Shown here in pieces: positions 1 through 64,000 of a stretch of DNA of 64,000 bases. The stretch's first letter is position 1. Each line of letters opens with the position of its first letter. The translations under genes were made by a program, and so were the position numbers. A model generated the notes under the pieces. That model searched no databases, was not told the origin of the DNA, and saw only the letters and a list, made by a program, of their open reading frames with translations. Origin of the DNA: Sulfuriroseicoccus oceanibius (lineage in GTDB: Bacteria > Verrucomicrobiota > Verrucomicrobiia > Verrucomicrobiales > SLCJ01); contig NZ_CP066776.1 of NCBI RefSeq assembly GCF_010681825.2, positions 1,550,001 to 1,614,000 of the forward strand. The letters run 5' to 3'.

Positions 1-1263
1 CCGGTTGATTCGCGAAAGGGCGGCGTGCTGAAGCCTGCGCCGTCGGGGCCAAAAGTGGCGAAAGATACAGGCAAGTCCGGCACGGCTCCGGCGGCTCCGG
101 TGGAACCATCCGGGCAGAAGTCATCTTCGGCTGATGGTGAGAAGGCGCCGGCTCCAGAGCCTGTCTTGGTTTTGAGTCCGGAGCTAACCGTAGAGAACGG
201 AAAGTTTACGATCTATGATGCGGGCAGCCGCACGGCCGCGATCGACTTGCGCGGGGTGGGCGTGCAATTGCCGCCTGTGGTGGATGCGCAATCGCCGACC
301 AATGGCGAAATCCGCGTGGAGGACGGTCATGTGGCACTGGTCCCAGGGATGGCCAAGGAAAGTGCTTTTTGGCCGATGCAGTGGCCGGTGCGCTGGGAAG
401 GGTCGGCAATTCTTGGTGAGCGCAAAGAGTTTAACGTGCGTGGTGGAAGGTTCTTCGGAGAGTTCTTGTGGAACCCACGGGTGGAAGGTGTGCCCTTGAT
501 TGTGGTCGGCGATTTGAAGCAGTTCAACCTGGTGGATGCCGTGGACGGTCCCACGGGGGACTTCCAGTTGGCGTCATGCTGGCTGTCTGGTCAGGTACGC
601 TTTGAGGCCTTGTTGTCGCGGTCGAACTCTGCTGTGCTGACGGGTGCGCTGGGCGCTGAGAATGTGGTGATCCAAGGAGGTCCGGCGCTGAGTCGGTTTG
701 CTTCTGGTGTGGGGTTGCAATTGGACGGTGATGTGGATGGTGAGGATGAGATGGTGCGGATGACATTGCCTGTGGGTGTGACGCGTTTCCGCTGGAGTCC
801 GACGTCGATGCAGGATCAGAAGGTGGATTTTCAGGCGGCCTCGAATGGCATGAGCGTGTCGGGTGCGGCGGTGGTTTCGCGCTCGGGGCGGGTGGTTTCG
901 CGGGCGAGCTGTGTGCTGAGTGGCCCGGCGATGCAGCAGTTGGAGAAACTTGAGGAGAGGTTGCCTCGCGCATTGCACTTCGGGTTCCGTCCTGTCGAGT
1001 TGCCGACCTTGCCTACGGAGGCTGACAAACCGGCGAGCTTGACTGATGGAGCGGAGTTGGTGCCGCCGGCACCGGCGGAAGTCGTCGCGGTGGGGCGCGA
1101 GTTTCTTATCAGCGGAACGTTGAAGGAGCCATTGGTGGCGGTCTGGGATCGGGGCGAGTTGTTGACCTTCGGGTCGTTGGTGCGGCGGATTTCCGCCAAT
1201 ATCATGCCGCCGCCGGATCCGGAGCCGGAATCCATTGACGACGAGCTGTTGCCGATGGATTAG
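1..1263 (+). CDS. C-terminal part of a large AsmA-like envelope protein (5' end outside window)
   Basis: The reading frame is open from base 1, so the GTG at 25 is probably internal and the gene starts upstream of the window. The visible 420 or so codons open with a low-complexity Ala/Pro/Lys/Ser linker (to about residue 50). They continue with beta-rich repeats such as LTVENGKFTIYDAG and NGEIRVEDGHVAL, the 'vxnGxxxxxD' style seen in AsmA/DUF748-like proteins that bridge inner and outer membranes. The tail reads FLISGTLKEPLVAVWDRG, a typical end-of-AsmA statement, then an acidic C-terminus (PESIDDELLPMD). No catalytic motif is visible. A role in lipid transport or outer-membrane assembly is inferred from the family only. 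rsmD follows 56 bp downstream on the same strand. Confidence 0.55.
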   Translation, partial: PVDSRKGGVLKPAPSGPKVAKDTGKSGTAPAAPVEPSGQKSSSADGEKAPAPEPVLVLSPELTVENGKFTIYDAGSRTAAIDLRGVGVQLPPVVDAQSPTNGEIRVEDGHVALVPGMAKESAFWPMQWPVRWEGSAILGERKEFNVRGGRFFGEFLWNPRVEGVPLIVVGDLKQFNLVDAVDGPTGDFQLASCWLSGQVRFEALLSRSNSAVLTGALGAENVVIQGGPALSRFASGVGLQLDGDVDGEDEMVRMTLPVGVTRFRWSPTSMQDQKVDFQAASNGMSVSGAAVVSRSGRVVSRASCVLSGPAMQQLEKLEERLPRALHFGFRPVELPTLPTEADKPASLTDGAELVPPAPAEVVAVGREFLISGTLKEPLVAVWDRGELLTFGSLVRRISANIMPPPDPEPESIDDELLPMD

Positions 1264-1319
1264 TCCCGCCTGCGGAGTGCGGCCCTCCGTGACACAATTT
1301 TCACTCTCTGATTTTCATC

Positions 1320-1880
1320 ATGCGCATTATTTCGGGAACCGCCCGGGGCACACGCCTCAAGACGCCAAAAGGACTCGTGACCAGGCCCACGCTCGACCGC
1401 GTGCGTGAGGCTCTTTTTTCGAAGATTGGGGGATTGTTGCCGGATGCTTCCGTGTTGGATCTTTTTGCTGGGTCCGGTGCGCTTGGGATCGAGGCGCTGA
1501 GCCGTGGCGCGGCCAAGGCGACGTTCGTTGAAGTGTCGAAGGAGGCGTTGGCTGTGATCCGGGATAATCTGGAGAAAACCAAGCTCAAGGAGCGCGCTAA
1601 TGTGGTGCCCTCGGCGGTGGATCCATTTCTCAAGAACGAGCGTGGCACGTTCGATGTGATCTTTGCCGACCCTCCGTATCTGCGCGAAGAAACCGGTGAG
1701 GATTGGGCAACGCGGCTGCTGGAGAAAACCACATTGCCGCAACGCCTGAAGGAAGGCGGTGTGTTCGTGCTGGAGACCCAGGCGGATTACCGAATGCATT
1801 TGCCGGCGCATTGGGAGTTGCTCGATGAACGCGCATACGGCAAGACGCGTCTTTGGTATCTGGTTCCTGCCAATCGCTAA
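1320..1880 (+). CDS. rsmD: 16S rRNA (guanine966-N2)-methyltransferase RsmD
   Basis: A 186-residue protein of normal RsmD length that methylates G966 of 16S rRNA in the 30S subunit using S-adenosylmethionine. The N-terminus MRIISGTARG and the stretch RPTLDRVREALF (about 22-33) are diagnostic. Methyltransferase motif I is VLDLFAGSGALG (45-56) and the catalytic N-MTase motif is DPPY (117-120). The ATG at 1320 opens the conserved MRIISG segment, so this start is secure. In many bacteria rsmD is followed by coaD; here waaA follows instead, its ATG 14 bp after the rsmD stop, suggesting co-transcription of a ribosome-modification gene with a lipopolysaccharide gene. Confidence 0.95.
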   Translation: MRIISGTARGTRLKTPKGLVTRPTLDRVREALFSKIGGLLPDASVLDLFAGSGALGIEALSRGAAKATFVEVSKEALAVIRDNLEKTKLKERANVVPSAVDPFLKNERGTFDVIFADPPYLREETGEDWATRLLEKTTLPQRLKEGGVFVLETQADYRMHLPAHWELLDERAYGKTRLWYLVPANR

Positions 1881-1893
1881 GCTTCGTCCGCGT

Positions 1894-3204
1894 ATGCGCC
1901 TGATTCTCTCGCTGTTGATTTACAACTTGCTGTTGCCGGTTGTCTTCGTGTTGCTGCTGCCAAACCAGCTGCTGAGGATGAAGAAGCGGGGCGGGTACCG
2001 CGAACAGTTTGGCAACCGCTTCGGTATGTATGGAAGCGGGATGATGAGCCGGCTGCGCGGGTCGCGGCCGTTATGGATCCATGCGGTCAGCGTGGGGGAG
2101 CAGATGATCGCAATGAAGTTGGTCACTCAGTTGCGCAAGAGTGGGGCGTGGAATGGTAAAATCGTGGTGTCGACCGCGACGTCGACTGGGTTCAAGCTTG
2201 CGCGTGAGCGGGTCGGCGAGAACTGCGAGGTGGTCTATTTTCCCTTCGATCTTTTGCCGTTTCCTTTGATCGCGTTGATGCGCATTCGGCCATCGCGCAT
2301 TGTGTTGGTGGAGGCCGAAGTGTGGCCGAACTTCACCGCGGTGGCGGCGGCGATGCGGGTGCCCGTTTCGTTGGTGAATGCGCGTCTGTCGCCTCGTTCT
2401 GCGCGGAGGTTTGCCAAGTTTTCGCTGCTTACCGGACCTATCTTCAGGTTGCTCGATCATGTCTGCGTGCCGGACGCGGACGATAAGTCGCGCTGGGCCG
2501 GCCTTGGGATGGACGAGTCCCGCATCGCGGTGACTGGCTCAATGAAGCATGATGACTCAGCATCGCCGCCGCGTGATGCGTTGGTCGCGGAGTTGCGTGA
2601 TGTCTTGAACGCGGCGTTGCCAGCACCGGATCGGCCGGTTGTGCTGATTGCCTCGACCCACCCTGGCGAGGAGAAGTTTATCGCGCAATCGGTGGTGGCG
2701 GTGGCCAAGGCGGAGAACCTGCCGCGGCCACGATTAGTGGTGGTGCCGCGTCATGTTGAGCGAGCCGGCGATGTCGTGGCTGATCTGGAATCGATTGGGA
2801 TCCGGTCGTTGTTGCGCTCGAGCTTCGATGGTCAGGGCGATGCGGATGCCGCGTTTGTGGCTAATACCACCGGAGAGCTCGCTGCCTGGTACGCGCTGGC
2901 CGACTGCGTGGTGATCGGGAAGTCGTTCGTCGGGCAGGTTGGGGGGCAAAACCCAGCCGAAGCGATTTTGTGCGGTAAGGCGGTGATTTGCGGTCCGCGG
3001 ATGGATAATTTTGAGTCGCTGATGGAGTGCCTGGTCGCTGCGGATGGGGTTTCTCATTTGGCCGATGATTCGGAGTTGGAAGCAGCGTTGTCGCGGATGT
3101 TCACCGAGCCGGAGGCATTGGATGCGATGGCGAAGCGTGGCAATGCGGCGCTCGCCGTGCACCAAGGGGCTGTTGCCCGCACGGTGGATGCGCTGGGTGT
3201 TTGA
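1894..3204 (+). CDS. waaA: 3-deoxy-D-manno-octulosonic acid (Kdo) transferase WaaA/KdtA
   Basis: A 436-residue GT30-family glycosyltransferase that adds Kdo from CMP-Kdo to lipid IVA at the inner face of the cytoplasmic membrane. An N-terminal membrane anchor covers about residues 3-25. The glycosyltransferase N domain carries HAVSVGEQM (63-71), close to the family's HaaSvGE motif, then ATSTGF and VEAEVWPN. The C-terminal CMP-Kdo-binding part has GGQNPAEA near residue 350. I chose the ATG at 1894 because the frame upstream overlaps rsmD out of frame and the hydrophobic anchor starts exactly here. One or two Kdo additions cannot be predicted from sequence alone. Confidence 0.93.
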   Translation: MRLILSLLIYNLLLPVVFVLLLPNQLLRMKKRGGYREQFGNRFGMYGSGMMSRLRGSRPLWIHAVSVGEQMIAMKLVTQLRKSGAWNGKIVVSTATSTGFKLARERVGENCEVVYFPFDLLPFPLIALMRIRPSRIVLVEAEVWPNFTAVAAAMRVPVSLVNARLSPRSARRFAKFSLLTGPIFRLLDHVCVPDADDKSRWAGLGMDESRIAVTGSMKHDDSASPPRDALVAELRDVLNAALPAPDRPVVLIASTHPGEEKFIAQSVVAVAKAENLPRPRLVVVPRHVERAGDVVADLESIGIRSLLRSSFDGQGDADAAFVANTTGELAAWYALADCVVIGKSFVGQVGGQNPAEAILCGKAVICGPRMDNFESLMECLVAADGVSHLADDSELEAALSRMFTEPEALDAMAKRGNAALAVHQGAVARTVDALGV

Positions 3205-3288
3205 GTAGCGGAGTTGTGCCGGCGACCTGCGGGTGGCGGATGAGTTCTGTCGGGGGCGAGCGCTTGGTCGGTTGGGGGTGGGGCATGT

Positions 3289-3360
3289 TTCCCAAGGTGA
3301 GGTCGCCGGAGGCTCCCTTCACCGTTGGGCTGGTTTGCGTATCGCTTTCAGCGACGGGGG
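3289..3360 (+). repeat. REP-like palindromic repeat, copy 1
   Basis: Starts CCCAAGGTGA and ends in TTCACCGTTGGG followed by CTGGTTTGCGTATCGC. The same arrangement recurs at 10254-10330 and, inverted, at 3440-3490 and 43264-43315. The arms pair imperfectly around a GTCGCCGGAGGCTCC core. Intergenic placement and the variable loop suggest a REP/MITE-derived family. Confidence 0.75.
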
Positions 3361-3439
3361 ATGGTGGCCGCTTTGAGGGGGGGGGCGTTGCGCGGTTGGT
3401 CGAGGCCGCTAGGACGATGTGGTTCCCCGAAGGGGGAAG

Positions 3440-3490
3440 GCAAATCAGCCCAGGGTGAAAGGAGCCTCTGGCGACTTCACCCTGGGACTG
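3440..3490 (-). repeat. REP-like palindromic repeat, copy 2 (inverted)
   Basis: Perfect 11-bp arms CCCAGGGTGAA (3449-3459) and TTCACCCTGGG (3476-3486) surround a 16-nt loop with the family core GGAGCCTCTGGCGAC. It points opposite to copy 1, about 80 bp away. Confidence 0.75.
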
Positions 3491-3605
3491 GATGTTCGCA
3501 ACGGATGGCACCCTGAGAAGGTGCTGCGATGAGGGGTGAGGAAATGGCTGCGCGGATTCTGGTGTGGCCGGCGCTGATTTCTCGGGGCGGTCAGCTGTGA
3601 TCTCA

Positions 3606-3643
3606 AAATGATTATTTCAAATGGCTATTTGAAATAATCATTT
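3606..3643. promoter_or_regulatory. Perfect 17-bp inverted repeat, probable TetR operator
   Basis: The arm AAATGATTATTTCAAAT (3606-3622) is matched exactly by its reverse complement at 3627-3643, with a 4-nt GGCT centre. It is strikingly AT-rich in GC-rich surroundings and lies 40 bp before the TetR start at 3684. Local autoregulators of this family typically bind such a site. It probably controls the regulator and the efflux genes behind it. Confidence 0.8.
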
Positions 3644-3683
3644 GCGTAGAGGGAGATCGTGGTTAGCGGTAGGGGTGGCGAAA

Positions 3684-4307
3684 ATGAAAACCAAAGATCG
3701 GATCGTGCGTGCGGCGGTGGAGCTTTTTGCTCGTCATGGCTACCGTGATACGACTTGTGCGGCGGTTTGTGAGGCGGCGGATGCGAATATTGCGGCGATT
3801 AACTACCACTTTGGTTCGAAGGAGAGTTTGTTCCGGCTGGTTTTGCGCGAGGCTTTTGCGATGGCCAATGATTGCCATCCTGTGGAGCGAGAGGCTTCGG
3901 CATCGGTGGCTGAGCAGATCCGTTTGTTTGTCGAGATGATGATCCGGCGCAGTTTTGACGACGGGGAGGGTGGTTACCTTAACCGGATCATGGCGCATGA
4001 AAGTACCAATCCCGATGGTCCGCACGCGTTGATTTTCGAGGAGATGTCTGCTTTGCACGGGGATTGTTTGATCGGATTACTCAAGGCGTATTGTCCGGCG
4101 GTGCCGGAGTCTGAGATAGAGGCATTGAAGATGAATGTGATTACGCTGTGTGTGTTTCCGCGGGCGTTTCCGTTGATGCGTGCGGCGTTGTTTCCCGGAG
4201 GCTGCACAGACGCGCAAATTGAAAAGCACATCGAGCGTCAGGTGGCGTTTGTGTTCGCGGGCTTGGATGCCGCAGTGGCCGCGAGGTCGAAGATTGGCGA
4301 GAACTAA
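3684..4307 (+). CDS. TetR/AcrR-family regulator (CecR/YbiH-like) of the efflux operon
   Basis: A 207-residue transcriptional regulator. The N-terminal helix-turn-helix spans about residues 5-50, with DRIVRAAVELFARHGY followed by NIAAINYHFGSKESLF, the version seen in the CecR/YbiH branch of TetR proteins. The C-terminal ligand-binding domain is all-helical and contains the AHESTNPDG segment typical of that branch. The ATG at 3684 is preferred over a TTG at 3642, because the latter lies inside the operator palindrome and adds a non-conserved basic leader. The outer-membrane factor gene starts about 12 bp after the stop, so this is the first gene of a tetR-OMF-adaptor-RND operon. The likely ligand is a drug-like or envelope-stress compound, but nothing in the sequence identifies it. 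Confidence 0.9.
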   Translation: MKTKDRIVRAAVELFARHGYRDTTCAAVCEAADANIAAINYHFGSKESLFRLVLREAFAMANDCHPVEREASASVAEQIRLFVEMMIRRSFDDGEGGYLNRIMAHESTNPDGPHALIFEEMSALHGDCLIGLLKAYCPAVPESEIEALKMNVITLCVFPRAFPLMRAALFPGGCTDAQIEKHIERQVAFVFAGLDAAVAARSKIGEN

Positions 4308-4319
4308 CTGAGTTTGGAC

Positions 4320-5684
4320 ATGTTGATGAAAAGCTATTTATTAGGTGCCGCGTCGCTGACGATGTTGGTGGGGTGTGCCAGTTTGCCTGGCTCGTTTTCC
4401 GACTCTCGCGATCCCTCCACCACGCTGCCGGAAGGCTTCGATGTCTCGCAGGCTGCGGTGCCGGATGTGGCGGAGTCCCTGCTGGGGATTTTCAAAGACA
4501 GCAAGCTTGAGGCGCTGGTGAACGCGGCGTGGGAGGCCAATCCTGATTTGCAGGCAAGCGCGGCACGGATGGAAGAGGCTGGCTTCAATCTGAAGAAAGC
4601 CGGCGCTCCGTTGTTCCCATCGCTTACGGGCAATGCGGGGGCTCGTACCGGTGAACGTCTCGGTGTGAGCAGCGATACCTTCAACGCGACGCTCGACACG
4701 CGGTGGGAGGTGGATGTTTGGGGCAAATTGCGTGCCGGCCGTCGTGCGGGTGCGGCGAATTTTGCCGAAGCCAAAGCCAACTACGAGGCGGCCAAGCAAT
4801 CGATCGCCGCGCAGGCAATGCAGGGGTGGTTTGATTTGGTAGCGGCAGAGCAATTGCTTGATCTTGCCCAGCGCCGGGCTGCGAGTTTCGAGAAGTCCTA
4901 TCAGTTGGTGAACACGCGGTTTGAAAATGGAACCACCGGCATTGGCGACGTGCATTTGGCCAAGGTGGATTTGGAGTTGGCTCGGGCTGCGGTGCAATTG
5001 CGCACCAACGAGCGCGATCAGGCGGCACGCAATGTGCGTGTGCTGGCAGGGCTTTACCCTGATGCCCAACTGCGGACCGGCGCCAAGCTGCCTAGCTTGA
5101 GTCGCTCGGTCAAAGCGGGCGTGCCTTCGGATGTGTTGCTCAACCGTCCGGACATCGACGCAGCGTATCAGGCGATCCGCGCGGCGGACGAGCGGGTGAC
5201 CGTGGCGCACCGCGATTTGTTTCCGAGTTTCGTGCTGACCGGCAGCGGCGGGCGCGAGAGTTCGACCTTGGGGGATTTGGCGAAGTCCGGCTTCGATGTA
5301 TGGTCATTTGGGGCGAGTCTGGCGGCGCCTTTGTTTGAAGGTGGAGCGCGTCGGGCGGAACTCGGAGCGGCAGGCAAGCGCGCCGAGCAGGCATATTTCC
5401 GCTATCAGAAAGTGGTGCTCGACGCATTCCGTGAAGTGGAGAACAGCTTGGGGAGCGAACGTTATCTGGCGCGTCAATTGAGTGCGACCGAGGCGGCTTT
5501 GGAGGCGGCGCGTCGGGCGGAGACCAAGTCGCGCAGTGACTACGAGCAGGGGCTTGTTGAGATTTTGAACCTATTGATTTCGCAGCGGCAGGTGTTCAGC
5601 ACCGAAGAAAGTGCGATCCAACTGCGTGCGGCGCGCGCAAAGAACCGGGTGTCGCTCGCGCTGGCACTGGGCAAAGCATACTGA
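4320..5684 (+). CDS. NodT/OprM-family outer-membrane efflux lipoprotein
   Basis: About 454 residues. The signal peptide ends in the lipobox LVGC (Cys about 19), so the mature protein is a lipoprotein. Two OEP repeats of the TolC fold follow: LVNAAWEANPDLQASAARMEEA in the first half and LLNRPDIDAAYQAIRAADERV in the second; LLNRPDI is a hallmark of OprM/NodT proteins. It forms the trimeric outer-membrane exit duct of the tripartite pump encoded with the next two genes. TTG 4314, ATG 4320 and ATG 4326 are all possible starts; 4320 is chosen because a weak TGAG lies about 8 bp upstream. The adaptor gene begins 21 bp after the stop. Confidence 0.93.
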   Translation: MLMKSYLLGAASLTMLVGCASLPGSFSDSRDPSTTLPEGFDVSQAAVPDVAESLLGIFKDSKLEALVNAAWEANPDLQASAARMEEAGFNLKKAGAPLFPSLTGNAGARTGERLGVSSDTFNATLDTRWEVDVWGKLRAGRRAGAANFAEAKANYEAAKQSIAAQAMQGWFDLVAAEQLLDLAQRRAASFEKSYQLVNTRFENGTTGIGDVHLAKVDLELARAAVQLRTNERDQAARNVRVLAGLYPDAQLRTGAKLPSLSRSVKAGVPSDVLLNRPDIDAAYQAIRAADERVTVAHRDLFPSFVLTGSGGRESSTLGDLAKSGFDVWSFGASLAAPLFEGGARRAELGAAGKRAEQAYFRYQKVVLDAFREVENSLGSERYLARQLSATEAALEAARRAETKSRSDYEQGLVEILNLLISQRQVFSTEESAIQLRAARAKNRVSLALALGKAY

Positions 5685-5705
5685 TTTTTACGTGGAGATT
5701 TGATT

Positions 5706-6929
5706 ATGAAGAAGGTGTTTCACTACGCGTTGTTGCCGTTGCTGGTCCTTGTACTGGCGTTGGGTATTTTCAAGGTCATGCAGTTGACCAAGCCGGAGAA
5801 GGGACGGCGTGAGGCGAAGCCGATTGTCGCGCAGATTCCGGTGGAGAAAGTCGCCCCGGCGGCGCACGTGCCGACGATTCAGAGTTTTGGTACGGTGCGT
5901 GCGTTTTACGAGACACGGATCGCTGCGTTGGTGGCGGGCGAGGTGGACGAGGTCGCAGCGAATTTCCAAGCGGGTGAGTCTGTGCGTGAGGGGGATGTGT
6001 TGATGCAGATCAACCCGGCGGACTACGCGGCGAACGTGGCACAGCAGGAGTCCAATGTGGCTGCGGCCAAGCGTGTGTTGGCCGAGGAAGAAGCGCGCGG
6101 TAAGCAGGCGGTGGTGGATTGGAAGTCGTCCGGACGATCGCTGGACTCCGCATCGCCGTACACCTTGCGCGTTCCCCAGCAGGAGGCCGCACGCAAAGCG
6201 TTGGCATCCGCGGAGGCCGCGCTTGAGAAGGCGAAACTCGATCTGGAGCGGACCAAAGTGGTGGCTCCGTTCGACGCCATTGTTCAAGAGCGCAGCGCGA
6301 GTCCGGGTGGTGTGGTCACTGTGGGGATGCAGGTTGGCACCTTGATCGCCCGTGAAAAGGTTGAGGTTCGCTTGCCTCTCACCCCCGAGCAGGTGGCTCG
6401 CTTGAAGTTGCCTCTGGCGTTCCAGCCCGGCAGCTTGCAGCCCATTCCGATCACATTGAAGAGCCCGGCGTACCCAGGCGTTTCATGGCAGGCCTTGGTG
6501 ACGCGTACCGAGGCAAGTGTCGACCCGCGCAACCAGGTGATCCACGTGATTGCCGAGGTGCAGAAGCCATTTGATGGCGACGGAGCACCGCTGCCGGTGG
6601 GGACGTTTGTCACCGCGGTGATGGACGGGCGTCCGGTGGAGGGTGTGTATCTCATTCCGAGCGCATCGTTGCTAGACGATCAGTACGTGTGGACCGTGGA
6701 TGCGGAATCCAAGCTGCGTCGGCAGGATGTGGTGCGCGTTTTCAGTGCCGGTGGTCAGTCGATGGTGCGGGTTGAGAAAGACGACGCGAAGGAACTGACC
6801 GTCGCGATCCGTCCATTGGCGAGCTTCCGCGAAGGCCAGCTCGTGTCGGTCGCAGGCGATGCCGACAGCGCAGCCTCCGGCGAAAGCGGCGAGGCGGAAC
6901 CAAAGCAACCAGAGGCCGACGCCAAATAA
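5706..6929 (+). CDS. RND efflux periplasmic adaptor (membrane-fusion protein)
   Basis: A 407-residue MFP subunit. An N-terminal membrane anchor (about 7-25) is followed by a biotinyl-lipoyl-like half with TRIAALVAGEVDEV and GDVLMQINPADYAANV. A coiled-coil hairpin runs over about 110-180, and the second lipoyl half reads KLDLERTKVVAPFDAIVQERSAS. Beta-barrel and membrane-proximal domains complete the chain (LIPSASLLDDQYVWTV). It links the outer-membrane duct and the inner-membrane pump. The ATG at 5706 has a good GTGGAG Shine-Dalgarno at 5692-5697, unusual in this window. The acidic, Glu/Ala-rich C-terminal tail is low complexity. Confidence 0.93.
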   Translation: MKKVFHYALLPLLVLVLALGIFKVMQLTKPEKGRREAKPIVAQIPVEKVAPAAHVPTIQSFGTVRAFYETRIAALVAGEVDEVAANFQAGESVREGDVLMQINPADYAANVAQQESNVAAAKRVLAEEEARGKQAVVDWKSSGRSLDSASPYTLRVPQQEAARKALASAEAALEKAKLDLERTKVVAPFDAIVQERSASPGGVVTVGMQVGTLIAREKVEVRLPLTPEQVARLKLPLAFQPGSLQPIPITLKSPAYPGVSWQALVTRTEASVDPRNQVIHVIAEVQKPFDGDGAPLPVGTFVTAVMDGRPVEGVYLIPSASLLDDQYVWTVDAESKLRRQDVVRVFSAGGQSMVRVEKDDAKELTVAIRPLASFREGQLVSVAGDADSAASGESGEAEPKQPEADAK

Positions 6930-6989
6930 CCTGCCCTCACTTTCTATCGGCGCGGGATCCACGCGTCAGCTCTAACCGAATCATCCAGC

Positions 6990-9900
6990 ATGAGCCAACC
7001 TCTCGAAGAGAAACACAAGATCATTGCGTGGTTCGCCAGCAATCCGGTGGTCGCCAATATCATGATGCTGACCATCTTGATCGGTGGTCTGTACACGGCG
7101 TTCACGATCCGCAAAGAGGCCTTCCCTTCGTTTGCCGGCGAGGCGGTGACGATTGATGTGCCGTTTCTCGGAGGGACGCCGGAGGACGTCGAACGTGGCG
7201 TGGCGATCAAGATTGAAGAAGCCCTGGAAGGGGTGGACGGCATTTATCACATCCGCAGTACCTGCACCGAGTCCAGTGCCTCGATCACCGTGGAAGCGGA
7301 GGAGGGGTACAATGTGACCAAGTTGCTGGATGACGTGAAGATTCAGATCGACGCGATTCCGTCCTTCCCGGATCAGGTGGAGAATCCGGTGATCAGTGAG
7401 CGCAAGCGCCGTGAGTCGAGCATTTGGATCGAAGTGTATGGCGATGCCTCCGAGCGAGTGCTCAAGCAGACGGCCCGTGACTTGCGCGATGAGTTGTTGC
7501 GCTCGCCGGATATCAGCAAAGTCAACACGACCGGGGATCGGGCGTATGAGATTTCGATCGAGGTTTCCGAGGACAAGCTGCGCAGCTATGAAATGACCTT
7601 CCAAGAGGTGGCTGATGCGGTGCGCTCCAACTCGGTGGATTTGTCCGGTGGTGTGATCCGCAGCGGACGTGGTGAGATTTCGTTGAAGATCCGATCGCAG
7701 GCGTACAACACGCGGGACTTTGCCAATATTCCGCTGCGCACGACTGAAGATGGGACCCGGATTTACGTGCGCGACGTGGCGACGGTGCGTGATGGATTTG
7801 TCGACCAGGAAGTGATCTCGCGCTTCCAAGGCAAGCGTACCGTGACCCTCAACGTGGTATCCGACGCGACCGACGACATCATCAAAGCGACCGATGCGGC
7901 GCGCCGAGTGATGGAGGAATTCAAGGCGGCCGGACGGTTGCCTGAGGGCGTGGAGACGGTGATGTGGAACGATGCATCCAAGGTGATCCGTGCACGTCTC
8001 AATTTGTTGGCGCGCAATGGATTGATGGGTGTGGGTCTGGTGTTGGTGATGTTGATGTTTTTCCTCAACTTCCGCCTGGCGATGTGGGTGGCGCTCGGGA
8101 TTCCGATTTCGTTGGCGGGGGCTGTGTTGATTTTCCCCCTGCCCGGTATCGATATCTCAATCAACGTGCTCACCAGTTTCGCCTTTATTCTGGTGCTCGG
8201 CGTGGTGGTGGACGACGCCATCGTCATCGGTGAGAGCATTTACTCGGAGAAGGAGAAACAACCCGACTGCAACCATCCGGGAGCAGACATGCGGGGGACA
8301 ATCCGCGGTGTGGCCAAAGTGGTTACGCCGGCGACTTTCGGGGTGCTGACAACGATTGCCGCGTTCCTGCCACTGACGCAGGTCAGTGGATTCATGGGGC
8401 GTGTGTTTGGTCAGATTGCGATCGCGGTGATCTTCTGTCTGATCTTCTCATTGATCGAATCCAAGCTGATTCTGCCGGCGCACTTGGCGCACATCGATGT
8501 GCACAAAGAACCGGGGAACTTCATCTCGCGCCGATGGAGCCGCTTCCAGCGAGCTATCGCCAATGCGTTGTCGCGCTTTGTGGGCAATGTGTACCAGCCG
8601 GCGCTGCGTTGGATGATTCCGCATCGCTACACAGTGATCGCCACATTCATCGCTGTGTTCATTGTGGTGGTTGGCTTGTTGGCTACCAACCGTCTGCGCT
8701 TCGTCTTCTTCCCGGATATTCCGTTGGACAAAGCAACCGCGACCCTCACGCTTGAGGAGGGGTTGCCGGTTAGTTATTTGCACGAAGAGGCGGAAAAGAT
8801 CGCCCAGGCGGCGTACGACACCGGCATTCATTTCGAGAAGGAAAGTGGAAGCAACCCAATGCGCCATATTCAGGTGCAGGCCACGACTAACACCCGAGCC
8901 ACTGTGTCGATTGAGCTCACGCCATCGGAAGAACGTGAGATTCATACCAACTCGATTGTGAATATGTGGCGATCCAAGGTCGGTGGGATTTCCGGTGCCA
9001 AGTCGCTGACCTATGTCGGCCGCGGCGGGGCATCGAGCGGGATCGAGATCCAGCTGCAGAGTCAGGATCTGGAAGCCCTGCAGTTGGCGGCCGCCGAGGT
9101 GAAGGCGAAGTTGGCAACCTTCCCGGGGGTGAATGACATCGCCGATTCGTTCAATGCGGGACGTCCGGAGATTCGTTTTTCGATCACGCCTCTGGGTGAG
9201 GCTGCTGGCTATGACAAGCGATCGTTGGCCGCCAACGTGCGCGATGCGTTCTACGGACGCGAGGCCCAGCGGGTGCAACGGGGGCGCGACGAGGTGAAGG
9301 TGATGGTGCGTTACCCGATCGATGACCGCGAGAGCATCGACACCTTGCGTCAGATGCGCGTGCGCGGAGCCGATGGCAAAGCCGTGCCATTCTCGGTCGT
9401 GGCGGATACCGAGTTCGACACCGGGCTCGCCAAGATCGACCGATTGGATGGTCAGCGCGTGGTGACGGTCACTGCTGATGCGGATAAGACGGTGACGACT
9501 GGGGACGAGGTCTTGGCGATATTGGAGCAAGGCTACTTTGACGAGCTGTTGTCTAAGTATCCGGAGATCAGCATTCGTCTGGGCGGTGAAGCCGAAGAGC
9601 GGATGAAGTCGATGACGTCGTTGAAGTTCGGTTTCCTGATTTCGATGTTGCTGATCTACATCCTGCTGGCGATCACGTTGAAGGCTTATGTGAAGCCGTT
9701 GTTTATCATGGTGGCGATTCCATTCGGGATCATCGGCGCGCTGATCGGCCACTACATTGTCGGGATTTCCGTCGGGATTCTGTCGGTCTTCGGGATCCTG
9801 GCGCTGAGCGGGGTGGTGGTGAATGACTCGTTGGTGTTGATGCACCGCATTGACGCCATTCGTTCACGCTATGAGACGCTGGACGAAGTGATCGTAGTGG

Positions 9901-10163
9901 CCGGGGGCGAGCGCTTCCGCGCGATTTTGCTGACCTCGATCACGACCTTCGTCGGTTTGGCTCCGTTGTTGGCGGAGACGGAAGTTCAGGCGCAGTTCCT
10001 CAAACCAATGGCGGTTGCGCTCGGTTTCGGTGTGCTCTTTGCCACGCTGATTACCTTGGTGCTTTTGCCGATGTTGTTGCTGGTCGCCCGCGATGCGCGC
10101 GATGGGTTGCACGGATCGTGGACCCACTGGCGTGAGGTGCTCGGTGGCAAACGAAAGGCGTAG
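6990..10163 (+). CDS. RND-family efflux permease (AcrB/MdtB-like, HAE1 type)
   Basis: A 1057-residue proton-driven pump of full family length. It opens with an N-terminal transmembrane helix (NPVVANIMMLTILIGGLYTA) and a periplasmic porter loop. TM2-6 include the proton-relay Asp pair in VVVDDAIVIGE (TM4). A second porter loop precedes TM8-12, with SGVVVNDSLVLMHRID in TM10. The signature GTPEDVERGVAIKIEEAL is typical of drug/lipid exporters rather than metal pumps. The gene closes the operon; the 60-bp gap after the adaptor has no visible terminator. The substrate cannot be inferred. Confidence 0.95.
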   Translation: MSQPLEEKHKIIAWFASNPVVANIMMLTILIGGLYTAFTIRKEAFPSFAGEAVTIDVPFLGGTPEDVERGVAIKIEEALEGVDGIYHIRSTCTESSASITVEAEEGYNVTKLLDDVKIQIDAIPSFPDQVENPVISERKRRESSIWIEVYGDASERVLKQTARDLRDELLRSPDISKVNTTGDRAYEISIEVSEDKLRSYEMTFQEVADAVRSNSVDLSGGVIRSGRGEISLKIRSQAYNTRDFANIPLRTTEDGTRIYVRDVATVRDGFVDQEVISRFQGKRTVTLNVVSDATDDIIKATDAARRVMEEFKAAGRLPEGVETVMWNDASKVIRARLNLLARNGLMGVGLVLVMLMFFLNFRLAMWVALGIPISLAGAVLIFPLPGIDISINVLTSFAFILVLGVVVDDAIVIGESIYSEKEKQPDCNHPGADMRGTIRGVAKVVTPATFGVLTTIAAFLPLTQVSGFMGRVFGQIAIAVIFCLIFSLIESKLILPAHLAHIDVHKEPGNFISRRWSRFQRAIANALSRFVGNVYQPALRWMIPHRYTVIATFIAVFIVVVGLLATNRLRFVFFPDIPLDKATATLTLEEGLPVSYLHEEAEKIAQAAYDTGIHFEKESGSNPMRHIQVQATTNTRATVSIELTPSEEREIHTNSIVNMWRSKVGGISGAKSLTYVGRGGASSGIEIQLQSQDLEALQLAAAEVKAKLATFPGVNDIADSFNAGRPEIRFSITPLGEAAGYDKRSLAANVRDAFYGREAQRVQRGRDEVKVMVRYPIDDRESIDTLRQMRVRGADGKAVPFSVVADTEFDTGLAKIDRLDGQRVVTVTADADKTVTTGDEVLAILEQGYFDELLSKYPEISIRLGGEAEERMKSMTSLKFGFLISMLLIYILLAITLKAYVKPLFIMVAIPFGIIGALIGHYIVGISVGILSVFGILALSGVVVNDSLVLMHRIDAIRSRYETLDEVIVVAGGERFRAILLTSITTFVGLAPLLAETEVQAQFLKPMAVALGFGVLFATLITLVLLPMLLLVARDARDGLHGSWTHWREVLGGKRKA

Positions 10164-10199
10164 GTAGCGATTGGGCGGGGGCGTTGCCCCCCCCGTTGT

Positions 10200-10265
10200 G
10201 AGGTCGTGTGGATGGGATTGATTCCCAAGGTGACGTCGTGTGGACGGCGCGGTTTCCCAAGGTGA
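10200..10265 (+). repeat. Two tandem degenerate units leading into a REP-like copy
   Basis: Unit 1 (10200-10233) and unit 2 (10234-10265) both read GTCGTGTGGA, then a variable stretch, then TTCCCAAGGTGA. Unit 2 runs directly into REP-like copy 3. This looks like a duplication of the left flank of the palindrome. Confidence 0.6.
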
Positions 10266-10330
10266 GCCTCGCCTGAGGCTCGCATCAACATTGGGCTGGT
10301 TTGCGTATCGCCTTCAGCGATGAGGGCGGG
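10254..10330 (+). repeat. REP-like palindromic repeat, copy 3
   Basis: Same family as 3289-3360: CCCAAGGTGA, a CCTCGCCTGAGGCTCG core, then TTGGGCTGGTTTGCGTATCG and CTTCAGCGATGAGG. It lies between the convergent ends of the RND pump gene and the small secreted protein gene. Confidence 0.75.
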
Positions 10331-10345
10331 GCTGTGATGCGGGCA

Positions 10346-10380
10346 CAAAAATGGGGAGGCCGATTTTGGTCGGACTCCCC
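10346..10380 (-). terminator. Intrinsic terminator of the 10407-14478 unit
   Basis: Read on the minus strand, GGGGAG (complement of 10375-10380) pairs with CTCCCC (complement of 10353-10358), with further partly paired bases inside. The hairpin is followed by ATTTTTG. It sits 27 bp after the stop of the small secreted protein gene. Confidence 0.7.
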
Positions 10381-10406
10381 GGTGAGGTTGGGTGAATGCC
10401 GTGGGA

Positions 10407-10811
10407 TTACAGGTGGAACCCCCAGAGGCCGTTCTTCATCTCGTAAAGCTTGAAGCTGCGGCCTTCCTCGCCGGGCTTGGTGAACTTGGCGACCTTGCCG
10501 GTTTCGGTTGGTTGCGGGGTCTCGTCTTCTTCGATAGTCACTTCGTAACCAGCAATCATTTCAAACTGAGCGACGACTTTCTCGAGTCGCTTCGGGTCGG
10601 CGAAGCGCTTCTCGAACTTGGCGACGAATTTTGCGACTTCTTCGTCGGTCTTGGCTTTATGGATCTCGGAGTAGCGTTCGGTGATGAGCTGCTTGAAGTT
10701 GGAATTTTTGTAGTACTCTGTGATCTTGGCGAGCCCTTCTTGCGGTGTTTCGGCGAGGGAGCTGGCAAGAGCGAGAAGGGAAAGAGCGGCGATTTTGAGG
10801 AATGATTTCAT
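10407..10811 (-). CDS. Small secreted protein of unknown function
   Basis: 134 residues with a clear Sec signal peptide (MKSFLKIAALSLLALASSLA, cleavage near residue 20). The mature part is highly charged and helical (TEYYKNSNFKQLITERYSEI, DEEVAKFVAKFEKRF). It ends in a short beta segment, SFKLYEMKNGLWGFHL. No family was recognised; the layout resembles small periplasmic DUF4878/DUF3887-like proteins, but that is only an impression. It begins 34 bp after the DUF6288 gene and is followed by a terminator, so the two form one transcription unit and may act together in the periplasm. Confidence 0.75.
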   Translation of the reverse strand: MKSFLKIAALSLLALASSLAETPQEGLAKITEYYKNSNFKQLITERYSEIHKAKTDEEVAKFVAKFEKRFADPKRLEKVVAQFEMIAGYEVTIEEDETPQPTETGKVAKFTKPGEEGRSFKLYEMKNGLWGFHL

Positions 10812-10845
10812 GCTGTTGTGTTTGGGATGGAGGAGAAGTCTTCGG

Positions 10846-13800
10846 CTATTTATCGTAGAGGCGCAACATTTTGAGCGCTGCCTGATCGTTCTTGTTGGTG
10901 AAGCGGATGCGCAGTTTGTCGGTCTCGGTTGGGATCAACGTGCGGACGAACGTGTCGGGCTTGCCGATGTAGACGACCTGCCAACGGTCGTTTTGCCAGC
11001 TGTCGATTTCCACCGCCCACACCTTGTCGGCGCGGAAGTCCATCGCGCGGACGCGATGTGGCCCGTCGAGGTTGAGGGTGATGCTGTCTGTCGTGCCGAC
11101 AGGTACGTGGGCGACTTCACCGGCGAGCAGTTCCTTGGTATCGGTTAGCGGTTGGCTGTTTTCATCGACGATGGTGTTGATGTCGATCAGAGCGGGTGAG
11201 CTTAGCAGTTTGACCTCGGGGACGCGGGCTTCGAATCGTTGCCAGGCCGAGGTGAAACAGAACTCGCACTCGGATCCAGCGAGCAAGGCGTGGTCCTGCG
11301 GGCTCATCCAGTCGCCTTGCGGATCGCGCACCATCAGGTCATTACCCTGGGTGGCGGCGGCGATGATCTGTCCGCTCGGCAGAGTGAACGAGATGTTCCA
11401 GCGTGCGTGGTCTTTGTTCAATGTGCCGCGGACCCAGATGCGGCGGTCATTGATCACCTTGCGCAGTTTCTCCGAATTGCCCCAGTCTTCGCCCTGATCG
11501 AAGGTAATGCGGCGTGTATAGCGCACGGGGATGTCTCCGATTTGGTAATCGAAGATCGCATCGGTCTCGACGATGCCGGCTTCTTTCGGGTCGACCGGAA
11601 CCATTTGCGTGCGGGTGTGCCAGTCGTTCCAATTCACGCCCTCATTGCTGTCGAGGGTGATGGGGGTAGGAGCGGAGCGTAGGGTGGAGTCGTTGGCAAA
11701 TCTGACGGATCCCTGCATAAGAGCACCCGTGGATCCGAGGGCGCTCGGGTCGAGCGAGGCGCCGGCGAATGGATGCTGGCTGGTGACCTTGATCTGATAT
11801 CCGCCGCCGTCCTTGAGTTCTTCGATGTCGATGCGGTGGTCGACTCCCGTGACCATTTCGATCAGGTAGCCGCGCAGTTGGTCGTCGATGCCTTGGATTT
11901 TGGTGAGGTCCCTTGCAGTTTGCAGCGCGGATTGCTGGAGGAACTGAGTGACGTCTTCGCCGACCGACTCGCCCATGCGCAATGTCCGCAGGTGTTGGAG
12001 TCCGGCCTTCAGTGATGCAGGCGACTTTCCACCGAGTACTGCATCGGCGACACCCCAGTTGCGGGCGTAATAGCCGAGGAGCATGGCATCCGGGTGGTCG
12101 GTGGGTGGTACGTCGGCGAGTGTCTTGGCGCGGTAGTCCGGGTGTCCGGTGATGGCTAGGTTTTGTTTCTCGGCACAAAGGGCGACCAACCACCCGCCCG
12201 AGCGCAGCGCGTAGTCGAGCAAGCCCTCACCACCGGCGTACTCCAGGTTGAAGGCACTTTGGCAGAAACCGCCATTGAAGGCGCGGCGCAGCGTGAGTTT
12301 CCAGCGCATTGCGTTGAGATGGGCTCGGTAGGCTTCGAGGTCTGATGTTGCCATCGCGATGAATGCCCACTTGTTCGAGAGGGTTTCGGTGGCGTGTCCC
12401 TGGTCGGCTCCTCCTTTTGGTCCGGTGGAGTACATGCGGGTGCTGTTTTCGGTGAAGAGTCGAGGTCCCCCGTGGATGAGGCTGGCAACGAGGTACGGGC
12501 CGTGGCGTCCGGAGTAGGTGGCGCCGGACTCTGCGGGTTCGAACGAGATTTTGTTGCGGGTGCGGCCGTAAGGGATGTGACCGTCCGGGCCGAGTTCCTG
12601 GGCGCGGTAGAGCACGAGGTCGAGCAGGTCTGTATCGACGGTGACCGGGGTTTTGCTGGCGACTGCCATGGCGCAGGCGGTGTGCGAGCCTCCGGTTGAG
12701 ACACCGGTGCCGCCGTAGCCCGGGTTGTGGCCGTGGCCGACGGTGTAGTCGCCGGTCATCGCCTCTGTGAGCACGGCGTCGAGCCACGACTGGATGGCGG
12801 GGAGGACACGGTCGTCGCGGTAGCGTAGCCAGTACTCCGAGAGGAAGAGGGCAACGCAGGAGTTCGGCACAGCCCAGCCATCCGGGCGGGCTTTGAAGGC
12901 GACGTAGTGGGCGGCTTTTTCGATGTTGGACTTGTAGCGCTCATCGCCGGTTGCCATCAGTCCGAGTCCGGCCCACGCGGTGTCGTAGTGGTTGCCGGTA
13001 TAGCCGAGCGGGCGTTGCCACGATCCGTCTTCCTGTTGTTGGCAGGCCAGCCACTCGGCTTGTTGAGCGATGATGTTGGCGGATTTCGTGCAGGTGGCCG
13101 GCGCTTTTGGATCGAACTGCCCCATCTTCGGGATGTCGAGCACGACGTCCTTCGCCTGACTGGCCAGCTGGCTTGGAATGGTGATCTGCGGGCGGGCGAG
13201 GATTTGTGCGACCACTGTGGCCGGGGCGACCGGACGTCCGTCGGCGGTCAGGGTCCATGTGCCTTCTGGAACGATGAAGTCGATCTCGGAATGGGCGTGT
13301 GCCTTCCAGCTGGACGTGGCTTCATCGACCTCCACGCTTCCCCATCCGGCGGCGCGGTGGATGACTTCGAGTTCGTGCAGGGGGATCTTCTTGTCGCCCG
13401 AGCTGAGGTAGACATTTTCCCAGGTGAACCCGTCGCTGCCGATGCCATTGCCGCCGTCGGTGACTTGGAGGCGGATGATGAACCCACCCTGGACCTGCTC
13501 GCTGAACGAGTGGGGTGGTTTGTTGCCGTGGTGGGAGAACTTCTGCTCGGTGACCGTGCGCCATTTTCCGTCGGGAGCTACCGGGAGGCGAGCGTTGCGC
13601 AGAACCTTGAAGCGGACTTTGCCGTTGGCTTCCGCGGCGTCGAGCAGCATGCCTGCGTGGATCTCGAGGCTACGCTTGTCCTGGAAGCGGTAGGGCTGGG
13701 GCAACTTGAGGCGGCTGGCGGTGACGAATGATTTTCCTTCCATTGCCACGATCAGATCGCCTGGCTGGAGTTTTCCTTCGGCGGGGCTGCCGGGGAGCAC

Positions 13801-14478
13801 ATCTTTCACCTCGAAGCAGTTGAGGAAGATGGCGCCAGTGTTGTCTTTGACCAGGGCAGGTGCGCGGTCGCGGAATGCGGGGAATGAGTTCCACGCGGTG
13901 TCGTGCATGTACGTGCGGATGCCGATGGGTCCCCAGTTGGTGTAGTAGCCTTGGGCGACTTTCGGGTCGGTGGTGCTGAACCAGACACCGTGGATGGCGT
14001 GGGTCCAGCCTTTCGCCCACTGGCGGGCGTCCTGGCGTTCGCCTCCGTAGATGGAGTTCCAATAATCCGGGCCGAGCGTCGGACTGGCGTAGGGCTGGGG
14101 TTTGATGCGTTGAGGAGGCAACGCGACGTCGTTGAATTCGCGGGGGACTGCTTCGCCGGTCGGTACGGGTGGGGTGTCCTGGCCGCTGGTCTTTTCGCGC
14201 TGCGAGAGCAGGTACGGATCGTCGTCGCGCATGTTGAACTCCTCTTGATCGACGGCGCTTGGCAGTGGGTGCGGATGGGGTGGCTCCGATTCGTCGCCTC
14301 CGAGGGCAACCGCATTGTTGCTTGGTAGCGGGTGCGGGTGTGGTGGTTCCGACTCGTCGCCGCCGAGGGTGAGTTCCGTCGGGGCTGGTGAGGAGTCGGT
14401 TTCGACGATGGGTTTGACCAGCGGGTAGAGGAAAAAGCCGACAATGGTGGCGACGAGGCAGAGGATGAGGTTTTTCAT
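10846..14478 (-). CDS. Large membrane-anchored PDZ protein with DUF6288/toroid cyclase-like domain
   Basis: 1210 residues starting at MKNLILCLVATIVGFFLYPL, one membrane anchor (about 3-20). A Pro/His-rich linker holds two copies of LGGDESEPPHPHPLPS (about 38-53 and 59-74). A PDZ-like domain follows (about 215-320, with GSPAEGKLQPGDLIVAMEGK). Around residues 510-800 comes a Trp/Gly-rich alpha-toroid region with WLACQQQEDGSWQRPLGY and HNPGYGGTGVSTGGSHTACA, resembling prenyltransferase/squalene-cyclase repeats. The C-terminal third is beta-rich. This architecture matches the DUF6288 proteins of Verrucomicrobiota and Planctomycetota, whose function is not established. The ATG at 14478 is chosen because the frame upstream of it is low-quality sequence without hydrophobicity. 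Confidence 0.85.
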   Translation of the reverse strand: MKNLILCLVATIVGFFLYPLVKPIVETDSSPAPTELTLGGDESEPPHPHPLPSNNAVALGGDESEPPHPHPLPSAVDQEEFNMRDDDPYLLSQREKTSGQDTPPVPTGEAVPREFNDVALPPQRIKPQPYASPTLGPDYWNSIYGGERQDARQWAKGWTHAIHGVWFSTTDPKVAQGYYTNWGPIGIRTYMHDTAWNSFPAFRDRAPALVKDNTGAIFLNCFEVKDVLPGSPAEGKLQPGDLIVAMEGKSFVTASRLKLPQPYRFQDKRSLEIHAGMLLDAAEANGKVRFKVLRNARLPVAPDGKWRTVTEQKFSHHGNKPPHSFSEQVQGGFIIRLQVTDGGNGIGSDGFTWENVYLSSGDKKIPLHELEVIHRAAGWGSVEVDEATSSWKAHAHSEIDFIVPEGTWTLTADGRPVAPATVVAQILARPQITIPSQLASQAKDVVLDIPKMGQFDPKAPATCTKSANIIAQQAEWLACQQQEDGSWQRPLGYTGNHYDTAWAGLGLMATGDERYKSNIEKAAHYVAFKARPDGWAVPNSCVALFLSEYWLRYRDDRVLPAIQSWLDAVLTEAMTGDYTVGHGHNPGYGGTGVSTGGSHTACAMAVASKTPVTVDTDLLDLVLYRAQELGPDGHIPYGRTRNKISFEPAESGATYSGRHGPYLVASLIHGGPRLFTENSTRMYSTGPKGGADQGHATETLSNKWAFIAMATSDLEAYRAHLNAMRWKLTLRRAFNGGFCQSAFNLEYAGGEGLLDYALRSGGWLVALCAEKQNLAITGHPDYRAKTLADVPPTDHPDAMLLGYYARNWGVADAVLGGKSPASLKAGLQHLRTLRMGESVGEDVTQFLQQSALQTARDLTKIQGIDDQLRGYLIEMVTGVDHRIDIEELKDGGGYQIKVTSQHPFAGASLDPSALGSTGALMQGSVRFANDSTLRSAPTPITLDSNEGVNWNDWHTRTQMVPVDPKEAGIVETDAIFDYQIGDIPVRYTRRITFDQGEDWGNSEKLRKVINDRRIWVRGTLNKDHARWNISFTLPSGQIIAAATQGNDLMVRDPQGDWMSPQDHALLAGSECEFCFTSAWQRFEARVPEVKLLSSPALIDINTIVDENSQPLTDTKELLAGEVAHVPVGTTDSITLNLDGPHRVRAMDFRADKVWAVEIDSWQNDRWQVVYIGKPDTFVRTLIPTETDKLRIRFTNKNDQAALKMLRLYDK

Positions 14479-14754
14479 GGCGACGTGGTGATGTCGGGTA
14501 CGCGCGGCGGGCAACTGCCGAGCGGGGCAATGGTGGCAATAGAACGATAACCTGTGGAACGGAATTTGATCAACGTTTGCAATTCCATTCGTGCGCGCTT
14601 CAGCCTGGGCGCGCAATTGTGCTGAATTCGGCAGAAATACAGAGAATTGGCTGGTATGGATTCGCTGGGTTGTGGCATTGCATCACCCCCAGCGTGTGCT
14701 AGCGTTGCCGGCCTTGGTGCCACGATTGAGGCACCTCATCCTGTAGTCATTCAG
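14479..14754. other. Divergent promoter region between the DUF6288 gene and ftsH
   Basis: A 276-bp gap separating two diverging genes. It must hold both promoters, but no convincing -35/-10 pair, operator or RNA gene could be picked out. The ftsH frame stays open to 14647, but the upstream part has no FtsH similarity. Confidence 0.5.
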
Positions 14755-16857
14755 ATGTCTGATTCACCTAATTCTAACGCCCCTGATAATCAGCCTTCGG
14801 GTCAACCACCCAAGAAGCGCTCACCACAGCGTCCGCCGAACCGTGACGGCGAGGAACAGAAACCATCCGGTTTCAATTGGCGGGGCATCATTTTGCTCGC
14901 GTTCGCGATTCTTTTGATTGGCTTTGCGGTTTACCAGCAGGGCGAGGACCGCGACACCAAGAAACTGACGTACACCGAGTTCCTGACCGAAGTGGAGGCC
15001 GGAACGGTGGCTCTCGACAGACCGGTGGTCGCATCGTTTGAGAGCGGGGCGGCAATGCAGACGCTCAGTGGTGAGTTTGCCACGCCGCAGGAAAGTGAGA
15101 ATGGTCTGCAGAAGCGCAAGTTTGCAGTAAGCCTGCCTCTTACGTTGGAGCGTGATGCGCTGCTTGAGACCCTGCGCGAGAAGTCGCCTGGCTTCCAGTT
15201 CGACTACGAGGAAGACAACAGCATGGTCGGATTGATGCTGATCAATCTGTTGCCGATCCTTTTGATTCTGCTTTTGATCGTGTTCTTCCTGCGCCAGCAG
15301 ATGAAGATGGCCGGTAAGGGCGCGATGGGCTTCGGCAAGAGCCGCGCCAAGTTGCTCAACCAGGACAAGAATCGCGTGACCTTCAAGGACGTGGCTGGTG
15401 TGGACGAAGCGAAAGAAGAAGTCTGGGAGCTCGTCGAGTTCCTGCGTGATCCGCACAAGTTCCAGACCCTCGGTGGTATGTTGCCGAAGGGTGTGTTGAT
15501 GGTGGGTTCGCCGGGTACCGGTAAGACCTTGCTTGCCAAGGCAATCGCGGGTGAAGCAGACGTGCCGTTCTTCAGCATCAGTGGTTCCGACTTTGTGGAG
15601 ATGTTCGTGGGTGTCGGTGCATCGCGAGTGCGTGACATGTTCGAGCAGGGCAAGAAGAATGCGCCATGCTTGATTTTCATCGACGAGATCGATGCGGTCG
15701 GTCGTCACCGTGGTCACGGCATGGGCGGTGGTCATGACGAGCGCGAGCAGACACTCAACCAGTTGCTGGTGGAGATGGACGGATTCGATACCCAGGATGG
15801 TGTGATCATCATTGCAGCAACCAACCGTGCAGACGTTCTCGACCCTGCGCTCTTGCGTCCGGGCCGCTTCGACCGCCAGGTCACCGTGGACCTTCCTGAT
15901 ATCAAGGGCCGTGAAGAGATTCTCCGCGTGCATGCCAAGCGCGCCAAGGTTTCGGCCTCGGTGGATCTGAGCGTGATCGCCCGCGGAACTCCGGGGTATT
16001 CCGGTGCTGAGTTGGCCAACGTGATCAACGAAGCTGCATTGCTTGCCGCCCGCCGCGGACTCAAGGCGATCGGCATGGCTGAAATGGAAGAAGCCCGTGA
16101 CAAAGTGCGCTGGGGTAAAGAACGCCGTAGCCTCGCGCTGAGCGACAAAGAGAAGGAAAACACAGCAGTCCACGAAGCGGGCCATGCGATCCTTCTTGAA
16201 GAACTTCAGCACACCGATCCGCTGCACAAGGTGACGATTATCCCACGTGGCCCATCGCTCGGATCGACCATGTGGTTGCCTGAAGAGGACAAGCACAACT
16301 TCCGCAAGAACGAGTTGGTGGACCAGATCTGCGTCGCCATGGGTGGCCGCGTGGCGGAAGAGATTGTCTTCGGTGACGTGACCATTGGTGCTTCTGGTGA
16401 CATTCGCCAGGCGACAGGCATCGCCCGCCGCATGGTGTGTGAGTGGGGCATGAGCGACAAGCTTGGCATGGTCGAGTACGGCAGCGATTCGGAGCCTGTG
16501 TTTGTGGCTCGCGACATGGGCCGCGGATCGAGCTACAGCGCGGCAACCGCCAAGATTATCGATGACGAGGTGAAGCTCCTGATCGACACGGCTTACCAGC
16601 GCGCTACCGACATTTTGACTGCCAAGCGTGCGGAACTCGATGCAATTGCCAAGGCGTTGCTCGAATACGAAACTCTCGATGCCAAGCACATTCGCCAGAT
16701 CATGGAGACCGGTGTGCTGAGCGACCCGCCAAAGCCGGTGACGCCGCCTGCGGTGCCGAACTCGCCAAGCAAGCCGTCCGGACCAGACAAAGGGGATGGC
16801 GATGACGAGGACGAGGATGGTATTGCACCGCCGGACCTCGCTGGCGCTCCTGCGTAA
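14755..16857 (+). CDS. ftsH: ATP-dependent zinc metalloprotease FtsH
   Basis: 700-residue hexameric inner-membrane AAA protease that degrades unassembled membrane proteins and regulatory substrates. After a Pro-rich cytosolic N-tail, TM1 lies at about residues 43-58, a periplasmic domain follows, and TM2 ([16 protein letters not shown]) is near 165-180. Walker A is GSPGTGKT (251-258) and Walker B is CLIFIDEID. The second region of homology is [21 protein letters not shown]. The zinc-protease motif is HEAGH (473-477). The C-terminus is a charged Pro/Asp/Glu tail ending [12 protein letters not shown]. The ATG at 14755 gives the usual short N-tail. A strong terminator follows. Confidence 0.97.
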
Positions 16858-16877
16858 GGGGGAGGTTTTAAACAAAC

Positions 16878-16918
16878 AACGGCCGCGGATCGTGATTGAT
16901 CCGCGGCCGTTTTGTTTC
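16878..16918 (+). terminator. Intrinsic terminator after ftsH
   Basis: GGCCGCGGATC (16881-16891) and GATCCGCGGCC (16898-16908) form a perfect 11-bp stem with a 6-nt loop. AAC before and GTT after the arms extend the pairing, and a TTTTGTTT run follows. It lies 20 bp after the ftsH stop and just before the convergent thioredoxin gene. Confidence 0.9.
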
Positions 16919-16939
16919 CAAGTGTCGAGGGTGGGAGCC

Positions 16940-17176
16940 TCAGGCGCTGAGCAGGTTCTTGAGCTCGTCGAGTGCGGGGACACGTCCGCTGACGGCGAGC
17001 TTGCCATCGATGACGAGCGCGGGTGTGACCATGACCCCGTAGTCGGCGAACTTGAGGAAGTCGGTGACTTTTTCCAATTCGTAGTTGATGCCGAGCTCGT
17101 CGGCGGCTTGGCGGGTGAGGTCTGCGAGGGTGTTGCACTTGGTGCAGCCGGATCCGAGGATGTGGAGTTTCTTCAT
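16940..17176 (-). CDS. Small thioredoxin-fold redox protein (redox-active disulfide protein 2 family)
   Basis: A 78-residue minimal thioredoxin fold with the active-site pair CTKC (Cys11 and Cys14) at the end of the first strand, and the cis-proline segment MVTPALVIDGK. Single-domain proteins of this kind are often encoded beside YraQ/ArsP-like permeases and are thought to act as cytosolic thiol-disulfide partners. Here the gene starts 12 bp after the permease stop, as the last gene of an arsR-permease-thioredoxin unit. Its end faces ftsH. Confidence 0.9.
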   Translation of the reverse strand: MKKLHILGSGCTKCNTLADLTRQAADELGINYELEKVTDFLKFADYGVMVTPALVIDGKLAVSGRVPALDELKNLLSA

Positions 17177-17188
17177 GTGGGTGTGTGG

Positions 17189-18484
17189 TTAGAGAATCGG
17201 CGCGGCGAGGCAGCCTGCCAGTGTGCTGAAGGCGACGACCAGTGCGACGTAGGTGAGGGTTTTGGTGGTGCCGATGACGCTGCGGATGACGAGCATATTG
17301 GGAAGGCTCAAGGCTGGGCCGGCGAGGAGCAGGGCAAGCGCCGCCCCCGGGCTCATGCCTGCGCTTTGCAGTCCTTCTACGATGGGGATCTCCGTCAGGG
17401 TGGCAAAGTACATCAACGAACCGGCTAGAGCGGCGCCGAGGATGGGGAGTGTGCCGTCGCCTCCTACAAGCGAGGCGACCCACTCCGATGGAATCCATCC
17501 CTCGCTTTCCGGTGTGCCCAAAAGAAGCCCAGCAATGAACACGCCGCCGAGCAGAAGTGGCGTGACTTGCTTGGTGAACGACCACGTTTGACGCCACCAG
17601 TCTCCGAGTTGGTCGGGTTGTCCCGCTGTGATCCACACCAAGGCTCCCAGAGCGCAGGAGAACGCAATCAGTGGCTGGTCGGGCGCTGCAACTGCAGCAG
17701 CGATGACCACTGCGGCGGAGATGCCGAGGCGTGCTTTGGATGCTCCGAACCAGGCGGCTAATGTGAGAGCGAGTCCGGCTCCACAAGTCGCTACGCCCCA
17801 CCATTTGATGCTGAAGATGGAGGCGAAGAATGGGTGGTCGGAAGGTGCCCAGTTGGCGAGGATGAGCAACAACACCAGGAGTGCGATGAGTGTGGCGGAG
17901 TGATGCGTCGGTCTGGTGTCGTCGGTGGGGGGGAGTTGTGCCTGTGTGGCACTCCGATCGGATTCGCTCTTGCGGAAGAGCGTCGCCATCAGCGAGCCAA
18001 TGACGATGCTGAAGATAACGGCGGCGATTCCTCGAGCGAGTCCGAGTTCCACGCCGAGCACTTTGGTGCTCATCACGATGGCCAGTACGCTGATGGCGGG
18101 GCCGGCGTAGAGGAAGGTGGTGGCTGGGCCGAGCCCTGCGCCCATCCGGTGGATTCCGGCAAAGAGCGGAAGCACTGTGCAGGAACAGACTGCGAGGATG
18201 GTGCCGGAGATCGATGCCACTCCGTAGGCGGCTGTCCGCTTGGCTTTGGCTCCGAGATACTTCATCACCGAACCTTGGTTGATCAGCGACGCAATGGCTC
18301 CGGCGATGAAGAACGCTGGCAGGAGGCAGAACACGACGTGCTCCCTTGCGTACCACTTGGTGAGGTTGAGTGCGCCGGTGATGCCCTGTTGGAACCTGGC
18401 GGAGTCTACGGGCATCCACCAGATGGCAAGGAAGACGAGGGTGAGAGTCGTGGCTTTCTTCCACTCGATGCGTTGGTTGCCCAT
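17189..18484 (-). CDS. DUF318/ArsP-like membrane permease
   Basis: 431 residues with about 8-10 transmembrane segments arranged as two repeated halves. Each half carries the same signature: SGTILAVCSCTVLPLFAGI in the first and LLGGVFIAGLLLGTPESEGW with LTEIPIVEGLQSAGMSPGAA in the second. The CSCTVLPLFAG cysteine motif is typical of the YraQ/ArsP permeases, some of which export trivalent organoarsenicals. The gene lies 18 bp after an ArsR regulator and just before a redox thioredoxin, so a thiol-reactive metalloid substrate is likely. Arsenic specificity itself is an inference. Confidence 0.88.
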   Translation of the reverse strand: MGNQRIEWKKATTLTLVFLAIWWMPVDSARFQQGITGALNLTKWYAREHVVFCLLPAFFIAGAIASLINQGSVMKYLGAKAKRTAAYGVASISGTILAVCSCTVLPLFAGIHRMGAGLGPATTFLYAGPAISVLAIVMSTKVLGVELGLARGIAAVIFSIVIGSLMATLFRKSESDRSATQAQLPPTDDTRPTHHSATLIALLVLLLILANWAPSDHPFFASIFSIKWWGVATCGAGLALTLAAWFGASKARLGISAAVVIAAAVAAPDQPLIAFSCALGALVWITAGQPDQLGDWWRQTWSFTKQVTPLLLGGVFIAGLLLGTPESEGWIPSEWVASLVGGDGTLPILGAALAGSLMYFATLTEIPIVEGLQSAGMSPGAALALLLAGPALSLPNMLVIRSVIGTTKTLTYVALVVAFSTLAGCLAAPIL

Positions 18485-18502
18485 GGTTAGGATCAGGTGA
18501 GG

Positions 18503-18829
18503 TTAGGCGCAGCAGGGTGTCGAGCTTTGGTGGTCGGGCTCTGTGTGTTCGATGCACTCGGCAAAGCTGAGTACGCACGGGTAGCTGAGATGGTAGAAAA
18601 CTTGTTGGCCGCGGCGTTCGTCGCGTAAGACCCCGGCAACACGTAGCACGGCGAGATGACGCGATGCGGTAGGTGGCGTGCATCCCGCGATGGTGGCGAG
18701 TTGGGTGGCAGGGAGCGGGCCGTCGGCCAGAGCGTGGACCATTGCCATGCGGCCAGGGTGGGCGAGCGCTTTGAAGACACTCGCCTGACGTGCGATCAGC
18801 GCGGGGCACGGACGTGAGGAGGAGCTCAT
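18503..18829 (-). CDS. ArsR-family regulator of the permease-thioredoxin unit
   Basis: A 108-residue winged-helix repressor: FKALAHPGRMAMVHALADGPL (about 18-38), recognition-helix region TPPTASRHLAVLRVAGVL, wing DERRGQQVFYHLS. After the wing are cysteines in PCVLSFAECIEH and a C-terminal STPCCA, which could bind a soft metalloid. It precedes the permease by 18 bp and most likely represses its own operon, releasing DNA on metalloid binding. A second, clearly related ArsR lies 163 bp upstream (18992-19312). Confidence 0.9.
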   Translation of the reverse strand: MSSSSRPCPALIARQASVFKALAHPGRMAMVHALADGPLPATQLATIAGCTPPTASRHLAVLRVAGVLRDERRGQQVFYHLSYPCVLSFAECIEHTEPDHQSSTPCCA

Positions 18830-18932
18830 GGGATGAACTTTTCGTCATTTCGCTAAATCCTCAAACGTCTAGGCCGGTTTGTGCCGGATTGCTGGAATCT
18901 GCGGTTGTACCAGAAGGGGGCTGGAAACGAAT

Positions 18933-18974
18933 AAACCCGGAGTAAGGACCTCATTAGGTGCTTACTCCGGGTTT
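18933..18974 (-). terminator. Intrinsic terminator between the two arsR genes
   Basis: AAACCCGGAGTAAG (18933-18946) and CTTACTCCGGGTTT (18961-18974) form a perfect 14-bp stem. An inner ACCT/AGGT pairing extends it after one mismatch. On the minus strand the hairpin is followed by ATTCGTTT. It ends the upstream arsR transcript before the next arsR promoter. Confidence 0.85.
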
Positions 18975-18991
18975 ACTGGGGAGTCGTCAGA

Positions 18992-19312
18992 TTAGCAGGC
19001 TGCAGCGGCGCAGCTTACAGACCTGGCTTGGTCGAGGCACTCGGTGAACCCGAGCACGCAGGTGTAACTTAGTTCGTAAACGGTTTGCGGGCCGTGAACG
19101 TCCGCGCTAATGACCCCGGCGTTGCGGAGGATCCGCAAGTGGCGCGAGGTGAGGGTGGGCGAGCAGTCGATGGTGCGGGCGAGGCTGTAGGACGGCTGGG
19201 GGCCGTTGGCCAGAGCGTGCACGATGGCGAGTCTGCTCGGATCGGATAGCGCATGGAACACAACCCCGTATCTCGCCAGTTGGCTGGCATTTGGAGTGTT
19301 AGGTGAACTCAT
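18992..19312 (-). CDS. Second ArsR-family regulator
   Basis: A 106-residue winged-helix protein paralogous to the one at 18503: FHALSDPSRLAIVHALANGPQ, recognition region SPTLTSRHLRILRNAGVI, wing ADVHGPQTVYELS. The distal cysteines TCVLGFTECLDQ align with PCVLSFAECIEH of its neighbour, and the tail ends SCAAAAC. It has its own terminator, so it is transcribed separately. It may cross-regulate the permease operon or a distant target. Between 19313 and 19484 only its promoter region is seen; a perfect CAATGCATTG palindrome there (about 19348-19357) is a possible operator. Confidence 0.9.
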   Translation of the reverse strand: MSSPNTPNASQLARYGVVFHALSDPSRLAIVHALANGPQPSYSLARTIDCSPTLTSRHLRILRNAGVISADVHGPQTVYELSYTCVLGFTECLDQARSVSCAAAAC

Positions 19313-19484
19313 GAGGAGGCGAAAGTGCCGCCGATCGTTCTCAATTCAATGCATTGGGGTGGATTGTGCGGATTTCCTATTGGTGGTGTTTCTGAATAAT
19401 CCAAATGGATCCCGTTCTCACGGTGGTTTCGAGAAGTTGGTGGGGTTTGTGTTGTGCGGATTTGCGAAATGGAAGGAGTGGGGG

Positions 19485-20297
19485 CTAAGGTTGCCGTGGT
19501 GCAATTCCGGTCCGGCGTGCGTAGAGCTTTGCCTGGAGGTCGGCGAGTGCTTGTTGATCCCCGTTTAATCGCTGCGCGGTGGCGACGTGGTGCGGGGATT
19601 GGGCGCTGAGTAACAGGAGCATCAGCGTGATCGACCCGAGCGTGCTCAAGGGGACTCCGATGTCGCCGGAGGAAAGGGCGGCCGGGATCCCTAGAGCAAA
19701 GAGCAAGGTCAGGCCGGAGAGAAAAGTAAAGCGCAGCCAGTCGACCCCGCCTCTGGGCATTTGAACCGAGATGCGGTCGGCACAGGTTCGGTTGCGCAGA
19801 GCGAGTAGGGTCACTGTGGCCATGAGTCCGGCGAGGATCAGGTAGGCTACCGTGTATTCGACGATCGGGATGGCGATGGAGTCCGCCCACGGCGGGTAGT
19901 CGCCCCGTTTATAACGACGGAACAGATAAACGTAATTGGAAGGAATCAGCACGAGCTCTAAAGCGATTGAAAACCCGACCAGTCGGATCTTGCGGTGCTC
20001 TGGATTGGCGCGTCGATGCCAGTGCAAGAACCCAGCGAGGAGTGGGATCGATAGGCCGGTGGCGATCAGGCTCAGGCCGGTATCCGTCAGCCTTTTGTGC
20101 GGTGTCTCAATGCGGCGCAGCCAGTGGTACCAGGCGGTGCTGTCATTGTGTGTGGCTGCGATGAGACCGTCCCATGAGTCCGGCGACTCATAGGGCGGGA
20201 GCTGGTGGCCTCGATACCACGAGAGCGCACCAGCGAGGATGAGGAGTGCGGAGATGCAGGTGATGATGGCGGTGGACGGCTTCATCGACATCTCCAC
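19485..20297 (-). CDS. Polytopic membrane protein of unknown function
   Basis: About 270 residues with six or so hydrophobic segments (roughly 8-25, 75-93, 105-123, 145-168, 190-210 and 215-232). The loops are charged, and the C-terminal tail is cytosolic-looking and Gln/Arg-rich (DLQAKLYARRTGIAPRQP). An extracytoplasmic loop early in the chain is rich in Trp and Tyr (YESPDSWDGLIAATHNDSTAW). No family was recognised. The start could be any of three closely spaced ATGs (20297, 20291, 20285). It lies 5 bp behind the 69-residue gene and is the last member of the rsmB-led unit. Confidence 0.75.
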   Translation of the reverse strand: MEMSMKPSTAIITCISALLILAGALSWYRGHQLPPYESPDSWDGLIAATHNDSTAWYHWLRRIETPHKRLTDTGLSLIATGLSIPLLAGFLHWHRRANPEHRKIRLVGFSIALELVLIPSNYVYLFRRYKRGDYPPWADSIAIPIVEYTVAYLILAGLMATVTLLALRNRTCADRISVQMPRGGVDWLRFTFLSGLTLLFALGIPAALSSGDIGVPLSTLGSITLMLLLLSAQSPHHVATAQRLNGDQQALADLQAKLYARRTGIAPRQP

Positions 20298-20302
20298 AGG
20301 TC

Positions 20303-20512
20303 TTACTTTTTGAAGAAACTGCCGAGGATCGAGCCCATGCCGCCGAGGGAATCCGGGCCGATGTCCTCGCCATTGAGTGCTTTGTCGACGAGGCCCTGAA
20401 GGTTTTCGGGGACGCGTTCCTTGGCGAAGCCTGCGATGGTTTCGATAATCTGACGCGCGGTGTCTTCGTCGAGGTTGAATTTCTCTTGAAGGAGTTGGAC
20501 GAGCTGGTTCAT
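20303..20512 (-). CDS. Small helical protein (DUF2267/DUF937-like), unknown function
   Basis: 69 residues: an N-terminal helical unit LVQLLQEKFNLDEDTARQII, a second helix TIAGFAKERVPENLQGLVDK, then a Gly-rich tail GGMGSILGSFFKK. The pattern of a short helical bundle followed by glycine-rich sequence recalls YidB/DUF2780-type proteins, but similarity is too weak for a firm name. Its ATG overlaps the stop of the 56-residue membrane micro-gene (ATGA, 20509-20512), which implies translational coupling. Confidence 0.75.
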   Translation of the reverse strand: MNQLVQLLQEKFNLDEDTARQIIETIAGFAKERVPENLQGLVDKALNGEDIGPDSLGGMGSILGSFFKK

Positions 20513-20679
20513 GGGGTGGTGGTTTCGGTTAGAGCGGGCATGGTGGGCTCATGGCCTGGTGCGTTGGTAGTCACCGTGAGGTTGGCGCTGAGGTTGTGCA
20601 CAAAGAAACAAATGAACGCAATCGCGGTGACGAGAGCGAACCCAGCGAGCGATCCTAGGAGAACGATAAACGAGCGCAT
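20509..20679 (-). CDS. 56-residue single-pass membrane microprotein
   Basis: A short frame, ATG at 20679 to TGA at 20509, encoding 56 residues. One transmembrane helix (FIVLLGSLAGFALVTAIAFI, about 4-23) is followed by FFVHN and a Thr/Pro-rich, probably extracytoplasmic tail ending TETTTP. It fits exactly between rsmB (26 bp upstream) and the 69-residue gene, whose start codon it overlaps by ATGA. Hydrophobicity, placement and overlap together argue that it is real. Function unknown; it may anchor or partner the 69-residue protein. Confidence 0.65.
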   Translation of the reverse strand: MRSFIVLLGSLAGFALVTAIAFICFFVHNLSANLTVTTNAPGHEPTMPALTETTTP

Positions 20680-20704
20680 GAGCTTGAGCGTGACTTGCGA
20701 TGTA

Positions 20705-22000
20705 CTATGCCTGACGTTCGATTTTGATCAATGCCGCATAGTGGCCGTCGACGTCATCGATGTGAGGGAGCGTCTGGTGGTCTTCGACAAAGGTAAGCTT
20801 GAGTTCGGGGTGGGAACTAGTGAGTTCATCGATCACGCGGTGGACGCAATGGGCGTTCTCGGCAGGGTCGATGCTGCAAGTGGAGTAAACGCAGCGGCCG
20901 CCGTCGGGGATGCGGGTGAGGATGTTGGCCAGGATGCGGCGTTGGGTCGATGTGATCGGCCCTGGGTTGAGCGTGGTTTTGCGGTAGCGGGCGTCGATGC
21001 GGCGGCGCAGGACGCCGGTGTTCGAGCACGGGGCGTCGATGAGTACTGCGGCTGGGACGTCGAGCGTGGCGTCGAGGTCAGTCCAGTCGGTAGTCGCTGT
21101 GGAGGCGCAGGTGATGCCGAGGCGTTGGCAGTTCTCCTCGATGCGTTCGATGCGATCGGGATCACTATCAGTCGCGGTGATGTTGCCTTGGTTATTGATT
21201 GCTAGAGCGGTGAGGAAGGTTTTGCCTCCAGGCGCTGCGCATGCGTCGAGTACCTGTTCGCCCGGCTGGGGTGCGAGGGTGCGCACGGCGACGCTGGCTG
21301 CTGGGTCCTGAGCGTAGATCCACCCTTGTTCGAACCAATCGGCGGGGATGGATTGCTTGGGGTCTGCCACTTGATAGTAATCCTCCCAGTCCTCCACCGG
21401 GCTGATGGCGATGCCGCTGGCCTCGATTCGCTGGCGGGCGTCCGGCTTGAGCTCGTTGATGCGGAATGTGGTAGGTGCTGGTTCGTTGATGACCTCGCAC
21501 AGCGCGATGGTGGCGTCTTCTCCGTACGCTTCGACCCAACGGTTGAAGAGCTTGTCCGGAATCGAGTAGCGGACAGGGGCGGGCGCTTCCTCCAGCTTGG
21601 CGGTGATCTCGGATTTCTCCCGCTGCACCCTGCGCATGATGGCGTTGACGAAGCCACGTTGGTGTTTGGAGACGAGGCTGACGGTTTCGCTCACCGCGGC
21701 GTGGGCCGGGATGCGGGTGAATAGAAGTTGCTCCACACCGAGGCGCAGCGCCCAGAGTGAAGTGGGGGCTACCGAGTCGATGCCATTGCGCAGCATGGGA
21801 GTGAGCACGAAGTCGAGCGTGCGCAGGTGTTGGAGTGTGCCCATGACCAGGCGCGTGGCGAGGCGTTGGTCGTCATCGCGCAGGTTTTTGGCGTGTTGGG
21901 CGATGAGCTTTTCCGCCCAGCGTTTATCCGGATCCCAGTCACAAAGGATCTGGTGGGCTGCGGAGCGGGCGTTTTGGCGGTGGGATGGGCGCGATGGCAT
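20705..22000 (-). CDS. rsmB: 16S rRNA (cytosine967-C5)-methyltransferase RsmB-like
   Basis: 431 residues. The N-terminal NusB-like helical domain (NARSAAHQILCDWDPDKRWA through about residue 140) is followed by the RsmB/NSUN methyltransferase fold. SAM-binding motif I is EQVLDACAAPGGKT, motif IV is DAPCSNTGVLRR, and the catalytic cysteine segment is VYSTCSIDPAEN. The family methylates C967 of 16S rRNA. ATG 22000 is chosen because the eleven codons before it are Pro/His-rich filler. Genes for three small proteins follow on the same strand. Confidence 0.92.
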   Translation of the reverse strand: MPSRPSHRQNARSAAHQILCDWDPDKRWAEKLIAQHAKNLRDDDQRLATRLVMGTLQHLRTLDFVLTPMLRNGIDSVAPTSLWALRLGVEQLLFTRIPAHAAVSETVSLVSKHQRGFVNAIMRRVQREKSEITAKLEEAPAPVRYSIPDKLFNRWVEAYGEDATIALCEVINEPAPTTFRINELKPDARQRIEASGIAISPVEDWEDYYQVADPKQSIPADWFEQGWIYAQDPAASVAVRTLAPQPGEQVLDACAAPGGKTFLTALAINNQGNITATDSDPDRIERIEENCQRLGITCASTATTDWTDLDATLDVPAAVLIDAPCSNTGVLRRRIDARYRKTTLNPGPITSTQRRILANILTRIPDGGRCVYSTCSIDPAENAHCVHRVIDELTSSHPELKLTFVEDHQTLPHIDDVDGHYAALIKIERQA

Positions 22001-22098
22001 CGGGTGTGGCGGTGGGTGGAAAGTGGAAACCACCGGCAGTGGGGACCGCCGGTGGTTTGGTAATGGGCATGGAGCCCGAAATGAGATGTGACTTGGGG

Positions 22099-24420
22099 TT
22101 AGTCTGCTGCGGAGTTTGGATCCAGGTTCACAGGGATGTTGAACTGAGGGAACTCCTTTAAGGTCATGGTGAAGAGCACTCCGTAGTCATCGACGCCGCC
22201 GTTGTCCCGGATCACCGCGCCGAGCGACGCGGTCCAGCTCGTCAGGTCGCGGTGGATCGAGTACTGCTGGGTGTCCAGAGTGGATGTGTCGAGCTCCCAA
22301 CGCTGACGCACCGAGAAGCCCCAGTTGTCGTAAAGACGCTGGAAGTAGTCGAAGGTGAGTTGGTTGGAGTCGCTGAGGAATGGATGCGAATCGAGGAAGC
22401 GGTGACCGAGTGAGATCTCCGCATTCGGTGTTGGCATGTAGACCACGCGTGAGTTGACCTCGGTGAACGAATCGTCTCCGCCGAAAACCGGGAACTGTGA
22501 GTCGAGGCGGAACTGGAGCCATGGAAGTGGGCGCCAACCGATGTCCTGATAGAGGTTGGAGAAGTTGCGATCGAGTTCTGGATCGTTGAAGAATGTGTCG
22601 AAGTAGGTGTTGAAGTAGAGCCACTCGTACGAGCCGTTGTTACGGTGTGTGAGCAAGCGGTTGTACATACCGACACGCATGATGTTCCAGCTGGTGAGGC
22701 TGTCGATCGCGGTGAACTGGGATGGGTCCAGTGGGCGTGGGCGGGTGGATGCCACCAGGCGGTCGATGCCGGTGAAGTCTTCGCCCATGTCATCACCTTC
22801 GATGAAGCTGTAGCGGAGGTATGGCTGGATGACGTGGCGGATGCCGTCGATACCGAGGGCATCGCTCTTGACGTCGTCGAAGTCGCGGCTGGCCTTGAAG
22901 GAAGAATCGAATCCGAAGTGGCCGAGGACGCGGTCGCCACCGGCGGTTGGGCCGGTGATGCTGCTGTAGTTGGTGTAACGTGCGCCGACACGTGGCACGA
23001 TGCTGAGGAATTCAAATGCTTTGAATGGGCGGCTCAGCTGGTGGTAGGTGTCGAATCGGTTGTATCCGATGGTGTCGACGAGGTTGGTTTCGCGAGCACC
23101 AGTACCGTCGGCGGGGGATTCTTCGATGAAGCCGTAGGTGGTCGAGCCTTCGTAGTTGGCGATGCCGTTGAAGACCGGGCGACGGATCATGTCGTAGGCA
23201 CCTTCGTAGCGTTCGTCGGTTTGGAAGAAGTCGTTGATATCGAAACGAGCAAGCACCGATGCTTCCGAGTGGGTGTAGCGTTTTACCAGCGCGACGTTGT
23301 TATCCGGCTGTGGGTCGACGCGGAACTCGGTAGGGAAGAAGTCTTCGTAGAAGTAGCCGTCGCTCAACTTGTTGATATCAAAGTTGAGGTAGAACGAGTC
23401 GTCGCGTGGCTCGAATGTACGCTTTTTCGATTCCGATGGGGAACCCGCATCGGTGAGTTCGATCGATTCCTCGTATCCGCTGAAGTAGACGCGGTGCTGG
23501 AGATTGATGCGGTATCGGTTGTTATCCGGCACGTCGTCGATCTTGACGCGGTCACGGCTGGTACGCGATGTCTCAGGCGAGCTGTCGTATGCGTAGTAAA
23601 GCTGGAGGCCTTTGAGGTTCGGGTTTTCGCGCTGGGTCAGGCTCTTGAAGTCGACGCCACCGGCGAGTCCGCGCTCCGAGCGCAGGTCGAGGTGGAAGAC
23701 ACCGAGGATGTTTTGATCTTCGCCGAGGAGTGTTCCGTAACGGTTGAGCAAATACCCGCCCCACGAGCTATCCCAGCCTGGAGCGAACGAGTAACCGAGC
23801 TCGTCTTCGAGTGGCTGCGAAAGGTATGGGAGCCACATCACCGGGCGACCTTTGGCGTAGAAGGTCACGTCTTTGAACACGACGCGGTCATCTGGATAGA
23901 TGTCGAGCTCGTCCGCGAGGATGTGCCAGTTCGGGTTGGCGTTATCGTGCGTGGTGAGGAGGGTCTTGTTGGTGTCGATGACATCGACGCTATCGTTCTC
24001 GCCGAGCTCCGTGTTGATGGTTTCTGACTGGAAATAGAGTTCCTTGCCCTGGGCGACGACCGAGCTGCGCAGATTGCCCGATGTGATGCTTTCGGTCTGG
24101 ATGTTGTAGACCGCGGAATCTCCTGAATAGAGGATGCCGTCGCGGAAAATGTTTACGTTACCCTCGGCGGTAATTTCCCCTGTCTTTTGGTTGAACTCCG
24201 CGCTGTCGGCGAGAATGCGAGCGCCCTCGTATTTGATATCTACCTTTTCCTTGTAGCGGAAAATGCCTTTCTCCAAGTCGACATCGGCACCACCCACGCT
24301 GTCCACTTGGACTTTGGAGGTGAGCTTTGAAAGTTGATCGAGTGCGTTCTCCTGGGCGTAGGACTGGAGCGTCGCGGCGGAAACAGTGAGGGAAAGAAGA
24401 AGGGCGTTGGCTGCCTTCAT
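22099..24420 (-). CDS. lptD: LPS-assembly outer-membrane protein LptD
   Basis: 773 residues. The signal peptide ends near LQSYAQ (about 22). An OstA/LptA-like N-terminal domain follows (about 40-190: FRYKEKVDIKYEGARILADS, FNQKTGEITAEGNVNIFRDG). A long beta-barrel domain of the LptD type runs to the C-terminus, with PVMWLPYLSQPLEDE and alternating aromatic strands. LptD inserts lipopolysaccharide into the outer leaflet of the outer membrane. The ATG at 24420 begins the signal peptide; the frame upstream is not conserved. No lptE was seen nearby. It agrees with waaA and lpxA in the same window. Confidence 0.9.
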   Translation of the reverse strand: MKAANALLLSLTVSAATLQSYAQENALDQLSKLTSKVQVDSVGGADVDLEKGIFRYKEKVDIKYEGARILADSAEFNQKTGEITAEGNVNIFRDGILYSGDSAVYNIQTESITSGNLRSSVVAQGKELYFQSETINTELGENDSVDVIDTNKTLLTTHDNANPNWHILADELDIYPDDRVVFKDVTFYAKGRPVMWLPYLSQPLEDELGYSFAPGWDSSWGGYLLNRYGTLLGEDQNILGVFHLDLRSERGLAGGVDFKSLTQRENPNLKGLQLYYAYDSSPETSRTSRDRVKIDDVPDNNRYRINLQHRVYFSGYEESIELTDAGSPSESKKRTFEPRDDSFYLNFDINKLSDGYFYEDFFPTEFRVDPQPDNNVALVKRYTHSEASVLARFDINDFFQTDERYEGAYDMIRRPVFNGIANYEGSTTYGFIEESPADGTGARETNLVDTIGYNRFDTYHQLSRPFKAFEFLSIVPRVGARYTNYSSITGPTAGGDRVLGHFGFDSSFKASRDFDDVKSDALGIDGIRHVIQPYLRYSFIEGDDMGEDFTGIDRLVASTRPRPLDPSQFTAIDSLTSWNIMRVGMYNRLLTHRNNGSYEWLYFNTYFDTFFNDPELDRNFSNLYQDIGWRPLPWLQFRLDSQFPVFGGDDSFTEVNSRVVYMPTPNAEISLGHRFLDSHPFLSDSNQLTFDYFQRLYDNWGFSVRQRWELDTSTLDTQQYSIHRDLTSWTASLGAVIRDNGGVDDYGVLFTMTLKEFPQFNIPVNLDPNSAAD

Positions 24421-24583
24421 AACGTGATGAGGGGTGCGAATTGCAGGATGGGAAAGAATCGTGATGGGAATCGCGGGCAACATTGCCCCGTAATCGCCTC
24501 TCGGTGCAAGGAAATCCTTGGCGGTGATTGCGTGGCGCGTCAAAGCGGAATTTGCTCCGCGTGAATCCGGTGGGCGGGAATGG

Positions 24584-25369
24584 TTAAGCTAACGGAGAGC
24601 GGCATGCTCCTTTACGCCCCGGGTGGAGGAAGGCGTCCAGGAATTGAAGCGCTTCCGGTGCGGCAGTCGTACGGTAGATCTTTTCGATCATTTTAACCGA
24701 TGCTCCTTCGCGAACGACGAGGCGATAGGCGTCTTTGATCGCCTTGCGGACTTCTGGAGTGAACCCGGCGCGGCGCAGGCCCACTGAGTTGAGGCCAGCC
24801 AGTTGGTTGAGTCCGCTGGCAATGGTGAATGGAGGGACGTCCTGACTCATCGATGCCAAGCCTTGAGCCATCGAGTAGTCGCCAATCTTGAGGAACTGAT
24901 GGAAGACGCTGCCACCTCCGAGGAAGACGTGGTTGCCCACTTCGATGTGGCCTGCGAGCAGTACCGCGTTAGCGAAAATATTGTGGTCACCGATAGTCAC
25001 GTCGTGAGCGACGTGTGCTGCGGCCATGAGGAAGTTGTGGTTCCCTAGAGTCGTCCACCCGCCTTCGGCTGTGCTGCGGTGTATGGTAACTTGTTCGCGC
25101 AGCGTGTTGTGGTGTCCGATGCGGACGCCGCTCACGGTGGCTGGATCAAACGAGAGGTCCTGCGGGAGTCCGCCGATCAGCGCGTGGTGGCCGATGGTGC
25201 AGTGGTTGCCAATGGTCGTGGTGCCTTCGATGCAGGCGTAGGGCTCAACCTTGCACTCCTTGCCCAGTGTGATGTCTCCGCGGAGAATTGCGTAGGGGCC
25301 GATCTCCACGGAATCTTCTCCGTGGGTGAATTTGACATTGCCTTCGATGATGGCGGTTGGGTGGATCAT
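24584..25369 (-). CDS. lpxA: Acyl-ACP--UDP-N-acetylglucosamine O-acyltransferase LpxA
   Basis: 261 residues, normal for LpxA (262 in E. coli). It performs the first step of lipid A synthesis, transferring a 3-hydroxyacyl chain from ACP to the 3-OH of UDP-GlcNAc in the cytosol. The N-terminal left-handed beta-helix starts at MIHPTAIIEGNVKF, with hexapeptide repeats through about 190. The catalytic-His region is MAAAHVAHDVTIGDHNIFAN and the family signature is GLNSVGLRRAGF. The start at 25369 matches the family start. Unusually, radC rather than lpxD/fabZ/lpxC precedes it; its stop at 25408 lies 38 bp before the lpxA ATG. Confidence 0.95.
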   Translation of the reverse strand: MIHPTAIIEGNVKFTHGEDSVEIGPYAILRGDITLGKECKVEPYACIEGTTTIGNHCTIGHHALIGGLPQDLSFDPATVSGVRIGHHNTLREQVTIHRSTAEGGWTTLGNHNFLMAAAHVAHDVTIGDHNIFANAVLLAGHIEVGNHVFLGGGSVFHQFLKIGDYSMAQGLASMSQDVPPFTIASGLNQLAGLNSVGLRRAGFTPEVRKAIKDAYRLVVREGASVKMIEKIYRTTAAPEALQFLDAFLHPGRKGACRSPLA

Positions 25370-25407
25370 GGCAGAGCGCGGTGCTGTGGGTGGTTGAGTC
25401 GGCGGCA

Positions 25408-26097
25408 TCATAGCTGACCATTCTCGCGAAACGAGAAATATCCTGGCCGATGATTAGATCGTGTACCGATGATCACGTGATCGATCAATTTGATTTTCAT
25501 CAACTCTGCCGCTTCCTGGATTCTTTTGGTGAGTTGGATGTCTGCGCTTGATGGGGATGGATCGCCGGATGGGTGGTTGTGAACAAGGATCATGCCGTAG
25601 GCGGCGGCGAGGATCGCGGGCCGCAGAACATCGCGGGGATGGGCGATCGATTCGTTGACAGAGCCCCGGGAGATTTCTTCGGCCCGGATCAGCTGGTGGC
25701 GTGTGTCGGTGAGAAGTACGCGCAGGTGTTCGTGGTTCAGTGAGCGCATCTCGTGGCCTAGCAGAGCTTCGACCAACATGGGGGAGTTGAGTGGTTTGTT
25801 GGTGCTGCGTTCTGCAGCGAAACGTTGGCCTAGCTCGAATGCGGCTGCGAGTTCGCAGGCTTTCGCTTTGCCAATACCTCGTACCGAGGTGAGCTCGTCG
25901 ATCGATGCGCGTGCCATGTGGTTGAGTGTGGGGAATCGCTCGATCAGCGCGTTGCCCAGATCCACTGCGGAATACCCTACACCGCCGACTCGAAAGAATA
26001 GCGCCAGCAATTCAGCGGTGCTGAGAGACTTGGCGCCCAATCTCAACATGCGTTCTCGGGGGCGTTCGGACTCGGGAAGTTCTTGGATGCGTGCCAC
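25408..26097 (-). CDS. radC: RadC-family JAB/MPN metalloprotease-fold protein
   Basis: 229 residues, full family length. The N-terminal helix-hairpin-helix part (TSVRGIGKAKACELAAAFEL, about 65-85) precedes the JAB1/MPN domain. Metal ligands sit in HNHPSGDPSPSSAD, the HxHx7Sx2D JAMM motif. The historical DNA-repair role is not well supported, and the molecular function of the family is unsettled. It starts MARIQELPESERPRERML, the usual RadC opening. Confidence 0.93.
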   Translation of the reverse strand: MARIQELPESERPRERMLRLGAKSLSTAELLALFFRVGGVGYSAVDLGNALIERFPTLNHMARASIDELTSVRGIGKAKACELAAAFELGQRFAAERSTNKPLNSPMLVEALLGHEMRSLNHEHLRVLLTDTRHQLIRAEEISRGSVNESIAHPRDVLRPAILAAAYGMILVHNHPSGDPSPSSADIQLTKRIQEAAELMKIKLIDHVIIGTRSNHRPGYFSFRENGQL

Positions 26098-26232
26098 GGT
26101 GTTTGTCTTGTGTTAGGTGCTTATGTTTGGGTTGATCTAACAAGATGTAAATTCAAAACTGTGGCTGTAATGAAGCTGTGCTTGTTGTCGGGTGGGGGGC
26201 TGAGCCTCGACTTCAAGGCATGCAGACACAAA

Positions 26233-26264
26233 GACGCCGGGATCCTGATGAGGATCCCGGCGTC
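26233..26264 (-). terminator. Intrinsic terminator of the FHA protein gene
   Basis: GACGCCGGGATCC (26233-26245) and GGATCCCGGCGTC (26252-26264) form a perfect 13-bp stem with a TGATGA loop. On the minus strand it is followed by TTTGTGT. It lies 35 bp beyond the stop at 26299. Confidence 0.8.
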
Positions 26265-26298
26265 GGGTAAAAGTTGAACTCTGGAACTTGAGAGAGGG

Positions 26299-27702
26299 TT
26301 AGATCTCCTCGACGGTCACTTCCACCTTTCTCAGCAATACTTCATCGCCGTCCTCGGGTGCGTAGACAATGCCGGGGCGGACCGTGGCTTTGACCTTTGA
26401 TTGGATTGGGCCTTGGGACTTGGTGGTTTCGGTCGCTGGTGTTTGTTCCAAGGCGTTCCCTGAGTCGTCGACGATGCGGACGCGGCGGCGGAGGCCGAGG
26501 TTGAGCTGGGCGCCTGGATCGATGGTTTCGGTGCGAATGTTGTGCCGCTTGTAGAGTTCTTCGAAAGAGGCACGCAGTGTCTTGAGTTGGGTCAGCGCTT
26601 CCGATGTCGGATTGTCATCGGATTCGAGGCTGTGGATCATTCCCTCGAGCAGGTCCACGCGCTTGACGACTTCGAACATGACGGGGAGGAACGCGTCGTC
26701 CTCGTCATCGACCCGGCTTTGAACTGCGTTGCAGCGATCGCGCAAGCCCTCCACTTTCTCGCGGAGCTTGCGTTTCTCCTGGCCGAGTTCGGCGATGTGG
26801 TTGCGCATGTCTTCGAGGGAATCCTGGTAGAGATTGCGCTTTTCGTTCTCTTCCTTCTTGAGTTTGGCGAGCTTGTCTTGAAGTTCGTTGATCTCGGCTT
26901 CGGTGTTTTTCTTTGCCTCGATCTGCTCGCGGGATGGCGAGTCTTGCGATGTACGCGGGCCGGACTCGTTCTTCTGAGTTGGAAGTCCGTTGGGCGCTGG
27001 TGATCCGGCTTTCTTTGCTGTGGAAGATTTAGGCCAACTGATATCGTCGTTGGACTCCTTCTTCTTTGGTGGGCCCGGGCGCATTGGCACGGGCTTGGTG
27101 ACGTTGCTGTCGGGAAGCGGCTGGGTGGTGGCTGGTCCCGGCTGCTGGATGGGCGATGCGGAAGGTGTTTGGGCTGCTGAGTTGCCGCGGCGGATGAGTG
27201 GTGGTGCCGCCAGTTGAGGTTTGGCGGTCGGGGTGTTGGCGGGTGGTTGCAGCGGATTTGCCTTTGGTGTTGCGGCTTGTGGTGGTCGCAGTGGGCTTGC
27301 CTGTGCCGGGTTCGCGGTTGGGACGTGTTGAGGGGTTGCTTGCACCGGAGCCTTGGCGATTTTAGCGATTTTGGCTACGGGGCGGACCTTGGTTGGTTTT
27401 TGCTTCGGCACGTCGGTGACGTGAAGGATCAGGTCGAGCTGGCCAAGGGTGATGGTGTCACCATCGGTGAGCTTTTCAGCGGCGACCCGCTGTCCGTTTA
27501 CTAGCACGCCATGGGTGGAGTCCTGATCTTCGATGAGGAACGAGCCTTCCTCGGATTGGTGAACGATCGCGTGTTTGGCGGAGATGTAACTATTGTTGAT
27601 GACGAGGTCGCAGGATGGGTCGCGGCCGATCATGGTGGACTTGCTGGAGATCGGAAAGTCGATGTTGTCTCCGCCGGGGATTTGGATCGAGAGGGTCGCC
27701 AT
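26299..27702 (-). CDS. FHA-domain protein with coiled coil
   Basis: 467 residues. An FHA phosphothreonine-binding domain occupies about 1-95, with the signature GRDPSCDLVINNSYISAKHA and STHGVLVNGQRV. A long Pro/Ala/Gln/Thr-rich linker (about 100-230) follows, then a heptad-rich coiled coil (about 255-330: TEAEINELQDKLAKLKKEEN). A helical and beta tail ends in VLLRKVEVTVEEI. FHA proteins bind phosphorylated partners of Ser/Thr kinases; no kinase is in the window. The coiled coil suggests a scaffold or filament-associated role, which is inference. It has its own terminator. Confidence 0.88.
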   Translation of the reverse strand: MATLSIQIPGGDNIDFPISSKSTMIGRDPSCDLVINNSYISAKHAIVHQSEEGSFLIEDQDSTHGVLVNGQRVAAEKLTDGDTITLGQLDLILHVTDVPKQKPTKVRPVAKIAKIAKAPVQATPQHVPTANPAQASPLRPPQAATPKANPLQPPANTPTAKPQLAAPPLIRRGNSAAQTPSASPIQQPGPATTQPLPDSNVTKPVPMRPGPPKKKESNDDISWPKSSTAKKAGSPAPNGLPTQKNESGPRTSQDSPSREQIEAKKNTEAEINELQDKLAKLKKEENEKRNLYQDSLEDMRNHIAELGQEKRKLREKVEGLRDRCNAVQSRVDDEDDAFLPVMFEVVKRVDLLEGMIHSLESDDNPTSEALTQLKTLRASFEELYKRHNIRTETIDPGAQLNLGLRRRVRIVDDSGNALEQTPATETTKSQGPIQSKVKATVRPGIVYAPEDGDEVLLRKVEVTVEEI

Positions 27703-27925
27703 GGGGATGCTCGCTAAGGTTGGGGGAATGAAACGTGGAGCTGGTGTGGTAGCTAGCCGGAGGTTTCTCTAGTGTTTGCGTCGGATTGCCTATTGTCTAG
27801 ATTTACCTAGGGGAGTGCAATCAGGAAATTCACAGCTTGTCTGATAGGTACGATCGAGACGTGAGCTGTGGACGTGCCGGATCCGGAGCGCGTTCCGCGA
27901 TTTGCGGCAGCTGCCGAATGGAGGA

Positions 27926-28927
27926 TTAACCTGCGCAATCGCTGAGCAATCCGTCGAGGTAGCGGGTGATTTGCTCCAAGGCTGCCGAGCTTGGATTGGC
28001 TGGCAGGCATTCGAGTTGCTTGCGGGCTGCGCTGAGCAAGTCGTGACCGGTTTGGGTAGCGTTGTTCAGAGCTTCCTTGTAGTCGGCGATTTCCGCCAAG
28101 GCGTCGAGGTTGGTGCCGCCGTGGTTGAGCAGGTGGGCGCTAATGGATTCGCGCTTCGCTTCATCGACCGATTCCATCAGGTTGATGATAGGCAAGGTGA
28201 GTTTTCCGCGCTCCAGGTCTGTGCCGAGAGTTTTGCCGATTGCTTCTTCTTTGCCGACCAAGTCCACGCAGTCGTCGTAGATCTGGTAAGCGGTGCCGAG
28301 CTTCATGCCGTAGTCGTACATGGCGGCAGCGGTTTCGGCGGATGCTCCGGAAAGGACGGCGGCGAGTTCGGTTGCAATGGCAAACAGCGCGCCGGTCTTC
28401 ATTTCAATGATCCGGAAGTAATTTTCACGGGTCAGATTGAGGTCGAAGCGGCTTTGGGTTTGGATGATTTCGCCGGTGCAGACGTCCCGCGAGGCTTTGC
28501 CGATCTTGCGGCAGATCACGAGATCGTCGAAAAGTGTCGCTTCTGTCATCGAGTGCGCGAAGAGACAGTCGCCAAGCAGAACGCTCATCGCGTTGCCCCA
28601 CTTCGCGTTGGCGGTCGGGGTGTCGCGGCGGGTGTCCGCACCATCGATGATGTCATCGTGGATGAGTGTCGCCAAGTGGATCAATTCCAGGATGACGCCG
28701 AGGCGGTGGTGTTCGTGGTGGCAGTTGTCCAGCGCGTTGGCTACGAGGATGGCCAGGGCGGGGCGGATGCGCTTGCCGCTGGTGTCACAGACGTAGGCGA
28801 AATAGTCGCGGACTTCGGGTTCGAACAGTTCAGCCTGTGCACGGATGTCCCTTTCGATGACTGAAAGGTGGTCGCTGATCAGTTCGAAGGGGAATGGTGA
28901 TTGGGGCGCGTGGTTCACAGGCGGCAT
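27926..28927 (-). CDS. Polyprenyl diphosphate synthase (octaprenyl/solanesyl-type)
   Basis: 333 residues of the trans-isoprenyl diphosphate synthase fold. The first Asp-rich motif is DDIIDGADTRRD (91-102) and the second DDCVD (218-222); GKRIRPAL (51-58) is the conserved substrate-binding segment. It extends allylic diphosphates with isopentenyl diphosphate. The length and the lack of small-chain features near the first motif favour a long-chain product for quinone side chains. No quinone gene adjoins it. The GG of DGADTRRD and the flanking helices are standard. The chain length is a guess. Confidence 0.9.
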   Translation of the reverse strand: MPPVNHAPQSPFPFELISDHLSVIERDIRAQAELFEPEVRDYFAYVCDTSGKRIRPALAILVANALDNCHHEHHRLGVILELIHLATLIHDDIIDGADTRRDTPTANAKWGNAMSVLLGDCLFAHSMTEATLFDDLVICRKIGKASRDVCTGEIIQTQSRFDLNLTRENYFRIIEMKTGALFAIATELAAVLSGASAETAAAMYDYGMKLGTAYQIYDDCVDLVGKEEAIGKTLGTDLERGKLTLPIINLMESVDEAKRESISAHLLNHGGTNLDALAEIADYKEALNNATQTGHDLLSAARKQLECLPANPSSAALEQITRYLDGLLSDCAG

Positions 28928-29156
28928 TGGGGTATCAATAAACTCTCACGGGCTTACCTCAACAGGAAATCGCAACATCGTGGTGGGTTGCGTCTATTAA
29001 TCGGCGATAGTCTCACTGCGGGGTGCCCATATTGAAGGATTTCATGAGAGGGCGGTTGGTGGGGGGATCTGGATTTTCGAATGCGCGAATTCGTGCATTT
29101 TATTGTGAAAACTGGTTGATTGCTGATCTGGGTGGATATATTCACCGCTCACGCTT

Positions 29157-29426
29157 ATGGCTAAGAAAAGTTGGATCGCACGAAACAAGAAGAAGCAGCA
29201 GACTGTTGAGAAATACGCAGAACTGCGCGCAAAGCTCATTGAAGAGAAGGATTATGTTGGTCTCAGCATGCTTCCACGCAACGCATCCCCTACTCGGGTG
29301 GTGAACCGTTGCCAGCAGACTGGACGTCGTCATGGTCATCTTCGCCGCTTCAAGCTCTCGCGTATTGCTTTCCGTGAGCTTGCTTCGAAGGGGTTGATCC
29401 CAGGTGTGACCAAGTCGAGCTGGTAA
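29157..29426 (+). CDS. rpsN: 30S ribosomal protein S14, zinc-free form
   Basis: 89 residues. It begins [20 protein letters not shown] and contains the S14 core [20 protein letters not shown] and the C-terminus GVTKSSW. The cysteine ligands of zinc-type S14 are absent (only one Cys), and the length also fits the longer zinc-free class. It binds the 3' domain of 16S rRNA in the 30S head. It is encoded away from any ribosomal protein operon, followed by its own terminator. Confidence 0.96.
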
Positions 29427-29460
29427 TCCAGTTGCAGTTCCTAAGCCATTAAACATTTTC

Positions 29461-29508
29461 CGAGCCGGGCCGACCATCATTGTGTCGGTCCGGTTCTTTG
29501 TGTTTAAA
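29461..29508 (+). terminator. Intrinsic terminator after rpsN
   Basis: GAGCCGGGCCGAC (29462-29474) pairs with GTCGGTCCGGTTC (29484-29496), with G-U pairs, around a 9-nt loop. TTTGTGTTT follows. It lies 35 bp after the rpsN stop. Confidence 0.8.
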
Positions 29509-29553
29509 TTGAGGGTTGGTTGAGTGGATTGCTCATCCGCCTGGAGTTTCAAG

Positions 29554-29805
29554 ATGCCGATTTACGAATACATCGCAAGTGATCCTGAGAAGGGGTGCCG
29601 CTCGTGCCGCAATGGGTTTGAGTTGAGGCGCCCTGCGGATCGTGAGCCCTTGGAGGTTTGTCCATTGTGCAAGTCGCCGGTGAAGAAAGTGATCAGCAAG
29701 ATCAATACACCGAAGATTACCAAGCCGATGTCGGTGACCGATGCCAAGAAGGCCGGGTTTACGATTTTGGAGAAGCGGTGCGACGGCAACTACGAGAAGC
29801 TCTGA
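29554..29805 (+). CDS. FmdB-family zinc-ribbon protein
   Basis: 83 residues starting MPIYEYIASDPEKGC, the classic FmdB opening. Two CxxC knuckles, CRSC and CPLC, form a zinc ribbon over about residues 15-45. The rest is basic and poorly structured. Such proteins are often linked to regulation of transport or nucleotide metabolism, but their role is not established. The ATG at 29554 gives the family start; ten upstream in-frame codons are not conserved. Confidence 0.9.
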   Translation: MPIYEYIASDPEKGCRSCRNGFELRRPADREPLEVCPLCKSPVKKVISKINTPKITKPMSVTDAKKAGFTILEKRCDGNYEKL

Positions 29806-29991
29806 TGTTCGCTCTGTGGCGGATGGAGACGGTGCCTGAGTGGCGCTGGTATCTGCCGCCAAATTTACTTGTCCTTGAACGTTTCCATCACTAACTAAGT
29901 TGACCTGGACGCGCGGGGGGACGTCCTGACTACCCCGTATTCGATCCGCCAGCCATTCTGTGGACAAACCATCGGTGCGGATCGCCCGATA

Positions 29992-31494
29992 ATGAACGCG
30001 ACGACATTTTACATCACGAGTAGCGCAACGGATCTGACCATGAATAGTCTGCCGTTGGCCGCATTAGAAGACTGGTACGCATTCGATTGGGGGAACATCG
30101 CGCTCCGCTTGGGCGTGTTGCTTTTGTTGCTGGTGCTCAATGCGATCTTCGTCGCCTCTGAGTTTGCGATCGAGAAGATCCGTGGTGTGGGGATTGAGGA
30201 GGAGTCTCGTGACGTGGAAGGCGGCGATGGTGGGAATGGCGCTAGCGCAGGCAAAGTCTCGCGGAGGCTTGCATTGGCACGTAGGATTGCCGAGAAGCCT
30301 GAGAAGTATCTGTCCGTGACTCGGATGGGAATGACGACGTCCACAATGGCCATCGGGGTGCTGACGGTGCCGATGGTGGTGGAGCCGGTGATGGGCGTGC
30401 TGGAAATGTTGGGCTGGGCTACTGCGGACGAGCAGATGGCGCCGCTGTTTGGTGGCGTGGTCGCTTTGTTGATGGTGCTGAGTGGCTTGGTGGTATTTGG
30501 TGAGTTGGTGCCGAAGTCGATCGGTATTCGGAATCCGCAGGGCACCGTGTTGCAATGTGGATGGATTTTGTTGGTGTTCAGGCGGCTGCTTTACCCTGCG
30601 AGCTTTGTGCTTGAGCAGGTGGCGGCGGCGGTTCTGCGTGCGGTTGGTGTTCGTCCGGTGAAAGAGGGCGACGTCGTGCACAGCTCTGAGGAGTTGCAGA
30701 GCCTGATTCATGCCTCTGGGCAGGATACGGATGTGACCGAGACAGAGCGGGAGATTGTGGTCAATGCGCTGGAGCTGAGTGATCTCTGTGCGCGTGATAT
30801 CATGACGCCGCGCAGTGAGGTAGTGGCGTTGGACATGGACCTGCCATTCGAGGAGAAGCTGCAGTTGGCGATTGAATCGCGTCACACCCGCTTCCCGGTG
30901 GTTCGTGGGCATCTCGACTCCGCGATGGGAATGGTGCACATCAAGGACATGCTCAAGCTCGCGGCGGCCCGTTCAGGGTTGGTTGAGTTGGTGGAGGATG
31001 ATCCGGTCAATAATCTGGTGGATATCATGCGCCCGTTGTTGCCTGTGCCTGAAAAGATCAAGCTCGACCGCTTGCTGGAGTTCTTCCTCAAAGAACATGC
31101 GCACCTGGCAATGGTAGTGGATGAGTTTGGTGGGACGGTCGGGGTCGTGTTCCTCGACGATGTGATTGCCGAGTTGGTCGGGGATATTCACGACGAGTTC
31201 GACGAGGAGGTCGATGAGTTTGTGAAGATCAGTGATGATGAGTTTCTGGCGGACGCAGCGCTCGGGCTGTACGAGCTTGCGGACGTGACGGATTTGGTGC
31301 TCAACAACGACCAGGTTTCCACCATTGGTGGTTACGTCACCGACCTTCTGGGGCGGGTGCCGTCCAAAGGCGAGAAGATCGCGGTGGAAGACTTCATGGT
31401 CACGGTGACGCGGGCGGACGATCGGAGGATTCGGCAGTTGCACTTCAAGCGCGCCTTGCCTGACGAGGCTGCATTGCTTGATACCCGCAGTTGA
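29992..31494 (+). CDS. CNNM/CorC-HlyC family transporter (hemolysin-like)
   Basis: 500 residues. A DUF21/CNNM membrane domain (about 30-230) opens with LGVLLLLLVLNAIFVASEFAIEKIR and includes the signature ATNDEQ-like stretch and a SGLVVFGELVPKSIGI pore motif. A CBS-domain pair (about 255-385: ARDIMTPRSEVVAL; VPEKIKLDRLLEFFLKEHAH) precedes a CorC_HlyC domain (about 400-490). The family exports Mg2+ or Co2+, coupled in some members to Na+. The start at 29992 is provisional; ATG 30040 is an alternative. pyrC follows 64 bp later on the same strand. Confidence 0.88.
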   Translation: MNATTFYITSSATDLTMNSLPLAALEDWYAFDWGNIALRLGVLLLLLVLNAIFVASEFAIEKIRGVGIEEESRDVEGGDGGNGASAGKVSRRLALARRIAEKPEKYLSVTRMGMTTSTMAIGVLTVPMVVEPVMGVLEMLGWATADEQMAPLFGGVVALLMVLSGLVVFGELVPKSIGIRNPQGTVLQCGWILLVFRRLLYPASFVLEQVAAAVLRAVGVRPVKEGDVVHSSEELQSLIHASGQDTDVTETEREIVVNALELSDLCARDIMTPRSEVVALDMDLPFEEKLQLAIESRHTRFPVVRGHLDSAMGMVHIKDMLKLAAARSGLVELVEDDPVNNLVDIMRPLLPVPEKIKLDRLLEFFLKEHAHLAMVVDEFGGTVGVVFLDDVIAELVGDIHDEFDEEVDEFVKISDDEFLADAALGLYELADVTDLVLNNDQVSTIGGYVTDLLGRVPSKGEKIAVEDFMVTVTRADDRRIRQLHFKRALPDEAALLDTRS

Positions 31495-31558
31495 TCTCTG
31501 AGGCCACCGAGAGATTTCCGGTGGCGGTAACGCGGGATTGCGGCGATGATGGGGCGTT

Positions 31559-32578
31559 ATGGCTGAATCGTCGATGATCCTCAATTCCCCACTCGATATG
31601 CACCTCCACTTGCGGGATGGTGAAATGCTCGGACAGGTCGGAAAGCTCTCCGCTGAATCGTTCTCCGGCGCGGTGATCATGCCCAATCTGGTGCCACCTG
31701 TCGATCGCCTCGATATGGTTCATGACTACCGCGGGCGCATTGAGTCTGCGATTGGTGATCATGTTTTTGATCCGTTCATGACGCTCTTTTTCCGCGAGTA
31801 TTCGATGGAGGAGCTGGAGGCTGCCAAGCCGCATATTATTGGGATCAAGTTGTACCCTGCGGGGGCAACCACCAACTCCGAGGCAGGAGTGAAGGCGATT
31901 GATGCCGCGGAACCAACGATCCGCCGGATGGAAGAGCTTGGTATTCCTTTGCTCATCCATGGCGAGACCCACGGATTTGTGATGGACCGGGAAAAAGAGT
32001 TCCTTGAGATCTACCGTCACTTGGCAACGACCTTCCCGAAACTCCGCATCACAATGGAGCATATCACCACGGCGGATGCGGTGAAGTTGCTCGACGAGTA
32101 CGAGAACCTTTTCGCCACCGTGACGTTGCAGCACTTGCTCATCACGCTGGATGACGTGGCGGGCGGTATGCTCAACCCACACCTTTTCTGCAAGCCGATT
32201 GCCAAGCGTCCGGAGGACCGAGCGGCACTACTTGATGCTGCGCTGAAGGCTCATCCGAAGCTGATGTTCGGTAGTGATTCAGCGCCTCACCCTCGTCATA
32301 AGAAAGAGTGCTGTGGCTGTGCGGCGGGTGTTTTCACGGCGCCGATTGCACTTCAGGTGTTGGCGGACTTGTTCACGAAAAATGGCTGCGCGGAGAACCT
32401 GCAGGCTTTCATTTCTGACAACGCGCAGCGTATCTATGGAGTCACCCCGCCGGCGAAGAAGGTGAAGCTGGTGCAGCGTCCATTCGACGTGCCGGCAACC
32501 TATGGTGATGTCGACCCTGTGGTGCCGATGTACGCGGGTGAGACCATTGCGTGGTCGATCGAGTCGATCGACGCGTAG
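31559..32578 (+). CDS. pyrC: Dihydroorotase, class II (PyrC)
   Basis: 339 residues, the size of homodimeric class II dihydroorotases. It reversibly cyclises N-carbamoyl-aspartate to dihydroorotate in pyrimidine biosynthesis. The metal site opens with HLHLRDG (His15, His17, Arg19). The probable carboxylated lysine is Lys97 in [14 protein letters not shown]. Further ligands lie in LLIHGETHG and [11 protein letters not shown], and the Asp in [13 protein letters not shown]. The ATG at 31559 is a short N-tail start, as in the family. A strong terminator follows. Confidence 0.96.
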
Positions 32579-32595
32579 GCATTTGCTCAAGGGTA

Positions 32596-32638
32596 AAAAA
32601 ACGGGCGCTCCGGAAATCTCCGGAGCGCCCGTTTTTGG
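32596..32638 (+). terminator. Strong (probably bidirectional) terminator after pyrC
   Basis: ACGGGCGCTCCGGA (32601-32614) and TCCGGAGCGCCCGT (32619-32632) make a perfect 14-bp stem with an AATC loop. A-tract before (AAAAAAA) and T-tract after (TTTTT) let it serve both pyrC and the convergent kinase gene. Confidence 0.92.
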
Positions 32639-32647
32639 TTCAAGGTC

Positions 32648-33787
32648 TTAAGATCTCGCGGCCATGATCTCGCGGACGATCTTCTGCATCTCCGCCTCGT
32701 TCTCTTCAAGTGACCGGGCCAGGGCGAACTGCGTACGGCAGCGCTCAAGGTTGTGGTCTTTGCGCTTGGCTCCGAAATAGGGGTCGCCGAGGATGTGGTC
32801 GGTCAGGAAGCGGATGCCGACTTCGAAGGTGAGGAGGCGTCCTGAGAAGGGCATTTGCTCAAGCTCGTCCGGGGTCAGGATGTCTGCGGTTTCCTCGAGG
32901 AAACCCTCGGCCAGTGCCCGGAACATGGGGAGGCGCACATATTGGTTTGAGGTGTCGCGGTCGTTTTCGTGACCGGGAGAGACGCAGGTTCGCACCAAGT
33001 CGCCGAAATCATAAAGAGTGAGACCCGGCATGATGGTGTCGAGGTCCACTACACAGAGCCCTTTACCGGTTTTGTCGCAGAGCAAGACATTGCCGAGTTT
33101 GGTGTCGTTGTGAGTGATGCGTTCTGGGATGAGCCCCTGCTTGTGCAGTTCGATGAGGCGCGAAACCATCGGTTTTTGGGAGATGGCGAACTCGATCTCC
33201 GGGCCTGCGTCGGCAACGCGGCCAAGTGGATCTTGTTGAATGGCTTTCTCAAGAGCTTCGAAGCGCTTTGGGGTGTTGTGGAAGTCTGGGATGGTCTCTG
33301 CCAGTCGGTCGCCTGGGAGGTCGGCAAGGAGCGACTGGAACTCACCGAACTTACGTGCGGCTTCGAATGCTTGTGCTTCCGTGTCGACGACGTCGAAGCT
33401 GGTTGAAAACTCGATAAAGTGATAGCCGCGCCAGTAGTTGCCGTCTTCGTCGCGGATCAGTGCGTTGTTGGTGTCGGCTTCGCGAAGGAGCGTCAGGGCG
33501 CGTCGGTCGAGGTCGTCGATGCCGGCTTCTGTCAGCTTGTTGTGAATGTGCGTGCAAACCCGCTCGACGTTGTCCATCAGGCTCACGGGATCCTTGAAGA
33601 CCTCGTGGTTGATGCGTTGGAAAATGTAGCGCTTGTAATAGCCGTCGTTTTCGAATGTGGCGACGAGGGTGTCATTGATCAGCCCGTTGCCGAATGATCC
33701 GCCCTCGACCAGTGAGCCAGGGATGGCAAAGCGGTCTGCCAGCATTTGGATGTCGTAGATGGATTCCGTGAGGTTGAGAGGCTTCAT
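32648..33787 (-). CDS. nahK: N-acetylhexosamine 1-kinase-like phosphotransferase (NahK/'mucin desulfatase' family)
   Basis: About 379 residues of the aminoglycoside-phosphotransferase kinase fold. The catalytic loop HNDTKLGNVLL (His226, Asp228) and the metal-binding DLDTIMPGLTLYDFGD match the bifidobacterial N-acetylhexosamine 1-kinase family closely. So do the distal PFSGRLLTFEVGIRFLTDHI and PYFGAKRKDHNLERCRTQ. That family, often mis-annotated as mucin desulfatase, phosphorylates GlcNAc/GalNAc at C1 with ATP. The ATG at 33787 (MKPLNLTESIYD) is preferred; ATG 33817 is an alternative, and the frame upstream to 34354 is antisense to proB and not conserved. Together with the GH84 enzyme and sulfatase it suggests amino-sugar salvage. 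Confidence 0.87.
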   Translation of the reverse strand: MKPLNLTESIYDIQMLADRFAIPGSLVEGGSFGNGLINDTLVATFENDGYYKRYIFQRINHEVFKDPVSLMDNVERVCTHIHNKLTEAGIDDLDRRALTLLREADTNNALIRDEDGNYWRGYHFIEFSTSFDVVDTEAQAFEAARKFGEFQSLLADLPGDRLAETIPDFHNTPKRFEALEKAIQQDPLGRVADAGPEIEFAISQKPMVSRLIELHKQGLIPERITHNDTKLGNVLLCDKTGKGLCVVDLDTIMPGLTLYDFGDLVRTCVSPGHENDRDTSNQYVRLPMFRALAEGFLEETADILTPDELEQMPFSGRLLTFEVGIRFLTDHILGDPYFGAKRKDHNLERCRTQFALARSLEENEAEMQKIVREIMAARS

Positions 33788-34046
33788 GGCTTTTTTAGAA
33801 AAGGCGGTCAGAGGCATGGCTAGAAACGATTGATGGGGGAGGGTTTGAATTATCCCGCTGTGCGGGATGAGCCGCGGAGATCGGGTTCGCTGAATCGCGG
33901 AAGCAGGGAGGGTGCCATGTTTCCTTGCTCGCTTGTGGCCGGTGAGGTGGACAGCGGGCTTGAATTCTGAAGGGCGAGGGTGATCTGAGGCATTGAAAAG
34001 GCGGTGATTGTATGAAAAGGGCTTGGTCTGACAAACATTTCCCAAC

Positions 34047-34835
34047 CTAACTTTTAGGGGGGGGCGGGGTCGGGGTGATGCGCGTGCGACGTTTGTCGTT
34101 GCCGTAGAGCATGTCATGCAGGTTTTGGCAACGCTTGCCATTGGCGATCCAGGTTTCCACGCCATTCTCAACGGCTCGGCGTGCCGCATCGAGTTTGCTG
34201 GCCATGCCGCCAACCGAGAGCCGGCCCTTTTCATCTTTAACGTGACTGAGAGCGGCGGTGAAATCGGAAATCTCCTCGATCGTCGACGATTCGCCATTTG
34301 GACCGGTAGCCAGCAGGCCGTCGACGGAGGTGAGCAGCACGAGCTTGTCCGCATGCCCCAGCGTGGCGATCACCGCTGAGAGGGTGTCGTTGTCCCCGTA
34401 GCGCAGTTCTTCAACGGCAACTGTGTCGTTCTCGTTGATGATGGGGATGACGTTCGGGCGGGCGACGAGAGCTTCCAGCGTGCGCATCACCCGCTCGCGC
34501 CTGCCGTCAGACTCCAGATCCGAGTACGTAAGCAGCATCTGACCCGCGGTGAGTCCGTGGGTGCCGAGGTGCTTGTTGTAGATCTGCATCAGTCGCGCCT
34601 GGCCAATGGCGGCCAATGACTGTAGTTCCGCGACATCAGTAGGGCGGGTGTCGATAGCGAGTTCGCTCAATGCGGTGCCGACCGCGCCACTGGATACGAG
34701 GATGATCTCATGGCCGCTGGCGGCCAGTGTGGCGAGGGTGTCGGCGAGGCGTGCGACAATAGGTTCGTCGATACCGATCCCGGCGTCGCGGGTCAGTACG
34801 CCGGTACCAATTTTGATCACAATGCGCTCGCTCAT
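34047..34835 (-). CDS. proB: Glutamate 5-kinase (short form, no PUA domain)
   Basis: 262 residues. It makes gamma-glutamyl phosphate, the first step of proline synthesis. The amino-acid kinase fold includes IVIKIGTGVLT (about 4-14), ILVSSGAVGTAL, and the glutamate/ATP segments INENDTVAVEELRYGDND and GGMASKLDAARRA. The C-terminal PUA domain of E. coli ProB (367 residues) is missing; the chain ends soon after with a Pro/Lys tail. Such short forms occur naturally in several phyla. No proA is in the window. Downstream to 33788 (259 bp) there is only a small ATCCCGC-TGT-GCGGGAT hairpin (33852-33868) without a U-tract. Confidence 0.93.
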   Translation of the reverse strand: MSERIVIKIGTGVLTRDAGIGIDEPIVARLADTLATLAASGHEIILVSSGAVGTALSELAIDTRPTDVAELQSLAAIGQARLMQIYNKHLGTHGLTAGQMLLTYSDLESDGRRERVMRTLEALVARPNVIPIINENDTVAVEELRYGDNDTLSAVIATLGHADKLVLLTSVDGLLATGPNGESSTIEEISDFTAALSHVKDEKGRLSVGGMASKLDAARRAVENGVETWIANGKRCQNLHDMLYGNDKRRTRITPTPPPPKS

Positions 34836-34904
34836 AGCTGACTGCAGATAAGCTCTCTTATTCTAGCGAGAGTGTGGAACCATACAGTGATTGACCTTCG
34901 GTGC

Positions 34905-34966
34905 AAAAAAAAGAATCACCCCGACTGCAGGATCCCTGATTGGATGGGGAGTGCGGTCGGGGTGAT
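34905..34966 (-). terminator. Intrinsic terminator of the cys operon
   Basis: ATCACCCCGAC (34915-34925) pairs perfectly with GTCGGGGTGAT (34956-34966). Read on the minus strand, the hairpin is followed by TCTTTTTTTTGC. It lies about 27 bp after the cysK stop. Confidence 0.85.
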
Positions 34967-34993
34967 CGATGAGAGAGGATCTGACGGGCGGGA

Positions 34994-35962
34994 TTAGACC
35001 TCGCTGGTCGGGATCTGGCTGACGAACTCGCGGGCGGATTCTGCCAGCGGGGTCGAGAGGTAGCGCTCGGTGCCCGAGGCCCCGATCACCACGATCTTCT
35101 TGCCTTTGAATTCAGGGCGCTTGGCGATCTCAAGTGCGGCGTAAACGGTCGCACCTGTCGAGATGCCTGCTGGGATACCTTCGGTGGCGGTCAGTGTGGC
35201 CGCGGTTGCGAAGGCATCTTCGTTGGACACCTGGAAGACCTCGTCGAGGATTTCGGTGTTGAGGTTGCCTGGGATGAATCCCGCACCGATGCCCTGGATC
35301 TTGTGTGGACCTGGGGCGCCACCGGAGATGACCGGGCTGTCCTTTGGCTCGACTGCCACGGTGTGGAGTTCCTTGCGGCCTTTGATCACTTCGGACACGC
35401 CGGTGATGGTGCCGCCGGTGCCAACGCCTGCAATGAACACGTCGATGTCGCCGCCGGTCGCTTCCCAGATCTCTTCCGCGGTGGTCTCGCGGTGAACTTG
35501 TGGGTTGGCTGGGTTGTCGAACTGGCTAGGGACAAATGCCTTCTCGCCGTACTCCTCTGCGAGAGCCTTGGCCTTGGCGATGGCTCCACCCATGCCTTTC
35601 GGCCCTGGAGTGAGCACGAGTTCAGCACCGAGCATGTGTAGCAGCACGCGGCGCTCGATCGACATGGTCTCAGGCATGACGAGGATGCAGCGGTAGCCCT
35701 TGGCACGTGCGACGAATGCGATAGCGATGCCTGTGTTGCCAGAGGTTGGCTCGATGATGATGCTGTCGGAGTGCAGTTTCCCTTCGCGCTCGGCGGTTTC
35801 GATCATGGCCTTGCCGATGCGGTCCTTGACGCTGTTGAGCGGGTTGCGGGCTTCCATTTTGAGGAAGACCTCTGCGCCGTCTGCGGCAGGGAGCTGGCTG
35901 AGTTTGATCAGTGGGGTGTTGCCGATGGCGTCGACCAATGAATTGCTGATGGTAGCTGACAT
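34994..35962 (-). CDS. cysK: Cysteine synthase A (O-acetylserine sulfhydrylase)
   Basis: 322 residues, a PLP enzyme that makes cysteine from O-acetylserine and sulfide. The PLP lysine is Lys46 in LNSVKDRIGKAM. The substrate loop PTSGNTGIAIAF and the GTGGTITGVSEVIKG phosphate-binding loop are intact. The C-terminal IVVIGASGTERYLSTPLA is typical. The ATG at 35962 starts the conserved N-terminus; upstream in-frame codons overlap cysH. It is the last gene of cysI-cysH-cysK and is followed by a terminator. Confidence 0.97.
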   Translation of the reverse strand: MSATISNSLVDAIGNTPLIKLSQLPAADGAEVFLKMEARNPLNSVKDRIGKAMIETAEREGKLHSDSIIIEPTSGNTGIAIAFVARAKGYRCILVMPETMSIERRVLLHMLGAELVLTPGPKGMGGAIAKAKALAEEYGEKAFVPSQFDNPANPQVHRETTAEEIWEATGGDIDVFIAGVGTGGTITGVSEVIKGRKELHTVAVEPKDSPVISGGAPGPHKIQGIGAGFIPGNLNTEILDEVFQVSNEDAFATAATLTATEGIPAGISTGATVYAALEIAKRPEFKGKKIVVIGASGTERYLSTPLAESAREFVSQIPTSEV

Positions 35963-35990
35963 GGTATTGGGTGGTTCAGTGTTGGTTTGG

Positions 35991-36728
35991 TTAGATTTGG
36001 AAGTCTGAGACGTTGGAGTCAAGGTGGAGTCCGCATTCGCGGCCGTTGCCGTGGTTGCGGGTGTCCTCTTGGCTCATTCCTTCTTCAAGTTTGCGTGTGG
36101 AGTGCCAATCGCCGATTGAGACGAATCCACGCGCGACGAGCGGATGCTGCGGAAGCTGGTGGGTATCGATGTAGTCTGCGATTTCCTCATCCGTCCAATC
36201 CAGGATTGGATAGATTTTGGTGGTGGCTTTCTGCTTTTCGATGAACGTGCGCTGTGCCCGGTCTTTGGACTGCGCGTGGCGCACTCCGCTGATCCAGGCT
36301 TTGGCGCCCAGCTCTTTGATTGCCCGGTTGAGCGGCTCAACCTTGCGGATCAGTCCGTATTGTTTGGCCTGATCCTCGCCGAGTTCCCACAGCCTGCCGA
36401 TGGTGCTTTCCATCCGTGCCGGTGTCATTGGCGACGAGTAGAACTTCACCTCAAGGCCGAGCTCACGCTGGAGGGTCTCGGCGTACTGGTAGGTTTCAGG
36501 GAAAAGGTAGCCGGTGTCAACGCACACAACCGGGACATCCGGAGCGTGTTGGCTGAGCAAGTGCAGCAGCACCACCGCCTGGGCCCCGAAGCTGGTGGTC
36601 GCCACCACTTCGCCGTCCCATTGGCGGGCGACGTAGCGGATGCGCTCCACGATGTCCATCGCGGCGAATGTCTCGTTAGAGACTTCCGTGGAGGCGAGGG
36701 CTTCGTTGGATGTGAGTGGATCTGCCAT
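35991..36728 (-). CDS. cysH: Phosphoadenylyl-sulfate (PAPS) reductase
   Basis: 245 residues of the adenine-nucleotide alpha-hydrolase-like fold that reduces activated sulfate to sulfite. The PP-motif-like loop SFGAQAVVLLHLL sits near residue 47. GVRHAQSKDRAQR and the C-terminal catalytic Cys232 in RECGLHLD are present. The extra CC...CxxC [4Fe-4S] ligands of APS reductases are absent, so PAPS is the likelier substrate with thioredoxin as the electron donor. It begins 8 bp after the cysI stop and 28 bp before cysK. Confidence 0.93.
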   Translation of the reverse strand: MADPLTSNEALASTEVSNETFAAMDIVERIRYVARQWDGEVVATTSFGAQAVVLLHLLSQHAPDVPVVCVDTGYLFPETYQYAETLQRELGLEVKFYSSPMTPARMESTIGRLWELGEDQAKQYGLIRKVEPLNRAIKELGAKAWISGVRHAQSKDRAQRTFIEKQKATTKIYPILDWTDEEIADYIDTHQLPQHPLVARGFVSIGDWHSTRKLEEGMSQEDTRNHGNGRECGLHLDSNVSDFQI

Positions 36729-36736
36729 AGTGATGG

Positions 36737-38533
36737 TTATTTGGCCACGACGTCGGGGCGCAGGTTGGCGTGGAAATCGCTGCCCTGCACGGTGGCGGTA
36801 ATGTAATCTTTGCGGATGACGAAGTCGCCGAAGCGCTCGCCTTCGTTGCGGTTCTGGGCGTAGTCCAGAATGATCGGGCGCAGGGTGTCTACGATCTCGC
36901 TGTCCTTGATGTCCTGACGGTAGAGTTTGTTGAGGCGGTTGCCGGAGAATCCTCCACCGAGGTACAGATTGTAGCGGCCTGGTCCACGTCCGACGAAACC
37001 GATCTCGGCCAGGAATGGGCGGGCGCAGCCGTTAGGGCAGCCGGTCATGCGGATGGTGATCGCGTCTTCAGCGAGTCCAGCTTCCTCGACCACGTCGTCG
37101 ATCTGGGAAATCAGATCCGGCAGGTAACGCTCGGCTTCAGCCAATGCGAGGCCGCAGGTTGGCAGTGCCACACAGGCCATTGAGTTCAATCGCAGGGCGG
37201 TGCGCTCGAAGGTCGCATCGATCTGGTACTCCTTGAGAAGTGCTTCGATCTCGGACTTCTTCTCAGGCGTCACGCGGGCGATCTGCAGGTTCTGGTTGGC
37301 GGTCAGGCGGAAGTCACCGGTGTGGACCTTGGCGATTTCACGCAGCGCGGTGCGCAGGCGGAAGTCTCCTTTGTCCAGCACGCGGCCGCCTTGAACGAAG
37401 AGCGTGTGGTGCCAGTTGCCGTCCTCGTCTTCAACCCATCCGTAACGGTCGCCATTGTCTTCGAATGCGAACTCTCGCTCTTCACCCAGCTTGTAACCGA
37501 GTCGCTGTTCGACCTGGTCGCGGAACCAGTCGAGGCCGCGGTCTTCAATGGTGTACTTGAGGCGGGCGTGGGCGCGCACTTTGCGGTCGCCGAAGTCGCG
37601 CTGTACGGAGACCACAGCTTCAGCCACAGCCACGGCTTGTTCCGGCGTGCAGAATCCGAGCACTTCGGCCAAGCGTGGGAATGTGTCGGTGTTGCCGTGG
37701 GTCGAGCCCATGCCTCCGCCAACGGTCACGTTGTAACCGACGAGCTTGTCGTCTTCGATGATGGCGATGAATCCGAGGTCGTGGGCGTAAATGTCCACGT
37801 CGTTGCTAGGTGGAACTGCCACCACGATCTTGAACTTACGCGGCAGGTAGGTCTTGCCGTAAATCGGCTCCACCTCGTCACCCGAGTCGCCAATGATGGG
37901 CTCCGGCTCCTGGGTCACCTTGAACTTCTCACCAGCCTCGTCGCTCAGCCAGATCTCATGGTAAGCCGGGGTCTTCGGGGTGAGGTGGTCGGAAATCTGC
38001 TTCGACAACTCGAGGACCGCTGCGTGGTGCTTGCTCTGGTATGGGTTCGGGTTGCACATCACGTTGCGGTTCACGTCGCCGCAGGCAGCGATCGTGTCGA
38101 GCAACGACAAATTGATGTCTTCAATTGTCTGCTTGAGGTTGCTCTTGATCACACCGTGGAACTGATACGCCTGGCGTGTGGTCAGCTTGATGGTGCCGTT
38201 GGCGTAGGTGTCCGAGATCTCATCCATCGCGAGCCACTGCTCCGGTGTGGTCACACCACCTGGCACGCGAACGCGGATCATGAACGAGTAGGCCGGCTCC
38301 AACTTGTGGGCACGGCGGTTCTTGCGCAGGTCGCGGTCGTCCTGCATGTACGATCCGTGGAACTTGAGCAGCTGACCTTCGTCTGCGCTGATCGAGCCGG
38401 TCGACGCATTGGCCAGACTCTCGATCAACGTGCCTTTGAGGTAGTTGCTGCCCACTTTGAGCGGTTCGTTCTTCGACAGATTCTCAACAGGAGCCGAGCG
38501 GGTGTGGTCTTCGTTCTGAGTAGCGGTAGCCAT
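36737..38533 (-). CDS. cysI: Sulfite reductase hemoprotein subunit (CysI-like)
   Basis: 598 residues, six-electron reduction of sulfite to sulfide using siroheme and a [4Fe-4S] cluster. Two ferredoxin-like repeats with nitrite/sulfite reductase domains are visible. The cluster ligands lie in CVALPTC (CxxxxxC) and GCPNGC (CxxxC). [20 protein letters not shown] and [20 protein letters not shown] fit CysI of the NADPH type. No flavoprotein CysJ is nearby, so the electron source (CysJ elsewhere, or ferredoxin) is open. It leads the cysI-cysH-cysK operon. Confidence 0.94.
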
Positions 38534-38564
38534 GATGAATTACGCGGGGTGGGAGAGTTGCAAA

Positions 38565-38584
38565 AGTTTAAATATTAGTAAACT
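38565..38584. promoter_or_regulatory. Inverted repeat upstream of cysI
   Basis: AGTTTA (38565-38570) and TAAACT (38579-38584) form an AT-rich inverted repeat with 8 bp between, 32 bp before the cysI start. Its spacing is compatible with an Rrf2/CymR- or LysR-like dimer site controlling sulfur assimilation. This is a suggestion only. Confidence 0.4.
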
Positions 38585-38733
38585 GGTGAGGAATCTAAGG
38601 ATTAAGTTTCTCTTTGCAAGCTGAAATCTGCGCATTTCGTTCGCAACGTGCTGGATGCCTTGTTTTTCCTTGATTTCCAGGTCTTCGATAAATGCGGTTG
38701 CAGTTGGTTGGGGTTCTCTGGCATGCTCACTGG

Positions 38734-39984
38734 GTGCGTTTAAACCTGACAAGAAGGCTGAGGATTACTTCTTTGCTGCGTTCGTTGTTGATTGCCTGCG
38801 GGCTTTCTGCTGTGGCGGTGCAGGCATCCGAGGTGCGCACATGGATGGATGTTCGCGGGCGCAGCTTGGTCGCCGAGGTCGTGTCGATTGAGGGCGATAC
38901 TGTGGTGTTGCGGCGAGATCGTGACCGGCAGGATGTCCGCATGCGGTTGGCGGATTTATCCGCTACGGACCGCAATTGGTTGATTCTATGGCAGAAGGAC
39001 CAAGAGGGAGGGGATACGACCAACGGTGTCGAGCAATCGCTCAACGGGAGTTGGCCGGGGCGCATGGCTTTTCCTCGTAGCGTTCAGGTCGAGACCGACA
39101 AATCATACGAAAGGGCGGGGCGAACCTTCTATTGCTGGTACTCGGACAACTTCCGCTTTGTGTGTGACGAGCAATTGGATGCTTCCGTGGTAGCCATGAT
39201 GGCACGGATGTTCGAGGGAACTCACGCGGTATGCGAGGCGTTGCCGCTCGGGTTGCGCCCTCACCAGCTCAAGCAGCAGCGGCGTACCCGTTATCCGATT
39301 TTACTCTTCAGTACCAAGCGTGAGTATCTGGCTGCCGGTGGGGCCGCGGGCAGCTCGGGTAGCTACGACACTGGGCGTGACACCTGTCTGGTTCCGCTGG
39401 AATCGATCGGCGTGCGGAAGGCTGGAAGACGCTATGTCATGGACTCTGGCGGAGAACATTCCACTTTGGTGCATGAAATCACCCACCAATTGACGGGAAC
39501 TTTGCTCGACGGCAACCCATGGTTCCGTGAGGGGCTGGCCGAGTATGTCGCGGTGATTCCCCAGCGTACATCGAGCTTTGACTTGCGGGGGATTGAGAGG
39601 TCGATCGTGGAATATCTGACCCGTGTTCCGGGCAGGGGACAGGCGGGGCGTTCGATGCGAACTGTGTTCACGCTGCCGTCGATGGAGTCGTTTTTGCAGA
39701 TGGATCAGGGAGCCTTTATCGGGATGAGCTTGCAGGACGAGGATGCCGCTGAACAAGTCAACACCCACTATGCGGGTGCGTTGATGTGGTTTTGCTACTT
39801 TGCCCACGATGCCGAGCGCGGTGATGGTGAGCCTTTGAAACGTTATGCGAGGGTAGTCCTGCGGGGAGGCAGCTCTGAGGAGGCGAATGAAGCCTTGTTG
39901 GGTGCCCGCGACTTTGACTATCACGAGCGCATGTTTTCCATGGTGTGGAAGAGGCGCGGCTTGGATGTGAAGTTCGCCGATTAG
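38734..39984 (+). CDS. Secreted SHD1-domain protein with HExxH (peptidase MA-like) domain
   Basis: About 416 residues from a GTG at 38734 (alternatively 430 from ATG 38692). The signal peptide is LLRSLLIACGLSAVAVQA. An SHD1/SLA1-homology domain follows at the N-terminus (RTWMDVRGRSLVAEVVSIEG; RMRLADLSATDRNWL). After a linker comes a gluzincin-like metalloprotease domain: HEITHQLTG, then a Glu in FREGLAEYVA about 20 residues later. The combination is common in Planctomycetota-Verrucomicrobiota secreted proteins. The target is unknown. A homologous gene with a destroyed protease motif lies directly downstream. Confidence 0.82.
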   Translation: MRLNLTRRLRITSLLRSLLIACGLSAVAVQASEVRTWMDVRGRSLVAEVVSIEGDTVVLRRDRDRQDVRMRLADLSATDRNWLILWQKDQEGGDTTNGVEQSLNGSWPGRMAFPRSVQVETDKSYERAGRTFYCWYSDNFRFVCDEQLDASVVAMMARMFEGTHAVCEALPLGLRPHQLKQQRRTRYPILLFSTKREYLAAGGAAGSSGSYDTGRDTCLVPLESIGVRKAGRRYVMDSGGEHSTLVHEITHQLTGTLLDGNPWFREGLAEYVAVIPQRTSSFDLRGIERSIVEYLTRVPGRGQAGRSMRTVFTLPSMESFLQMDQGAFIGMSLQDEDAAEQVNTHYAGALMWFCYFAHDAERGDGEPLKRYARVVLRGGSSEEANEALLGARDFDYHERMFSMVWKRRGLDVKFAD

Positions 39985-40304
39985 CTGATGGCGGAGTTTT
40001 CACCATGAAGCTAGGCGCGATCATGACTGATATTCAGTCACTCTCGGGCGATGTCGGTTGGATCTACTGATGACACAGAGTGCACCGGGAGGAGGCTGGA
40101 AGGATGGGATTCCTCGGTAGTTATGAGATCCTCAGGTGGAGTGATAAATGCGTGCGCAGCGCTGGAGGCGCGGCATTCCTGCCGTCATTGCGCCGCCTCA
40201 AAGCTATTCCTCACGAGAGCACCTCAGGAAAATGTGCTGGCTTTGAAGATGAAGCATGGTTGACGGACCAAAGGATCACTTGTTATCTCATCATCCACCA
40301 ATTG
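39985..40304. other. Intergenic region with a GGCATTCCTGCCG repeat
   Basis: No gene is seen in these 320 bp between the two SHD1 genes. The segment 40152-40200 is a dispersed repeat with the palindrome CGGCATTCCTGCCG and flanks shared with 48596-48650. A read-through frame joins it to the second SHD1 gene but is not conserved sequence. Confidence 0.6.
40152..40200 (+). repeat. Dispersed GGCATTCCTGCCG repeat, copy a
   Basis: TGCGCAGCGCTGGAGGCGCG is followed by GGCATTCCTGCCGTCATTGC. The same arrangement (TGCGCAGTGCTGGAGGGACG, GGCATTCCTGCCGTCGGTGC) occurs at 48596-48650. Confidence 0.7.
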
Positions 40305-41687
40305 ATGAGTATGGATTTTCGCAAACGATGGAGGTTCCTAATGTGCGCGGCACTGGCTGCAGGCACAGCCTTCGCATCGGCGGAAATGCGCACGTGGACG
40401 GATGTAAAGGGGCGCAAGGTCCAGGCGGAATTGCTGGAGGTGGACATGACCCGCGGGGTGCGCGTCCGTCTGGCCAATGGTCGGGAAGTCTGGATTGCCA
40501 TGGAGAAGCTTGCCGGCCGCGACCGGATCTTCGCCCGTACCGAGTTCGCCCGCAAACTTCGCGCAGACCAGCTACGTGATCCATTCGCTCCTAATGAACG
40601 CCAGACCAGGCCGGAAAAAGCCAAGCCCGCGGCCCGTCCGGTCGAGCCTAATTTTTCGGATCCGTGGCCGTCGGTGATCGATTCTGACATCTCGCCCGAT
40701 CTCAAGTTCATCGAGCCAGAGGAGGGCGATGATTACTATGTCTGTGAAAGCGCGCACTACCGTGTCCGCACATCAGCGAGGTTGTCAAAATCGTTGAGCA
40801 AACGCTTGATGATTCTCCTGGAGTCGACCCACCGCTACTGTGCCCAGGTGCCGCTGAACTTTACCAAGCCTCGGCAGCAGCAGCCGGAGAAATTCCCTGT
40901 ACGTTTGTTTGCTTCGGAGAAGGACTACCGGATGGCGGGGGGCTTGATGGGAGCTAAGGCCAGTTATAATGCGCGAAACGGAGAAGTTTTGATCACCTTG
41001 GAGGCTCTCGGAGTCAAGGAGATCGGAAACGGTTATACCAGTGATGCCTCGGGGCGTGACCAGGAGTTGGTAGCCTTGTTTGTTCGTCAATTGGCGGATC
41101 CTGCGTGGACGAAGGTGTCGTGGCTCGACCGTGGACTGGCGAGCTTCATGCGGATCACCCCGTACCGTCCGGGAAAGTTTACTCCATCCAGCATGAAGCG
41201 GCCGGTGGAGCGTTTCTTTGTCCATCCGGTTGCGGAAGTCGAAGACCAGGAATACCTGCTCGATCCCGATTATCAGAAGAGCGACATGGAAAAGTTGCTC
41301 GAGGACGCGGAGATGGAGGATACCATCGTCGAAAAGCCGTATGAACCGGGATTCGGACTTGGTACCAAGGTGGTTTCACCGCCGTTGGCCCGGTTGATGG
41401 CATTTTCAGAGCTCGAGTTCGACGCCGATTTGCTAGGGGAAGGCAAGCGATCCGCTGTGCACTATGGCGTGGCGACCTTGCTCGTTCACTATATGCTCAA
41501 CGGAGATGGGGAATCGGGGAAAAAGGCTTTCCAGCAGTACCTTCGCGCTCTTCAAAAAGGGAAGGCACATGCTGAAGTGGCTCCGTTGCTTTATGGCAAG
41601 CGCACGCCGGAGCAGTTTCAAAAGGATTTTCAACGTTACTGGACCCGCGCCGGGATCGACATCTCTTTCGAGCAGCCGGGCGCGTAG
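40305..41687 (+). CDS. Secreted SHD1-domain protein, degenerate peptidase paralogue
   Basis: About 460 residues with a signal peptide (RFLMCAALAAGTAFASA). The SHD1 domain follows (RTWTDVKGRKVQAELLEVDM; WIAMEKLAGRDR). The rest is a full-length paralogue of the upstream protein: 'YGVATLLVHYMLNGDGES' lines up with 'YAGALMWFCYFAHDAERG'. The protease motif is lost: the HEITHQLTG of the neighbour is ALFVRQLAD here, while GLASFM replaces GLAEYV. It is therefore predicted to be a catalytically dead partner, regulator or binding protein. ATG 40305 is chosen at the signal peptide. It faces the sulfatase gene, 21 bp away. Confidence 0.82.
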   Translation: MSMDFRKRWRFLMCAALAAGTAFASAEMRTWTDVKGRKVQAELLEVDMTRGVRVRLANGREVWIAMEKLAGRDRIFARTEFARKLRADQLRDPFAPNERQTRPEKAKPAARPVEPNFSDPWPSVIDSDISPDLKFIEPEEGDDYYVCESAHYRVRTSARLSKSLSKRLMILLESTHRYCAQVPLNFTKPRQQQPEKFPVRLFASEKDYRMAGGLMGAKASYNARNGEVLITLEALGVKEIGNGYTSDASGRDQELVALFVRQLADPAWTKVSWLDRGLASFMRITPYRPGKFTPSSMKRPVERFFVHPVAEVEDQEYLLDPDYQKSDMEKLLEDAEMEDTIVEKPYEPGFGLGTKVVSPPLARLMAFSELEFDADLLGEGKRSAVHYGVATLLVHYMLNGDGESGKKAFQQYLRALQKGKAHAEVAPLLYGKRTPEQFQKDFQRYWTRAGIDISFEQPGA

Positions 41688-41708
41688 TCCAGGGTTCGTT
41701 CCGGAGTT

Positions 41709-43058
41709 CTATTTTTGGATAGAGAAGCCCGGGGTATCGCGATGCGATTTGTCGATCTGTTGTTTGATCATCTCCACCTCCTGAGGTCGGTGAGGTGCTA
41801 GATTCTGGCTCTCGACGTGATTCGTGCTTAGATCATAGAGCTCGATTTCAGAGTTCTCCCCGTTACGCACCGCTTTCAGGTTCTGCTGGCGCACCGCCTG
41901 GCGGAAGTGCGAGTTCCCGACGTGGAAGAGCTCGAAATAGAGCGCTTCGTGCTCGGCTTGTGCCTTACCCTGCAACTCGGGGAGGAACGAAATGCCGTCG
42001 GTGTCATCGGGCGCGCTGGTTCCGGCAACCTGCGCCAGCGTTGGCATGATATCGTAAAAGGCCGACAGATGCCGAGTCACCGATCCTGCTTGGATCTTCC
42101 CATTCCAATAGGCGATCAGCGGTACCCTGATGCCGCCCTCGTAGACATCGCGCTTGTGGCCGCGGAATGGGCCGGAGCTCTGAAATGGGTTTGGGATGTG
42201 TTGCCCTTCCACGTGGGGGCCGTTGTCGCTGGTGAACAAAACCAGGGTGTTCTCCAGATCGCCGTCCTTTTCCAAGCGCTTCAGGAGGCGCCCGACCTCG
42301 CGGTCGAGCAGGGTGATTTTGGCAGCATGGCGGCGCTGCATTTCCGTCCATCCGCGATCCGCGTAGAGCGTTTGGTTTCCGATCTTGCGCTCGTGGGCAT
42401 GCGGCGCGCGGTAGGACATCATTAAGAAGAAGGGTCTCTCATCGTCTTTTTCGTCGAGGAATTGCAACGCAAGATCGGTGCGGAATTCGTCCAGACAGTC
42501 GTAGCGGGTGATGTCGTAGTTGATGGATTCCTGATCTCCGTTGATCCAATGTTTGTTGGCATTGTAACGCGATGGGTTGCGGGCATCCCATTGCTCTTGG
42601 ACCGAGAAATCGAAGCCGCGCGAGAATGCCCAGGTGGAGGGATCCTCTGCGACATCCAAATGCCACTTGCCTACAAATGCCGTCTGGTACCCCGCGGCCT
42701 TGAGCATCTCAGCCATCGTGGTTTCGTCTGGTTGCAGGGCGACCCTGCGGCGCTCGCCGCCGTCAAATACCCCCAAATTGCCTCGGATCGACGTGTGGCC
42801 TGCATGTTTTCCACTCATCAAGACCGCTCGCGACGGCGCGCACACCGGCGAGCCTGCGTAAAACTGCTCAAAGCGCATTCCTTCCGCTGCAAGCTTGTCG
42901 AGTGTCGGCGTTTGGATCACCTGTTGGCCATAACAGCCAAGCTCTCCGTAGCCCAAGTCGTCGGCTAGCAGTAGGACGATGTTGGGTTGTTCCGCGCGGA
43001 CTTCGAATAGAACCAAAGTCATTCCGGCGAGTACTGTGAGCCATGGGGGGATTTTCAT
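41709..43058 (-). CDS. Type I sulfatase (arylsulfatase family), exported
   Basis: 449 residues with an N-terminal signal peptide (WLTVLAGMTLVLFEVRA). The S1 sulfatase fold begins QPNIVLLLADDLGYGELGCYG, with Ca2+-binding Asp33-Asp34. The formylglycine-forming motif CAPSR has Cys73, and GKHAGHTS follows. TSDNGPH holds the distal metal ligands. It hydrolyses sulfate esters, on glycans or small molecules. Activity needs a formylglycine-generating enzyme that is not in the window. The ATG at 43058 opens the signal peptide. Confidence 0.93.
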   Translation of the reverse strand: MKIPPWLTVLAGMTLVLFEVRAEQPNIVLLLADDLGYGELGCYGQQVIQTPTLDKLAAEGMRFEQFYAGSPVCAPSRAVLMSGKHAGHTSIRGNLGVFDGGERRRVALQPDETTMAEMLKAAGYQTAFVGKWHLDVAEDPSTWAFSRGFDFSVQEQWDARNPSRYNANKHWINGDQESINYDITRYDCLDEFRTDLALQFLDEKDDERPFFLMMSYRAPHAHERKIGNQTLYADRGWTEMQRRHAAKITLLDREVGRLLKRLEKDGDLENTLVLFTSDNGPHVEGQHIPNPFQSSGPFRGHKRDVYEGGIRVPLIAYWNGKIQAGSVTRHLSAFYDIMPTLAQVAGTSAPDDTDGISFLPELQGKAQAEHEALYFELFHVGNSHFRQAVRQQNLKAVRNGENSEIELYDLSTNHVESQNLAPHRPQEVEMIKQQIDKSHRDTPGFSIQK

Positions 43059-43213
43059 AATCAGGTTGGCGTAGATGACGGTGTGGTGCTTCACCAGTCA
43101 GCGTTTCCGCGCGGGATCTCAACGTGTCACCCTAGGTGATCTTTCATGGTACGGCTAGTTTCAGCGCGTTGGTGTTCGATTGGCTCGGGCGACATGAGAG
43201 TGCGGCCGGGCCT

Positions 43214-43417
43214 GAATGGCACTAACTTAAGACCCATCGCCGTCAATTCCTCCCTGAATGGGAGACGCATACCAGCCCAGGGTGACGGGAGCCTCAGGCG
43301 ACCACACCCTGGGTTAATCGACGCCCCCATCCGGCCAAGCGTTCGATCCCGCCAAACCTCAGCGCCCACCCGCAGGCCGCTCCCGACACGACGAAACTCC
43401 CTAAGTTAGTGCCATTC
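43214..43417. mobile_element. MITE-like element with 16-bp terminal inverted repeats
   Basis: GAATGGCACTAACTTA (43214-43229) is repeated exactly inverted as TAAGTTAGTGCCATTC (43402-43417), enclosing about 204 bp with no coding capacity. The heptamer CGGGCCT directly precedes the left end (43207-43213) and recurs 4 bp after the right end (43422-43428), a possible target duplication. REP-like copy 4 is inside. It abuts the stop of the YaeR-type gene. Confidence 0.55.
43264..43315 (-). repeat. REP-like palindromic repeat, copy 4
   Basis: CCCAGGGTG (43276-43284) and CACCCTGGG (43305-43313) are perfect arms around a loop with the core GGGAGCCTCAGGCGAC, preceded by GACGCATACCAG. The orientation is as in copy 2. 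Confidence 0.75.
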
Positions 43418-43426
43418 CGGTCGGGC

Positions 43427-43822
43427 CTATTTCTCGCCGGTGGCGTAGAGTTCCAGCGGCAGGTCGTCCGGATCGCGGAAGAAGGTGAACCGTCGACCGG
43501 TCAGTTCGTCCTGACGGATTGGTTCGACCTCTATGCCATGCCGGCGGAGCTCGGCCGCGGCAGCTTCCAAGTCTGCCACCGCAAACGCGAGGTGACGCAA
43601 GCCCTGCGCCTCCGGCTGAGTCGGCCGCGGCGGCGGGGAGGGGAAGGAAAACAACTCAATCTGCGTGCCGTCGGCAAGCGCCAGATCCAGCTTGTAGGAG
43701 CCGCGCTCTTTGCGGTGGGTTTCCGCCACCACACGCAGCCCCAACACCTCGGTGTAGAAGGTCTTGGATCGCTGGTAATCCGAACAGATCACCGCCACGT
43801 GATGGATGCCTTGGAGTTGCAT
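43427..43822 (-). CDS. VOC/glyoxalase-fold protein of the YaeR (GloA2) type
   Basis: 131 residues, a single VOC domain closely resembling E. coli YaeR. It opens GIHHVAVICSDYQRSKTFYT, with IELFSFPSPPPRP, QGLRHLAFAVADLEAAAAEL and the C-terminal RFTFFRDPDDLPLELYAT. Metal-ligand positions (His in HHVAV, His in RHLAF, Glu in LELY) are present. The physiological substrate is unknown; some relatives act on methylglyoxal-glutathione or similar small molecules. The ATG at 43822 gives the family N-terminus; ATG 43834 is an alternative. Confidence 0.9.
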   Translation of the reverse strand: MQLQGIHHVAVICSDYQRSKTFYTEVLGLRVVAETHRKERGSYKLDLALADGTQIELFSFPSPPPRPTQPEAQGLRHLAFAVADLEAAAAELRRHGIEVEPIRQDELTGRRFTFFRDPDDLPLELYATGEK

Positions 43823-43886
43823 GGTGGGAGACATTAGATAGGCAACCCACTACGTGCCGGAAGAGGCTGCGGATGCGCTTGCCAAG

Positions 43887-44309
43887 CTATGAGCCGGGCG
43901 TGATGGGGGGATGCAACGCGCGGGTGTTCCGGCATGCCGCGGGGCCCTCTTGAGCACTCTTGCGAGGCAGGCTTGCAATCCATCCCGATGTCAATAGCAG
44001 CGCAGGGCCGACAGGGATCAGCAAGAGGCCAATCATCCAGAAGATGAAGCCTGCGAGCAGAGCCACAGGCAGCATCAGCAATCCAACTGCGGGCACCCAA
44101 AGCCACACCCATCGCTCGAAAAGCATGGCAGTGGCTCCGCAATAGAGTGCGGATAGAGCAATCACCCCGCAATTTGCAACGATCCACAGCGGAGCCTTGC
44201 CGTAATACGGGTCATACTGATCCGTAGTCAGTGGCCAGAGTAAAGGCAGAGCAGAAAGCACTGCTCCAATGACAACAACCAGTAGTCCTCTCTTGGATCG
44301 ATTGTTCAT
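43887..44309 (-). CDS. Small four-helix membrane protein, unknown function
   Basis: 140 residues from ATG 44309 (MNNRSKRG). Four hydrophobic segments are visible: about 9-28, 43-62, 67-85 and 88-112. The tail is polar and Pro-rich. No family was recognised. The preceding in-frame codons up to 44381 lie inside a palindromic region and are excluded. It is one of three small genes (43887-45360) on the minus strand separated by palindromes, as in integron cassettes. Confidence 0.6.
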   Translation of the reverse strand: MNNRSKRGLLVVVIGAVLSALPLLWPLTTDQYDPYYGKAPLWIVANCGVIALSALYCGATAMLFERWVWLWVPAVGLLMLPVALLAGFIFWMIGLLLIPVGPALLLTSGWIASLPRKSAQEGPAACRNTRALHPPITPGS

Positions 44310-44373
44310 GGGCTCGTGACAAAAGAGGCGAGCGTTTGTAGGCATCGCCTCCACTGCCTTGTTCGGTATGTCT
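44310..44373 (-). repeat. attC-like imperfect palindrome A
   Basis: On the minus strand, ACCGAACAAGGC follows the stop of the 97-residue gene. GAGGCGA then pairs with a later TCGCCTC around CCTACAAACGC. The (N)AACAAGGC beginning resembles the left half of integron attC sites, but a clear right-hand GTTRRRY is missing. Confidence 0.35.
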
Positions 44374-44667
44374 TCAGCCAAATATTTTCTTTATCAGGCT
44401 GGTTGGTTTACTCAATTCCCAAAGTTCGTTTCTTAGTTTCAGTACTTCTTCATATTCTTTGTCGGTGATGAAGTTCAAACCTAGATCGTTGAAACTGCAC
44501 ATCCCGCCATAGGCTCTGCGGATTACTTGTTTTGCTTTTTCAGTGTTGCCTTGCTGGAGCCGTTCCAATGCGTTTCCAAAGTAGATGACCCAGTTGTCTT
44601 CTTTTGCTTTTTCAAGCAAGTGAATGAGACGCATAAGCGTGGCTTCGACTGTTTTTGATTCGCTCAT
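44374..44667 (-). CDS. DUF6966-like small protein
   Basis: 97 residues, predominantly helical and charged: LMRLIHLLEKAKEDNWVIYF, ALERLQQGNTEKAKQVIRRA, GMCSFNDLGLNFITDKEYEE. The sequence fits the small uncharacterised DUF6966 family, which is found scattered among bacteria. The gene is visibly AT-richer than its neighbours, a sign of recent transfer. It is bracketed by GTTCGGT before its start and ACCGAAC after its stop, as expected for a gene cassette. Function unknown. Confidence 0.75.
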   Translation of the reverse strand: MSESKTVEATLMRLIHLLEKAKEDNWVIYFGNALERLQQGNTEKAKQVIRRAYGGMCSFNDLGLNFITDKEYEEVLKLRNELWELSKPTSLIKKIFG

Positions 44668-44783
44668 CTATTTTCTACCGAACGTCAAAGGCCTCCTACA
44701 CCTGCCCGTGGGCGCAGCTTAGACTGCGGGTTGTGGGTTCAACGGCCATGGAAGATTGAACTCGCGACGGGGCAGGTGTTAGT
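44668..44783 (-). repeat. attC-like imperfect palindrome B
   Basis: On the minus strand, TAACACCTGCCCCGT just after the stop of the 193-residue gene pairs with ACGGGCAGGTGT about 60 bp later, with one bulged C. Smaller stems lie inside (GTTCAA/TTGAAC and GCAG/CTGC). GTTCGGT comes shortly before the next start codon. Length and layout recall integron attC sites. Confidence 0.4.
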
Positions 44784-45360
44784 CAGCGTCGCCTTGTTCT
44801 CCTTGTAAGTCTCGAATCATCATTGTTCTTGCTGCGAGATCATGGTTCTCCAATCTGGTCATCTCATAGCCCTTCTTGTCAAAGGTAAGGAGCATTCTTG
44901 CGTAGTCGGAAGGACCGCCGCGACTACTCGTTTCTATCTGATACCATCCGCGCTTCTTTTCTACGAATTTTACATCGACGACCTGCATCTGTCCGATCAC
45001 TCGATAGCCTTTGGCTTCGGGAGTGAAAATGAGAAAAAATGTCCCTCCGGTACCACCTAAGCGTGGAATACGTAGAAAAATTTCATTCTTCCCATCTCCA
45101 TTCAAGTCCACCTCAGCAATATTCGCTTGCTCGGGTGGCGTTTCATTTGAGCCCTTGATCTGAATCGTTGCCAATTCCCGAATGCTCTCATCCAAATCAG
45201 CAATCTTGTGCCATTTGGTCTGGAAGACCGGTGCGCCTTTCGGGGAAGCGGGCCATTCAAATCCATCTGTTGGCGCCGCCCAGTTCCTAGGCAAATCGTC
45301 GCCTTGAGAAATTGCTGGAATCGATATTGCTGCGAATAGAAGAGTCAATAGCCGTTTCAT
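44779..45360 (-). CDS. Secreted protein of unknown function with FG-GAP/EF-like segment
   Basis: 193 residues with a Sec signal peptide (MKRLLTLLFAAISIPAISQG). The mature part holds EVDLNGDGKNEIFLRIPRLG, the calcium-loop/VCBS-like 'DxNxDGxxE' pattern common in repeat proteins that compare expected and stored values. Beta strands follow (RVIGQMQVVDVKFVEKKRGW; MLLTFDKKGYEMTRL). No family was recognised. The gene has lower GC than the window average. It starts the group of three small minus-strand genes. Confidence 0.65.
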   Translation of the reverse strand: MKRLLTLLFAAISIPAISQGDDLPRNWAAPTDGFEWPASPKGAPVFQTKWHKIADLDESIRELATIQIKGSNETPPEQANIAEVDLNGDGKNEIFLRIPRLGGTGGTFFLIFTPEAKGYRVIGQMQVVDVKFVEKKRGWYQIETSSRGGPSDYARMLLTFDKKGYEMTRLENHDLAARTMMIRDLQGEQGDAD

Positions 45361-45845
45361 ATTTTTAGGAAAACAGTTTTCTTAGGGGAGGGGTAGTGGG
45401 GGCGCGGTGATAATGCGGGGGGCTGTGATCCAGAGGTCGGGGATCTGGCGAGTGTGGGGGCGCTGTTGTTCTTTGGAGGTTTGGAGATGTTAATGGGCGC
45501 AGTGGGGAGGACAAGAGGATTGACGGGGAATCGGTCGGTGGGTGAGGTTTTTGGAGTGGTCGCTACGTTCCGATAGCTACGCTTCCAGCGTAGTTCCGCG
45601 CCTGCGGGATGGCCCGGATGGGAAACCGGCGGTCCGAGGGGGGGCTGTGCTAACCTCTGGCGACCGCATGTGGGAACTTGGCGTCTTTGCGTCTCTGCGT
45701 GAGTATCATCGGAAGATGGCCTGCGAGCTAGATCCATGAGCGACGATGGGCATCCGGTAGTGGGCGGGAGCTTTGGTGGGTGATGGCTTGATTGATGGGG
45801 CTCGGTGACGGCATAGTGGTGAGTGCGTTTTTGCGTTGGTTACCC
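45361..45845. other. Intergenic region with dispersed repeats
   Basis: 485 bp without a supported gene. It includes a CTACGCT-TCC-AGCGTAG hairpin (about 45577-45593). It also has three blocks shared with the other side of the P-type ATPase gene: GTGGTCGCTACGTTCCG, CCGGATGGGAAACCGGCGG and GCGTCTTTGCGTCTCTGCGT. Confidence 0.6.
45557..45706 (+). repeat. Dispersed repeat block, left of the ATPase gene
   Basis: Contains GTGGTCGCTACGTTCCG (45557-45573), CCGGATGGGAAACCGGCGG (from 45613) and GCGTCTTTGCGTCTCTGCGT (from 45680). All three recur in the same order and orientation at 48814-48979. Confidence 0.65.
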
Positions 45846-48542
45846 ATGAGTGCGGAAGAATCCAGTGCGGTTGGTCAGGCGTGCCATGCGTGGCATGCGT
45901 GGCATGCGCTGGCGCGTGATGCTGTGCTGGAGGCGTTGGAGGCTCGTGAGGATGGGTTGTCGGAAGACGAGGCCGGCCGGCGGTTGGCGCTCTATGGGCC
46001 GAACCGCTTGCCGGAGTGCCAGCCGACGCCGTTGTGGCGGATTGGGTTGCGGCAGTTTTGTAGTCCGCTGATCTACATCTTGCTGATAGCGGCGGTGGTG
46101 TCGGTGGTGATTGGGGATGTGAAGGATGCGGGGTTTATTGCTGCGGTATTGGGGATCAATGCGGTGATCGGGAGCTATCAGGAGTGGAGGGCGGAACAGA
46201 GTAGCCATGCGTTGCGCAAGTTATTGCGGATCCGGGCGGCGGTGGTGCGCGACGGCGAAGTGCGCGAAGTGCCGGCGGATGCGGTGGTGCCGGGCGATGT
46301 GGTGTGGCTGGAGTCGGGCAACCGGGTGCCGGCGGATCTGCGCTTGCTCAGCGCCCATGGATTGGAGGTGGATGAATCGTTACTGACAGGTGAATCGTTG
46401 CCGGTGGCAAAGGATCCGGAGTGGTGTGGCGACGAGTCGGCGACGGTGGGCGATCAATTGAACATGGGGTTCGCGGGAGCGATCGTGACCCGCGGGCGGG
46501 CGAAGGGCGTGGTGGTGGCGACGGCCAGTGCCACGCATGTCGGGCAGTTGGCGATGGATGTGGCGGTGGCCACGGGAGGGAAGCCGCCGTTGCTCAAGCG
46601 GATGGAGCGGTTTACCAATGCGATTGCGGGCGGGACGCTGACGCTTGCCACGCTGATCGGGTTGCTGGGTGTGACGCTGGGGAACTACGATGCGTCCGAG
46701 ATGTTTTTGTTTGTGGTGGCGCTTGCGGTGTCGGCGATTCCCGAGGGGCTGCCGGTGGCGATGACGGTGGCGCTTTCCATTGCCACGACGCGGATGGCGA
46801 GGCGCGGGGTGATTGTGCGTCGGCTGACGGCGGTGGAGGGCTTGGGGAGCTGTACGTTGATCGCGACGGACAAGACGGGGACGCTGACGGTGAATGAATT
46901 GACGGTGCGTGAGGTGCGCGGGGCGGATGGTGGTGTGTTTACGGTGACGGGTGAGGGGATCGCGCCGATTGGCGAGGTGCTTGCGTCGGGCGAGGCGGTG
47001 GCGGTTGGGAGTGAGCCAGGGTTGGAGCGGTTGGCTCGGGCGTGTGTGCTGTGCAACGAGGCGGATCTGCACCCGCGGGATGGTGGCTGGGTGGGGCGCG
47101 GTGATGCGGTGGATGTGGCGTTGTTGTCGTTCGGTCACAAACTAGGTTGGCTGCGTGAGGCGACGTTGGACCGCTTCCCCCAGGTGAATGAGATCCCGTT
47201 CGAGGCGGAGCATCAGTTTGCCGCGACCGTGAACCGAGGGGAGAGCGGGTTGCGGGTCTTTGTCAAAGGGGCGCCGGAGCGTGTGCTGGCCATGTGTGGC
47301 GGGGAGATCGCCGGGCTTGAGCAGGAAGCTCTGGAGATGGCGGGGCGTGGCTTGCGGGTGCTGGCGCTGGCTGAGGGGGGAGCCGATGTGGGGGCGGAGT
47401 CGGGGGATGCGCCGGCGGTGCCATCTGGGCTGTCGTTTTTGGGGTTTGTGGGAATGCTTGATCCACTGCGGCCGGGGGCGCGGGACGCGGTGGCTGCGTG
47501 TCATGAGTCGGGGGTGGAGATCACGATGGTGACCGGGGATCACCGCGTGACAGCGCTGGCGATTGCGCGGGATCTGGGGTTGGCGGATGACGAAGCCCAG
47601 GTGGTAACGGGCCCCGAGTTGGTGGGGTTGGAGTCGGAGGCGCTGGCCGATCGTGTGCGGGACGTGCGCGTGTTCGCGAGGGTGGCGCCGCGGCAGAAAT
47701 TGGAGATCGTCGAGGCAGCGCGGCGTAATGGTCATTTTGTAACCGTGACGGGAGACGGAGTGAACGACGCACCGGCTTTGCGTGCGGCGAATATCGGGGT
47801 GGCGATGGGGAAAAGCGGTACGGACGTGGCGCGGGAGGCTGCTGATTTGGTGATCAGTGACGATAACTTTTCAACCATTGTGGCCGGTGTGGAGGAGGGG
47901 CGGATCGCCTACGATAACATCCGCAAGGTAATCTACCTGCTGGTCTCCACTGGCGCGGCGGAGCTGGTTCTGATGGGGTTGGCGATTGCCAATGGAATGC
48001 CACTGCCGCTGCTGCCGGTGCAGATCCTGTGGTTGAACCTGGTGACCAATGGGATCCAGGATGTGGCGCTGGCATTTGAACGCGGGGAGGGTGATGTGTT
48101 GCGGCGTCGGCCAAGGCCTCCTGGGGAATCGGTGTTCAACCGATTGATGATCGAGCGGACGGTGGTGGCCGGGTTGGTGATGGGGGTGATTGGGTTTAGT
48201 GCGTTTGATTGGATGCTGAGTCGAGGTTGGGCTGACGCGGATGCGCGCAATGCGCTGTTGTTGATGATGGTGTTGTTTGAGAACTTTCACATTGGGAACT
48301 GTCGGTCGGAGACGCGCTCTGCATTTGGGATTTCTCCATTGCGCAGCCCGATTCTGCTGGTGGGCGCGGTTGCTGCGTTTTTGATCCATCTGGCGGTGAT
48401 GCATTTGCCGATCATGCAGGGCGTGCTGGGGACGGCTCCGGTGTCTGCCGAAACGTGGATGGCGGTGACGTTACTGGCGTTGGTGATTGTGCCGGCGATG
48501 GAGCTTCACAAGTGGTCGTGGTGGAGGAGGAGAGCGCAGTAA
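45846..48542 (+). CDS. P-type cation-transporting ATPase (P2A/P2B-like)
   Basis: 898 residues. An N-terminal cation-ATPase domain is followed by TM pairs, the actuator TGES (in LLTGESLPVAKD), the phosphorylated Asp342 in DKTGTLTVNELT and the hinge GDGVND (636-641). TM4 carries PEGLP, and TM6 has NLVTNGIQDVALAFE. PEGLP plus a polar TM6 points to Ca2+ or another divalent or monovalent cation rather than heavy metals (no CPC). Just after the ATG at 45846 the DNA has a 9-bp tandem repeat that writes HAWHAWHAL. Direct repeats flank the gene. Confidence 0.92.
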   Translation: MSAEESSAVGQACHAWHAWHALARDAVLEALEAREDGLSEDEAGRRLALYGPNRLPECQPTPLWRIGLRQFCSPLIYILLIAAVVSVVIGDVKDAGFIAAVLGINAVIGSYQEWRAEQSSHALRKLLRIRAAVVRDGEVREVPADAVVPGDVVWLESGNRVPADLRLLSAHGLEVDESLLTGESLPVAKDPEWCGDESATVGDQLNMGFAGAIVTRGRAKGVVVATASATHVGQLAMDVAVATGGKPPLLKRMERFTNAIAGGTLTLATLIGLLGVTLGNYDASEMFLFVVALAVSAIPEGLPVAMTVALSIATTRMARRGVIVRRLTAVEGLGSCTLIATDKTGTLTVNELTVREVRGADGGVFTVTGEGIAPIGEVLASGEAVAVGSEPGLERLARACVLCNEADLHPRDGGWVGRGDAVDVALLSFGHKLGWLREATLDRFPQVNEIPFEAEHQFAATVNRGESGLRVFVKGAPERVLAMCGGEIAGLEQEALEMAGRGLRVLALAEGGADVGAESGDAPAVPSGLSFLGFVGMLDPLRPGARDAVAACHESGVEITMVTGDHRVTALAIARDLGLADDEAQVVTGPELVGLESEALADRVRDVRVFARVAPRQKLEIVEAARRNGHFVTVTGDGVNDAPALRAANIGVAMGKSGTDVAREAADLVISDDNFSTIVAGVEEGRIAYDNIRKVIYLLVSTGAAELVLMGLAIANGMPLPLLPVQILWLNLVTNGIQDVALAFERGEGDVLRRRPRPPGESVFNRLMIERTVVAGLVMGVIGFSAFDWMLSRGWADADARNALLLMMVLFENFHIGNCRSETRSAFGISPLRSPILLVGAVAAFLIHLAVMHLPIMQGVLGTAPVSAETWMAVTLLALVIVPAMELHKWSWWRRRAQ

Positions 48543-48595
48543 GTCGTTTTTTGGACAGGATTCACAAGATCACCATGATTTGAGCTCCGCCAATG

Positions 48596-48650
48596 CATGC
48601 GCAGTGCTGGAGGGACGGCATTCCTGCCGTCGGTGCGAAATGGTCCTCGG
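48596..48650 (+). repeat. Dispersed GGCATTCCTGCCG repeat, copy b
   Basis: TGCGCAGTGCTGGAGGGACG, then GGCATTCCTGCCGTCGGTGC. ACGGCA and TGCCGT form a hairpin around TTCC. Compare with copy a at 40152-40200. Confidence 0.7.
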
Positions 48651-48813
48651 AGCAGATGGTCTGGACTCCAGAGGGCTGATGATGCCAATAAAGAAATCTG
48701 CGGAATTGGCGTCATCTGCGGACCACTGAAAACGCTCACGGGTGATCTGTTTTGAACCACAGAGGACACAGAGTTTTGTCTGTCAGCGCCTTTGGGTGAG
48801 GCGTTCCTGTTAG

Positions 48814-48979
48814 TGTGGTCGCTGCGCTCCGGATGGATCTGGTGGCCGGATGGGAAACCGGCGGTCCATGGGGTGCTGCGTGTTGCGGAGAGACGAAGCC
48901 TTTTTGTGGCTATCAACCCTGAAGATGTCTACGTGCAATTAGGGCACCTCTGCGTCTTTGCGTCTCTGCGTGAGTATCC
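48814..48979 (+). repeat. Dispersed repeat block, right of the ATPase gene
   Basis: GTGGTCGCTGCGCTCCG, CCGGATGGGAAACCGGCGG and GCGTCTTTGCGTCTCTGCGT occur in the same order as at 45557-45706. The two blocks flank the P-type ATPase gene as direct repeats. Confidence 0.65.
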
Positions 48980-49010
48980 CCCTCCTGAGCGAGGTAGCTC
49001 CGGATGGGAA

Positions 49011-49054
49011 CAAAAAAAACGCCCGGCGGAGAGGAGGGCTCTCTGCCGGGCGTT
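49011..49054 (-). terminator. Intrinsic terminator of the GH84 gene
   Basis: On the minus strand AACGCCCGGCAGAG pairs with CTCCGCCGGGCGTT (one mismatch in the middle), and TTTTTTTG follows. The sequence lies 19 bp after the stop at 49073. Confidence 0.88.
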
Positions 49055-49072
49055 GGGTGTAGTTTGCTGAAG

Positions 49073-51559
49073 TTACTGCCAGACCACTTCGAAGATGCGG
49101 ACTTTGCCTCCGGATGGTGGGGTGATGGTCACCTGGTTGCCATTTTGTTGGATGGCGGAGGCCGGGGCGTCGCTGAGGACGATGGCCTTTTTCGCGGCCT
49201 TTGGTCCGGTCAGGGTTTGTGGCTTGTCGATGGTGTAGAAGCTGGTTGGGTCGCCGTCGGTGGTGGCGGCAACCGAGTTGGCTGCGGCACCGGCAGGGAC
49301 GTCGAACTTGAACTTCTCAATGCGGAACTCGATTGGCTTGTCCGAGCTGTTGACGAGTCGGAAGAAGCGGATCTTGTCGTTTACGTTGAGTGGGTTTTGC
49401 AGTTCGCCACCGCCCTTGCGTGCGTTGAACGGCTTCCAGTTGTCTCCGTTGGTTGAAACTTCCACCTTGCAGGCATCGGCAGCGGCCGCGTTGTCGAGCT
49501 TGATGTGGATGTAGTTGCCGAAGACGCCTTCGGGAAGAGCCAGGCCGATGTGGTCGTTCGGCTGGAGCTTCACGACCTCTAGGATGCGGGCGAGGTTGAC
49601 GTACTTGCCGTCGCGTTCGGCCTGGAGGTTCTGCATCGAATCGACATTGGAGAATGCCTGGTAGGCTGCGTTGTCTGCGGCGAGTTTTCCGCCCATCTTC
49701 TCGGCGGCCTTGGCCCATTCCGCGTTGAAGAGTTCATCGACCAATGGGGTGAGTACGAGAGTCGAGACTTTGCAGCCTTTTGCCCACTGTTTGTCACTGG
49801 CGAAAGTTTCTTCGAAGTGGCGTTGTTTTTGGGCGTCGTAGAAGTCCTGCTGCAGGGCTTTGCTATTGGCGATGACTGAGAACAAAGCCAGGTGGGCATT
49901 GCCGTCGCCTCCTTTGCCCGAGGCGAGTTTGACGGCAGCGGTGCCGGCATCGCCGAGGGCTTTGAACGACTTGACCCAGAACTCGATCTCGTGCCAGAGA
50001 GCGGGATCGGTCTGTGGCAGGGTGGTGATCATTTTATCGGCAGCCGCGGTGATCTCCGCGAACTCGGCGAGCAGAACCTGCGCGTCCTCCGCGCTGAGTT
50101 GCTGGTTCTGGCGGTAGTTGGCGAGTGCTTTGTCGACGGCAGGCTTGATCTCCACCGACTCCTCGCGGCGGTAGTTGTGGAACGATGGGCCCTGATCAGA
50201 GTTGTGCTTGGCGAAGACAAACATTTCCTCCGCCACGCTTGGGAAGAGACGAGGGAAGGCGGCGCGCCACGATTGCTCCGAGTCGAAGGCGTCGACGTTC
50301 CACGCCCAGTCGGCGATGCTGAACAATCCGAGCTTCGAGGCCTCCGGCTTGTCCATCGGGTTGGACGCGAAGCCTGAGAGCAGGTCTTTGTTTTCCTTGT
50401 CGAGGCCGTAGGTGCGGCCCATCAGGAGGTTGGTGCGGCAGTAATCGTTGACCGGCCAGTTCCACCAGATGAATGGTTTGCGCTGCCAGTGTTGGGACAC
50501 TTCTTTGACCGCTGGGGCAGGGATGTCCGCGCAGATGCCCGGGCCGGTCCACATGATGTCGATGTCCTGGTCGAGCTGTGCGCCGAGCCTGGTTTTGTAT
50601 TCATTGGCGCCGGAGCCCGAGTAGCTGGTCGGGCACATGATCAATGGAGTGACGTCCGGCTTCTTTTTAATGAAGTCGCGGTTGATCTGGTTGAGCATTT
50701 TGGCCTGCATTTCGGCGCGTGCGCCTTCGCCGCCGATATCGTCGAAGAAGACCGCGAACGAGCGCACGCCGAGGTCGTACATGGCCTCGAGTTTCTTCTG
50801 GGCGACGATGATGTCGTCCGGGGTGCCGTCGCCGTCCTTGTCATCCCAGCGGATGGACGAGCCAGGGTGGAGGGCCCAGATGAAGTTGACGTGGTGTTTT
50901 TTCGCGGCTTCGACCAGTTCGGTGATTTGTTTGGCCTGGTCGGCTGGGTATTCTTCGCGCCAGAGGTGGGAGTTGAAGCCTGAATACGGGTCGTCCTTTG
51001 GCCCGTAGATGTAGGCATTCATCTTGTATTTCCCATAGAACTCGATCTGGCTGAGGCGGCGTGCGTGTTCCCACGGTTTGCCGTAGAATCCTTCGATCGA
51101 CCCGCGGAATGGAATGTCCGGCCAGTCGGCCACGCGGCAGTGGCTGAGTTTGCCGTCGGTGGCAATCATTTGCGCCAGGGTCTGGGTGGCGTAGAAGATG
51201 CCGGTGTCGTCGGCTGCGGCGATTTGGATGCCGTTGCCATCCACCTTCAGGACGTAGGCGCCCGGGGTGTCTTTGACTTTGGCCTTGGCGAGGATGGGGG
51301 TGGCGGCATCTCCAACGGTGGTGGTGATGCCGAGCTTGCCGGATGGACGTGCATTGATGGCCCTGAAGGCACCGACCAAAGCAGTGAAGTCTTTGACTTG
51401 TGCGGGGTCGAGCTGGTTGGCTGCGATATCGGCTTGCTGGGTGACGGCCTTTTGTGGTTTTGGCCAGACGTCGGTAGCTGGGTCACCGGCCAGTGCGGTG
51501 GCGCAGAGTGCGACGGATGCCAGGGAAACGGTCAATGATGAGGTGCGTGACATGATCAT
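49073..51559 (-). CDS. GH84 family beta-N-acetylglucosaminidase (O-GlcNAcase-like), exported
   Basis: 828 residues with an N-terminal signal peptide (LTVSLASVALCATALA). A GH20b-like N-terminal domain (about 30-145) precedes the GH84 barrel (about 150-450). EGFYGKPWEHARRLSQIEFY and MNAYIYGPKDDPY match the Bacteroides thetaiotaomicron GH84 enzyme closely. The catalytic pair is Asp273-Asp274 in FFDDIGGEG, followed by IMWTGPG and WWNWPVNDYCR. A C-terminal discoidin-like beta domain ends the chain. It removes beta-linked GlcNAc by substrate-assisted catalysis, acting outside the cytoplasm. ATG 51553 is an alternative start. Confidence 0.93.
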   Translation of the reverse strand: MIMSRTSSLTVSLASVALCATALAGDPATDVWPKPQKAVTQQADIAANQLDPAQVKDFTALVGAFRAINARPSGKLGITTTVGDAATPILAKAKVKDTPGAYVLKVDGNGIQIAAADDTGIFYATQTLAQMIATDGKLSHCRVADWPDIPFRGSIEGFYGKPWEHARRLSQIEFYGKYKMNAYIYGPKDDPYSGFNSHLWREEYPADQAKQITELVEAAKKHHVNFIWALHPGSSIRWDDKDGDGTPDDIIVAQKKLEAMYDLGVRSFAVFFDDIGGEGARAEMQAKMLNQINRDFIKKKPDVTPLIMCPTSYSGSGANEYKTRLGAQLDQDIDIMWTGPGICADIPAPAVKEVSQHWQRKPFIWWNWPVNDYCRTNLLMGRTYGLDKENKDLLSGFASNPMDKPEASKLGLFSIADWAWNVDAFDSEQSWRAAFPRLFPSVAEEMFVFAKHNSDQGPSFHNYRREESVEIKPAVDKALANYRQNQQLSAEDAQVLLAEFAEITAAADKMITTLPQTDPALWHEIEFWVKSFKALGDAGTAAVKLASGKGGDGNAHLALFSVIANSKALQQDFYDAQKQRHFEETFASDKQWAKGCKVSTLVLTPLVDELFNAEWAKAAEKMGGKLAADNAAYQAFSNVDSMQNLQAERDGKYVNLARILEVVKLQPNDHIGLALPEGVFGNYIHIKLDNAAAADACKVEVSTNGDNWKPFNARKGGGELQNPLNVNDKIRFFRLVNSSDKPIEFRIEKFKFDVPAGAAANSVAATTDGDPTSFYTIDKPQTLTGPKAAKKAIVLSDAPASAIQQNGNQVTITPPSGGKVRIFEVVWQ

Positions 51560-51737
51560 GAAAGCTGGAAATTAGGCGCACCCACAAACGGCCGGGCACG
51601 CCGGAATATTGCATTGAATCGATGGAATCCTCGACTGACAACCAGATTGGCCTGGAACAACGCCCACCTGAGGGATTCGGTCCAAAACGAAAGGGGGCAG
51701 CGTGGACCGCTCGATTCGATTTTAGGCAGGGTGCCGT

Positions 51738-53540
51738 CTAGAATCCCCAAAGCAGCGGGATGGTGATGCTGGCTACAACCCACAGCAACAGGTTGAGCGG
51801 TAGACCAACTTTGACGAAGTCTTTGAAAAGGTACCCACCGGCACCATAGACGTAGGTGTTGGTTTGGTAGCCGATCGGGGTGGTGAACGACGCGCTGGCG
51901 CCGAACATGACCGCGATGATGAATGGAATGGCGCTGTAGCCCGAGGCTTGTGCAAGGTTGATCGCAATTGGCGTAAGGAGCACCCCAACGGCGTTGTTGC
52001 TGACCAGTTCGGTGAACATGGAGGCCAGCAGGTAGACGACCGCCAACAGCACGTACGGGTGGATGGTTGAGGGAAGTCCGAGGGTCGAGACGCCTCCAGC
52101 CAAGCCGTTGGCGATGGTTTCCGCCGCGCCGGTGCTTTGCATGGCGCTGCCGACTCCGAGCATGCCGATGATGAGGAAAATAATGCGCCACTCGATGGCT
52201 TCGTAGGCGTCGCGGGTGGTGACACAGCCGCCGATGACCACGGTCAGTGCGGCGAGGAAGGCGAGGGTGAGAGTAGGCAGCACGTCGAACGCGCCCAGGC
52301 CGATGAAGCCCACCATGGCGGCAATGGCGACCGGTGCGCGCTCACGGCGGAAGGGCTGCTCCTTGGGCTCGGAAAGGGTGACGAACCCACGTTCGGCCAT
52401 CAGTCGATTGATGCCCTCTTTGGTACCTTCGACGAGCAAGGTATCGCCGAACTGAAGCGGATGGGTTTCCAGATGGCTGGTGATGTTGGCACCGCGGCGG
52501 TGGATGGCGAGGATCATCGAGTTGAATCGCTGGCGGAAGGCAAGTTCCGGCAGTGTGCGGCCGGCGAGGTCGGAATCCGGGCCGACCATGCCCTCGATGA
52601 GCAAGGCTTCACGTTGTTCCAGCGGTTCGAGTCCGAGGTCGCTGCCCCAGCCGAGGTCGGTGCCCGAGGTGTCGCGCAGTTTCTGGATGCCGGTGCGGCC
52701 GGTGCGCAGAACGAGTCGGTCGCCCTGTTGGAGTTCGACGTCTGGGAGTGGGAGCAGGACGTTGACCCCGCGGCGGCGGACCTCGAGGATGTTCATTCCC
52801 TTGAGTTCTTTCGAGAGAAGATCGGTGATGGCGCGGCCTACGAGTGGGGATTCTTCACCTACGAGAACCTGCACGAGGAATTCGCGGCGCATCTCCGGAG
52901 TAAGCAATGAGCTGAGGGTTTCGCGCTCCGGCAGCAAATGGCGGCCGAAGAACCACATGTAGATTCCGCCCACGATTCCGTAGATGATGCCGAGCGGAGT
53001 AATGGAAAAGAGCGAAAAGGCATCAATGCCCATGTCGCGGGCCATTCCGTCGACCACCAGGTTGGTGGAGGTGCCGATCATTGAGCACGTACCGCCGAGG
53101 ATGGTGGCGTACGAGAGCGGGATGAGCAGCTTGGAGGGCTTGGCGGAGGTGGAACGGCAGAAGGCGAGGATCACTGGCATCATCACCACCACCACCGGTG
53201 TGTTGTTCATCACTGCCGAGATTAGCAGCGGGAACGTCATGATCAGTAGCAGGGCGCGCTTTTCACTGCCTTTGGCAAAATGGAGGAACTGATCGCCCAG
53301 CGTTTCAATCAAGCCGGTGCGCTCCAGCGCCACGCTGACCACGAACAAACAGGCAATGGTCAGAGGTGCGGGGTTGGAGAACCCAAGCGCCCAGTCGGAG
53401 ATGTCGAGGATTCCAAGAGCCAACAAAATGGCCGTGCCCAGCAGCGCGGTGAGCTCTGTGGACAGCCATTCTTTGATAAAGCTAATCGTGCAGCCGATGA
53501 CGACGGCGATGACGATGAGTTGGTCAGTCGTGAAATCCAT
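51738..53540 (-). CDS. SLC13/DASS-type anion transporter with two TrkA-C domains (paralogue 1)
   Basis: 600 residues. Membrane half one (about 1-200) has LERTGLIETLGDQF and MNNTPVVVVMMPVI. Two cytosolic RCK_C/TrkA-C domains follow (about 205-390: REFLVQVLVGEESPLVGRAI and DLAGRTLPELAFRQRF). Membrane half two (about 400-600) has LVSNNAVGVLLTPIAINLA and ASASFTTPIGYQTNTYVYG. SNN and NNT are the SNT-type ion/substrate motifs of the DASS family, which carries sulfate, dicarboxylates or other anions with Na+. Sulfate is attractive given the cys operon, but it is unproven. A close paralogue lies directly upstream. Confidence 0.87.
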   Translation of the reverse strand: MDFTTDQLIVIAVVIGCTISFIKEWLSTELTALLGTAILLALGILDISDWALGFSNPAPLTIACLFVVSVALERTGLIETLGDQFLHFAKGSEKRALLLIMTFPLLISAVMNNTPVVVVMMPVILAFCRSTSAKPSKLLIPLSYATILGGTCSMIGTSTNLVVDGMARDMGIDAFSLFSITPLGIIYGIVGGIYMWFFGRHLLPERETLSSLLTPEMRREFLVQVLVGEESPLVGRAITDLLSKELKGMNILEVRRRGVNVLLPLPDVELQQGDRLVLRTGRTGIQKLRDTSGTDLGWGSDLGLEPLEQREALLIEGMVGPDSDLAGRTLPELAFRQRFNSMILAIHRRGANITSHLETHPLQFGDTLLVEGTKEGINRLMAERGFVTLSEPKEQPFRRERAPVAIAAMVGFIGLGAFDVLPTLTLAFLAALTVVIGGCVTTRDAYEAIEWRIIFLIIGMLGVGSAMQSTGAAETIANGLAGGVSTLGLPSTIHPYVLLAVVYLLASMFTELVSNNAVGVLLTPIAINLAQASGYSAIPFIIAVMFGASASFTTPIGYQTNTYVYGAGGYLFKDFVKVGLPLNLLLWVVASITIPLLWGF

Positions 53541-53702
53541 TGAGGGGGAGAAAGCGGAGTCGTGCGGTTAGGTGGACGAAATCAATCGTTGTTCGAACCT
53601 GTAGGGCACGCGCCACCATGGTGGTCAGTCGGCTTTCCTTCAAGAGGGAATCGTGAAATTTGAGGAGAGGGAGGAGGGCTGAGAGAGAACGAACGATTCT
53701 TC

Positions 53703-53735
53703 CTATAAGTCTTATAGGTCCTATAAGACTTATAG
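53703..53735. repeat. 33-bp perfect palindrome of CTATAAG units
   Basis: The 16-bp arm CTATAAGTCTTATAGG (53703-53718) is repeated exactly inverted at 53720-53735 around a single T. Each arm is itself made of two near-inverted CTATAAG units. It is AT-rich and lies between the two transporter paralogues, 27 bp beyond the stop of the upstream one. No U-tract is present, so it is not a simple terminator. Confidence 0.8.
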
Positions 53736-53761
53736 ATGTGACGCCTAAACTAACAGGATTA

Positions 53762-55564
53762 TCAGAATCCCCAGAACAACGGAATGGCGACACTGGCGAC
53801 GATCCAGAGGATGATATTGAGCGGCAGTCCGACGCGAATGAAGTCTTTGAACAGGTAACCACCGGCGCCGTAGACGTAGGTGTTGGTTTGGTAGCCGATG
53901 GGAGTGGAGAAGGATGCGCTGGCGCCGAACATGATGGCGACGATGAAGGGGATCGGATCGTAGCCAGCGGCGTTGGCCAGGTTGACGGCGATGGGGGTGA
54001 GCAGGGCTCCGACCGCGTTGTTACTGATGAGTTCGGCGAAGACTGAAGCCATCAGGTAGACAAGAGAGAGCAGGACGTAGGGGTGCCAGAATGGGCTGAG
54101 GGAGAAGACATCGATGCCGGCGGTGAGACCTTCTGCGAGGGTTTGTGCGGTGCCGCTGGATTGCATCGCACTGCCGATGCCGAGCATACCGATGATGAGG
54201 AAGATGATGCGCCATTGGATGGCATCGTAGGCGTCGGTGGGGGTGACGCAGCCGCCGGCGACGACGACGAGTGCGGCCAGAAATGCGAGGGTGAGCGTGG
54301 GGGCGACGTTCAACGCGCCGAGCACGACGAAGCCGATCATGGCGGCGAGGGCGATGGGGGCGCGCTTGCGGCGGAACTTTTGTTGGCGGGGCTCGGAAAG
54401 GGTGACGAAGCCGCGTTGGTTCATCAGACGCTCGATCCCTTCGTTGGTGCCCTCGACGAGCAAGGTGTCGCCGAACTGCAAGGGATGGCTTTCGAGTTGG
54501 TTGGTGATGTTGGTGCCGCGGCGGTGGATGGCGAGGATGAGCGAATTGAAGCGTTGGCGGAAGCGCAGTTGTTTCAACGTGCGGCCGGCCATGGGTGAGT
54601 CGGGGCCGATCATACCTTCGATCATGAGGGCTTCGCGAGATTCCATGGGTTCGAGGCCGAGTTCGCTGCCCCAGCCGAGGTCGGTGTCTTCGGTGCTTTT
54701 GAGTTTCTCGATGCCGCTGCGGCCAGTGCGCAGAACGAGTCGGTCACCGGGTTGGAGCTCGACGTCAGGGAGTGGGGCGAGCACGTTGACGCCGCGGCGG
54801 CGGACTTCGAGCACATGCATGCCTTTGAGTTGTTTTGCGAGAAGCTGGGATAGAGCTCGATCGATCAGAGGCGAGTCTTCTCCCACCTCGACCTGCACCA
54901 GGAACTCTCGTTTCATCTCTGGCGTTAGTAGCGACCCGAGAGTCTCGCGGTCGGGGAGCAAATGGCGGCCAAAGAACCACATGTAGGCGACCCCGATGAT
55001 GCTGTAGACAATTCCCAGCGGAGTGATGGAAAAGAGCGAGAAGGGCTCGACGCCCAAGTCGGTGGCCATGCCGTCGACGACCAGGTTGGTGGAGGTTCCG
55101 ACCATCGAGCAGGTGCCTCCGAGGATCGCGGCGTAAGAGAGTGGGATGAGGAGTTTGGATGGCTTGGCTTCGGTTGAGCGGCAGAAGGCGACGAGGATGG
55201 GCATCATGACCACGACGACCGGTGTGTTGTTGGTGAAGGCTGAAATGACCAGCGGAAAGGACATGACGAGCAGGAACGCTCGGGTCTGGCTGCCTTTGGC
55301 GAGGCGGAGGAATTGGTCGCCGAGAGTTTCGATCAGACCGGTGCGCTCAAGTGCGATACTGACGACAAACAAACACGCGATCGTCAGCGGGGCCGGGTTG
55401 GCGAAGCCGGCGGTGAAGTGATCGAGGTTCAGGATGCCGGTGGCGAGTAGGATTGCCGCGCCTATCATCGCGGTGATTTCTGTAGCGATCCATTCTTTGA
55501 TGAAACAAACCGTGCACCCGACCACGACGGCAAGAACGATGAGTTGGTCGGGAGTAAATGACAT
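53762..55564 (-). CDS. SLC13/DASS-type anion transporter with two TrkA-C domains (paralogue 2)
   Basis: 600 residues, the same length and domain order as its neighbour at 51738 and aligned without large gaps (SNNAVGALLTPIAVNLA; ASASFSTPIGYQTNTYVYG; LERTGLIETLGDQFLRLA). The start at 55564 opens MSFTPDQLIVLAVVVGCTVCF, matching the paralogue's MDFTTDQLIVIAVVIGCT; the frame upstream lacks similarity. The pair is a recent tandem duplication. Differences concentrate in the soluble domains (for example SLLTPEMKREF against SLLTPEMRREF) and may tune regulation or substrate. Confidence 0.87.
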   Translation of the reverse strand: MSFTPDQLIVLAVVVGCTVCFIKEWIATEITAMIGAAILLATGILNLDHFTAGFANPAPLTIACLFVVSIALERTGLIETLGDQFLRLAKGSQTRAFLLVMSFPLVISAFTNNTPVVVVMMPILVAFCRSTEAKPSKLLIPLSYAAILGGTCSMVGTSTNLVVDGMATDLGVEPFSLFSITPLGIVYSIIGVAYMWFFGRHLLPDRETLGSLLTPEMKREFLVQVEVGEDSPLIDRALSQLLAKQLKGMHVLEVRRRGVNVLAPLPDVELQPGDRLVLRTGRSGIEKLKSTEDTDLGWGSELGLEPMESREALMIEGMIGPDSPMAGRTLKQLRFRQRFNSLILAIHRRGTNITNQLESHPLQFGDTLLVEGTNEGIERLMNQRGFVTLSEPRQQKFRRKRAPIALAAMIGFVVLGALNVAPTLTLAFLAALVVVAGGCVTPTDAYDAIQWRIIFLIIGMLGIGSAMQSSGTAQTLAEGLTAGIDVFSLSPFWHPYVLLSLVYLMASVFAELISNNAVGALLTPIAVNLANAAGYDPIPFIVAIMFGASASFSTPIGYQTNTYVYGAGGYLFKDFIRVGLPLNIILWIVASVAIPLFWGF

Positions 55565-55758
55565 GGCGAAAACGGGCGGGGTTGGGGACCGGCTAGATGG
55601 GATACGAATGGGGGCGGGCGTTGGATAGGGGGCAAATGGGCGGTGGTATCCGGGCGCGGGATGAGATGGGTTGCGTTCGTTGGATTCGCGCTGAGAGTAA
55701 TGCTCGGCCACGTTGCTAGTGGGCTTTGGAGCAATTTGAGATCGGAAAGCGGACTGAA

Positions 55759-56145
55759 ATGAGTGAGATCAATGTGGACAATCTGGTGGAGCGTCTGGGC
55801 GAAGAGAAACTTCGTGAGCTGAGTGCTGCGTTTTATCGTCGGGTGAAGACCGATCCTATATTGGGGAAGATGTATCCTGACGACGATTGGGACGGTGCTG
55901 AAGAACGGCTGGCAGACTTTCTGGTGATGCGCTTTGGCGGAAGCACGGCCTATATGGAGAAGCGTGGGCACCCGCGGTTGCGGATGCGTCATGCTCCGTT
56001 TGTGATTGGAGCGGTGGAGCGCGACCAGTGGCTGACGTTGATGGGTGAGTCGATGCGCGAGGTGGGGATCCCTCAGCAAGAAGGAGTGGTGATGGCGCAG
56101 TTCTTTGCGCAGATTGCGGATTTCATGCGCAATTCGCCGCATTGA
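55759..56145 (+). CDS. Truncated hemoglobin, group II (GlbO/YjbI type)
   Basis: 128 residues of the 2-on-2 globin fold. FYRRVKTDPILGKMYPDDDW covers the B-C-E helices. HPRLRMRHAPFVIG holds the proximal region with the heme-linked His in MRHAPF, and RDQWLTLMGESM carries the TrpG8 typical of group II. Group II globins bind O2 tightly and are linked to oxidative or nitrosative stress. ATG 55759 is preferred; the frame upstream (from 55726) is unrelated sequence. It diverges from the transporter at 55564. Confidence 0.93.
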   Translation: MSEINVDNLVERLGEEKLRELSAAFYRRVKTDPILGKMYPDDDWDGAEERLADFLVMRFGGSTAYMEKRGHPRLRMRHAPFVIGAVERDQWLTLMGESMREVGIPQQEGVVMAQFFAQIADFMRNSPH

Positions 56146-56219
56146 GTTCAAGCGAGCTCTGCCGGGTCGGGGGTGACTTGATTTAGGTGGATTGCTCTTG
56201 ATAGGTTGCTGTTTGGTTT

Positions 56220-56243
56220 GTGATAACGTTTAAATGTTATCAC
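56220..56243. promoter_or_regulatory. 24-bp palindrome overlapping the comM start codon
   Basis: GTGATAAC (56220-56227) and GTTATCAC (56236-56243) are exact inverted arms. The 8-bp centre GTTTAAAT is nearly symmetric (one mismatched pair). The ATG of comM (56234) lies inside, so a bound repressor would block the start region. Confidence 0.55.
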
Positions 56244-57811
56244 GAGTCTTTTCGGCGGCGGTGCACGGAGTGGAGGCGATCCCTGTGATCATTGAAGTGC
56301 ACACGCGGGGAGGGGACGACTCAAAGACGGTGATTGTCGGGTTGCCGGATGCTGCGGTGAAGGAGAGCATCGAGCGGGTGTCCGCAGCGGTGGTGACTAG
56401 TGGGATGAAGATGCCGGTCGGGCACATGACGATCAATCTGGCCCCAGCGAATATCCGCAAAGAGGGGCCGGCGTTCGACCTGCCGATTGCTCTCGGGGTG
56501 ATTTGTGCTGCCGCCGAGGACAATCATGAGACGAGGTTTGTGCGCGATCAGATGGCGGCTGCCGTGGTGGTGGGCGAGTTGGCGTTGAATGGGGAGGTCC
56601 GGCCGGTGCGGGGCGTGCTGGCCGTGGCAATCGAGGCCAAGAAGCGGGGCGTGAACTTCATCATGGTGCCGCGGGAGAACGCGCAGGAAGCCGCTGTGGT
56701 CGGTGGGATTGCTGTGATCCCGGTGGCGACGCTGGAGCAGGCGTATGGATTTTTCACCGGGGATCAGGAGATTGTGCCCCACCAGCTCGACCGCCGGGCT
56801 TTGTTTGCCCGCCATGCGCGGCACGATGTGGATTTCAATGAGGTGAAGGGCCAGCACAGTGTGAAGCGGGCGCTTGAGGTGGCCTGTGCCGGCGGGCACA
56901 ACTTGCTGATGATCGGGCCGCCAGGGACTGGGAAGTCGATGTTGGCGAAGCGGATTTCGACGATCATGCCATCGCTCACCGAAGAACAAGCGATCGAGGC
57001 GACCAAGATTCACTCTATTGCCGGGCTATTGGACTCCAAGGCGGGGCTCGTGGGAACCCGTCCATTCCGGTCGCCCCATCATACGGTGAGTGAGGCGGGG
57101 ATGTTGGGAGGGACGAGTGTTCCGCGTCCGGGGGAGGTGTCGTTGGCGCATCACGGGGTATTGTTTTTGGACGAGCTGCCGGAGTTCCGGCGATCGACGC
57201 TGGAAGTGATGCGTCAGCCGTTGGAGGACGGGCGGGTGACGATTAGCCGGGCGGCAGCGTCGTTGACGTTTCCGGCGCGCTTCATGTTGGTGGCCGCGAT
57301 GAACCCGTGTCCTTGCGGCTACTACGGTGATCCGAAGCGTGAGTGCCGGTGTGTTTCGCGTCAGATTGAAATGTACCGCCAGCGCATCAGCGGACCATTG
57401 CTCGACCGGATCGACATTCATATCGACGTGCCGTTGGTCGAGTATCGTGATTTGGCGGCGTCGAGCGGAGGCGAGGCGTCCGAAGTGATCCGCGAGCGGG
57501 TCGAGCGGGCGCGGGCTGTGCAGGTGGAAAGGTTCCGCAAAGAGGCCGACGGCGTGGCACCGGTGGCGGAGAGTTCTCTGACCAATGCCTACCTAGGCCC
57601 GAAAATGGTGGCGAAGTATTGCCAGCTCGACCGCGAGGGGGCTGCGTCGCTCGAGCACGCGATGACTCAGCTCAACTTCTCCGCCCGTGCGCACGACCGG
57701 ATCTTGAAAGTCGCCCGGACGATTGCCGATCTCGAGGGTGTCGACCAGATCACCGATGCCCACGTGATGGAGGCGATCCAGCTGCGCTCGTTGGACAGGA
57801 AGCTGTGGTGA
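56234..57811 (+). CDS. comM: YifB/ComM-family Mg-chelatase-like AAA+ ATPase
   Basis: 525 residues. The N-terminal ChlI/S5-like domain starts LSRVFSAAVHGVEAIPVIIE and includes VIVGLPDAAVKESIERV. The Walker A is GPPGTGKS (228-235), Walker B VLFLDELPEF, and sensor/arginine region MNPCPCGYYGD with RDRIDIHIDVP-like DRIDIH. ComM helps integrate transforming DNA by extending heteroduplex during natural transformation. No other competence gene is in the window. A palindrome sits over the start codon. vapB follows 58 bp later on the same strand. Confidence 0.92.
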   Translation: MLSRVFSAAVHGVEAIPVIIEVHTRGGDDSKTVIVGLPDAAVKESIERVSAAVVTSGMKMPVGHMTINLAPANIRKEGPAFDLPIALGVICAAAEDNHETRFVRDQMAAAVVVGELALNGEVRPVRGVLAVAIEAKKRGVNFIMVPRENAQEAAVVGGIAVIPVATLEQAYGFFTGDQEIVPHQLDRRALFARHARHDVDFNEVKGQHSVKRALEVACAGGHNLLMIGPPGTGKSMLAKRISTIMPSLTEEQAIEATKIHSIAGLLDSKAGLVGTRPFRSPHHTVSEAGMLGGTSVPRPGEVSLAHHGVLFLDELPEFRRSTLEVMRQPLEDGRVTISRAAASLTFPARFMLVAAMNPCPCGYYGDPKRECRCVSRQIEMYRQRISGPLLDRIDIHIDVPLVEYRDLAASSGGEASEVIRERVERARAVQVERFRKEADGVAPVAESSLTNAYLGPKMVAKYCQLDREGAASLEHAMTQLNFSARAHDRILKVARTIADLEGVDQITDAHVMEAIQLRSLDRKLW

Positions 57812-57854
57812 TCGTGAATCTTTGCCTGCTTGGCTCGGTGGAAAATTCTACATG

Positions 57855-57867
57855 TGGTAAATTACCA
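57855..57867. promoter_or_regulatory. Operator-like palindrome at the vapB start
   Basis: TGGTAA (57855-57860) and TTACCA (57862-57867) form a perfect inverted repeat around one A, immediately before the vapB ATG (57870). Autoregulation through such sites is the rule for vapBC modules. Confidence 0.55.
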
Positions 57868-57869
57868 TC

Positions 57870-58142
57870 ATGGTGAAGACGCAGATCACGGTGCCTGATG
57901 AGCTGTATCAGAGAGCCAAGGAAATCGCGGCGGCCAAGGAGTGGTCATTGGCCGAGGTATTTCGTCGCGGTCTGGAGTACATGGCTAGCGTTCACAAGCC
58001 GTGTCTGGATACGGATTGGGAATTGCCGATCGTGCCGCTTGGGGATGGTGCAGTTACAAGTTCGGAGGAGATCCAGCGGGTTGCGGAGCAAGAGCGAGAG
58101 GATTATCTCGCCGACAAGATCGAGCGTGGGTTTGAGTCATGA
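57870..58142 (+). CDS. VapB-type antitoxin with ribbon-helix-helix N-terminus
   Basis: 90 residues. The N-terminal MVKTQITVPDELYQRAKEIA is a ribbon-helix-helix DNA-binding unit. The flexible acidic tail (VAEQEREDYLADKIERGFES) probably wraps and neutralises the toxin. The last codons overlap the toxin start by ATGA (58139-58142), ensuring translational coupling. Antitoxins of this class repress their own promoter; the palindrome just upstream fits that. Confidence 0.85.
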   Translation: MVKTQITVPDELYQRAKEIAAAKEWSLAEVFRRGLEYMASVHKPCLDTDWELPIVPLGDGAVTSSEEIQRVAEQEREDYLADKIERGFES

Positions 58143-58573
58143 TTGGCGTTGATACAAACCTGCTGCTCTATGCGCTGCATGCTGGAGTTGGTGAGCACGC
58201 TGCTGCCAGAGCGTTCATGATGGAGTGTGGAACTCGTCAGGATGTTGTGATGTCGGAGCTGGTGCTGGTGGAGCTCTATGTTCTGTTGAGGAACGCCAAA
58301 GTTTTCGGGCGTGAGGTTCCTGCGGCTGAAGCGGCAGGCGTGGTTCAACGGTTCCGACATAACCCGAACTGGATGGTGGTGGAGAATGCTCCGGTGATGG
58401 ACGAGGTTTGGGCTTATGCCGCAAGACCTGGTTTTGCTCGACGTCGGTTGTTCGATGTGAGGCTGGCCCTGACCCTTCAACACCACGGGGTTACTCGATT
58501 TGCAACGGCGAACGTGCGGGACTTCGAGGGGCTTGGGTTCGAGAAAGTGTGGAACCCGTTGGAGCCAAATTGA
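58139..58573 (+). CDS. PIN-domain ribonuclease toxin (VapC family)
   Basis: 144 residues. PIN-fold acidic residues are visible: Asp5 in IGVDTNLLLYAL, Glu in MSELVLVELYVLL, Asp in FDVRLALTLQHHG and Asp in NVRDFEGLGF. VapC toxins cleave tRNA or rRNA; the target here is unknown. All four acidic positions seem intact, so it is likely active. It pairs with the antitoxin at 57870 and faces the mutarotase gene. Confidence 0.87.
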   Translation: MIGVDTNLLLYALHAGVGEHAAARAFMMECGTRQDVVMSELVLVELYVLLRNAKVFGREVPAAEAAGVVQRFRHNPNWMVVENAPVMDEVWAYAARPGFARRRLFDVRLALTLQHHGVTRFATANVRDFEGLGFEKVWNPLEPN

Positions 58574-58593
58574 TTGCTCCAACGGGGAGGGAA

Positions 58594-59487
58594 TCATTTC
58601 ACCGACACTGTCATCGACGAGGTGTGGCTGGTGCCGGGGGCCAGGGTCATGCGGTTTGGCCAGGCATTGGCGGGCTCAACGCAGACGAAGTGGTGGTATT
58701 CGTCATTGGCGAGGTCGCCCATAGCGGCGGCAGCTTCTGCGCCCGGGTTCCAGACGACGGTAGTCTGGCTGTTGTGTTTTTCGACGATGATCGTGCGTTG
58801 ATTGGAGCGGTCGGCAATTTCGATGGTGGCCTCCGAGTGGTAGACGCGGTCGATCGCTTCGTTGATGACGATTGGTGCGTCTTGGGATTTCACCTCGGTG
58901 TCGCTGAGGCTGAAGACGTAATCGCATCCTTGCAGACCGATGACCTCGGTTTGATCTGCCATTCCAACTTGGAAGTAGGAGTGGAGCGCTTCGCTGATCT
59001 CGATCGCCGAGTCCGAGAGGTTGTCGCTGCGCAGTGAGATGGCAAGTGTGGAGCCGACGGTGATGGTGAGCGTGGCCTTGCAGGCGTATGGCCAGGAAGC
59101 GTCGCTGCCGTCGGTGGTAAAGCTGAGCACGAGCGTGGTGGTGTCGGCGCCGCACTCGATTTGCTCAAGTTGCCAGAAGCTGGTGCGGGCGAGTCCGTGG
59201 GACGGGTACCCATTGCCCGCATCGCGGTGGGCACTGAACCATGGCCAGCAGATCGGAACGCCGCCGCGGATGGCTTTGCCCTCGCGGAAGACTGCGTCGC
59301 GGCTGGTGAAAATGACGGGATCCTGACCGGACGGTTGGTAGGAAATCAGGTGGGCGCCGTGAAGTGCGATACTGGCGGTGGCCTGTGGATTGGAAACGTG
59401 GATCACCGGATAGTCGGGAGCGAGCTCCTCGATGGTGATGTGTGGTTGCTCGGCGGTGGCTTCAATGAGTGAGGCGGTACGATTCAT
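58594..59487 (-). CDS. D-hexose-6-phosphate mutarotase (YeaD-like aldose 1-epimerase)
   Basis: 297 residues of the galactose-mutarotase fold. ALHGAHLISYQPSGQDPVIF opens the family signature. FREGKAIRGGVPICWPWFSAH and HGLARTSFW carry the conserved catalytic His region, and EALHSYFQVG is typical of hexose-6-phosphate mutarotases. It equilibrates the anomers of sugar phosphates such as glucose 6-phosphate. ATG 59487 is chosen over 59499 by family N-terminus. It stands alone between vapC and the small membrane protein gene. Confidence 0.9.
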   Translation of the reverse strand: MNRTASLIEATAEQPHITIEELAPDYPVIHVSNPQATASIALHGAHLISYQPSGQDPVIFTSRDAVFREGKAIRGGVPICWPWFSAHRDAGNGYPSHGLARTSFWQLEQIECGADTTTLVLSFTTDGSDASWPYACKATLTITVGSTLAISLRSDNLSDSAIEISEALHSYFQVGMADQTEVIGLQGCDYVFSLSDTEVKSQDAPIVINEAIDRVYHSEATIEIADRSNQRTIIVEKHNSQTTVVWNPGAEAAAAMGDLANDEYHHFVCVEPANAWPNRMTLAPGTSHTSSMTVSVK

Positions 59488-59555
59488 CGCCGCGACCATA
59501 GCACAGCTTTCCGCCGGGAGGCCAGTGGGGGAGATTGAGAGTGCCGTGCGTCAGG

Positions 59556-59966
59556 TCAGAACGCGAAGGCGAGGATGTCTTCGTCGTGGAGGGTGTCTCG
59601 GTCTTCGAGAGCGAGCAGCAATTGGAGAGCTTCGCGCTCTGCGTCGGATTCTGCTGCGGCGACGATGGCGGTTGCGTTGAGCTCGACGGTGGTGGTAGCC
59701 GGCTCTGTGGCTGTCAGTTCTTTAGGGGCGGCAGGGGATGTCGGGTTGAGCACCATGGAGATGGCGAGTGCGGCGGCGGCCGCGATTGAGCCTATGCCGA
59801 GCCAGCGTACGACAGCCGGTGAGCGCGCAGGTTCCGGCTGCGCTGCATCCTGTGGGAGGTTGCGGGCGGCCGCGAGAGTGCGCTCGATGAAGTCAGCCGA
59901 TGGGGGGACTTCACGGTGGTTGGCGATCAGCTCTTCGATCGATGGTTTCTGGTCTTGCTGGCTCAT
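59556..59966 (-). CDS. Small single-pass membrane protein (anti-sigma-like layout), unknown
   Basis: 136 residues from ATG 59966 (MSQQDQ). A soluble, acidic N-terminus (SIEELIANHREVPPSADFIE) comes first. One transmembrane helix (about 65-80: WLGIGSIAAAAALAISMVL) is followed by a Thr/Ala/Glu-rich tail ending HDEDILAFAF. The order soluble N-domain, TM, low-complexity tail recalls anti-sigma factors, but no zinc-finger or other family motif is visible. It lies about 80 bp behind rpoD on the same strand. The frame extends to 60035 without conserved sequence. Confidence 0.65.
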   Translation of the reverse strand: MSQQDQKPSIEELIANHREVPPSADFIERTLAAARNLPQDAAQPEPARSPAVVRWLGIGSIAAAAALAISMVLNPTSPAAPKELTATEPATTTVELNATAIVAAAESDAEREALQLLLALEDRDTLHDEDILAFAF

Positions 59967-60046
59967 CGGGGAAGGGAACCCAAAAAACGAGGGGAAGTTG
60001 CGCCAATTCGCAAATTCCCCTCGATAAATTTTCAAGTCGTTCCGGA

Positions 60047-61939
60047 TTAGTACGGAGCGGAGGTTTCGATGAAGCCCTCCAGCTTACGGATGCGGGTCGG
60101 GTGGCGCATTTTGCGCAGCGCCTTCGCCTCGATCTGGCGGATGCGCTCGCGGGTGACCCGGAACTGCTTGCCGACTTCCTCGAGAGTGCGCGAGTAGCCA
60201 TCTTTCAGACCGAATCGCTGCTCAAGCACTTCGCGTTCGCGCTCGGTGAGGGAGTCGAGCACATCGCGCAGGCGGTCCTTGAGGAGAGCTGCCGAAGTCA
60301 GTTCCATCGGGCTTTCGCTGGCTTTGTCTTCAATGAAGTCGCCGATCTGGGTTTCGCCCTCGCCGTCGCCGACCGGAGCCTGCAATGAGACGGGTTGTTG
60401 TGCCATCTTGAGCACGGCATTGACGCGCTCGGCAGGAAGGTGGATTTCCTCGGCGATTTCTTCCGGGGTGGCTTCGCGACCGTATTCCTGGACCAACTGC
60501 TTCTGCACGCGCATCAGCTTGTTGATGGTCTCGATCATGTGGACCGGGATGCGGATGGTGCGTGCCTGGTCGGCGATCGAGCGGGTGATGGCCTGGCGGA
60601 TCCACCATGTGGCGTAGGTGGAGAACTTGTAGCCACGGCGGTACTCGAACTTCTCCACCGCTTTCATCAGGCCCATGTTGCCTTCCTGAATCAGGTCGAG
60701 GAACGAAAGTCCGCGGTTGGTGTACTTTTTGGCAATCGAGATCACCAGACGCAGGTTGGCTTCCACCATTTCGGACTTGGCCTGGTGGGCATCCGCCAAT
60801 GCCTGCTTCACGTTGGAATGGCGGCGGCGGAACTCGTTCGGCGTGCACCAGGTCCGGCGGCGGAACGATGCAATGCGCTGCAGGCGCTTGGTGCCACCAG
60901 CAGGCATGCGCTCGATCTCGTCGATCTCGTTCATGTACGAGTCCACAAGGTCGATGAACTCTTCGGTCACCTTCTGCTTGTAGTAGAAGCGCTTGAACTT
61001 ATTGGAGAGCTTCTTGATGTGCTCTTCCATGTCCTTTTGGATCGCTTCCACATCGGAGTCCGTAGCATTGAAGAGCTTCTCGTGAATGCGGTCGACCTCA
61101 CCGCGCATGGTGCGAACGGTTTCGCAAAGTTTTGGCAGCGCGTTCATGTAGCGCTCGCGGTTTTCGACTTTTTTGTCGAGGATCACACGGTCGAATCGTT
61201 CGCGGCCGGTTTCCAGCTTCTCGGCCATAAGGAGGTACGAATCGCTGGCGAAGCCGAAGTGATGGAGGTGGCGTTGTACGGCGCTTTCGGCTTTTTCGAT
61301 GCGCTTGGAGATCTCGACTTCCTCCTCGCGGGTGAGCAGTGGCACCTGGCCCATCTGCTTCAAATACATGCGGACCGGGTCGTCGAGGCCTTCCTGTTTT
61401 TGGCCGGCGCGGCGACGAGGGCTTTCTTCCTCGTCCTCATCGACGTCGTCGGTCTTGTTGGTGCGTTTGAAATTATCGACATCGCTGGCGTCGATCACCT
61501 CAAATTCCATGCTGCGCAGGCGGCTGAGCAACTCATCGACGAGTTCCGGCTGATAGACATCTTCCGGCAGTAGTTCGTTGATATCGTCGAACGTGAGGTA
61601 CTCCTGCTCCTTGGCGAGTTTGATCATCTCGCGCAGTTTTGCCTTCACCTCCGGCGATTCCATGGTGAGTGGGCCGGATGGTGTTGTTGCCTCGGCGGCA
61701 GCCCCCGTTGGGGCAGCTTCAGCTGCAGGAGCTGGCTGGGCTTGAGGTTCCTCGGCTGGTGTTACCTCGGGAGTTTCGGCTACAGGCTTCTTAGCTGCAG
61801 GCTTTTTCGCTGTCGACTTCTTGGCCGCCGGCTTTTTCTTGGCAGGAGATTTTTTGGCCGCGGGCTTTTTCGCTGCGCTCTTTTTCTTCGCGCTCGGCTT
61901 GGCCGGGGTGGATTTTTTACTTGGGCGTTTGTCTGCCAT
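60047..61939 (-). CDS. rpoD: RNA polymerase primary sigma factor RpoD (sigma-70) with histone-H1-like tail
   Basis: 630 residues. The first 80 or so are a Lys/Ala/Pro-rich repeat ([20 protein letters not shown]), resembling histone-H1 tails. Region 1.1 ([20 protein letters not shown]) follows. Region 1.2/2 includes [20 protein letters not shown] and [20 protein letters not shown] with [20 protein letters not shown]. Region 3 ([14 protein letters not shown]) and region 4 ([34 protein letters not shown]) complete it. The sigma-70 core is complete and should recognise -35/-10 promoters. dnaG lies 66 bp upstream. Confidence 0.97.
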
Positions 61940-62005
61940 GGTCAGATCTGGATGATTGGGGGAGGGGGAAAGTGATGGGGCGGTATTAGCTGGTACGCCT
62001 ACCGG

Positions 62006-63925
62006 TTAAAATGGGTCGTCATTAGCTGGATCCGGCGCGGGTTCCTGAGCTTTTGGTGCTGGTGAGGCGGTACGTGACGGCGCATCTTCAGGGGGCGCAG
62101 TATTCTTAAGACGATTTTGCAAGGCAAGCACTTCTTTTTGAAGAGCGAGCAAATCAGAAGCGGGGAGGGATGGGTCGCGCAGTCTAGCTTTTGCCACGCC
62201 CAGTCGCGTGCGGATCGATTGACGGCGCAGCCTTTCCAAGGCGTCGAGCACGCAGTCTTGTAACTTTTCGGTAGGTAATGGCTTGTCCAGCACACCGAAG
62301 AAGTACGCTTCTTGCTCGTTCGGGCGATGGCTTAACCACGCATTTACACTGCTAGGGTTGTCTGCGTCGAACTCTGCGTCGAGGATCTCAGTGAGGATTG
62401 TGCCGTGTTCGACGTCGTCGAGCCATTCGCGTTTCCACTCAGAGGTGGCGATGATCTTGCGGCCCTTCTCTGAAGACAGGGCAATGTGGCAGAGCAGCTC
62501 AAGCACTGCAGAGTTGATCGAGAACTTGGGGGCAACGGGTTCGGCGTCGTGTGGGATGTCGCCGCGGGCTTCGCTGGCAGCGGCACGGCTGCGCTCCTGG
62601 TTTTGGCTGCGGCTGCGGGCGGTTGCGACTTCTTTCATCAGCAACTTGTCATCCACACCGAGGCGGGCGGAGACTTTGTGCACCACGGTCTCACGCAACA
62701 TTTTGTCCGATAGTTCGCCAATCTTCTCCGCCAGTTCGCGCGCCAGTCGCGTGCGGTCACCGACATCGCTCATATTGATCTCCGACACCTTGTGCCCGAG
62801 CAGGTAGTCGTAGAAGTCCACCGCGTTGTCGATCAGTTGGCGGAAGGCGTCGACGCCATCGCGCTGGATGAAGGAATCCGGGTCATCCCCTTGAGGCAGG
62901 CGGGCAACGCGGACGACCAGCCCAGCATCTGCGAGCTCTTTTTGCGAGCGTTCGGCAGCTTTGACTCCTGCGGCATCTCCATCGTAGCAGATGACGACGG
63001 TTTCCGTGTAGCGGCGCAGCATGCGTGCGTGATCCGGAGTGAAGGCAGTGCCGAGTGGGGCGACGATGTTTTGCACGCCGTTCTCGCTGGCGGCGATCAG
63101 ATCGATCTGTCCCTCGCACAGGATGGCGTGCTTGGCCTGACCGATCGGGCGCTTGGCTTTGTTCAGTCCGAAAAGCAGCTTGCTCTTGTTGAAGACGATG
63201 GTCTCCGGTGAGTTGAGGTACTTTGCCATCTTCGACTCGGGGTCGAGCAGGCGGCCGGAGTAGCCGACGACGTCGTCGTAGTCGTTGAAGATGGGGAAGA
63301 TCAGGCGGTCGCGGAAGCGGGTGTAGAGTCCGCGTGACGGGTCGTGTTCGTCTCGCAGCGAGGCAATGCCGGCATCGACCAGGGCGCGGCCGCGCAGTCC
63401 TTGTTCACGGGCCCAGTCGAAGAATTCGCGATCGGATGCCGGGGCGTAGCCGATCATCCAGTTGAGCGCGGTGTCTCGTGAGAGTCCGCGGTTCTTCAGA
63501 TAGTCGCGGGCGTGTTGTGCATTCGGCGACTTGAGCAAAAGCTCGTGATAGTACTCGGCGGTTTTGCGCAGCGCGGTCAACGCTTGCGAGCGGCGCTTGA
63601 GCTTGGCTTCTTCTTTAGGGTCGAGTTGTTGTTCGACCAGTGCGATACCGGCGCGGTCCGCGAGCTTCTTGATGGTGTCCTGGAACGAGATGTTCTCGTA
63701 ATCCATGACGAAGCGGATGGCGGTACCTCCGGCGCCGCAGCCGAAGCACTTGAAGCTCTGGCGGCTGGGGCTGACGTAGAAGGAGGGTGTTTTTTCCTGA
63801 TGGAATGGGCAGTTGGCGCGGAAGTTGCCACCGACGCGCTTGAGCGGAAAGTAGCTTTCGACCAAGTCGACGATGTTCGTCGCTTGGAGCACTTGTTGAA
63901 TGGTTTCTTCCGCAATCCTCTTCAT
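62006..63925 (-). CDS. dnaG: DNA primase DnaG
   Basis: 639 residues. The zinc ribbon (CHC2 type) has Cys39, His42, Cys60 and Cys63 in CPFHQEKTPSFY and KCFGCGAGGTA. The RNA polymerase/TOPRIM core contains KLLFGLNKAKRP, CEGQIDLIAA and the DGDAAGVKAAER acidic cluster. A helical C-terminal region probably contacts DnaB, and the last 40 residues are Pro/Ala-rich (PSRTASPAPKAQEPAPDPAN). It synthesises RNA primers at replication forks. The ATG at 63925 opens the family N-terminus (MKRIAEETIQQVLQA). It precedes rpoD as in many macromolecular-synthesis operons. The last 75 bp of the window hold only its upstream region. Confidence 0.96.
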   Translation of the reverse strand: MKRIAEETIQQVLQATNIVDLVESYFPLKRVGGNFRANCPFHQEKTPSFYVSPSRQSFKCFGCGAGGTAIRFVMDYENISFQDTIKKLADRAGIALVEQQLDPKEEAKLKRRSQALTALRKTAEYYHELLLKSPNAQHARDYLKNRGLSRDTALNWMIGYAPASDREFFDWAREQGLRGRALVDAGIASLRDEHDPSRGLYTRFRDRLIFPIFNDYDDVVGYSGRLLDPESKMAKYLNSPETIVFNKSKLLFGLNKAKRPIGQAKHAILCEGQIDLIAASENGVQNIVAPLGTAFTPDHARMLRRYTETVVICYDGDAAGVKAAERSQKELADAGLVVRVARLPQGDDPDSFIQRDGVDAFRQLIDNAVDFYDYLLGHKVSEINMSDVGDRTRLARELAEKIGELSDKMLRETVVHKVSARLGVDDKLLMKEVATARSRSQNQERSRAAASEARGDIPHDAEPVAPKFSINSAVLELLCHIALSSEKGRKIIATSEWKREWLDDVEHGTILTEILDAEFDADNPSSVNAWLSHRPNEQEAYFFGVLDKPLPTEKLQDCVLDALERLRRQSIRTRLGVAKARLRDPSLPASDLLALQKEVLALQNRLKNTAPPEDAPSRTASPAPKAQEPAPDPANDDPF

Positions 63926-64000
63926 TCCTCGTGGGGCAAGACGGCAACTGAACACCGTATTAATGCCCTCTGCCAAGCGGTAACTACGAATTAGTCTGTG

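Follow-up and report, generated by a model that had tools for sequence, protein, structure and literature searches.

In the window, the whole 64,000-nucleotide stretch of the Sulfuriroseicoccus oceanibius genome analysed here, two adjacent genes encode related secreted proteins, one with a complete zinc-protease motif and one without. Does the second gene supply a partner for the first, is it decaying, or does its product have a task of its own?

The original prediction had described the two as homologous, secreted and in tandem, and all of this holds. P0001 (38734..39984, + strand) is intact, begins with GTG and encodes 416 aa; an ATG upstream, at 38692, is a possible alternative start. P0002 (40305..41687, + strand) encodes 460 aa from an ATG, in a reading frame that is open from 40080. 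A signal-peptide-like segment can be read from the sequence at the N-terminus of both. BLASTP aligns the two proteins with 24% identity over 457 columns (E 7e-31) and places HEITHQLTG opposite ALFVRQLAD.

P0001 has both features of a gluzincin (clan MA), the HExxH motif and a downstream Glu as zinc ligand. Its active-site segment LVHEITHQLTGTLLDGNPWFREGLAEY (residues 245-271, 39466..39546, + strand) contains HEITH...EGLAEY, and the catalytic positions are invariant in live members of the family. The corresponding segment of P0002, LVALFVRQLADPAWTKVSWLDRGLASFM (residues 255-282, 41067..41150, + strand), reads ALFVR...RGLASF in the family alignment. A257, L258, R261 and R276 take the places of H, E, H and E in the live members, which means that P0002 has replaced the catalytic Glu together with each of the three zinc ligands, among them the E of EGLAEY. 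P0002 lacks the gluzincin signature and fits the definition of a pseudopeptidase, a protein homologous to active peptidases in which the catalytic residues are replaced. P0002 retains 37 of the 57 columns that are conserved in more than 80% of live members, yet it has changed at all four of the invariant catalytic columns. The loss of the active site is thus not a matter of general scrambling.

The predicted structures agree with the claim that the fold around the lost motif was kept. AlphaFold gave confident models of both proteins (pLDDT 89.5 for P0001, 84.9 for P0002), and the helix of P0002 that formerly carried the active site (residues 252-263) is still predicted. A fold search with P0001 returned a solved SHD1 domain and, at low TM-score, a Deinococcus M1 peptidase (E 1e-3); P0002 matched the SHD1 structure 2hbp and M9 peptidase domains of clostridial collagenases (E 4e-5, again with a low TM-score). 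Both proteins have a peptidase fold, judging from the models and from these significant low-scoring matches. The clan MA gluzincins M9 (bacterial collagenase) and M1 (aminopeptidases) are the nearest solved folds to P0002 and P0001, respectively, but the TM-scores are only about 0.3-0.4, the identity is about 10% and the N-terminal domain differs, being SHD1 here; the dead copies also lack the ligands that M9 and M1 enzymes have. From its sequence and model, we regard P0002 as a full-length, predicted exported pseudo-metallopeptidase whose zinc and hydrolysis chemistry is lost.

The shared SHD1 domain stands less clearly. Pfam SHD1 (PF03983) matches P0002 with 19.6 bits, below the gathering cut-off of 23.7, and does not match P0001. 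A profile of the family, however, hits the solved SHD1 structure 2hbp with E 3e-6, and a match at E 0.1 is found in 49 of 57 family members, the domain being still recognisable in most of the scanned dead copies. The call is therefore weak by Pfam alone but supported by the family profile and the predicted folds, which place an SH3 barrel of the SHD1 type at residues 27-79 or so of P0002 (40383..40541, + strand). On the peptidase side, DUF1570 (PF07607) matches 14 of the 57 members (best E 4e-6) and Peptidase_MA_2 (PF13485) three, while neither profile matches P0001 or P0002 themselves. These gluzincin-like families have the HExxH plus EGxAE motif in common with the live proteins; P0002 is without it. 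We found no paper on this SHD1-gluzincin family among the open-licence literature.

The two genes lie on the same strand, 320 bases apart. No + strand terminator is predicted between them, and a search for operon signals gave no useful promoter- or terminator-like site. A cysI-like sulfite/nitrite reductase gene (family name read from the sequence; 36737..38533, - strand) is divergent from the pair, and a sulfatase-like gene (41709-43094, - strand) lies just downstream of P0002 in convergent orientation. We also noticed that 15 of 16 bases match between 39478-39493, the catalytic codons of P0001, and 40290-40305, in front of the P0002 start, a match that probably arose by chance. A recent tandem duplication was considered as the origin of the pair and is ruled out by the 24% identity and by a third copy in the same genome. 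This intact copy, at 384 kb (motif HELTH), is 33-35% identical to P0001 and 29-34% to P0002, hence closer to either than they are to each other. In the tree, a sister relationship of P0001 and P0002 is neither recovered nor rejected (AU p 0.50).

Orthologs of P0002 are rare. The sole detectable one, 40% identical, is encoded in the MAG LH_M34, which belongs to the same genus and is the one other genome of that genus in the comparison. Searches of 387 genomes from the order and 384 from the class found no further ortholog, and a search of GTDB contigs returned a single match, LH_M34 itself. The two orthologs form a clade with 100/100 support and occupy the same locus, anchored by the cysI-like gene together with cysH, cysK and proB (names read from sequence). 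With NEVIH...EGLASY, the LH_M34 protein is without the first zinc His but has the remaining catalytic residues. The expectation that the second copy would lack HExxH in relatives is thus borne out in the only relative that has it. Fewer of the 57 live-conserved columns are lost in the LH_M34 protein (14) than in P0002 (20), and the changes A219, T231, E254 and S280 are common to both. So is a large acidic insertion predicted with low confidence, at residues 311-346 or thereabouts of P0002. The former active-site region, residues 254-291, is identical between the two at 21 of 38 positions, above the 40% of the whole protein.

The second expectation, that the two-gene order would recur, fails: the pair is conserved in no relative examined. 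LH_M34 has no live copy adjacent to its dead gene, which makes the dead gene syntenic but not the pair, and we found no gene closely related to P0001 in that genome; its other full-length copy (HEITH) falls on a different branch of the tree. A HupE/UreJ-like gene (L052:5348-6550, name read from the sequence) stands in the position of P0001, with cysI on one side and the dead gene on the other. The original prediction held that a pair without conservation would be just recent decay, a conclusion that does not follow from the absence of the pair.

Dead copies also occur in two further clades. The first comprises 14 genomes of a genus that we infer to be Akkermansia, where the dead gene is unlinked to the live one and its motif in the main group is HWxxQ...DGFSAY. 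By Nei-Gojobori pairs, which are not independent of each other, dN/dS is 0.22 (0.12-0.28) for 12 dead copies and 0.11 for nine live ones. The dead clade is under purifying selection by this measure, which indirectly supports a retained non-catalytic role. Among the sampled genomes of the genus, 14 have both types, two only the live one, none only the dead one and at least six neither at the thresholds used (these include G003, G029, G037, G049, G059 and G066). That the dead gene never occurs there without the live one fits a dependence, and simple gene loss in reduced genomes would account for it as well. Both A. muciniphila copies were compared with Amuc_1434, a reported protease of that species, and the link was rejected, as its DTG and LLG motifs are absent from both. 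The other clade, in family f5, counts 12 copies in 10 genomes; most have lost all four catalytic positions, and they are likewise unlinked to live copies. Dead members make up 12 of 108 in the non-redundant set, which includes dead copies deliberately sought.

How often was the active site lost? A tree that omits the motif columns and the longest branches recovers P0002/LH_M34, Akkermansia and f5 as three dead clades, each with 100/100 support. Three changes are needed on the best tree (bootstrap range 3-3), and the starred branches force at least two. A single origin of all dead copies appears in 0% of bootstraps once the f5 clade is included; a test run before f5 was added did not reject a shared origin of the f1 and Akkermansia dead clades (p 0.45). 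Irrespective of the tree, the residue patterns of these two are mutually exclusive: the Glu and second His survive in LH_M34, in Akkermansia only the first His does. Their common ancestor must therefore have had a full HExxH, unless residues reverted. We conclude from the alignment and tree that copies in this expanded Verrucomicrobiales family were inactivated separately at least twice, and probably three or more times, and then kept.

The original prediction took P0002 for one half of a functional pair, as opposed to decay. The LH_M34 ortholog without HExxH, the old dead clades and the selection in Akkermansia speak for the part that denies decay; the part that postulates pairing found no support. 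The case for a retained non-catalytic role is strong for the Akkermansia copies, good for those of f5 and moderate for P0002. We lean, somewhat beyond even chances, towards P0002 being one of a class of non-catalytic binding proteins that arose repeatedly in an expanded family of exported proteases and were retained, binding without cutting in trans. The retained cleft and the SHD1 domain might still hold a peptide or envelope-protein ligand that the live relatives process, and the dead copy could act as binder, protector or presenter, independently of being encoded beside P0001. Binding without cleavage would be the most economical mechanism because the fold is kept and the former active-site region is conserved. 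It counts against this reading that the dead clade of P0002 has just two members, and that LH_M34 has lost only one of four catalytic residues, which makes a late independent loss in each possible. Such a loss would suit recent decay, in which P0002 would be a disappearing paralog whose frame is still open by chance, the motif of LH_M34 having been lost in a separate event. The greater loss in P0002, the different replacements of the first His (A in P0002, N in LH_M34) and the mere two genomes with a gene of this type point that way. We nevertheless consider decay unlikely, given the four shared changes, the retention of other dead clades over genus to family depth, and an intact frame of 460 codons with a normal coding signature and GC by codon position like that of P0001. 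Synonymous sites are saturated between the orthologs, but the differences by codon position (0.50/0.38/0.65) form the pattern of a functioning gene.

An obligate pair, with P0002 as a non-catalytic subunit that would bind P0001 and shape or gate its cleft, we hold to be quite improbable. It has in its favour the tandem arrangement of two exported proteins on one strand with no intervening terminator, another dead-live-live cluster (in G129), and the bacterial M16B two-gene peptidases, in which a live subunit lies adjacent to one without the zinc motif (PMC8960859, PMC11266112), just as in P0001 and P0002. The M16B enzymes, however, have another fold and motif (HxxEH), and their pair is a functional unit, whereas the pairing is not conserved here: the dead gene stands without a live neighbour in LH_M34, where no gene close to P0001 was detected, and is unlinked to live copies in Akkermansia and f5. 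P0002 might instead be a neofunctionalised structural or surface protein, the cleft being irrelevant and SHD1 and the outer surfaces doing the work. The persistence of SHD1 in dead copies and the shared acidic insertion would suit this idea, but the above-average conservation of residues 254-291 does not, and we find it the most doubtful of these readings. As for a wider claim, it seems rather unlikely that exported SHD1-gluzincin proteases are repeatedly converted in Verrucomicrobiales to dead regulators, whose task is to hold or gate the substrates of live paralogs. This would be a parallel strategy across the order, shared by Akkermansia muciniphila, and the window would contain a case in which the regulator is encoded beside a live enzyme.

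Pseudoproteases have been studied mostly in eukaryotes. What we describe is one exported bacterial family in which copies were inactivated on several separate occasions and retained, and one such dead copy is conserved among the species of Akkermansia, so that the role of a dead bacterial protease becomes testable in a culturable gut bacterium. Expanded families with retained dead members are also known from bacterial pseudo-orthocaspases and the GH28 pseudoenzymes of beetles (PMC6426788, PMC6549527), although their enzymes and settings are unrelated to those of P0002.

Local clusters occur elsewhere in the family. Contig 4 of G129 (L120:3512-7358) carries three members in tandem, a dead one (YLAAQ) followed by two live ones; the dead copy has a very long branch (length 4-5), and its placement in the tree is not trusted. 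Clusters of live copies only (L106, L107, L207 and L056, in G360, G132, G085 and G050) indicate that local duplication is common in this family. Finally, the second zinc His has become Arg both in P0002 (41085-41087) and in most f5 dead copies (L213-L222), apparently independently; Arg may be a convergent solution for filling a vacant metal site.
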